Source of the DNA: a virus
Direction: 5' to 3' (one strand)
DNA: 24,758 bases
Virus record (IMG/VR): IMGVR_UViG_3300042945_002475
Coordinates: 1-24,758 of that record
Of the stretch, positions 1 to 24,758 are shown in pieces. Within the stretch, counting starts at the first letter, position 1. Each line of letters begins with the position of its first letter. Below the pieces are notes generated by a model. The model saw only the letters and a list, made by a program, of their open reading frames with translations, had not been told where the DNA came from and ran no database searches. Made by a program: the position numbers and the translations under genes.

Positions 1-23
1 CAAATACACCATATCAAAAAAAA

Positions 24-1190
24 ATGCTTGAAAAAAGAGCACAAGAAGAACAAGAAACATCATCGATTAATAGGTTAAATAATACTTTGTTAATAGATGA
101 TTTTTACGAAACAAATGAGTTAAATGGATTGACGGCAATTTACAACTATTTTCTTTCATCAGGAAAGTTTAAGGAATATTCGGATGATCAAAAGTTGAGA
201 ATAAAAGAAATCAGAAAAATTTTTAAAAATCAGATAGACCCATCCGCTGAACTTATACGTGAACTATCTCAAGAATTAAAAGAAATATCGTTATCAGTTG
301 GGGGGGACATTTATGACTTTATGATTGTGTCCGGAATTTATTCAATTCTTACGGTGAAGTGTACAAACAAAAATTTTTACGGAGAAGAATATAAAGTTGG
401 GACCGATGATGAATTTCATGATGAACTTAAAGAGTATTGGGAAGGTTACCTAAGAGATAATTTGATGTCATTAGATGAATCATTAATTTTACGTTATTTA
501 GATGTGGATTCTATTAAACAAAATTTAAGAGATCAAATTGAAGATGAAATAAGAGAATACCCAGGGGAATGGGAATTGAAATATGAACTCGACCCATATC
601 AACTTCAAAGGATCGATGAATTAAATGATGAAATATTTTTTCTTGAAATCGAGGAATCATTAATTACAAAAGGTGCTAAACCAGAATTAAAACTTTTAGA
701 AAATTTTGGCAAAAAAGGTTTAGAATATATTGACGGAAATAACATAAAATTCAAAGTTGTTTTTGACCCATTCTTCAAAATTTATATTAATAATTCAGAA
801 GTTGATAAAATTCCTGCTCCGGATCTAAAAGACATAGAATATTATGAAGATGACGACAGAAGTAAAAGACTTAATCTAATTGGATATCATATTGATAAAT
901 TAAATTCTGAAATTCAAGAAATAGAACTTAATCCGGAAGGTCCAATCGATGAATCGGATTTGTCTGATATAGTTGACCAGGAATTAGACAAAATTGATGA
1001 CAACCCCATCCAAACTTTAAAAGATCGAGACCTTTGGGGTTATTCTGATTTGTCATATTTTTTAGAATTTGATGATATGGCAAGAGATTATGCCGCAGAT
1101 AAAGACTATCATGTTCTTTCTTTGGATAATTATTATTTTGAATATAATGTCGACGGAGAGACATATATTGTAATAAGAGTTTCTGATTAA
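24..1190 (+). CDS. Unassigned acidic protein, possibly cut by the left window edge
   Basis: I do not recognise a family. The 388-residue product is rich in Asp, Glu and Lys, has long predicted helices with charged heptad-like stretches (around residues 165-215 and 285-330), and has no signal peptide or membrane segment. The C-terminal third is strongly acidic and ends in an aromatic, Tyr-rich stretch. The ATG at 24 follows a run of A. However, the seven codons before it (bases 3-23) are also open and contain no stop, so the gene may begin outside the window and this ATG may be internal. A 41-base AT-rich gap separates it from the next gene. The reading frame is certain, the start is not, and the function is unknown. 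Confidence 0.75.
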   Translation: MLEKRAQEEQETSSINRLNNTLLIDDFYETNELNGLTAIYNYFLSSGKFKEYSDDQKLRIKEIRKIFKNQIDPSAELIRELSQELKEISLSVGGDIYDFMIVSGIYSILTVKCTNKNFYGEEYKVGTDDEFHDELKEYWEGYLRDNLMSLDESLILRYLDVDSIKQNLRDQIEDEIREYPGEWELKYELDPYQLQRIDELNDEIFFLEIEESLITKGAKPELKLLENFGKKGLEYIDGNNIKFKVVFDPFFKIYINNSEVDKIPAPDLKDIEYYEDDDRSKRLNLIGYHIDKLNSEIQEIELNPEGPIDESDLSDIVDQELDKIDDNPIQTLKDRDLWGYSDLSYFLEFDDMARDYAADKDYHVLSLDNYYFEYNVDGETYIVIRVSD

Positions 1191-1234
1191 AATGCTTTAA
1201 AATATAAATTATTTTAGTTATATTTTAGGAAGTG

Positions 1235-2020
1235 ATGTCAAAACAAGGAAAAATCGATTTTTTATTACCTACAGATTGGATGTTTGAAAAACCAATAGAT
1301 TCTGAACACAAAGAATATAAATTACTTTCTTACTTTCAAAAAATGGGGGAGAAATTGGATAATCTTGAACTTTATCCTGGATTTATAGAACTATCATTAC
1401 ATCTAATTAATATTCAAACATTATATAAACAAAGAAAAATTATTTATACCGATAAAAAATTCACATCAATAGATGACGAACTTCTTTTAAAGGATTTGAA
1501 AATTAAGAATTTACCAGATCTTACACCAGTTGAATTTTCCGAACTTAACAAAATTTTACAATATTCCTCACCAATGATCACAGAATATTTCGAAATTGCA
1601 AAATCTATTTGGAGTGCTATTTTTGACTCAGTGGATGTTAAATTGAAAAAAAATAAAAAATTTATCAGATCCAACGACGGATTCTTTTTTTATAGGAATT
1701 TAGAAACAAACATGATTTACATCTGGAAATATAACATTAAAAAAGTAAGCAAAACATCAACCGAAACCAAAACCACAACAAAATTATTGTTCAAGGACCT
1801 TACTAACGATTTGACCATACCAAAAATTTTTCTTAATATTTTTGAAAAAAACCCAAAATTAAAAAAAGATTCACCAATTTTTGAAATGAAATCTAAAGGA
1901 GTTTTACCAATTGAGGAAACTTTGTTACCAATATTCAAAAGAAAGGTGATGTCTTACATTTTACAGACCATCCTTTTTGAAAAACAAAAAGAAGATAATT
2001 TAAATATATCAATTGATTAA
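1235..2020 (+). CDS. Unassigned phage protein, 261 aa
   Basis: No known domain is visible. The product is a soluble, Lys/Ile/Leu-rich protein of 261 residues with mostly helical character and no signal peptide. A Lys/Thr-rich stretch (about residues 168-187) looks like a linker or basic surface. I start it at the ATG at 1235. A GTG lies immediately upstream at 1232, but the ATG has an AGGA about five bases before it. The gene is followed after 10 bases by a tiny Lys-rich gene at 2031, so the two are probably co-transcribed. Composition and codon use (AGA for Arg, AAA for Lys) match the neighbours. Function is unknown. Confidence 0.75.
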   Translation: MSKQGKIDFLLPTDWMFEKPIDSEHKEYKLLSYFQKMGEKLDNLELYPGFIELSLHLINIQTLYKQRKIIYTDKKFTSIDDELLLKDLKIKNLPDLTPVEFSELNKILQYSSPMITEYFEIAKSIWSAIFDSVDVKLKKNKKFIRSNDGFFFYRNLETNMIYIWKYNIKKVSKTSTETKTTTKLLFKDLTNDLTIPKIFLNIFEKNPKLKKDSPIFEMKSKGVLPIEETLLPIFKRKVMSYILQTILFEKQKEDNLNISID

Positions 2021-2030
2021 AATACAAAAA

Positions 2031-2186
2031 ATGAAAAATAAAAAAATTATTGAAGTGAATTTGGGTGTTGGGGCTGATCAACTATTTCCAGAAATTATTA
2101 AAATTTTGATTGAAGATGATTCTGTAAATGAAGAAAAAAAAACGGTTAAAAAAAGTAAAAAAACCAAAGAAGAAAAATTAAAATAG
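2031..2186 (+). CDS. Small Lys/Glu-rich protein, 51 aa
   Basis: This open frame of 51 codons sits exactly in the gap between two well-supported genes, with an ATG preceded by an A-rich stretch and a TAG stop five bases before the next ATG. The first 30 residues look like a small folded segment (beta-strand start, then GVGADQLFPEII). The tail from residue 33 is almost entirely Lys, Glu and Thr and is probably disordered. A basic tail of this kind could bind nucleic acid, but that is inference. No family is recognised. The tight spacing supports it as a real gene. Confidence 0.55.
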   Translation: MKNKKIIEVNLGVGADQLFPEIIKILIEDDSVNEEKKTVKKSKKTKEEKLK

Positions 2187-2190
2187 TAGA

Positions 2191-2433
2191 ATGTTTGAAG
2201 AAAAAGAGATGGTCAATCACCCTGATCACTATCAATCTGGTAAAAATAATGAATACGAGGCAATCAAAGTTATTGATGCTTGGGATTTAGGATTTAGTTT
2301 AGGAAACACAGTAAAATATATATCACGTGCAGGAAAAAAAGGAAAAGACAAAGAACTTGAAGACCTCAGAAAGGCATTATGGTACCTCCAACACCACATC
2401 GAAACAATTGAAGAAAAAAACCGGAATCAATAA
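2191..2433 (+). CDS. DUF3310 family protein (T7 gp1.7-like)
   Basis: The 80-residue product matches the DUF3310 pattern: VNHPDHY at residues 8-14, an I-x-AWDLGF core, LGNTVKYISRAGKK, and a C-terminal ELEDLRKALWYLQHHI helix. The family is widespread in tailed phages. Its T7 member, gp1.7, is reported to be a nucleotide (dTMP/dGMP) kinase, so a role in nucleotide supply is plausible, in keeping with thymidylate synthase and a Nudix hydrolase elsewhere in the window. Length is typical for the single-domain form. It starts five bases after the preceding small gene. Family assignment is firm; enzymatic activity here is inferred. Confidence 0.9.
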   Translation: MFEEKEMVNHPDHYQSGKNNEYEAIKVIDAWDLGFSLGNTVKYISRAGKKGKDKELEDLRKALWYLQHHIETIEEKNRNQ

Positions 2434-2476
2434 AGAGATAACTATCTGGGATGCTTTAACAACACCCAAAGAGTTG

Positions 2477-2722
2477 ATGAGAGAAACTCTTATAAATTTC
2501 TCCTGGGGATTTCTAGGGAATTCAATTGTCGTGTTCGCTTCGAAAGAAATGGACTTACTGGTACTATTTAATTTTATACTATACTACATTTTCATTTCTT
2601 ACATTGTGAATAGACAAAAATATGAGACCCTACTTGGAAAATTTATAGTTTTACCAGGATCAGCAGCCGCAGGAGCATTTGCCGGTTACAAATTGGCTCA
2701 ACTTATATCAACTTTCGGTTGA
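2477..2722 (+). CDS. Small membrane protein
   Basis: From the ATG at 2477 this gives an 81-residue protein with two or three likely membrane helices (about residues 8-24, 29-45 and 60-77, the last Gly/Ala-rich). I prefer this start because the longer ATG at 2327 would overlap the DUF3310 gene by over 100 bases, and the residues it adds look like an out-of-frame reading of that gene. The frame stays open and protein-like between 2434 and 2476, so a non-ATG start just after the DUF3310 stop (for example ATA at 2438) is also possible. It ends one base before the convergent DUF192 gene. No family is recognised. A holin-like role is possible but unsupported. Confidence 0.6.
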   Translation: MRETLINFSWGFLGNSIVVFASKEMDLLVLFNFILYYIFISYIVNRQKYETLLGKFIVLPGSAAAGAFAGYKLAQLISTFG

Positions 2723-3100
2723 TTATTCTTCAATCAAGACAGAATCACCAACTCTAATGTCGTATTTTAAACAGTCACCACCAGGTATTTCTAAAACAAT
2801 ATCCCCGGTACCAGGATAATTTATACATTCACTTGGATTTTCTTCTCGACATGGAGGACAATTTGAGTAAATTTTTGAAATAACATGTCTATTACTTGAA
2901 TTAGATGAATGGCTAATATAGATTATGTCCAATGGTATCACACAATTATACATCCAAAAACTGTGATTACCATAACCCATCATAAACATCATACCATCAA
3001 AAGTTGAATCGAATTTCTTGAGTTGCATACCTTCTTTAATGTCCTTGTCTGTCATCATGCATTTGACATTGTAAGAATTATTATTTATTATTACTTCCAT
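2723..3100 (-). CDS. DUF192 family protein
   Basis: The 125-residue product carries the DUF192 signature: an N-terminal beta segment, a GMQL/GMMF stretch, then HSFWMYNCVIPLDIIYI (matching the family's FWM-x-NT-x-IPLDI core), a central Cys-containing loop and a C-terminal LEIPGG plus GDSV. The family is a compact beta-rich domain of unknown function, common in bacteria and often secreted there. Here there is no signal peptide, so it is probably cytoplasmic. The loop at about residues 78-96 (CPPC and a third Cys) is an addition that could bind metal. It is one of few minus-strand genes, lies tail to tail with the membrane gene and head to head with the Nudix gene, and may be a late acquisition. 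Confidence 0.85.
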   Translation of the reverse strand: MEVIINNNSYNVKCMMTDKDIKEGMQLKKFDSTFDGMMFMMGYGNHSFWMYNCVIPLDIIYISHSSNSSNRHVISKIYSNCPPCREENPSECINYPGTGDIVLEIPGGDCLKYDIRVGDSVLIEE

Positions 3101-3128
3101 ACTTATAAATATAAAAAAATAATATTAA

Positions 3129-3530
3129 ATGAAAAGATACTCAGGGATTATTGTTAGAAATGAAGACAAATATCTACTATGTAAAAGAAATTACGAGGGT
3201 AATCTTCCTGGAGTCTGGTCCGTACCTGGTGGTCACATGGAAGATAACGAAACTCCAGAAGAGTGTGCTAGAAGAGAATTTTTCGAAGAGACCAATTACA
3301 AAATTGATGGTAGATTGAATTTGGTTGGTTTTATTGAACACACAAATAATGAAGATGAAATGAAAGGTCTGATGTATGTTTACTTTTATGATTCTGATGA
3401 TGAAATTAATCCGGATCTTAGAAATGCGAAAGATGGTGATGAACATTTGGTTTGTAATTATTTTTCATTTGATGATTTACCACTTGAAAAAAATGACCAA
3501 CTCTACAAAATTATAAAAAAATTAAATTAA
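3129..3530 (+). CDS. Nudix hydrolase
   Basis: A complete Nudix box is visible at residues 35-57: G35, E41, then REFFEE at 49-54. The only departure from GX5EX7REUXEEXGU is Asn56 in place of the last Gly. The 133-residue length is that of a single-domain MutT-like enzyme. Such enzymes hydrolyse nucleoside diphosphate-X compounds with Mg2+ held by the Glu residues of the box. The substrate cannot be read from sequence; damaged dNTPs, NTP sugars or RNA caps are all possible. The start ATG at 3129 is close to the divergent DUF192 gene (28 bases between them), so both may be driven from this AT-rich gap, although no clear promoter is seen there. Confidence 0.93.
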   Translation: MKRYSGIIVRNEDKYLLCKRNYEGNLPGVWSVPGGHMEDNETPEECARREFFEETNYKIDGRLNLVGFIEHTNNEDEMKGLMYVYFYDSDDEINPDLRNAKDGDEHLVCNYFSFDDLPLEKNDQLYKIIKKLN

Positions 3531-3533
3531 ATT

Positions 3534-3563
3534 TTGTGAATCAAAGAATTATTTATACCTTTG
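3534..3563 (+). promoter_or_regulatory. Bacteroidetes-type promoter (TTG-N19-TAccTTTG)
   Basis: TTG at 3534-3536, 19 bases, then TAccTTTG at 3556-3563 match the primary sigma consensus of Bacteroidetes (-33 TTG and -7 TAnnTTTG). It lies in the gap after the Nudix gene and about 33 bases before the ATG at 3597, so it probably starts the transcription unit that ends at the terminator near 4906. Confidence 0.7.
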
Positions 3564-3596
3564 TTCTTAATTACAAACAAACTGATAATTTTATTT

Positions 3597-3887
3597 ATGA
3601 AAAAAGAATGTTTTAAAATCAGGATCATCAATCAACAAATGGGAGAATTACTTAACGATTCATTTGTTGATAGAGTGCAATTCAAGTTGTTTCTGAAGTT
3701 AGTAAACGCATCTTTAGAACTACAAAGTGATTTATCTTATTTCAATGGGGAAACTTTTTTGATCCATATCCCGTATATTATATTAAAAGATTCTGTTGTT
3801 TTAACATCTACGGAGATGATATCAACCAAAGATCAAGTAAGAAGTAAAATAGAAGCATTTGTAACAATTGAAAACAATGAAAAATAG
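3597..3887 (+). CDS. Unassigned small protein, 96 aa
   Basis: The product of 96 residues has no recognisable domain. It looks like a small alpha/beta protein with a hydrophobic strand near residues 52-62 and no signal peptide. I choose the ATG at 3597 and not the TTG at 3561, because that TTG overlaps the -7 box of the promoter at 3534-3563. Its 3' end overlaps the following lipoprotein gene by 11 bases, which suggests translational coupling. Function is unknown. Confidence 0.65.
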   Translation: MKKECFKIRIINQQMGELLNDSFVDRVQFKLFLKLVNASLELQSDLSYFNGETFLIHIPYIILKDSVVLTSTEMISTKDQVRSKIEAFVTIENNEK

Positions 3888-4326
3888 TTTAATCTTAATT
3901 TTAATTGGTTTTATTTTATTTGCTTGTCAAAAAAATAATCCCCAACCAACACCTCCACCTTACGGTTACCCAATCGATTACAACGATTCAACGGTAGTTG
4001 GAGATGGACCATCAATTTCAAATCAAACCTGGATTCTAAGAAAGTACAGGGTTGGTGAATTTGGAACCCTAATTGATGTTAACGATACCATTCATTTTAT
4101 AAATCACAACACCTATGACTATTTAGGGTACACAAATTCATATCATCTTTATCCCACTATGTCAACTTTGAATTTGAGTATATATTCTTTTTTATGGGGA
4201 GATATCTCTGGCACAGTTACAGAATCTATGATCAATTATGGAAATATACCTGGAGTGCCTTTTCATTGTATTACTCCTGGAAATACAAATTTTACTAACT
4301 ATTATTTGTGGATTGAAAAAATATAA
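3877..4326 (+). CDS. Predicted lipoprotein, 149 aa
   Basis: The N-terminus is a clear type II signal peptide: Lys2, a hydrophobic stretch to residue 15, and lipobox LFAC with the lipidated Cys at 17, followed by QKNN and a Pro-rich linker (about residues 22-28). The mature part (about 120 residues) is rich in Tyr, Thr, Asn and Ile with alternating polar and apolar residues, like a small beta-sandwich or beta-barrel. It begins inside the 3' end of the upstream gene and ends two bases before the next ATG. In phages, small lipoproteins of this kind can block receptors or DNA entry of rival phages (T5 Llp and the TP-J34 Ltp protein are examples). A role in superinfection exclusion here is inference; no specific family was recognised. 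Confidence 0.8.
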   Translation: MKNSLILILIGFILFACQKNNPQPTPPPYGYPIDYNDSTVVGDGPSISNQTWILRKYRVGEFGTLIDVNDTIHFINHNTYDYLGYTNSYHLYPTMSTLNLSIYSFLWGDISGTVTESMINYGNIPGVPFHCITPGNTNFTNYYLWIEKI

Positions 4327-4328
4327 TT

Positions 4329-4823
4329 ATGGGTACTAATTTTTACAGAATCCCTTCGGTGAAGGATATGGAGGTTAAAAAAAATTTATTATTAACTAGA
4401 ATACGTCAAATTAATGTAACTGCAGAGTCTATCTTCAAAAGATTTTCGATTGATAAAAACTCTAATACTTTAGAATATGTAACCCCATGGGATGAGTTTA
4501 TTGATGGTCTTGAAATTCATTTAGGTAAAAGAAGTATGGGTTGGAAGTTTTTATGGAACTTTCACGATAAAAAATATTACACAAATAAAGAAGAACTGTT
4601 CGATTTTATCAAATCTGGTCGTATCATTAATGAATATGGTGAAGAAATTGATCCTAATGAATTTATTGAAATGGCACTTGATTGGTGTAAAGATGATGGG
4701 TGGGACACTCAAACTTATTATGAAGAGAATCCGTCCAGTAAAGTTTCATGGTTAGATAGTTATAGATATCACGACATTTATATTGATAATCTGAGGATAT
4801 CATCATCGACAGACTTTAGTTAG
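4329..4823 (+). CDS. MGTNFY-type phage protein of unknown function
   Basis: The 164-residue product starts MGTNFYRI and has a LEIHLGKRSMGWKFLW core, then a YYTNKEELFDFIKSGRIINEYGEEID stretch (given here only in part as the motifs EELFDFI and EYGEEI). I recall similar small phage proteins that begin MGTNYY and share the HIGK-S-x-GW core, but know no function for them. In many of those a CxxC pair follows the first motif; it is absent here. The protein is acidic, aromatic-rich and has no signal peptide. It is the last gene before the structured tail and terminator at 4827-4906. Confidence 0.7.
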   Translation: MGTNFYRIPSVKDMEVKKNLLLTRIRQINVTAESIFKRFSIDKNSNTLEYVTPWDEFIDGLEIHLGKRSMGWKFLWNFHDKKYYTNKEELFDFIKSGRIINEYGEEIDPNEFIEMALDWCKDDGWDTQTYYEENPSSKVSWLDSYRYHDIYIDNLRISSSTDFS

Positions 4824-4826
4824 TTT

Positions 4827-4872
4827 CCTTGTTTTATTAAACAAGGTGGTGGAGTCGGACCCAAAGGTCGAC
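4827..4872 (+). other. Two consecutive stem-loops in the 3' untranslated tail
   Basis: Directly after the stop at 4823 come two inverted repeats. The first is CCTTGTTT (4827-4834) with AAACAAGG (4839-4846) around a four-base loop. The second is GTC-G-GACC (4854-4861) with GGTCGAC (4866-4872) around CAAA, with one bulged G. Together with the terminator hairpin at 4881 they give three stacked hairpins in 72 bases, GC-richer than the surroundings. This could protect the mRNA 3' end or be a small RNA. Confidence 0.6.
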
Positions 4873-4880
4873 CTAAAATC

Positions 4881-4906
4881 GGGAAAATTTATTTTCCCTT
4901 TTTTTT
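4881..4906 (+). terminator. Strong intrinsic terminator
   Basis: GGGAAAA (4881-4887) pairs with TTTTCCC (4892-4898) around a four-base loop, followed directly by eight T (4899-4906). This is a textbook Rho-independent terminator. It ends the unit 3534-4823 and overlaps the -33 box of the sigma-factor promoter (TTG at 4905-4907), so the two units abut. Confidence 0.88.
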
Positions 4907-4934
4907 GTTTTATAAAAAAATTTAATTACATTTG
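4905..4934 (+). promoter_or_regulatory. Bacteroidetes-type promoter (TTG-N19-TAcaTTTG)
   Basis: TTG at 4905-4907, 19 bases, then TAcaTTTG at 4927-4934, a full match to the Bacteroidetes primary-sigma consensus. The start codon of the sigma-factor gene is 17 bases after the -7 box, so the mRNA leader would be only about a dozen bases. It sits immediately behind a terminator, so this unit is insulated from upstream transcription. Confidence 0.8.
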
Positions 4935-4951
4935 TAACCAATTTTTAATTT

Positions 4952-5509
4952 ATGAACACTATCAAAGAAAAAACACTTGAAGTTAATTATGATGATGTAT
5001 ACAAATTTTTTGATACAGTCCACAGATTAATCTGTAATGATATGAAACTTGATTACGATCTTGGTAAAGATCTCTGTCAGGAAGGTTTTTTAAAGGCATT
5101 TATTAAAATGGAAACTTTAAAATGCTCAACAACATGTGAAAAAACCAAAGATTTGATAATTTTTACCTGGATCAAAACAATTGTAAAAAATACAATAATA
5201 GATTATTTCAGATCACCAAAAAATAATGGAAAAATCGAGTATAATCCTTTGTATCATGACCAGTTTTCCCAAACTGAACTTGATAATGAAGAAGATTTTT
5301 TATTCAAAGATAAGTTTACTAAAGACCAGTTAATGATTGCTGTCGAAATGTTGTCATATTCTCAAAAAATTTCATTTGAAAAATTTGTAATCGAGGAAAA
5401 ATCCCATAAAGAAATTGCTCAAGAGTTAGGAATTTCCGAAGGAACCTCTAAATCTAATTTTTTTAAAGCCAAAAACAATATTATTAAGAATTTGAAAAGG
5501 GTCATATGA
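4952..5509 (+). CDS. ECF-type RNA polymerase sigma factor
   Basis: The 185-residue product has the two-domain layout of an extracytoplasmic-function sigma factor. Region 2 spans about residues 15-90, with DLCQEGFLKAF and then TWIKTIVKNTIIDYFR, the core-polymerase and -10-binding helices. Region 4 spans about 122-182, with a helix-turn-helix at HKEIAQELGISEGTSKS that would read the -35 element. Length is normal. It would redirect host RNA polymerase, presumably to phage genes of a later class. It has its own host-type promoter right behind a terminator and overlaps the next gene by four bases (ATGA). No anti-sigma gene is beside it. Its target promoters are unknown. Confidence 0.88.
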   Translation: MNTIKEKTLEVNYDDVYKFFDTVHRLICNDMKLDYDLGKDLCQEGFLKAFIKMETLKCSTTCEKTKDLIIFTWIKTIVKNTIIDYFRSPKNNGKIEYNPLYHDQFSQTELDNEEDFLFKDKFTKDQLMIAVEMLSYSQKISFEKFVIEEKSHKEIAQELGISEGTSKSNFFKAKNNIIKNLKRVI

Positions 5510-6108
5510 AAGTAATATTTTTAGATCATGATGGGGTCATATGTCTCTCAAACAATTGGGGTGGACGAACAAAGAAATGGGCGAAATACCGAAGTGCAAA
5601 TCCTGACAGTAGTAATGAGAAAAAAGACGCTCCTGTATCTGTAAGATTTGATGACTTTGATAAAAAAGCGATTAAGATCCTTAATGAAATTATTGAACAA
5701 ACGGGATGTGAGATTGTGGTAAGTTCTGATTGGAGACTTCACGCGACCTTAGAGGAACTTGGTGACTACTACATCAGTCAAGGTATTATTAAACGACCCG
5801 TTGCCGTCACTGATATATTCCAAGACATTTTTCCAAAAGAATGGAATGCATTTAGATTTCGTGCCGATTTAGAATTAGAAAGAAGTATGGAAATTAATCA
5901 TTGGTTAGAAAATCATCCTGAGGTGACTCATTGGGTTGCTGTTGACGATTTGAATATGAGTTCTGAGTTTTTATCAAAATACTTTTCAGATGGTGAATCA
6001 GATAAAAATCCTGGTCTATCTAATTTTGTTCTAACGCCAAAATCAAGTGAAGGAATCAAACAATGTGGTATTAAAGAAAAAATAATTAAATATTTGAAAA
6101 ATGAGTGA
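5506..6108 (+). CDS. HAD-superfamily phosphatase, RNA-repair-associated type
   Basis: The 200-residue product shows HAD motifs: motif I as FLDHDGVI (Asp7 nucleophile, Asp9), motif II as VVSSDWR (residues 71-77) and motif IV as AVDDLNM (Asp147 and Asp148). The pattern is that of the HAD domain described in so-called Swiss Army Knife RNA repair proteins, and is also similar to polynucleotide 3'-phosphatase-type HADs. It may remove phosphates from RNA or DNA ends. The superfamily is certain and the substrate is inferred. It is translationally coupled to the sigma factor by a four-base overlap and to the next gene by eight bases. A cREC-type protein from the same functional literature lies 1.3 kb downstream. 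Confidence 0.82.
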   Translation: MKVIFLDHDGVICLSNNWGGRTKKWAKYRSANPDSSNEKKDAPVSVRFDDFDKKAIKILNEIIEQTGCEIVVSSDWRLHATLEELGDYYISQGIIKRPVAVTDIFQDIFPKEWNAFRFRADLELERSMEINHWLENHPEVTHWVAVDDLNMSSEFLSKYFSDGESDKNPGLSNFVLTPKSSEGIKQCGIKEKIIKYLKNE

Positions 6109-6274
6109 CGAGTTCAAAAATCTTAAAGTCGGAGACAGAGTAAAAACTAAATTATCTGGAATGGCAACCGTAATAGAAGTTGGTTGTTATAGTGGATATA
6201 TGGTAAAATTAATGTGCGACAATCCAAGGTGGTGTTGTCCGTATTTTTATGAAAAAGAATTAGAATTAATATGA
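6101..6274 (+). CDS. Small SH3-like barrel protein, 57 aa
   Basis: This 57-codon gene overlaps the HAD gene by eight bases and the next tiny gene by four. The product has the LKVGDRVKTK start followed by alternating strands (MATVIEVG, YMVKLM), typical of a small KOW/SH3-like beta-barrel, then Cys39 and a Cys-Cys pair at 45-46 that might bind metal. Its VGD-x-V motif also occurs in the proteins at 6890-7099 and 20836-21069. Function is unknown. The overlaps on both sides and the sensible fold support it as real. Confidence 0.6.
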   Translation: MSDEFKNLKVGDRVKTKLSGMATVIEVGCYSGYMVKLMCDNPRWCCPYFYEKELELI

Positions 6275-6330
6275 ATACAAAAGAAATAGGTAAAACTTTA
6301 CTTTTATTGTATTTACTTTATAATATATAA
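6271..6330 (+). CDS. Possible 19-aa hydrophobic peptide
   Basis: An ATG at 6271 overlaps the previous stop (ATGA) and gives 19 codons ending in TAA at 6328-6330, directly followed by the ATG of the RlpA-like gene. The peptide has a polar start (NTKEIGK) and a Leu/Tyr-rich second half, too short for a full membrane span. It may be translated only to carry ribosomes to the next start codon. It is a candidate and nothing more. Confidence 0.3.
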   Translation: MNTKEIGKTLLLLYLLYNI

Positions 6331-6696
6331 ATGGGAAAACTAGTTATATTATTATCATTTTTATTTTTTAGTCTTACCGGATCTAAAAAAATATACACAG
6401 GAACCGCATCTTATTACGGTAAAAACTACACAGGTAGATTAACGGCATCTGGAGAAAGATTTCATAAAGACAGTCTAACCGCAGCACACAAGACATTTAA
6501 ATTTGGAACCATTGTTAAAGTTACAAACCTTATTAATGATTCCGTTAGATTTGTAAAAATTAACGACAGACTACCAAAGTCATCTAACTTTATTATTGAT
6601 TTATCTTATGGTACTGCAAAACAACTTAACTTTATTAGTAGAGGAATTATTCCTGTAACTCTTGAGATTGTAGACACCGTACCAATCAAAAAATAA
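6331..6696 (+). CDS. Secreted RlpA-like double-psi beta-barrel protein
   Basis: After a signal peptide (Lys3, hydrophobic residues 4-16, likely cleavage near 18) the 121-residue product is one RlpA-like double-psi beta-barrel: GTASYYG, the LTASGERF stretch with Glu42, AAHKT with His53, FGTIVKVTNL, and KINDRLP, where the NDR (78-80) contains the Asp conserved in RlpA lytic transglycosylases. RlpA cuts naked glycan strands of peptidoglycan in the periplasm. There is no lipobox and no SPOR domain, so this is a minimal, secreted form. A role in lysis or wall remodelling fits a phage, alongside the amidase at 21582. Its start immediately follows the stop of the 19-codon frame. Confidence 0.85.
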   Translation: MGKLVILLSFLFFSLTGSKKIYTGTASYYGKNYTGRLTASGERFHKDSLTAAHKTFKFGTIVKVTNLINDSVRFVKINDRLPKSSNFIIDLSYGTAKQLNFISRGIIPVTLEIVDTVPIKK

Positions 6697-6697
6697 T

Positions 6698-6728
6698 TTG
6701 TTTTATTAAAAAACATTTCTTAACTTTG
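6698..6728 (+). promoter_or_regulatory. Bacteroidetes-type promoter (TTG-N20-TAacTTTG)
   Basis: TTG at 6698-6700, 20 bases, then TAacTTTG at 6721-6728. The GTG start of the next gene is at 6733, four bases after the -7 box, so transcription should start at or within a couple of bases of the start codon. Confidence 0.72.
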
Positions 6729-6732
6729 TAGG

Positions 6733-6915
6733 GTGAAAAAACCTTGCAAAGAATGTCCCCATCTTATTCGTAATCGTCATAACGATATGATTGTGGAGTT
6801 CGGTAAAAGAACCGGAAAGAAACACAACTGTCATATGACGGAAGGAAAAAAAGATTTGTGGAATGTAACTGATAAAAAATTGGAGTGTTATGGAAGTAGA
6901 AATGACAAGAGATAA
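6733..6915 (+). CDS. Cys/His-rich small protein, DUF6283-like
   Basis: The 60-residue product begins MKKPCKECPHL and later has KKHNCHMTEGK and LECYG, giving Cys5, Cys8, Cys33 and Cys52 with several His: a probable zinc or iron-sulphur site. The pattern resembles DUF6283 proteins of phages and actinobacteria, of unknown function. Starting at the GTG at 6733 is needed to keep the first CxxC. The only internal ATG (6787) would remove it. That GTG lies four bases after a strong -7 box, so the mRNA is probably leaderless. The 3' end overlaps the next gene by 26 bases. Confidence 0.65.
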   Translation: MKKPCKECPHLIRNRHNDMIVEFGKRTGKKHNCHMTEGKKDLWNVTDKKLECYGSRNDKR

Positions 6916-7099
6916 AAACGGAAGGGACATCAAAGTAGGTGACTATGTTAAGGTGGTTAATAGAATTACAGGATTGGTGGAAGATTATGGTATGATTACC
7001 AAAATTGAAGGTAATTATATTCATCTTGGTAATGGTAAGAATATTGACGGAATGGTAATTAGTGATGTTTATTTTAGAGACGAAGTAATTAAATCATGA
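6890..7099 (+). CDS. Small SH3/KOW-like barrel protein, 69 aa
   Basis: The 69-residue product contains TRDKNGRDIKVGDYVKVVNR and then alternating beta-strands (YGMITKIEGNYIHLG and MVISDVYF), the layout of a small SH3-like barrel. The ATG at 6890 gives MEVEMTRD; the ATG at 6902 gives MTRD and would reduce the overlap with the upstream gene from 26 to 14 bases, and is equally likely. It shares the VGD-x-V motif with the proteins at 6101 and 20836. It overlaps the next gene by four bases (ATGA). Function is unknown. Confidence 0.65.
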   Translation: MEVEMTRDKNGRDIKVGDYVKVVNRITGLVEDYGMITKIEGNYIHLGNGKNIDGMVISDVYFRDEVIKS

Positions 7100-7410
7100 A
7101 GGGAGAAGTAAAAACTAAATTTGGAACATATACAATGGAAACAAGAAACAGTACAAAAATAAGTACAGATAAACTCGGAGTGTTTATTGAAAGATTAAAA
7201 AAAATTGGAATTGATGTGAAACTATCAGGAAACTTTCCTTGGGTTTATATCGACGAAATCTGTGGTATAAGAGTAACTGAAAGGTTTGCAGCAAATCACG
7301 GGTTTACTGTGATGTTTCTTCCAGGAAGAAATGACTCACCACCATCTGACTTTACAGATATTGCAGAGATATTCAAGTTAATTAGAAAATACACAAACAA
7401 AATAAAATGA
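7096..7410 (+). CDS. Unassigned small protein, 104 aa
   Basis: No family is recognised. The 104-residue product looks alpha/beta: a helix at about 25-38 (DKLGVFIERLKKIG), strands around WVYIDEICGIRV and HGFTVMFLPG, and a C-terminal helix, without signal peptide or membrane segment. It overlaps both neighbours by four bases (ATGA on each side), so it is surely translated as part of the 6733-8563 unit. Confidence 0.7.
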   Translation: MKGEVKTKFGTYTMETRNSTKISTDKLGVFIERLKKIGIDVKLSGNFPWVYIDEICGIRVTERFAANHGFTVMFLPGRNDSPPSDFTDIAEIFKLIRKYTNKIK

Positions 7411-7820
7411 AAAAAATATATTTAGATGACGTTAGAACACCGGTTGATAATGATTGGATTGTAGTTCGATCTTACGACGAGTTTGTTGAAAAAATAAATG
7501 AGATCGGTTTAGAAAATATTGAACTTATCTCTTTGGATCACGACTTGGGTGCTAGTGCAATTGATGAATGGAAAAAAAATGTTTATACAAATTACACAAT
7601 CAACTACGATAACATCACCGAAAAGACCGGTATGGATTGTGTTAAGTGGTTGGTTAATGAGTGGATGAATGGAAAACGTGTTGTTGATGTTGTGGTTCAT
7701 TCACACAACGCAATTGGAAGTGGGAATATGATGGGTTATATTAATAACTACCGACACATCAATCGTTTGAAACAAAATTGTGTTAGACTTGAGTGGGATT
7801 ATACAATAGAAAAAATATAA
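7407..7820 (+). CDS. cREC-type receiver-like protein
   Basis: The 137-residue product matches the receiver-like family named cyclic-phosphate processing receiver (cREC): YLDDVRTP with the Asp pair at 7-8, ISLDHDLG with Asp44-His45-Asp46, a GMDCVKWL helix, and VVVHSHNAIGSGNM with His98 and Asn101. It departs from true two-component receivers by the HSHN motif. The family is linked by comparative genomics to RNA end processing and conflict systems; biochemical activity is not established. Here it may act on 2',3'-cyclic or other phosphates on RNA ends, in line with the HAD at 5506, but that is inference. It overlaps the upstream gene by four bases. Confidence 0.75.
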   Translation: MKKIYLDDVRTPVDNDWIVVRSYDEFVEKINEIGLENIELISLDHDLGASAIDEWKKNVYTNYTINYDNITEKTGMDCVKWLVNEWMNGKRVVDVVVHSHNAIGSGNMMGYINNYRHINRLKQNCVRLEWDYTIEKI

Positions 7821-7823
7821 AAA

Positions 7824-8357
7824 ATGGATTTAACTAAACTAACAATGGACGAACTTATTTCTTTAAGAAATAAAATTGAAGGACTTATTTATTCATATGA
7901 AGATGGATATTTGTATATCTGTTCTGTCCGTCAGTTTGGTAGTGTTTGGGAAGAAAGACCATCCAGTTTATATTCATTAAAAGAACTTTGTGATTCTTAT
8001 TACGGCGACAATGGAATTGTTGATGTTTATACAAATAACCCAAATTTAGAATTTCCTGAAATGGAGTTCTACAATTATGGTGATGTTATGTATATCAAAT
8101 CAGAAGATGATTATAGGGAGTGGATTAAACACACTAAGACTAAAAATCTTATTGAAGATGTAACACAACGACTTGATGAGTGGGACAAAAGTAAAAATTT
8201 ACCATTTAAGTATCGTCCTTCTTTCGCTCCACATTGGACAAGAGAAGATGTTAGTGAATGGATTCAGGAGTTTGAAAATACCAAGTGGGATTTTGTTGAA
8301 CCAAGGTCAATGAAGAAAGAATATTCTGAAGAAGATAATGACGAACATAAAAAATAA
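7824..8357 (+). CDS. Unassigned acidic protein, 177 aa
   Basis: I do not recognise this family. The 177-residue product begins with a helix (LTMDELISLRNKIEGLI), then a Tyr/aromatic-rich beta region with the WEERPSSLYSLKEL stretch, a Trp-rich helical second half and a disordered Glu/Asp/Lys tail. There is no signal peptide or membrane segment. It starts three bases after the cREC stop and ends five bases before the next ATG, inside the same transcription unit. Function is unknown. Confidence 0.7.
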   Translation: MDLTKLTMDELISLRNKIEGLIYSYEDGYLYICSVRQFGSVWEERPSSLYSLKELCDSYYGDNGIVDVYTNNPNLEFPEMEFYNYGDVMYIKSEDDYREWIKHTKTKNLIEDVTQRLDEWDKSKNLPFKYRPSFAPHWTREDVSEWIQEFENTKWDFVEPRSMKKEYSEEDNDEHKK

Positions 8358-8362
8358 TAAAA

Positions 8363-8563
8363 ATGAAAAAATTTAGATTACCAAGAAAGACAAAAAAGAA
8401 ATTGAAAAAAGATTTTTTTACTTATCCAAAAAGTGAAAAAGACACATACTTAGTTGCTTGGCCATATAAATATGAAGAAGATTATATTGCATATAAAAAA
8501 GGATTGTTAAGAGGTTTAAAAGAAGAATTGAGGAAGAGTTATAAAAAAAATAATAAAAATTAA
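8363..8563 (+). CDS. Small basic protein, 66 aa
   Basis: The 66-residue product is strongly basic, with over 20 Lys or Arg. It has an N-terminal KKFRLPRKTKKKLKK tract, a short WPYKYEEDYIAYKKGL middle and a basic C-terminal helix. Such a peptide may bind nucleic acid or the ribosome, but there is no known motif. Spacing of five bases on each side and an A-rich stretch before the ATG support translation. The compositional bias means the confidence rests mainly on context. Confidence 0.55.
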   Translation: MKKFRLPRKTKKKLKKDFFTYPKSEKDTYLVAWPYKYEEDYIAYKKGLLRGLKEELRKSYKKNNKN

Positions 8564-8568
8564 AATTT

Positions 8569-9477
8569 ATGGGATTAAAAAAAGTCAAATTAGAAAATAA
8601 AAATTTGGATTTGTCGCTTATCGACATGTTACAATATTATGATATTAGTAAGACAAAAAAATACACCCAGTTTTTGGTTAAAATGTTTAAAGAACTAATT
8701 CAGAATGATCTTCACCTGACACAACAATACAGGAAAAATGGTTTAGACAATGATGAAAAAATGGATACATTAGTTGATAGAAATTCTTTTGAGGGATTTC
8801 TCACACATAAACTTGTCGTTGAAAATTTTATTGGATATCAAAAAATTAAATTGTATATGACTTTCTGTGAATTAATGGAAAGAGGGCTTGTAGAAATCAA
8901 AGACATCTCAACTTACGACTCCTGGGAAATGGTTGAAAATCAAGTATATTTGGCACTCAACAAAGACAACTTAAAAAAAGCAAAGAAAGAAATAAAAATT
9001 ATTTATGAAGATTCATGTTATTTGGTTTTCAAACCATTGACTTATTTAGCATCTTGTACTTACGGATATCAAACTAAATGGTGCACATCTATGATTAATT
9101 CTCCAGACTATTTTTATGACCATTCTTCAAAAGGAGTTTTAATCTATGTTATAAATAAAAATACAAATGAAAAATATGGGTTTTTTTATGAGATCATGGG
9201 ACTTCTTGATGTTTTTGATGTAAATAAACATCGATATCTTTTTAAAGTTTTTGATAATGAAGATAGACAAGTCGACACATTTCAGACAAATATTCCTCAT
9301 AATATTTTGTCCTTAATTTATACTGACATCCAAAATAGTCCAGAAAATTGGAAATTTTTTTCAAAGGTAGAGTTAAAACAAATGGCTAAGCATGTTAGTA
9401 TACCCTCTGTTGATCAACCAGTAACAATTCCTTTAAATATTCAATTTGAAGAACCAGGATCAACACCTTTATTCTAA
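8569..9477 (+). CDS. Unassigned phage protein with TKWCT motif, 302 aa
   Basis: The 302-residue product has a helical N-terminal half (about 1-135) and a central domain reading YLVFKPLTYLASCTYGYQTKWCTS, then GVLIYVINKNTNEKYGFF and VFDNEDRQVD. I recall a similar pattern (a GxxTKWC motif, followed by a beta pair LYVI...KY and an Asp-rich strand) in many phage and bacterial hypothetical proteins, but no known activity. The C-terminal 35 residues are Pro-rich and probably disordered. Cys and Trp of the motif could be catalytic or structural. No signal peptide is seen. Confidence 0.72.
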   Translation: MGLKKVKLENKNLDLSLIDMLQYYDISKTKKYTQFLVKMFKELIQNDLHLTQQYRKNGLDNDEKMDTLVDRNSFEGFLTHKLVVENFIGYQKIKLYMTFCELMERGLVEIKDISTYDSWEMVENQVYLALNKDNLKKAKKEIKIIYEDSCYLVFKPLTYLASCTYGYQTKWCTSMINSPDYFYDHSSKGVLIYVINKNTNEKYGFFYEIMGLLDVFDVNKHRYLFKVFDNEDRQVDTFQTNIPHNILSLIYTDIQNSPENWKFFSKVELKQMAKHVSIPSVDQPVTIPLNIQFEEPGSTPLF

Positions 9478-9518
9478 AACAGAATTCAAAAACTAAATCA
9501 TTTTTTAAGTTAATTCAG

Positions 9519-9692
9519 ATGGATAAAAAAGAACTTTACGTAAGATTTGCAAATGAAAGTACTTATTATACGAAGATTAAACTGGATTTGAAAAAAGTTA
9601 AAAATATTAGAATCTTTAAAGATGAGGTTTTTTTTACAATTGACAATATTACAGTTGCTACCAGTAGAGATGACTGGGATAAATTAAAATAA
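9519..9692 (+). CDS. Unassigned small protein, 57 aa
   Basis: This open frame of 57 codons fills the gap between two genes. The product MDKKELYVRFANES then alternates strands (KIKLDLKKVKNIRIF, EVFFTIDNITVATS) and ends in DDWDKLK, a credible small beta-sheet protein. The start ATG at 9519 is 41 bases after the previous stop. No family is recognised. The fold-like pattern and lack of any overlap support it. Confidence 0.5.
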   Translation: MDKKELYVRFANESTYYTKIKLDLKKVKNIRIFKDEVFFTIDNITVATSRDDWDKLK

Positions 9693-9698
9693 AAAAAT

Positions 9699-9848
9699 AT
9701 GAAAAAATTAATTTTAATAATTTTTGTGTTGGTGTTATCTTCATGTAAAACCACAAAAAAAACTAATTGTGATGCTTACGGATCTTTGCCAAATTCAAAA
9801 ATAGACACTACAAATTTCGAAATTATAAATAATTTTAAGTTGAATTAA
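9699..9848 (+). CDS. Tiny predicted lipoprotein, 49 aa
   Basis: The first 15 residues are a lipoprotein signal (Lys2-Lys3, a hydrophobic stretch, VLSSC with the lipidated Cys at 16). The mature part is only 34 residues: KTTKKTNCDAYG and a short tail. The C-x-AYG pattern after a Lys/Thr linker resembles very small lipoproteins in Flavobacteriia genomes, so it may be host-derived. It starts six bases after the preceding stop. It would sit at the inner face of the outer membrane or in the inner membrane. Function is unknown. Confidence 0.62.
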   Translation: MKKLILIIFVLVLSSCKTTKKTNCDAYGSLPNSKIDTTNFEIINNFKLN

Positions 9849-9894
9849 TCCTTCTTTTTTAATTATTTTATCATATTTTTAAATAAAATACTTT

Positions 9895-10200
9895 ATGAAA
9901 GAAAGAGTAAAATTAATAATCCTTGATGAAAAACCTTATGTGGTTTCAGGTGATGAAATTAAACTTGGCGATGAAGTCATTATTACAGTTAATGGACAAT
10001 ACCCATCTAAAGTTTCTTGTGAAAATCAACCGCTCCTGGATTTAATTAAAAACAATCAATTGAAACAAAACAGGGCATTTAAAATTTTTCTACATCCAGA
10101 ACAAGTCACCTTCAACAACGAAGAGTTAGAAAAAATTTTAGAAAACGATGGTATTTTCGAAATAGAAATCGAAAATAACCAGATAAAATATTACATCTGA
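9895..10200 (+). CDS. Unassigned small protein, 101 aa
   Basis: The 101-residue product starts with strands ERVKLIILDEKPYVVSGDEI and KLGDEVIITVNGQY, then has LDLIKNNQL, FKIFLHPEQV and an acidic C-terminus ending IKYYI. It is probably a small beta-rich protein. The LGDEV segment recalls the VGD-x-V motif of other short proteins here, though the match is weak. No signal peptide or membrane segment is present. Function is unknown. Confidence 0.65.
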   Translation: MKERVKLIILDEKPYVVSGDEIKLGDEVIITVNGQYPSKVSCENQPLLDLIKNNQLKQNRAFKIFLHPEQVTFNNEELEKILENDGIFEIEIENNQIKYYI

Positions 10201-10210
10201 TTCTTCATCT

Positions 10211-10408
10211 ATGAATAAATCTAAAGTCAAAGTTTTAACCCCAAACGGAATTGGAGAAATTCAAGAAATGTACACCAATGATAAAAATGAGTTAATTATT
10301 GAATTTTTGTTCAAAGATCTAATTACGATCACTTATAATCTTGGTAAGTTTGACACTCATGAAAATATTCTTACCAAAAAAATTAATAAATTGGAAAATA
10401 AAAATTAA
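10211..10408 (+). CDS. Small beta-barrel-like protein, 65 aa
   Basis: The 65-residue product begins KVKVLTPNGIGEIQEM and continues with alternating strands (ELIIEFLFKDLITITYNLGKF), a small SH3-like barrel pattern common among phage proteins of unknown role, and ends in a Lys/Asn-rich tail. It begins 10 bases after the previous stop, and its TAA shares one base with the ATG of the Smr gene (TAATG), a translational coupling arrangement. Confidence 0.6.
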   Translation: MNKSKVKVLTPNGIGEIQEMYTNDKNELIIEFLFKDLITITYNLGKFDTHENILTKKINKLENKN

Positions 10409-10626
10409 TGGATTCATTAGATCTGCATGGTACTCGTCACTTGGATGTCTCAAACAAAATTGATCAATTTTTGTGGGAGTCTATGAAAAAAAATAAAAAA
10501 GAAGTTCATATTATTACAGGACATAGTCAAATAATGAAAAATCTAGTAAAAAATACACTTCACGATTATAATATGAATTATGAAGTTGATTCTATCAATC
10601 CAGGTATCTTATTAGTAAAACTCTAA
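10408..10626 (+). CDS. Stand-alone Smr domain protein
   Basis: The 72-residue product is a bare Smr domain: LDLHGTRH (DLHG at 5-8), a helix with FLWE, the KEVHIITGHS strand-loop (residues 31-40) and a final GILLVKL strand. Smr domains, first seen at the C-terminus of MutS2, bind and cleave branched DNA or RNA. The usual TGxG loop has Ser40 in place of the second Gly, which may alter activity. In bacteria the domain is normally fused to others; a naked version suggests a small nuclease or an RNA-binding cofactor. It is coupled to the upstream gene by a one-base overlap. Confidence 0.8.
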   Translation: MDSLDLHGTRHLDVSNKIDQFLWESMKKNKKEVHIITGHSQIMKNLVKNTLHDYNMNYEVDSINPGILLVKL

Positions 10627-10629
10627 ACT

Positions 10630-10929
10630 ATGAAAAAAAAACAATCACAAATAGATGTTCCAGAACCTGAAAAACAAGTAATTGAAACTCCCCATGAAAA
10701 TTATGAAATAGTTGCTGAAGGATTTTCATTAACATTTTCACAATCCACAAATTTATGTGAGAGACAAAGTTTAATGAATGTTTTAAAAATCTCGACCGAC
10801 ACATGTCATACAGGACCAAAATTCTGGATTCAAACAGAAAAATGGGACTTTGATGATATTGAAGAATTGATTGAAATTTTAAAAGTTTTTGATAGAAAAT
10901 ATAAACTAATGTTTGGGGACCAAAACTAA
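10630..10929 (+). CDS. Unassigned small protein, 99 aa
   Basis: The 99-residue product has a charged, Pro-containing N-terminus (about 1-25), then strands EIVAEGFSLTFSQ and KFWIQTEKWDF around a Cys-containing middle (Cys43 and Cys59), and a C-terminal helix DIEELIEILKVFDRKY. No family is recognised. The second half looks like a compact single-domain protein of a beta-beta-alpha type. It starts three bases after the Smr stop and ends nine bases before the next gene, so it belongs to the same unit. Confidence 0.65.
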   Translation: MKKKQSQIDVPEPEKQVIETPHENYEIVAEGFSLTFSQSTNLCERQSLMNVLKISTDTCHTGPKFWIQTEKWDFDDIEELIEILKVFDRKYKLMFGDQN

Positions 10930-10938
10930 TTAATTTTT

Positions 10939-11355
10939 ATGAGAATTGGAATTACTTGCTCTTGTTTTGATTTATTACATGCTGGACATATTTTAATGCT
11001 CCAGGAATGTAAGGAGGTTTGTGATTTTTTATACGTTGCGTTTCAAACTGACCCTACATCTGATAGACCAGAAAAAAATAAACCGGTACAATCTGTTTTA
11101 GAAAGGTTCATACAACTTAAAGGATGTAAGTTTGTGGATGAAATAATTCCATATGAAAATGAAAAAGATTTGGAAAATATTTTTAAATCATTTAATTTTG
11201 ACGTGAGAATCATCGGTGAAGATTATAAGAACAAAGATTTCACGGGAAGACAAATTTGTTTAGAACGAGGTATAGAGATCTACTATAATAAAAGATCCCA
11301 CGATTTCTCAACTTCAAACCTTAGAAAAAAAATTGAAAATGGAAAAAAGAATTAA
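10939..11355 (+). CDS. Glycerol-3-phosphate cytidylyltransferase-like (TagD-like) enzyme
   Basis: The 138-residue product is a single nucleotidyltransferase domain: CFDLLHAGH with the HxGH at 14-17, GEDYKNKDFTG (near residue 93), and RSHDFSTSNLR at 119-128, matching the RTEGISTT motif of TagD/ECT enzymes that bind CTP. Length (about 130) is normal for TagD. The reaction is likely CTP plus a phosphorylated alcohol such as glycerol 3-phosphate, giving a CDP-alcohol. The true substrate is unclear; in a Bacteroidetes phage the product could feed surface glycan or lipid modification. It overlaps the next gene by 17 bases. Confidence 0.86.
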   Translation: MRIGITCSCFDLLHAGHILMLQECKEVCDFLYVAFQTDPTSDRPEKNKPVQSVLERFIQLKGCKFVDEIIPYENEKDLENIFKSFNFDVRIIGEDYKNKDFTGRQICLERGIEIYYNKRSHDFSTSNLRKKIENGKKN

Positions 11356-11569
11356 GAGTTTCAGTAATATCCAAGACTGGATTGAAAAAGTAATCGAGTC
11401 ATGTCAAACATTTGAACACACCCAAACTACCAAAAATTTAATTTACAATTTCCAAAAACAAATTATGGAAAAAATCAATGATCATAACTCAATGATTAGT
11501 ATTACACAACCTTTATTGTTAAAATTGGAAAAAAAAGAAGAACTAATTTATTTTTCAAACTTAAATTAG
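11339..11569 (+). CDS. Unassigned helical protein, 76 aa
   Basis: From the ATG at 11339 the product has 76 residues, mainly two helices (about 8-45 and 48-66) with IQDWIEKVIES and LIYNFQKQIMEKI, then a short strand. A TTG at 11333 would add two residues and is less likely. It overlaps the TagD-like gene by 17 bases and is the last gene before the RNA cluster. No family is recognised. It may be a small helical binding protein. Confidence 0.6.
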   Translation: MEKRIKSFSNIQDWIEKVIESCQTFEHTQTTKNLIYNFQKQIMEKINDHNSMISITQPLLLKLEKKEELIYFSNLN

Positions 11570-11586
11570 TTTTTTACGAAAAAAAT

Positions 11587-11617
11587 TTGATTAATCTAAA
11601 TATATGTTTTACATTTG
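11587..11617 (+). promoter_or_regulatory. Bacteroidetes-type promoter of the RNA cluster (TTG-N20-TAcaTTTG)
   Basis: TTG at 11587-11589, 20 bases, then TAcaTTTG at 11610-11617. The first tRNA-like element begins 13 bases after the -7 box, so the transcript would start only about six bases before its acceptor stem. The same -7 sequence (TAcaTTTG) drives the sigma-factor gene. Confidence 0.8.
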
Positions 11618-11629
11618 TAAAAAAAAGTT

Positions 11630-11711
11630 AGTCAGGAGTGTAAAGAGACATGGTGTTGAATCCATCTGTTATAGATGGTTGCTCATTGTAGGTTCGAATC
11701 CTATCCTGACT
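11630..11711 (+). ncRNA. tRNA-like element 1 with irregular D and variable regions
   Basis: AGTCAGG (11630-11636) pairs fully with CCTGACT (11705-11711). Inside is a perfect T arm: GTAGG, TTCGAAT, CCTAT (11688-11704). An anticodon-like arm is also perfect: CCATC, TGTTATA, GATGG (11662-11678). The rest is not canonical. No four-pair D stem lies in the right place, 25 bases separate the acceptor from the anticodon stem (about 20 expected), and the variable region has 9 bases. Position 33 of the loop is G, not T. Read by loop position the anticodon would be TTA; read by the T-GTT-A context it would be GTT (Asn). It may be an odd tRNA-Asn, a degraded tRNA or a tRNA mimic. Confidence 0.55.
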
Positions 11712-11788
11712 TCAACTAAGGAAGCAATATGAGAGTCCTGAATTGTACACAAAATATCCGTATTGACATCTCGGAAAGACGAGAAAAT
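11712..11788 (+). other. 77-base spacer between the two tRNA-like elements, with hairpin
   Basis: This spacer is less AT-rich than the surrounding genes. It has a hairpin TCTCG (11769-11773) with CGAGA (11780-11784). It also carries TCCTGA at 11736-11741, which could pair with the TCAGG of either tRNA-like acceptor (11632-11636 or 11791-11795), so alternative folds are possible. Cleavage at the flanking tRNA-like ends would release it as a small RNA. A 30-codon frame crosses it but does not look like a gene. Confidence 0.4.
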
Positions 11789-11854
11789 AGTCAGGTGGCG
11801 TTATTGGAGTACGCATCGTAAATGAGGATTACAGGTTCGAATCCTGTCCTGACT
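11789..11854 (+). ncRNA. tRNA-like element 2 with shortened anticodon region
   Basis: AGTCAGG (11789-11795) pairs with CCTGACT (11848-11854), the same acceptor stem as element 1. T8-G9 is followed by a perfect D arm, GCGT/ACGC (11798-11801 and 11811-11814), around a nine-base loop with the GG pair, and by a perfect T arm, ACAGG, TTCGAAT, CCTGT (11831-11847). Only 16 bases (11815-11830) remain between D stem and T arm, where about 22 are needed. At best ATC/GAT could form a three-pair stem. It is 66 bases long. The acceptor, D and T arms are intact while the anticodon arm is reduced, so it is unlikely to decode normally. Confidence 0.55.
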
Positions 11855-11867
11855 GCTAAATTAACTT

Positions 11868-11940
11868 GGTCCCGTGGTTGAATGGTTACAATTCCACCCT
11901 GTCACGGTGCGAGATACGGGTTCGAATCCCGTCGGGACCG
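11868..11940 (+). tRNA. tRNA-Asp (anticodon GTC)
   Basis: GGTCCCG (11868-11874) pairs with CGGGACC (11933-11939), discriminator G at 11940. The D arm GTTG/CAAT (one G-T pair), anticodon stem CCACC with GGTGC (four of five pairs), loop CTGTCAC with anticodon GTC, and T arm ACGGG, TTCGAAT, CCCGT are all in place. It decodes GAC and GAT as Asp. The 3' CCA is not encoded and must be added. It follows tRNA-like element 2 by 13 bases and probably shares its promoter at 11587. Confidence 0.93.
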
Positions 11941-11964
11941 CAAAACTTATTAAAATTAAAAAAT

Positions 11965-12234
11965 ATGAAAACTTTTGAAGATTTAGAATTTGAACAATTA
12001 AATGACGAACCATTTATGGTTGGTAAAAAAGGTCGTATGCAATTTGACAACGGCTTTGGTGTATCTGTTGTATCACACACTCATTCATACGGAGGTCGTG
12101 ATGGACTTTATGAAGTGGCCGTTTTAGATAAAGATGGTCTTTTGACTTATGAGACTCCTGTGACAAGTGACGTAATTGGTTACTTGAGTGAAGAAGATGT
12201 AACTGATGTCATGAAAAAAGTTCAAGAACTTTAA
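11965..12234 (+). CDS. Unassigned small protein, 89 aa
   Basis: I start this at the ATG at 11965, since the longer frame would run through the tRNA-Asp. The 89-residue product MKTFEDLEFEQL has strands RMQFDNGFGVSVVSH and YEVAVLDKDGLLTY, a Gly-rich loop with HTHSYGGRDG, and a C-terminal acidic helix DVTDVMKKVQEL. I recall similar short proteins in phages of Bacteroidetes and other hosts but know no function. It begins 24 bases after the tRNA and may be read from the tRNA promoter. Confidence 0.72.
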   Translation: MKTFEDLEFEQLNDEPFMVGKKGRMQFDNGFGVSVVSHTHSYGGRDGLYEVAVLDKDGLLTYETPVTSDVIGYLSEEDVTDVMKKVQEL

Positions 12235-12245
12235 AAATAAATTTT

Positions 12246-12650
12246 ATGTACGGGATTTGTTTACAATGTAATAATAAATTTTCCTACTTACCCAGTCAAT
12301 CCCATGGTAAGTTTTGTTCAAACCGATGTCAAGGAGACCACCATCTCGATAAAAGATTTCAAACAGGGACCACCTGGAATAATGCAATGTCAAAGTATGT
12401 TAAACGAATCAGAGGCAACACTTGCGAAAGTTGTGGAATAAGTGATTGGAATAAAAAACCTTTAACATTTCAGGTTGACCATGTTGACGGAAATCGAAAA
12501 AACAATAATTTTTATAATTTAAAAGTCTTGTGTCCGAATTGTCATTCACAGACAGAAACATTTGGTCATAAAAACGTGACCAAAGAGGGTAAAAATAAAT
12601 TTATAGAGTTAATCAATAAAAATAGAAAACCAAAAAAAATAAAACTCTGA
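12246..12650 (+). CDS. HNH endonuclease with N-terminal zinc finger
   Basis: The 134-residue product starts with a Cys4 zinc finger (C5, C8, C24, C28). A basic linker follows and then an HNH domain: CESCG at 60-64, FQVDHVDGNRKNN with Asp78-His79, NLKVLCPNCHSQT with the second zinc pair C96/C99 and His100. This beta-beta-alpha-metal fold cuts DNA; the zinc finger probably binds the target. Free-standing HNH genes in phages are often mobile homing endonucleases that insert next to tRNA or other conserved genes. It lies 300 bases after tRNA-Asp. Its ORF overlaps the next start by one base. Site preference cannot be inferred. Confidence 0.88.
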   Translation: MYGICLQCNNKFSYLPSQSHGKFCSNRCQGDHHLDKRFQTGTTWNNAMSKYVKRIRGNTCESCGISDWNKKPLTFQVDHVDGNRKNNNFYNLKVLCPNCHSQTETFGHKNVTKEGKNKFIELINKNRKPKKIKL

Positions 12651-13078
12651 TGGATTACACAAATTACAAAATATTAAAATATTATTATTCACATGGAGTT
12701 GCTGAAATGTCGGAACTTCTATGGGATAAAATGACCCCAGAAGAATCAAAATGGGCCATAGTATTAACGATGACTGGAATAAATGATACCGGAGGAGATG
12801 ATAATAGATCCTGGGATATTTTTTTTCTTGAAGATAAACTAAAAGAAAAAATTGAAAGTGTATTAAATAAGTATAATATTAAATTTACTATTAAAGACAT
12901 AACCGACCAGTTACTATCGAATAATAATGAAATTACGGAAAATTTGATAAGTAAGTTAAACAAACATCTTACTGAGAATTTAACCGTTAATTCTGTTTTG
13001 GATAAAATCATAGACCAGGGAATTAAAAGTCTCTCAGTGTTTGAAAAGTATTATTTAGAAAACAAAACCGAAGAATAA
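12650..13078 (+). CDS. Unassigned helical protein, 142 aa
   Basis: The 142-residue product has an N-terminal region (residues 1-65) with VAEMSELLWDKMTPEESKWA and a Gly/Asp-rich loop. A long helical, Asn/Lys-rich C-terminal half follows, with Leu-rich repeats reminiscent of coiled coil (residues 66-138). No signal peptide or known domain is present. It shares one base with the HNH stop (TGATG) and ends four bases before the UmuD-like gene. It may be an accessory to either neighbour. Function is unknown. Confidence 0.65.
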   Translation: MDYTNYKILKYYYSHGVAEMSELLWDKMTPEESKWAIVLTMTGINDTGGDDNRSWDIFFLEDKLKEKIESVLNKYNIKFTIKDITDQLLSNNNEITENLISKLNKHLTENLTVNSVLDKIIDQGIKSLSVFEKYYLENKTEE

Positions 13079-13082
13079 TTTT

Positions 13083-13403
13083 ATGGGAATCTTTGATAAA
13101 GATTATTTATTGATCAAATCACAAACTACGGGATTTTCTTCCCCAGCAGAAACATATGTTGATAAAAGATTGGACTTAAATGAATTGATAGTGGATGATT
13201 CATATTCCACATTCTATTTCAGATATTCTGGACCAAACATTGAAGATATCAAACCCGGTGATACTTTAGTTATCGATAGAAATAAAAAATTAAAAACAGG
13301 TGACTTGATTATTATTGTTGAAGATGGGGTTTTTAAAATAAAACGTTATGAGGATCAAATTAATATATGGGGGAAAATAACATGGATCTTAAAAAAAGTG
13401 TAA
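13083..13403 (+). CDS. umuD: Minimal UmuD-like protein lacking the catalytic serine
   Basis: The 106-residue product aligns with UmuD. GFSSPAETYVDKRLDLNEL (residues 17-35) matches the segment just after the E. coli cleavage site, FYFRYSG and PGDTLVIDR match the catalytic core, and GDLIIIVEDGVFKIKRYE contains the catalytic Lys equivalent (Lys87). The usual G-D-S-M with catalytic Ser reads G-P-N-I here, so Asn52 replaces Ser. The protein lacks most of the N-terminal arm and a loop before the last strand (139 residues in E. coli). It should be unable to cleave itself or LexA-type repressors and may resemble processed UmuD', the active partner of UmuC. It overlaps the umuC start by 37 bases. Confidence 0.84.
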   Translation: MGIFDKDYLLIKSQTTGFSSPAETYVDKRLDLNELIVDDSYSTFYFRYSGPNIEDIKPGDTLVIDRNKKLKTGDLIIIVEDGVFKIKRYEDQINIWGKITWILKKV

Positions 13404-14599
13404 AAGTAATTGGTATTGTGGATTGCAATAATTTTTATTGCTCATGTGAAAGATTGTTTAATCCAGAATCGGTCGGTAAACCAACAGTTGTTTTATCAAA
13501 TAATGATGGGGCAATAATTGCCCGATCACAAGAAGCAAAAGATTTAGGAATTAAAATGGGGGAACCATTTTTTAAATCTAAAGAATTCATGGAAGAACAC
13601 AAATTCTGTGTTTATTCTTCAAACTATAACCTTTATGGGGATCTTTCTGACCGGGTAATGAAAGTTATTTCTGAGTTTGTTACCAATATTGAAGTGTATT
13701 CAATTGATGAAGCATTCATAGACCTATCTCATATACCTTCTAAAAAATTGAATCAAACCTTAATAAAAATCAAGGATGAGGTTCTAAGACGGGTTGGAAT
13801 ACCAGTGTCTATTGGTGTTGGACCAAATAAAACATTGGCAAAATTGACCTCATACATGGCAAAAAAACAACCAAACTATGATGGAATATGTTCTTACTGG
13901 AGTTTGAAAAATTTTAAATCAATTTCATACAAAATTGATATTAACGAAGTTTGGGGTGTTGGAAGAAAATGGACAAAAAAATTGAAAAATCTTGGTATTG
14001 AAAGTATTGGTCAATTCATAGACACTAATGAAAACTTAGTAAAAAAGTTGATGAATATTAATGGTGTGAGAACTAAATTAGAATTACAAGAATTTTATTG
14101 TTTTCAGATCCAAGAAAAAACTAAGTTGAAAAAAAATATTGCATCCACCAGATCATTTGGAAAAGATGTTGATGATTTTAGTCAGTTGTCTGAGGCTATG
14201 TTTAGTTATATAGAAACGGGGACTAAAAAATTAAAACAAAATAAAGTATTAAGTAAAAAAGTCACAATTTTTGTTAGTGGTAATTACCATAAGGGAAACA
14301 AGTACCATTATTCAAAAACAATTTCTTTAAATACACCAACTCGAGATAATCAATTAATCTGGTCGCAAATATATAAATCATTTAAAGAGTTGTGTGAACA
14401 AAACAAACAATATAAAAAGTGTGGAATAATCTTTAATGATTTAACTCCAGACAATGTCATACAAAAGTCTTTATTTGATGAAGTTTTTGAAACTCAATCA
14501 GTACCAAACAATCCAGTTAAAAATTGGCACATGAGACAAGAGTTTCTTACACAAAAATATACCACATCCTGGGACGATTTACCTGAAGTTTTTTCTTAA
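13367..14599 (+). CDS. umuC: Y-family DNA polymerase UmuC (Pol V catalytic subunit)
   Basis: The 410-residue product has the UmuC layout: IVDCNNFYCSCERLFNP with metal-binding Asp19, VVLSNNDGAIIARS, SSNYNLYGD, and YSIDEAFIDL with catalytic Asp114 and Glu115. A thumb helix-hairpin-helix region (near 195-235) and a little-finger domain follow, ending in QKSLF (366-370), which fits the QxxLF clamp-binding motif. Length is normal. It synthesises across DNA lesions. The ATG at 13367 is used; ATG 13382 is an alternative. It overlaps umuD by 37 (or 22) bases, as in bacterial operons. A phage copy could provide lesion bypass, or mutagenesis, during infection. Confidence 0.94.
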   Translation: MGENNMDLKKSVKVIGIVDCNNFYCSCERLFNPESVGKPTVVLSNNDGAIIARSQEAKDLGIKMGEPFFKSKEFMEEHKFCVYSSNYNLYGDLSDRVMKVISEFVTNIEVYSIDEAFIDLSHIPSKKLNQTLIKIKDEVLRRVGIPVSIGVGPNKTLAKLTSYMAKKQPNYDGICSYWSLKNFKSISYKIDINEVWGVGRKWTKKLKNLGIESIGQFIDTNENLVKKLMNINGVRTKLELQEFYCFQIQEKTKLKKNIASTRSFGKDVDDFSQLSEAMFSYIETGTKKLKQNKVLSKKVTIFVSGNYHKGNKYHYSKTISLNTPTRDNQLIWSQIYKSFKELCEQNKQYKKCGIIFNDLTPDNVIQKSLFDEVFETQSVPNNPVKNWHMRQEFLTQKYTTSWDDLPEVFS

Positions 14600-14603
14600 T
14601 AGT

Positions 14604-15320
14604 CTAGTCAATATTGAGGATCTTCCAGTTCCCTTTTTTATCCTCGACTAAACAAGTTGAGTTTTCACAAAAATCACCAGAATTCATGTAATCAATTTCT
14701 AATTTCGGTTGGTGAATATGTCCGCAAACTGCGACATCAAATCCTTTTTCCTTGGTTAATCCTTTGGCACCAGACTCAAAATCAGAAACAAAATTTATTG
14801 CACCCTTAACTGATTGTTTAATATCATTTGCTAGAGAATGATAGTTCAAGTTCAATAACTTTCTAATCTTATTATAAAGAGTATTCAAACGAATGACAAA
14901 ATCATAAGACCATCCACCAATTACTGCCAACCATCGGGCTTTCATTATAACAAAATCCAAAACATCTCCATGAAAACAATAATAATTTCTACAATCAATC
15001 CCAACGTGATTATACATTCTTACAATTTCAATATTGTTTAATTTAAAAGGTATAAAATCTTTTAAAAAATCATCATGATTTCCCCGAATATAAATTACTT
15101 GTGTTTTGTTTTCTGAGAGTTTGATAATTTTTCTAATTATTTTAGTGCAATCGTTATTCCATTTTCCACCACTTCTGATTGCCCATCCGTCAATTATATC
15201 ACCGTTTAAAATTAACTTCTCAGTTTCATTCTCATTAAAAAATTTCAAAATTTTATCTGTTTGAGATTGTCTGGATCCTAAATGTAAATCACTCATGATC
15301 ACGGTTTTCCATTTTTTCAT
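14604..15320 (-). CDS. LpxH-like calcineurin-family phosphoesterase
   Basis: The 238-residue product has the metallophosphoesterase motifs: SDLHLG (Asp11, His13), NGDIIDGW (Asp41), RGNHDD (Asn81, His82), a CFHGD and CGHIHQP. The pattern fits COG2908, which includes UDP-2,3-diacylglucosamine pyrophosphatase (LpxH), the fourth step of lipid A synthesis. GNHD in place of the LpxH-type GNRD, and the absence of other lpx genes, mean that the substrate is not certain. It is the last gene of the minus operon with GNAT and GT2 and overlaps the GNAT gene by four bases. The operon context suggests an envelope role. It is tail to tail with umuC, four bases apart. Confidence 0.82.
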   Translation of the reverse strand: MKKWKTVIMSDLHLGSRQSQTDKILKFFNENETEKLILNGDIIDGWAIRSGGKWNNDCTKIIRKIIKLSENKTQVIYIRGNHDDFLKDFIPFKLNNIEIVRMYNHVGIDCRNYYCFHGDVLDFVIMKARWLAVIGGWSYDFVIRLNTLYNKIRKLLNLNYHSLANDIKQSVKGAINFVSDFESGAKGLTKEKGFDVAVCGHIHQPKLEIDYMNSGDFCENSTCLVEDKKGNWKILNID

Positions 15321-15667
15321 TTATCTTTAACTACTTTAAAAAGGGCTTTTTCGATCGAAAATCCGTTGTTTATGAAATATTTCAAACTATCAACATTACA
15401 ATGGGCATAAATGGTTTTATTAGTTTCATGAATTTTTGAATCCCTATAATTCCAGAGTAATTTATAGATCCCTCTATTTCTATAATCTTCCAAAACATAG
15501 GCGTGACATAAATAAATTACAGAATCATGTTCTACATAAGAAACAATACCAACTAATTTTTCTTTAATGAAACATCCATAATATGTTGCATATTCATCTA
15601 ATAAATCAGGTTTGATTTCTTTAAAATTTTCATAAACTTCTTTATAAGGTACTTTTGTTATTTCCAT
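15317..15667 (-). CDS. GNAT-family N-acetyltransferase
   Basis: The 116-residue product is a short GNAT domain: LVGIVSYVEHDSVIYLCHAYVL (given in part as the strands VGIVSY and IYLCHAYVL), the acetyl-CoA loop DYRNRGIYKLLW (residues 61-72) matching R-x-x-G-x-G/A, and the final NNGFSIEKA segment typical of the C-terminus. Length is below the usual 140-150, so the N-terminal strand may be reduced. It transfers an acetyl group from CoA to an amine; in this operon the acceptor could be an amino sugar. It overlaps the genes on both sides by four and one bases. Confidence 0.78.
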   Translation of the reverse strand: MEITKVPYKEVYENFKEIKPDLLDEYATYYGCFIKEKLVGIVSYVEHDSVIYLCHAYVLEDYRNRGIYKLLWNYRDSKIHETNKTIYAHCNVDSLKYFINNGFSIEKALFKVVKDK

Positions 15668-16380
15668 TACCAGTAATTTTTATCTTCAGTGAAATAAGAC
15701 TTGTTTTTGTGATTGAAAAAAGAACCTAAAAATAATTTGACCATATAGAATACACCTTTGTTCTCAAATCTTCTAGGAGGAGTAAATACAATATTATTTA
15801 TTCTACCGAACTTTTTTGGTTTAATTTGTTTTGAAAAATGATAATCTTCCGCAACTTTTATGTCGGAATCAAATCCACCGAGAGATTTAAATGTTTCAGA
15901 CCTAATCATCATAAAGCCACCCAAACAAAAAGGTGTGGACCATTTGGACACCAATTGTAGAAAATCGAACAAACGGTAAATATAATTGTATTTACCGTTA
16001 TCACTTCTAAACTTTGTGGTTACTAAATCTAATTTTTGTCTATGTATTCTTAAAAATGCTCTTTTAATTATTTTTGGGTCCAATAAAAACACATCGGAGT
16101 CAACAAATAAAACATATGGTGTCTCAACAAGTTTGAATCCGTTGTTTCTTGCAACCGCAGGTAATCCACCATCCATCAAATAAAGGTCAAACTTATCTGA
16201 GTTAATTTCTAACCTTTCGATTATATCAAATTTAGTTATACCATCATCTGAAGAGTCGCAAACTACAACTTTAACTCCCCAAATATCTGACTGATAATTC
16301 AAAAGGTCCAAAGTTTTTTGAATTATACTTTTTTCATTTTTACATGGAATAACAATTGTTAAAAAATTTTTTATTTCCAT
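15667..16380 (-). CDS. Family 2 glycosyltransferase
   Basis: The 237-residue product has a GT-A fold: IVIPCKNEKSII at the start, VVVCDSSDDG, then LPAVARNNGFKLVETPYVLFVDSDVF with the metal-binding D-S-D at 94-96, a GGFMMIRSE strand, GGFDSDIKVAEDYHFS (the ED motif of the acceptor site), and a hydrophobic C-terminal segment (VFYMVKLFLGSFF) that may anchor it to the membrane. It would transfer a sugar from a nucleotide sugar to an envelope glycan or lipid. It leads the minus operon. The divergent gap with uvrC is only 39 bases. Confidence 0.87.
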   Translation of the reverse strand: MEIKNFLTIVIPCKNEKSIIQKTLDLLNYQSDIWGVKVVVCDSSDDGITKFDIIERLEINSDKFDLYLMDGGLPAVARNNGFKLVETPYVLFVDSDVFLLDPKIIKRAFLRIHRQKLDLVTTKFRSDNGKYNYIYRLFDFLQLVSKWSTPFCLGGFMMIRSETFKSLGGFDSDIKVAEDYHFSKQIKPKKFGRINNIVFTPPRRFENKGVFYMVKLFLGSFFNHKNKSYFTEDKNYW

Positions 16381-16384
16381 TTGT

Positions 16385-16415
16385 TTGTTTTATAGTTTAA
16401 ATATAGGTATTTTTG
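16385..16415 (+). promoter_or_regulatory. Bacteroidetes-type promoter of uvrC (TTG-N20-TAttTTTG)
   Basis: TTG at 16385-16387, 20 bases, then TAttTTTG at 16408-16415. The uvrC ATG is at 16420, four bases after the -7 box, so the mRNA is probably leaderless or nearly so. No promoter of this type is visible on the other strand for the divergent glycosyltransferase. Confidence 0.72.
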
Positions 16416-16419
16416 TCAA

Positions 16420-17694
16420 ATGATTCAAGAGAAACTCACAAACATTCCCCAGTCAAGCGGTTGTTACCTTTTCAAAAACGAGAAAGGTCAGATCATCTAT
16501 GTGGGTAAGTCAAAGTTTTTACCTAAACGAGTAAAATCTTACTTTCAAAAAAATCACAAAGATCAAAAGACTATTTTTCTTGTGAATGAAATCCGTGATG
16601 TTGAGTTCATGAGTACTAACGATGAGTCTCAAGCACTTTTGTTGGAGGATGAACTTATCAAGTCTTTGAAACCAAAATACAATATCAAAGCAAAAGACGA
16701 CAGATCTCGTCGTTGGTTTATTACTTTGACCGATGAGGACTTTCCAAGACTTTTGGTTTGTAATCCTTCTAACTTTTCAGGTGAGGTTCTTTTGGAGTCC
16801 ACAAGTTCCAACTCTTGTTATGAGATCTATGAAATGGTTCATGATATTTTTGATCTTCGTTCTTGTTCTTACAACTTAACTGAAGAAAACATTTCAAACG
16901 AAAAGTTCAAAACCTGTTTGGAGTTTCATCTTGGTCGTTGTAATGCTCCTTGTGTTTCAAATATTATGAAGTTCTCCTACAAGAAGATTGTAAGTGAGAT
17001 GAAAGAATTATTTTCTTTTGAGTTTGACAAGGTTCGTAGTCGTTTGAAAAAATCTATGAAAAACTTTTCTGAATCTATGGAGTTTGAAAAAGCAAATGAC
17101 TTCAAATCTAAAATCGCTGTGGTTGATTCACTTGAAAAGAAACTTGATCCTTTTCGTGTTAGAAAGTATAATGATGTTGCCCGTCAATTCAAAGAGTCTT
17201 TGGGTCTAATCAATGTTCCTACTTTAATTGAGGCGTTTGATAATTCCCACACTGCCGGTGATTGTCAGGTATCTGCTCTTGTTCGTTACAAGAATGGTAA
17301 AACTGATAAGTCAAACTATCGTAAGTTCAATATCAAAACTGTTGAAGGTCCAGATGATTACGCATCTTTCTATGAGGTTTTGAATCGTCGTTTTACAAGA
17401 CTTTTAAGTGAAAAACAAGAGTTACCTTCACTTGTTGTCATTGATGGTGGTAAAGGTCAGTTGGGTGTTGCAAAACAAGTATTCGAATCTCTTGGTTTGT
17501 TATCTCGTATTGATTTGATTTCTATTTCTAAAAACGACAAACACCAGTCTCAAACAATTCACCTGACTAATGGATCATCAGTTGACATTCCACGAAATGA
17601 ATTTGGGTATCTACTTGCTGAAATTCAAAACGAAGTTCACCGGTTTGTACTATCATTCCATAGAAATAAAAAATTAAAAAAATTATTCAGTTGA
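16420..17694 (+). CDS. uvrC: UvrC-like excision nuclease, short form
   Basis: The 424-residue product follows UvrC: GIY-YIG domain (residues 12-95) with GCYLF, YVGKS, Arg37 and catalytic Glu76; four Cys (149, 166, 174, 178) as in the iron-sulphur cluster region; UVR helix (about 203-238) for UvrB; and the RNase H-like nuclease (268-420) with EAFDNSH (Asp274), VIDGGKGQ (Asp342) and VHRFVLSFHR. Bacterial UvrC is near 600 residues; the C-terminal helix-hairpin-helix pair for DNA binding is missing. It would need host UvrA/UvrB to incise. Codon choice is unusual: CGT for Arg prevails, while neighbours use AGA, suggesting a recent or separate origin. Confidence 0.9.
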   Translation: MIQEKLTNIPQSSGCYLFKNEKGQIIYVGKSKFLPKRVKSYFQKNHKDQKTIFLVNEIRDVEFMSTNDESQALLLEDELIKSLKPKYNIKAKDDRSRRWFITLTDEDFPRLLVCNPSNFSGEVLLESTSSNSCYEIYEMVHDIFDLRSCSYNLTEENISNEKFKTCLEFHLGRCNAPCVSNIMKFSYKKIVSEMKELFSFEFDKVRSRLKKSMKNFSESMEFEKANDFKSKIAVVDSLEKKLDPFRVRKYNDVARQFKESLGLINVPTLIEAFDNSHTAGDCQVSALVRYKNGKTDKSNYRKFNIKTVEGPDDYASFYEVLNRRFTRLLSEKQELPSLVVIDGGKGQLGVAKQVFESLGLLSRIDLISISKNDKHQSQTIHLTNGSSVDIPRNEFGYLLAEIQNEVHRFVLSFHRNKKLKKLFS

Positions 17695-17948
17695 GAAAGT
17701 ATCTAATAATTTCCTTTTCGGCCTTTTTACTTGAACTGGGATCCACTTTTTATATAAGTTTTGTTTCTGATCAAAATTTATTTGGTATGATGTTTTTTGC
17801 ATTTATAGGACCCTTTTTAAGTTTACCTTTCGTTGGATTTATGATTGATGCGAAAAACTGGAAACAAAGAATTTTATTGTCATTTTCTTCTGCATGTGGT
17901 TACTTAATTGGATCTTTCACATCTTATTTATTTATTAAAATTTTTTGA
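17691..17948 (+). CDS. Small three-helix membrane protein, 85 aa
   Basis: The 85-residue product has three likely membrane helices: residues 3-23 (LIISFSAFLLELGSTFYISF, only part shown in function), about 31-51 (FFAFIGPFLSLPFVGFM) and 62-84 (LLSFSSACGYLIGSF). A charged loop DAKNWKQR lies between the second and third. It starts at a TTG at 17691 that overlaps the uvrC TGA, a coupled arrangement. I recall similar short membrane proteins with an LELGSTFYI start in phages, of unknown role. Leaderless or coupled translation is assumed because no other start is near. Confidence 0.7.
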   Translation: MRKYLIISFSAFLLELGSTFYISFVSDQNLFGMMFFAFIGPFLSLPFVGFMIDAKNWKQRILLSFSSACGYLIGSFTSYLFIKIF

Positions 17949-17961
17949 TTATAATTTCAAT

Positions 17962-18255
17962 ATGAATGAAAATAAAATACCTTACCTTTCGGACGACGTT
18001 AATAAGGGTCCTGATGGTGCGTTTGAAGATAAAAATGTAAAAAATAATTATATCGGTTCGGAAGGATTTTACCACGACGATGAAGAAATTTCAATTTGGG
18101 AAAACACTTTAAGAGATGGGCTTGAAGAAATTGAAGTATATGAAACAATTCAAAAAATAAGAAATTACTACAATGGTCATCATAATATTGATGGTCGACC
18201 ACCATCCAAAAAAAATTTCAACGAGTTTCTTGATTCTTTGGATAAAAATTTGTAA
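17962..18255 (+). CDS. Unassigned acidic protein, 97 aa
   Basis: I use the ATG at 17962, which gives MNENKIPYLSDD; the longer frame overlaps the membrane gene. The 97-residue product is acidic and rich in Asn and Gly at the start, then has a helix with WENTLRDGLEEIEVYETI and a Lys-rich end with SKKNFNEFLDSLDKNL. No family is recognised. The gap to the upstream gene is 13 bases. Its last 26 bases hold a promoter-like sequence for the following gene. Confidence 0.6.
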   Translation: MNENKIPYLSDDVNKGPDGAFEDKNVKNNYIGSEGFYHDDEEISIWENTLRDGLEEIEVYETIQKIRNYYNGHHNIDGRPPSKKNFNEFLDSLDKNL

Positions 18256-18260
18256 TTTTG
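18230..18260 (+). promoter_or_regulatory. Bacteroidetes-type promoter (TTG-N20-TAatTTTG) overlapping the upstream gene end
   Basis: TTG at 18230-18232, 20 bases, then TAatTTTG at 18253-18260. The next ATG is at 18266, five bases past the box, so this mRNA would again be leaderless. The -33 box lies inside the upstream coding region and the -7 box overlaps its stop codon, so a chance match cannot be excluded. Confidence 0.55.
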
Positions 18261-18265
18261 ATATT

Positions 18266-18511
18266 ATGGGAAAAATAATAATAGAATTTGATTCTGTAGA
18301 AGAATCACAAGACGCAAGAACCGCACTGGATGGTTACAAATGGAAATTAGCCATGTGGGATTTAGATCAAACGCTAAGATCAACTGTAAAACATGGGCAA
18401 AAATTCAATGGAACAGGTGAAGCATCTAGTGAAGAAGTCGAAATTTGTGACAAATTAAGAGAACAAATCAGAACTATTCTGGATGATTATGGTCTCAATA
18501 TGAATGATTAA
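18266..18511 (+). CDS. Conserved small phage protein with KWKLAMWDLDQ motif
   Basis: The true start is probably the ATG at 18266 (MGKIIIEFDS), giving 81 residues. The earlier starts add residues that look like noise. A strand IIIEFD, then helices with ALDGYKWKLAMWDLDQTLRS, and a C-terminal helix CDKLREQIRTILDDYGLNM fit a small family I have seen in phages and some bacteria: beta strand, E-x-x-x-A-x-DG-x-KW, and W-D-L-D-Q. No function is known to me. It ends 11 bases before the next gene. Confidence 0.78.
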   Translation: MGKIIIEFDSVEESQDARTALDGYKWKLAMWDLDQTLRSTVKHGQKFNGTGEASSEEVEICDKLREQIRTILDDYGLNMND

Positions 18512-18522
18512 AAAGAAATAAT

Positions 18523-19068
18523 ATGAAACAGACAGCAGTAGAAACTCTCATTGAAATATATTACGGCAATGAGGGTCAATTAACAATTAAAGATTTAGAA
18601 CAAGCAAAAGCAATGGAGGAAAAAAACCTAAAAGATTCATTTGTAGCAGGTGCAGGTATGGAACAAGATGTTCAAAAAGAAAAACCAACACCGTTAATTT
18701 CATCAGATGTCAATGAAGTGAAAATTGTGGTGTCAAAAGCAACGGAAGAAGAAAGAGATAAATTAATTAAACATATTGTGGGTCTAATAAAAAATGATGA
18801 AGAAAAGTTTGATGATGTTGATTTTTTAGAAGAAATTAAAATATACAATTATTTAGACGATTCAATAATTTCTATGAATAAGATTCAGTTAATAAAAGAA
18901 AAAAAAGTTACAACAATTTTTAATTTTATGCAAATGAATGAAAATAACTACTTTAAAGAAAACGACCCAAAAAAATTAACTTGTATGCTCTTTAATAATG
19001 AAACTTGGCTAATGGATGGAAATAATTTTATAGATATTTCACAAGATGATTTGATTGATATTTTGTAG
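18523..19068 (+). CDS. MKQTAVE-type protein with extended C-terminus, 181 aa
   Basis: The first 45 residues (MKQTAVETLIEIYYGNEG, then DLEQAKAMEEKNLKDSF) closely resemble those of the smaller protein encoded at 19093. This N-terminal module is found in phages of Bacteroidetes as short proteins; here it continues into a 130-residue region (acidic, with a helix NEVKIVVSKATEEERDKLI and a Phe/Asn-rich end) of unknown fold. It may be a fusion. No signal peptide is seen. It ends 24 bases before its paralogue. Confidence 0.7.
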   Translation: MKQTAVETLIEIYYGNEGQLTIKDLEQAKAMEEKNLKDSFVAGAGMEQDVQKEKPTPLISSDVNEVKIVVSKATEEERDKLIKHIVGLIKNDEEKFDDVDFLEEIKIYNYLDDSIISMNKIQLIKEKKVTTIFNFMQMNENNYFKENDPKKLTCMLFNNETWLMDGNNFIDISQDDLIDIL

Positions 19069-19092
19069 TACAAAAAAATAAAAATAAATAAG

Positions 19093-19311
19093 ATGAAACA
19101 AACAGCAGTAGAGTGGTTGGTTGAGCAGTATAAAAAAGTTGGTGGAATATCAATAAGTATGTCTAAACAAGCCAAAGAAATGGAGAAAGAGCAGATAGTT
19201 ACAACATGGAACACAGCCCATCAGGCAGGTAGGTTTGAAGGTAAAGGTATTGCTGAAGAAAATTGGCAGACATTTGAATCATATTGGAAAGAAATCTTTA
19301 AATCAGAATAA
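19093..19311 (+). CDS. MKQTAVE-type small protein, 72 aa
   Basis: The 72-residue product MKQTAVEWLVEQYKK shares its start and the QAKEMEKEQI segment (residues 27-36) with the N-terminal part of the preceding gene; it then has WNTAHQAGRFEG and a Trp-rich end YWKEIF. It is the usual short form of this family, which in my recollection is frequent in Bacteroidetes phages and has no known function. The helical, amphipathic pattern suggests a dimer or a partner-binding helix. Confidence 0.75.
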   Translation: MKQTAVEWLVEQYKKVGGISISMSKQAKEMEKEQIVTTWNTAHQAGRFEGKGIAEENWQTFESYWKEIFKSE

Positions 19312-19312
19312 G

Positions 19313-19552
19313 ATGACAGAAAGAGAAATACAATTACTTGGTTTTGAAAAAAACTATATGGATGAAGATGATGATTACTATTACTTTTTGGATATTGCTA
19401 GTGGTTTAGGTTTTATATCCTGCACAGGTTTTGAAGGACAAAACAACGGTTGGTATGTTGAGGTCTTCAATACAGAACCATCAATTAGATTTAATAGTTT
19501 TGGTGAACTACAGGGATTGATTAATCAACTTTCAAATGCGATAGTGAAATGA
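19313..19552 (+). CDS. Unassigned small protein, 79 aa
   Basis: I start it at ATG 19313, one base after the previous stop, giving MTEREIQLLGFEKNY. The earlier start at 19235 would lie entirely inside the upstream gene. The 79-residue product has strands DDDYYYFLDI, GLGFISC and GWYVEVFNTEP, then a C-terminal helix GELQGLINQLSNAIVK. It looks like a small beta-sheet domain with a helix. I do not recognise the family. It overlaps the next gene by four bases (ATGA). Confidence 0.7.
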   Translation: MTEREIQLLGFEKNYMDEDDDYYYFLDIASGLGFISCTGFEGQNNGWYVEVFNTEPSIRFNSFGELQGLINQLSNAIVK

Positions 19553-19794
19553 GTGATCTTAATAAGACATATCCTAAACCCGGTGAAAAATACCAACATT
19601 ACAAAGGTGGTCAATATGAAGTTATTTGCATGTGTAATCATACAGAAACTAATGAACCACTTGTAATTTACAAATCACTTTCATTTGGTTCACAATACGC
19701 AAGACCATTTTCCGAGTGGAATGATCAAGTCGATACTCAAGACTACGGAGTTGAAGAAACTCCAATTTTTAGATTTAAAAAAATAGAACAATAA
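19549..19794 (+). CDS. DUF1653 family protein
   Basis: The 81-residue product matches DUF1653: PKPGEKYQHYKGGQYEVICMCNHTETNEPLVIYKSL in parts (GEKYQHYKG, YEVI, HTET-x-EPLVIY), then SQYARPFSEWND, the family's ...RP-x-x-x-F segment. It is a small beta domain of unknown function, frequent in bacteria and phages. Length is typical. It is tightly placed: four-base overlap upstream, and its TAA shares a base with the thymidylate synthase ATG. It may work with or merely be coupled to that enzyme. Confidence 0.85.
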   Translation: MSDLNKTYPKPGEKYQHYKGGQYEVICMCNHTETNEPLVIYKSLSFGSQYARPFSEWNDQVDTQDYGVEETPIFRFKKIEQ

Positions 19795-20831
19795 TGAATT
19801 CACTCGATAAACAATACCAAGATTTACTCCAAGACATTTTGGATAATGGAGTAAAAAAAGAAACTAGAAATGGAGGAACCAAATCTATTTTTGGTTATAC
19901 AATCCGTCATAATATGAGTGAAGGGTTTCCTGTATTAACAACCAAAAAAATGGCGTGGAAGACGATGGTAACCGAACTTCTCTGGTTCCTTCGTGGTGAT
20001 AGTGATATTAGATTTCTTTGGGAAAACAATTGTACAATTTGGGATGGTGATTGGGAAAAACATTATAAAACAACTTGTTCTAAACCATATACACTTGAAG
20101 AAGTTAAACAAAAGGTAAAAGATGGTAACCATAACTTTCACGATTCAATGTTTGATATGGGCCCTATCTATGGTAAGCAATGGAGACAATGGAGTGCAGG
20201 TTCTTTAGAAGATAAACATGGTTTTGGTAAAATAGACCAAATCACAAACCTAATCAACGACCTTAAAACAAATCCTGATTCAAGACGACTAATGGTTTCG
20301 GCGTGGAATCCTGCGGATTTAGAAGCGTCCGTTCTTCCACCTTGTCATTATGGATTTCAAGTTTATACAAGAGAGTTGAGTTTAGAAGAAAGAAGATCAT
20401 TAGTCAGTCAAGAAGTGTTTAATAAAATCTATAATGGGGGAGGACCTGACACTTTATCTCATTCTGAAATTAATCAATGGAATATCCCAACCAGAGCAAT
20501 CTCTTTAATGTATAATTGCAGAAGCCAGGACGTACCATTAGGAACACCATTCAATTTAGCGTCTTATGGATTACTTCTAATTATATTGGCGAAAGAAGTT
20601 AATATGGTTCCTGAAGAATTGATTTCAAATATGGGAGATTGTCACATATACCTAAATCAAATTGATGGTGTGAAAGAACAATTAACAAGAGAACCATTTG
20701 AGTTACCAACTCTTAATCCGTTCCCAAATTATGAAGGGTCAAGACCATCCATAGAATCTTATGTTATTAGTGATTTTACACTTAAAAATTACCAATCACA
20801 CCCAAGTATAAAAATACCACTCTCAAATTAA
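19794..20831 (+). CDS. thyA: Thymidylate synthase
   Basis: The 345-residue product is a folate-dependent thymidylate synthase: RNGGTKSIFGYTIRHNM, FPVLTTKKMAWK, the catalytic Cys184 in LPPCHYGFQV, PDSRRLMVSAWNP (residues 161-173), RSQDVPLGTPFNLASYGLL, GDCHIYLNQ. It makes dTMP from dUMP with methylene-tetrahydrofolate. It is longer than the 264-residue E. coli enzyme because of two insertions (around residues 83-120 and 195-230), which also occur in several phage ThyA enzymes. It raises dTTP for phage DNA. It shares a base with the DUF1653 stop and is followed after four bases by a small protein. Confidence 0.97.
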   Translation: MNSLDKQYQDLLQDILDNGVKKETRNGGTKSIFGYTIRHNMSEGFPVLTTKKMAWKTMVTELLWFLRGDSDIRFLWENNCTIWDGDWEKHYKTTCSKPYTLEEVKQKVKDGNHNFHDSMFDMGPIYGKQWRQWSAGSLEDKHGFGKIDQITNLINDLKTNPDSRRLMVSAWNPADLEASVLPPCHYGFQVYTRELSLEERRSLVSQEVFNKIYNGGGPDTLSHSEINQWNIPTRAISLMYNCRSQDVPLGTPFNLASYGLLLIILAKEVNMVPEELISNMGDCHIYLNQIDGVKEQLTREPFELPTLNPFPNYEGSRPSIESYVISDFTLKNYQSHPSIKIPLSN

Positions 20832-20835
20832 AATT

Positions 20836-21069
20836 ATGAACCAACAAAACGATTGGAATGACCCACAATTATCAGATGGTGATTTCCCACAACAAAACAA
20901 AACAAAATTCCAAGTAGGAGACAAGGCAATTAAAGTTAAAGGATATAAGTTTCCTTGCACCATCGTATCAGTATTTCAAACCGTAGAAGGTAATGTTCGA
21001 GTAGTAGGTGAGATGGACGAATACGGACTTCTTCACATATTCAACGAAGATCAATTAGAAAAGGTATGA
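20836..21069 (+). CDS. Small barrel-like protein, 77 aa
   Basis: The 77-residue product has a polar, Asn/Gln-rich N-terminus, then FQVGDKAIKVKGYKFPCTIVSVFQT and a second strand pair around VRVVGEMD and HIFNEDQL. The VGD-x motif and strand pattern fit a small SH3/KOW-like barrel, similar to the genes at 6101 and 6890. It starts four bases after thyA and overlaps the next gene by four bases (ATGA). Function is unknown. Confidence 0.6.
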   Translation: MNQQNDWNDPQLSDGDFPQQNKTKFQVGDKAIKVKGYKFPCTIVSVFQTVEGNVRVVGEMDEYGLLHIFNEDQLEKV

Positions 21070-21260
21070 AGTTTATAAAATACCTACTACTATGGATTTC
21101 TGGTAATCTTTCCATACCATTTTGGATGGTTGGGCATGTACATCTAACAATGAACGTCTATCAAGATATACAAGAGATTATTGCATCATTCATTATGAAT
21201 ATATTAGTTGGTGTTGGTTTTTATATTAGTTGGATGGATTATAAAAAAGAAAATAAATAA
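21066..21260 (+). CDS. Small two-helix membrane protein, 64 aa
   Basis: The 64-residue product has likely membrane helices at about residues 5-25 (YLLLWISGNLSIPFWMVGH in part) and 38-56 (IIASFIMNILVGVGFYISW), with a short polar loop between and a basic tail DYKKENK. It overlaps the upstream gene by four bases. Size and topology would suit a holin, and the endolysin gene lies two genes downstream, but this remains inference. Confidence 0.6.
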   Translation: MKFIKYLLLWISGNLSIPFWMVGHVHLTMNVYQDIQEIIASFIMNILVGVGFYISWMDYKKENK

Positions 21261-21266
21261 AAAAAA

Positions 21267-21551
21267 ATGAAAGAAAAAGAAATTAAAACAGAAAAAGTAG
21301 AAAAGAAAAAAGTTTATCGTAGACCCAAAAGAACTGATAAAGATATTAAAGTAATTGATACAAATGATGAAATTAATGAAATGTTTATGCGTTCCGGAGA
21401 AGTTATCCAGAATGTAATAAAAAAACCCAAACAAATTGGTTATTATCGAGTTGGAAGAGGGTTTAATATTTTTTTTGAAAAAAAACCAAATGGTTTGAGA
21501 AGATTTTTTACCAAAGTATTATTGGGTTGGGAGTGGATTGATCAAAAATAA
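21267..21551 (+). CDS. Unassigned basic protein, 94 aa
   Basis: The first 30 residues are Lys/Glu-rich and probably disordered (KEIKTEKVEKKK). The rest contains NEMFMRSGEVIQNVIKK and RVGRGFNIFFEKKPNGLRRFFTKVLLGWEWID, where the Phe/Arg pattern could lie along a membrane. The product has 94 residues, no signal peptide and no known domain. It is followed by the endolysin after 30 bases with a promoter-like sequence. Function is unknown. Confidence 0.6.
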   Translation: MKEKEIKTEKVEKKKVYRRPKRTDKDIKVIDTNDEINEMFMRSGEVIQNVIKKPKQIGYYRVGRGFNIFFEKKPNGLRRFFTKVLLGWEWIDQK

Positions 21552-21567
21552 TGTACTCTTATATTTA
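21538..21567 (+). promoter_or_regulatory. Possible promoter of the endolysin gene (TTG-N19-TAtaTTTA)
   Basis: TTG at 21538-21540, 19 bases, then TATATTTA at 21560-21567, one mismatch from TAnnTTTG. The endolysin ATG is 14 bases further. It is in the correct place and spacing, but the final G is missing. Confidence 0.4.
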
Positions 21568-21581
21568 TCAATAAAAATAAG

Positions 21582-22466
21582 ATGAAAGTATTAAAATTAG
21601 GATCAAAAGGTAAAGAGGTAGAAGACCTCCAAAGGTATTTAAAAATTACAGTAGATGGTGATTTTGGACCAAAAACTGAAGAATCGGTTAAAAAATTTCA
21701 GAAAGAAAATAAATTAACTGTAGATGGTGTTGTTGGTGAAAAAACCTGGAATGTAATGGGATTTGGTATTACCACAGACCTGTCCGAAACAATAACCACA
21801 ACCCCAAAATTAATTATTGACCAAAAGTACATGGATAAAGACGAATATCTGAAAGGTCCAACCAAAAAAGAATATTTGTTTTTACATCATACCGCAGGTG
21901 GTAATAACCCATACCAAGTTATAACCATGTGGAACAACGACACAAGAGGAAGAGTTGGAACTGAATTTGTATTAGGAGGACAATCAGTTTTTAATGGAAA
22001 CACAACTTACGATGGAACAATAGTTCAAGCATTTCCTGAAGGTTGTTATGGATGGCATTTGGGTGAAAATGGTTCCCAATATATGCACACAAATTCTGTT
22101 GGTATTGAAACTTGTAACTTTGGACCAATCAAAAATGGTTTAACTTACACCGGACAAAAGGCTGATCCTAAACAGGTAGTCGAATTAAAAAAATCATTCA
22201 GAGGTTATAAAACTTGGCATCGATATTCTGACAAACAAATTTTAGTATTGAAAGATCTTATTTTATATATTGCAAACAGAGACGGTATTGATATTCGTAA
22301 AGGATTAATTTCTGAAATAAAGTCAAAAGGAGTTGATGCTTTTGAATTTAACAGTGATGCATATTATGGTAAAATAAAAGGTATGTGGACACATACCAAT
22401 ACAAGAAAAGACAAGTCTGACATGTTTCCACAGCAAGAACTGATAGACATGTTGCTTAGTTTATAA
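21582..22466 (+). CDS. Endolysin: peptidoglycan-binding domain plus type 2 amidase
   Basis: The 294-residue product has an N-terminal peptidoglycan-binding domain (residues 4-60: GSKGKEVEDLQRYL, VDGDFGPKTEESVKKFQ, VDGVVGEKTW) and an N-acetylmuramoyl-L-alanine amidase domain (about 92-290) with FLHHTAGG (His102 or 103), GWHLG (His159), MWTHTNT (His271) and Asp280, the zinc-binding and catalytic set. It cleaves the amide bond between MurNAc and L-Ala. No signal peptide is seen, so a holin would be expected to release it. The 3' gap of 90 bases before the next open frame holds only a promoter. Confidence 0.92.
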   Translation: MKVLKLGSKGKEVEDLQRYLKITVDGDFGPKTEESVKKFQKENKLTVDGVVGEKTWNVMGFGITTDLSETITTTPKLIIDQKYMDKDEYLKGPTKKEYLFLHHTAGGNNPYQVITMWNNDTRGRVGTEFVLGGQSVFNGNTTYDGTIVQAFPEGCYGWHLGENGSQYMHTNSVGIETCNFGPIKNGLTYTGQKADPKQVVELKKSFRGYKTWHRYSDKQILVLKDLILYIANRDGIDIRKGLISEIKSKGVDAFEFNSDAYYGKIKGMWTHTNTRKDKSDMFPQQELIDMLLSL

Positions 22467-22495
22467 AAATTTTGTTTTTTATTCCCAGTGACTCT

Positions 22496-22525
22496 TTGAA
22501 ATAATATTTTTTTTTCTTAAATTTG
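22496..22525 (+). promoter_or_regulatory. Bacteroidetes-type promoter (TTG-N19-TAaaTTTG)
   Basis: TTG at 22496-22498, 19 bases, then TAaaTTTG at 22518-22525. It is in the gap after the endolysin, 31 bases before the ATG of a 27-codon frame, and should drive the DUF2452 and phosphoesterase genes. Confidence 0.75.
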
Positions 22526-22556
22526 TATAAACGATTAACTACGTTTTAATTAAGAT

Positions 22557-22640
22557 ATGAAAAAAATATTTGAATTCTTAACATTTTTAGAAAATGAAAG
22601 AATAAAAACAATGATTCACTGTGGAAGAGGAAACTATTAA
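22557..22640 (+). CDS. Possible 27-aa leader peptide before DUF2452
   Basis: The 27-codon frame starts at ATG 22557 behind a promoter and an A/T-rich stretch. It ends at 22640, overlapping the GTG start of the DUF2452 gene by 20 bases. The peptide (start MKKIFEFLTFLENER) has no signal or domain. It may serve to bring ribosomes to the GTG start. It may also be chance. Confidence 0.35.
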   Translation: MKKIFEFLTFLENERIKTMIHCGRGNY

Positions 22641-23016
22641 ATCAAAAAAACCCGATAACGTTTCTGATAATCCAGGTATTCTTCCATACGGAAGTAATGT
22701 TGGGGCACCATCAATTGTTGTTAATGATATACAACATTGGAAAGAACCTAGGGTAATTTCTGTAAATCAACAGTTTGAGGATAAATTTTTGGAACTGAAA
22801 AAAGAGTATGAGAAGTTAATCGAAGAATATAGATGGAATGATTTGGTTTATAAAGCAAAGTTTAGTTTCGAACCAGTCATTGGTAAAGTTTATCATTTGT
22901 ACTATAATAAAAAAGGTATAATATTTCTTTCACTTATTTCACCTAGTGAATGGAAATTAGAACATATTGGATCTTTCAAATATAATCACGACAATAAATG
23001 GATAAAAATAAATTAA
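22621..23016 (+). CDS. DUF2452 family protein
   Basis: The 131-residue product matches DUF2452: KKPDNVSDNPGILPYGSNVGAPSI in parts (DNPGILPYGSNVGAPSI), a helix with VNQQFEDKFLELKKEYEKLIEEYRWNDLVY, and EPVIGKVYHLY, FLSLISPSEW, HIGSFKYNHDNKW. The family is common in Bacteroidetes and some phages and has no known function. The start codon is GTG at 22621; there is no nearby in-frame ATG before the conserved DNPG. It lies one base before the phosphoesterase gene. Confidence 0.9.
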   Translation: MEEETIKSKKPDNVSDNPGILPYGSNVGAPSIVVNDIQHWKEPRVISVNQQFEDKFLELKKEYEKLIEEYRWNDLVYKAKFSFEPVIGKVYHLYYNKKGIIFLSLISPSEWKLEHIGSFKYNHDNKWIKIN

Positions 23017-23017
23017 A

Positions 23018-23710
23018 ATGAAAATCTCAATTATATCTGATACACACAATCACCACAAAAGAATTACAGATGATTTACCGGGTGGGAATTTATTACTTCA
23101 TGCGGGTGACATAAGTTCCATGGGTTATGAACATGAAATAACAGAATTTGCTAAATGGCTTGACAGGTTAAACAGTTATGATCATAAAGTATTTATTGCT
23201 GGTAACCACGACTGGGGATTTCAAAATAACGTAGAGAAAATCAAAGGAATACTTACTGGGTATAAAACCGTTGAGTATATTCAAGATGAATTGATTACCA
23301 TACAAGATGGTGATGGACCTGAAGTTAAAATTTGGGGAAGCCCTTGGCAACCTGAGTTTTATAATTGGGCGTTTAACTTACCAAAAAATGGTGAGGAGTT
23401 AAAAACAAAATGGGATATGATACCTGAAGATATTGATATCTTGATCACTCACGGTCCTGCTTGGGGATTCTTAGATGATGTTGAAGGTCGTAGAGGGGAA
23501 CATTTGGGATGTGAATTGTTGGCAGAAAGAATCAAACAAATTAAACCCAAGATTCATATTTGTGGACATATTCATACTGGTTACGGACATTATTATAATG
23601 GTCACACACACTTCTTCAACGCATCTGTTCTGAATGAAAGATATGCTTATGCACATTTACCCTGGAATTTGGATTGGAACCCGGTAACAAATGAGATTGT
23701 TTTTATCTAA
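23018..23710 (+). CDS. Calcineurin-like metallophosphoesterase
   Basis: The 230-residue product carries all family motifs: ISDTHNHH (Asp8, His10), HAGDIS (Asp31), AGNHDWG (Asn63, His64, Asp65), ITHGPAWG and ICGHIHTGYG. It would use two metals to hydrolyse phosphoesters; the substrate may be a nucleotide, cyclic nucleotide or nucleic acid end. It resembles the YfcE/MPPED type in the SDTH and GHxHxG segments, and is separate in type from the LpxH-like gene at 14604. It begins one base after DUF2452 and is probably co-transcribed with it. Confidence 0.9.
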   Translation: MKISIISDTHNHHKRITDDLPGGNLLLHAGDISSMGYEHEITEFAKWLDRLNSYDHKVFIAGNHDWGFQNNVEKIKGILTGYKTVEYIQDELITIQDGDGPEVKIWGSPWQPEFYNWAFNLPKNGEELKTKWDMIPEDIDILITHGPAWGFLDDVEGRRGEHLGCELLAERIKQIKPKIHICGHIHTGYGHYYNGHTHFFNASVLNERYAYAHLPWNLDWNPVTNEIVFI

Positions 23711-23756
23711 TATTGAATAATTGTTGGACTTGTAATATTTATTTAAAAAAAAGAAA

Positions 23757-24317
23757 ATGGATAAATTAACACAAAAAGTATTAGACCAATTAAAAAAACG
23801 TGGTCTATACGAACAAAACATTGAAGATTTGGATACTGACGATGACGATACAGATGATAATTTTGATGATGAGTCTTCAGACGATGAAGAATCAAATGAT
23901 GAGGATCAAAAAGATGAATTTCAGTCTGTTAATGATGGGACCGAAGAACAATTTTGTGAGATGGTTTGTAAATTACTTCATTCACAAACTCAAGTTCACG
24001 TATTTCATTTAGGTGTAACCGGATCCGGATCTTATGCCGCTCACAAAGCACTTCAAGGTTATTATGAGGGAATCGATGGATTGGTAGATGGACTTATTGA
24101 ATCTTACCAGGGTAAGTATGGACTTTTAAAAAGTTACAAAAGTTTTAAAATTCAAAGTTTCAAATCCATTAAATCAACAATTCAATATTTAGAAAGTCTA
24201 AATGAGATGATCGAAGAAAACAGAGATTGTTGTGATGATAGTTTTATTCAAAACCAGATCGATACCGTCCAAGAATTATTATTTTCGACACTATATAAAT
24301 TAAAGTATCTTTCTTAA
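23757..24317 (+). CDS. DUF5856-like protein with acidic N-terminus
   Basis: The first 20 residues form a helix; residues 24-54 are almost only Asp, Glu, Ser and Asn, a disordered acidic tract. From residue 62 the domain reads EEQFCEMVCKLLHSQTQVHVFHLG, then YAAHKALQGYYEGIDGLVDGLIESYQGKYG, and ends QNQIDTVQELLFSTLYKLKYL. I associate this with DUF5856, a four-helix, ferritin-like family seen in large phages; His and Glu at the SQTQVHVFHLG and HKAL-x-x-YYE sites could hold iron. The acidic tract is not typical. It is followed by a terminator. Confidence 0.7.
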   Translation: MDKLTQKVLDQLKKRGLYEQNIEDLDTDDDDTDDNFDDESSDDEESNDEDQKDEFQSVNDGTEEQFCEMVCKLLHSQTQVHVFHLGVTGSGSYAAHKALQGYYEGIDGLVDGLIESYQGKYGLLKSYKSFKIQSFKSIKSTIQYLESLNEMIEENRDCCDDSFIQNQIDTVQELLFSTLYKLKYLS

Positions 24318-24323
24318 TTCACT

Positions 24324-24348
24324 AAAGGGACTCAGGTCCCTTTTTTTT
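24324..24348 (+). terminator. Intrinsic terminator
   Basis: AAAGGGAC (24324-24331) pairs with GTCCCTTT (24336-24343) around a four-base loop, with eight T in a row from 24341. It ends the + strand unit and lies at the 3' end of the convergent minus-strand gene. Confidence 0.88.
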
Positions 24349-24748
24349 ATTCAAATGAAATATTTAAATTAATATTAACTTTGAATCCCAAAGTGGTTTT
24401 TATAATTTCGTTAATTTTTTCTTTCAAATAATCCTTTACGGTATCACGAGTAACCCCTTCCATTTGATTCATAAAGAAGTCTCCAGAGGACCTATCAATT
24501 GAATTACCAATAACTTTTTCAACATTGGTTACTCTGACATCTAAATTCAAAGTTTCATTATTTTCATTGACTGATTCATATTTAAATGAAATTCTCAATC
24601 TTGGATACCAACCTGTTCTTACTTTGATAATTTCTCCAGATTGAATCATATTTTCTATATCATTAAGCAGATCTTGTTTTTTGGATTCTAAACCCTGCGA
24701 AAAGTCTTTCCAACCTTTTCTTAATTTAACCATGTCATTTTGACTCAA
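24347..24748 (-). CDS. Unassigned protein, probably cut by the right window edge
   Basis: At least 133 residues, reading (L)SQNDMVKLRKGWKDFSQGLESKK, a helical N-terminus, then beta-rich GWYPRLRISFKYESV, LDVRVTNVEKVIG, and a final helix and strand (KINEIIKTTLGF, NINLNISFE). The start listed is a TTG; the frame is open through the last ten bases of the window, so the true start is probably beyond the edge, or at the ATG at 24733. No family is recognised. It is convergent with the DUF5856-like gene and shares its terminator region. Confidence 0.65.
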   Translation of the reverse strand: MSQNDMVKLRKGWKDFSQGLESKKQDLLNDIENMIQSGEIIKVRTGWYPRLRISFKYESVNENNETLNLDVRVTNVEKVIGNSIDRSSGDFFMNQMEGVTRDTVKDYLKEKINEIIKTTLGFKVNINLNISFE

Positions 24749-24758
24749 CTTAATTATG

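Follow-up and report, generated by a model that had tools for sequence, protein, structure and literature searches.

Phage tRNA gene clusters are commonly interpreted as aids to translation or as protection from tRNA-cutting defences. The tRNA-like domain of tmRNA keeps the upper half of a tRNA and has other structure in the place of the anticodon arm, and synthetic tRNA scaffolds carry foreign RNA in the place of the anticodon stem. A pseudo-tRNA that does not decode, tRNAOther of Bacillus cereus, is believed to lie within a regulatory RNA and is described in the excerpted source as one gene with a Trp anticodon and with no mention of a variable payload family (PMC3399842), and GOLLD and ROOL are large structured phage RNAs found near tRNA islands, with no function assigned in the excerpted account (PMC12286853).

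The window, i.e. the whole 24,758-nt stretch of viral DNA that was analysed, contains two tRNA-like elements that, together with their relatives, resemble each of these systems in part. As with tRNAOther, to which they are likened by description alone, the elements are tRNA-like, non-decoding and, on comparative grounds, apparently not decayed. The likeness to tmRNA is a tRNA upper half with a replaced anticodon arm, but acceptor pair 3-70 of the elements is T-A rather than G-T, and neither ARAGORN nor Rfam gave a tmRNA match at elements 1 and 2. GOLLD and ROOL are likewise structured and near tRNA islands, but according to the excerpted account are far larger and without a tRNA frame of their own, and there was no GOLLD or ROOL covariance match from Rfam in the window or in 12 further loci. 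Synthetic scaffolds are man-made, whereas the elements are natural and widespread. Ordinary phage tRNAs (RF00005) have the same acceptor, D-loop GG, T arm, T(-1), C74 and tRNA-gene neighbourhood, and several family members also pass the Rfam tRNA score; the elements differ in having no anticodon arm and in their length of 66-159 nt (within parse reach). The features of the locus are as follows.

11586-11617, plus strand: promoter-like site TTTG-N20-TACATTTG, of Bacteroidota -33/-7 type
11630-11711, plus strand: element 1, tRNA-like RNA, with T73 at 11712 and C74 at 11713
11630-11636, plus strand: element 1 acceptor 5' strand AGTCAGG, pairing with 11705-11711
11638-11639, plus strand: element 1 helix P2, 5' side GT, pairing with GC at 11681-11682
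11647-11657, plus strand: element 1 shifted D-type arm GAC-ATGGT-GTT, from comparison of 19 class members
11662-11678, plus strand: element 1 hairpin P4 CCATC-TGTTATA-GATGG, a perfect 5 bp/7 nt hairpin with a variable tip
11688-11704, plus strand: element 1 T arm GTAGG-TTCGAAT-CCTAT
11712-11788, plus strand: 77-nt spacer between elements 1 and 2, with hairpin TCTCG-GAAAGA-CGAGA at 11769-11784
11789-11854, plus strand: element 2, tRNA-like RNA, Rfam tRNA score 39.6 bits, with G73 at 11855 and C74 at 11856
11798-11814, plus strand: element 2 D arm GCGT-TATTGGAGT-ACGC
11815-11830, plus strand: element 2 payload ATC-GTAAATGAG-GAT plus T, 16 nt, without an anticodon arm
11831-11847, plus strand: element 2 T arm ACAGG-TTCGAAT-CCTGT
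11868-11941, plus strand: ordinary tRNA-Asp (GTC), called by ARAGORN and Rfam

The sequence-only reading of this locus had described two elements 77 bases apart with the same AGTCAGG/CCTGACT acceptors and closely similar T arms, leading into a normal tRNA-Asp, and all of this is present at the coordinates listed, as are the nine bases ahead of the T stem of element 1 (11679-11687) and the 16 bases that stand where the anticodon arm of element 2 belongs. The elements have the tRNA features of a 7-bp acceptor, a TTCRANN T arm and a D-loop GG, the T loop having formed part of the search patterns, and the pattern of acceptor, T arm and acceptor is expected 0.00 times in dinucleotide shuffles of the window. 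Element 2 passes the Rfam tRNA model at 39.6 bits, whereas element 1, at 21.2 bits, falls below the cut-off of 29; both were missed by ARAGORN, whose sole call there was the tRNA-Asp. A strict anticodon arm (5 bp and 7 nt, with U33 and a purine at 37) is absent from both, and hairpin P4 of element 1 has G at the U33 position. The sequence-only reading had also denied element 1 a proper D stem, which does not hold, as a D-type arm is present, starting 8 nt downstream of the usual tRNA position; it is visible only by comparison with relatives, and the comparative structure of element 1 was not reproduced by its single-sequence minimum-energy fold.

The window encodes a Y-family polymerase, a UvrC-like nuclease, a thymidylate synthase and an endolysin. 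Three IMG/VR contigs (L129, L130 and L131, one of them 187 kb) are 99.98% identical to it over the compared parts, and the terminase of the 187-kb relative is distant from the records listed, among which it is 29% identical to uncultured LR756508.1 and 27% identical to Flavobacterium phage immuto. Element 2 recurs with two changes in three phages (L087, L132 and L133) that otherwise resemble the window only in patches of about 70-80%. The block common to the window and these phages, 11691-11854 at 92.7% identity, thus includes the whole spacer as well as element 2, and in the place of element 1 an ordinary tRNA-Ile is joined to the same spacer. Ordinary tRNAs in relatives had been named as a sign of simple mutation; such a tRNA does stand at this place in these phages, but as a replacement for element 1 and not as its unmutated form. 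A weak HNH endonuclease match was seen at 12246-12647, in the second open reading frame after the tRNA-Asp, and may represent a homing nuclease associated with the tRNA cluster.

Relatives of element 1 form a class of 19 distinct sequences, in which the window copy is represented by the identical L129. All follow a layout, also found in element 1, of acceptor, P2 (two bases before GTAA paired with two after GGTT), a D-type arm following GTAA(T/A), a hairpin opened by CC and closed by GG whose tip spans from 3 to about 47 nt, a GGTTRC-type motif and the T arm. Positions were paired in 38/38 cells of P2 (matched by 3/2000 shuffles), 57/57 of the D arm (0/2000 shuffles; partly so by construction, since the parser seeks pairing D arms and a small number of fields were assigned manually), 85/90 of the T stem (0/2000 shuffles, one member's T stem being excluded) and 132/133 of the acceptor; a MAFFT alignment of the class was discarded. 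Double changes affected both pairs of P2, each of the three pairs of the D arm, and two pairs each in the acceptor and the T stem. In the T stem, the pairs with a double change (2/5) do not exceed shuffles (1.93) and the evidence there is the count of paired cells, and the CC/GG pairs are invariant and so prove nothing. The sequence changes in the D arm are themselves real (GGC/GCC, GGA/TCC, GGG/CCC, GAC/GTT, GTG/CAC and AAG/CTT), and the class appears to have its own covarying fold with a genuine shifted D arm.

Beyond this class, an acceptor and T arm surrounding a foreign middle were found in at least 120 IMG/VR stretches by the pattern AGTCAGG-N(40-68)-TTCGAATCCTNTCCTGACT, a lower bound, the matches listed from this first scan numbering 137, two of them from the window's own locus. 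The same pattern matched 2 contigs in a genome collection of 84,980 species, both of them metagenome-assembled genomes of Bacteroidota (Saprospiraceae and Chitinophagaceae), and the commonest element type therefore appears nearly absent from bacterial and archaeal genomes. With up to two mismatches, the 3' end occurred in 20/20 carrier records searched whole, at 1-12 copies each, and the reversed pattern did not occur. A terminase profile matched in 11/15 carrier records; three of these 11 terminases were compared with named phages: the first shares 55% identity with its counterpart in Flavobacterium phage immuto, the second 32-39% with huge-phage and Prevotella Lak terminases, and the third is the distant terminase of the 187-kb record. 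An exact 31-base 3' variant was present in 39 stretches from 38 contigs and in 4/111 contigs of the first scan, from which four counts the family can be extrapolated, very roughly, to the order of a thousand viral contigs. Family elements adjoin ordinary tRNA genes in many loci. When 12 loci were compared with Rfam, 93/93 matches were to tRNA (RF00005), with no other family reaching gathering scores in these loci or in the window. Titles and abstract openings among the matches listed from the open-licence PMC literature held no description of the family, which is apparently undescribed so far.

The retention of the top half and the loss of the decoding half, noticed for the two window elements in the sequence-only reading, proved right and general across the family. 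A strict anticodon arm was found in 2/230 elements (shuffled middles, 1.07%) versus 284/344 ordinary tRNAs from the same loci. The larger set of 409, drawn partly from scans requiring a long insert, gave 4/409 versus 3.4 +- 1.8 in shuffles, two of the four carriers being ordinary-looking tRNA-Lys genes with the AGTCAGG acceptor. C74 followed 229/230 elements versus 337/344 ordinary tRNAs from the same loci, and T(-1) preceded 184/230 versus 229/344, the scans behind these elements having fixed neither position (178/178 and 145/178, respectively, in a first count); the counts for the set of 409 were left out because later search patterns bias both positions. Since both signals are at least as common as in tRNAs, tRNA-type maturation of the family elements is suggested. 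D-loop GG was present in 206/230 elements versus 341/344 ordinary tRNAs.

Because the first scans fixed AGTCAGG, an additional scan was run with the acceptor left free, requiring a tRNA-Leu-like D arm, an insert of 42-72 nt, which is longer than an ordinary tRNA-Leu allows, and the T loop; its counts are lower bounds. Among 94 distinct elements in new loci, 46 still had AGTCAGG on the 5' side, and pairing of the acceptor was at least 6/7 in 87 and complete in 80, with seven unpaired. The remaining elements without AGTCAGG had at least 6/7 pairs in 44/48 cases versus 5.3 (maximum 10) after random re-pairing of strands, so that the acceptor is best described as a conserved helix with one favoured sequence. 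The observation that the two window acceptors match is thus real, but reflects one dominant acceptor class and not a requirement, as 35 different paired acceptors occurred among the 94. The acceptor covariation looked for in relatives is present. Further, 15/67 payload clusters with multiple members had more than one acceptor, three of the 15 with acceptors differing at three or more of seven positions, and related payloads thus appear to sit on different acceptors. There was no strict anticodon arm in any of the 105 elements of the acceptor-free pattern set, old loci included.

Anticodon-less tRNA-like sequences that have other acceptors, with compensatory changes in the acceptor from one homologue to another, were also seen at L007:4013(-) and L108:4255(+), and at L079:3290(+) and L123:2772(-). 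Elements at L163, L165, L167 and L186 have an intact D arm, insert and T loop with an unpaired 3' acceptor strand, and are perhaps broken or recombined copies.

The payloads of the 409 elements fell into 305 sequence clusters, 243 of them with a single member, and the first 230 elements into 193; the cluster count rose near-linearly with sampling and rarefaction did not saturate. Clustering overstates unrelatedness, with 16 members of the element 1 class that share a common fold spread over 12 clusters. Within clusters, median payload identity was 0.89 versus 0.486 and 0.484 for the 60 nt on each side (55 complete comparisons in the first set), the background for unrelated flanks being 0.489 +- 0.051; since payload similarity is what defines a cluster, it is only the difference from the flanks that counts as evidence. 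Some pairs do have common flanks (e.g. L079/L123, L030/L065 and L033/L038/L051). The elements accordingly behave as separate units whose sequence is largely preserved even where the surroundings are unrelated.

Substitutions in related payloads touched fewer predicted pairs than random placement would give. Across 33 comparisons with 199 substitutions, in which structure was taken from one sequence and pairs more than 35% different were excluded, substitutions touched 61 pairs versus 88.1 +- 5.3 under random placement, 65.6% of the touched pairs were kept versus 38.6 +- 4.0% expected, and there were 14 double compensations versus 3.2 +- 1.6 expected (maximum 8 in 200 runs). Folding energy was only moderately below shuffles (mean z -0.73, n=187), as compared with -1.23 for the middles of ordinary tRNAs (n=148) and -0.25 for downstream stretches (n=192). 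The flank contrast, the kept pairs and the compensations together make selected structures, rather than debris, the best reading of the payloads, although part of their diversity could lie in sequence that merely has to fold.

Taken together, these results give about an even chance that elements 1 and 2 belong to a large phage family of non-decoding tRNA-like RNAs which are matured as tRNAs and carry exchangeable structured payloads, and they suggest that phages reuse the tRNA frame for many different non-decoding RNAs. Selection for a non-decoding tRNA-like RNA, one of the possibilities raised from the window alone, gains comparative support, given that loss of decoding beneath a retained top half is general and that decay is contradicted. 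Host RNase P and RNase Z would release the RNAs, CCA would be added, and the products would be stable like tRNAs, such that the tRNA half would act as a cassette for processing and stability. The active part would be the payload, with exchange or remodelling frequent enough for most phages to differ in the payloads they carry. Most likely, the payload would be a structured decoy or binder of host factors, e.g. components of anti-phage defence or of translation, as a common frame with many different, individually conserved payloads suits an arms race. A more far-reaching form of this proposal, which is tentative and has the lesser probability, is that an unchanging tRNA body serves as the chassis for an unlimited repertoire of structured effector RNAs, of which each phage carries between one and a dozen and which pass from phage to phage and diversify under conflict with host defence, i.e. 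an RNA weapon or shield with constant and variable domains that is matured by the host's own tRNA enzymes.

The strongest rival, at least for part of the family, is that the elements are charged by synthetases that do not depend on the anticodon, LeuRS especially, and serve as aminoacyl carriers in a non-ribosomal reaction or as sinks that sequester synthetase or EF-Tu. Bacterial LeuRS disregards the anticodon, the elements retain acceptor, D arm and T arm, their common D arm TGGCGGAATTGGTAGACGC resembles that of tRNA-Leu, and A73 is present in 207/230 elements. However, the variety of paired acceptors and the several D-arm types, that of element 1 included, speak against it, as do T73 in element 1 and G73 in element 2, and payload structure that is both conserved and diverse is left unexplained. 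For the family as a whole this explanation is unlikely.

Improbable, too, is that the tRNA half is a processing signal directing RNase P and RNase Z cuts that free the spacer RNAs, with the middle as filler. A recurrent spacer hairpin module, TGAC..CTYGGAAAGAC.., stands just upstream of a family member in 14/23 pattern matches, and the spacer before element 2 is shared along with element 2 in the three related phages, both in favour of this reading. The selection on payload structure itself runs counter to a filler, the upstream DNA is unrelated in most element pairs, and the adjoining ordinary tRNAs would serve equally well.

The sharp borders in most pairs between like elements and unrelated flanks, and the finding of one and the same element downstream of differing sequence (L010 and L011), could instead be those of mobile DNA cassettes with the acceptor strands as terminal inverted repeats and any RNA incidental. 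This is very improbable, as the D arm, T arm, T(-1) and C74 are tRNA features without a role in DNA mobility, the payload stems covary, and element 2 is common to relatives together with 77 nt of spacer.

Decay of old tRNA genes, in which the decoding half has rotted away, had been the first explanation offered for the window, and it draws on the many elements among tRNA genes, the D arm resembling that of tRNA-Leu in most elements, the two tRNA-Lys genes with the AGTCAGG acceptor, and complete second T-arm-like sequences inside some payloads (e.g. GTCGGTTCGAGTCCGAT; L020, L030, L058, L115, L122 and L012), which look like nested tRNA pieces, as if assembled from them. It is contradicted by compensatory changes in the acceptors, in the helices of the element 1 class and in the payload stems, and by most homologous pairs remaining alike while their flanks differ; the T(-1) and C74 signals are also the same as in neighbouring tRNAs. 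By this comparative evidence, decay already appears strongly disfavoured. The least credible explanation, that the elements still function as tRNAs, though very aberrant ones with unusual anticodon loops, suppressors of frameshifts or stop codons among them, can point to mitochondrial tRNAs that still decode without arms and to the ARAGORN calls for some elements, but has against it canonical anticodon arms at chance rate, just 16 nt between the D and T stems of element 2, and ordinary tRNAs alongside in many loci.

A family that keeps everything except decoding implies that phages use the tRNA frame for something else as well. ARAGORN leaves many elements uncalled and labels others tRNA-??? 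or gives them odd anticodons; such labels are best read as misannotation, and elements missed or misnamed in this way distort counts of phage tRNA repertoires. If the payloads are effectors, they would amount to a sizeable natural collection of RNA ligands directed at host factors, and a role of non-translational tRNA-like RNAs would become directly testable.

A search for targets compared 186 payload representatives with the fetched phage DNA, family elements being masked, and the best 40 of 434 matches at E<1 were considered. At E<0.01 there were 33 matches versus 3 for shuffled and 3 for reversed payloads; 26/33 adjoin a T loop and are probably other tRNA-like or tRNA genes, which leaves 7 away from tRNA-like context versus 3 and 3 in the controls, or 45 versus 23 and 28 at E<0.1. 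The excess of payload matches in phage DNA is thus small. One element 1 class member (L004, 9713) has a 17-nt payload stretch exactly complementary to positions 11799-11815 and 12450-12466 of its own phage (E 0.004 each, where controls gave 3 matches each at E<0.01 in all), which could be either chance or a target; these two places are among the seven matches that remain. There does not appear to be a common protein partner among open reading frames of at least 80 aa around the elements, the widest blastp family in the top 30 covering 22 loci.

The AGTCAGG-type 3' end was also sought in nine records (Flavobacterium phage immuto, Microcystis phage Mel-JY01, PAU, Lak-C1 and five uncultured huge phages), of which one, LR756501.1, matched, with the variant acceptor AGTTAAG/CTTAACT. 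There was no near match for L189 among phages or for L187 among plasmids. At 778-1735 of Tenacibaculum phage pT24 (L134), a tRNA with a CTA anticodon, two nearly identical tRNA-Undet genes of a different acceptor type and an odd tRNA-Pro were seen, making this phage a possible cultured entry point. ARAGORN also called tmRNA genes in the family-carrying phage contigs L009, L031 and L125, away from the elements.

The elements had been credited with their own promoter, for which there is little sign, as a sigma-70 scan gave 3 promoter-like sites versus 3.0 in shuffles. By what is presumably the Bacteroidota -33/-7 consensus, TTTG-N19..21-TANNTTTG matched seven times on the plus strand of the window, once (as TTTG-N20-TANNTTTG) at 11586-11617. 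Across the family, TANNTTTG lay within 60 nt upstream of 12/193 cluster representatives versus 4.8 +- 2.1 in shuffles, a weak enrichment, with 4/190 farther upstream and 5/192 downstream.

The spacer hairpin module, TGAC..CTYGGAAAGACRRG, lies approximately 25 nt upstream of family members, with a stem that varies while pairing is kept, and was seen at 11769-11784 in the window and in L007, L056, L072, L101, L111 and others; copies in L021 and L080 are followed by T runs instead of family members, and the module may be an additional RNA element. Another recurrent upstream hairpin, CACAGAGGACTTCTCATCCTCAAC, precedes family members in 6/8 matches, and a third, CTCAC..GTAATCTCA..GGTG, in 2/3. Both occur ahead of other sequence too, and their loci upstream of elements are L069, L076, L080, L112 and L015, and L027 and L102.
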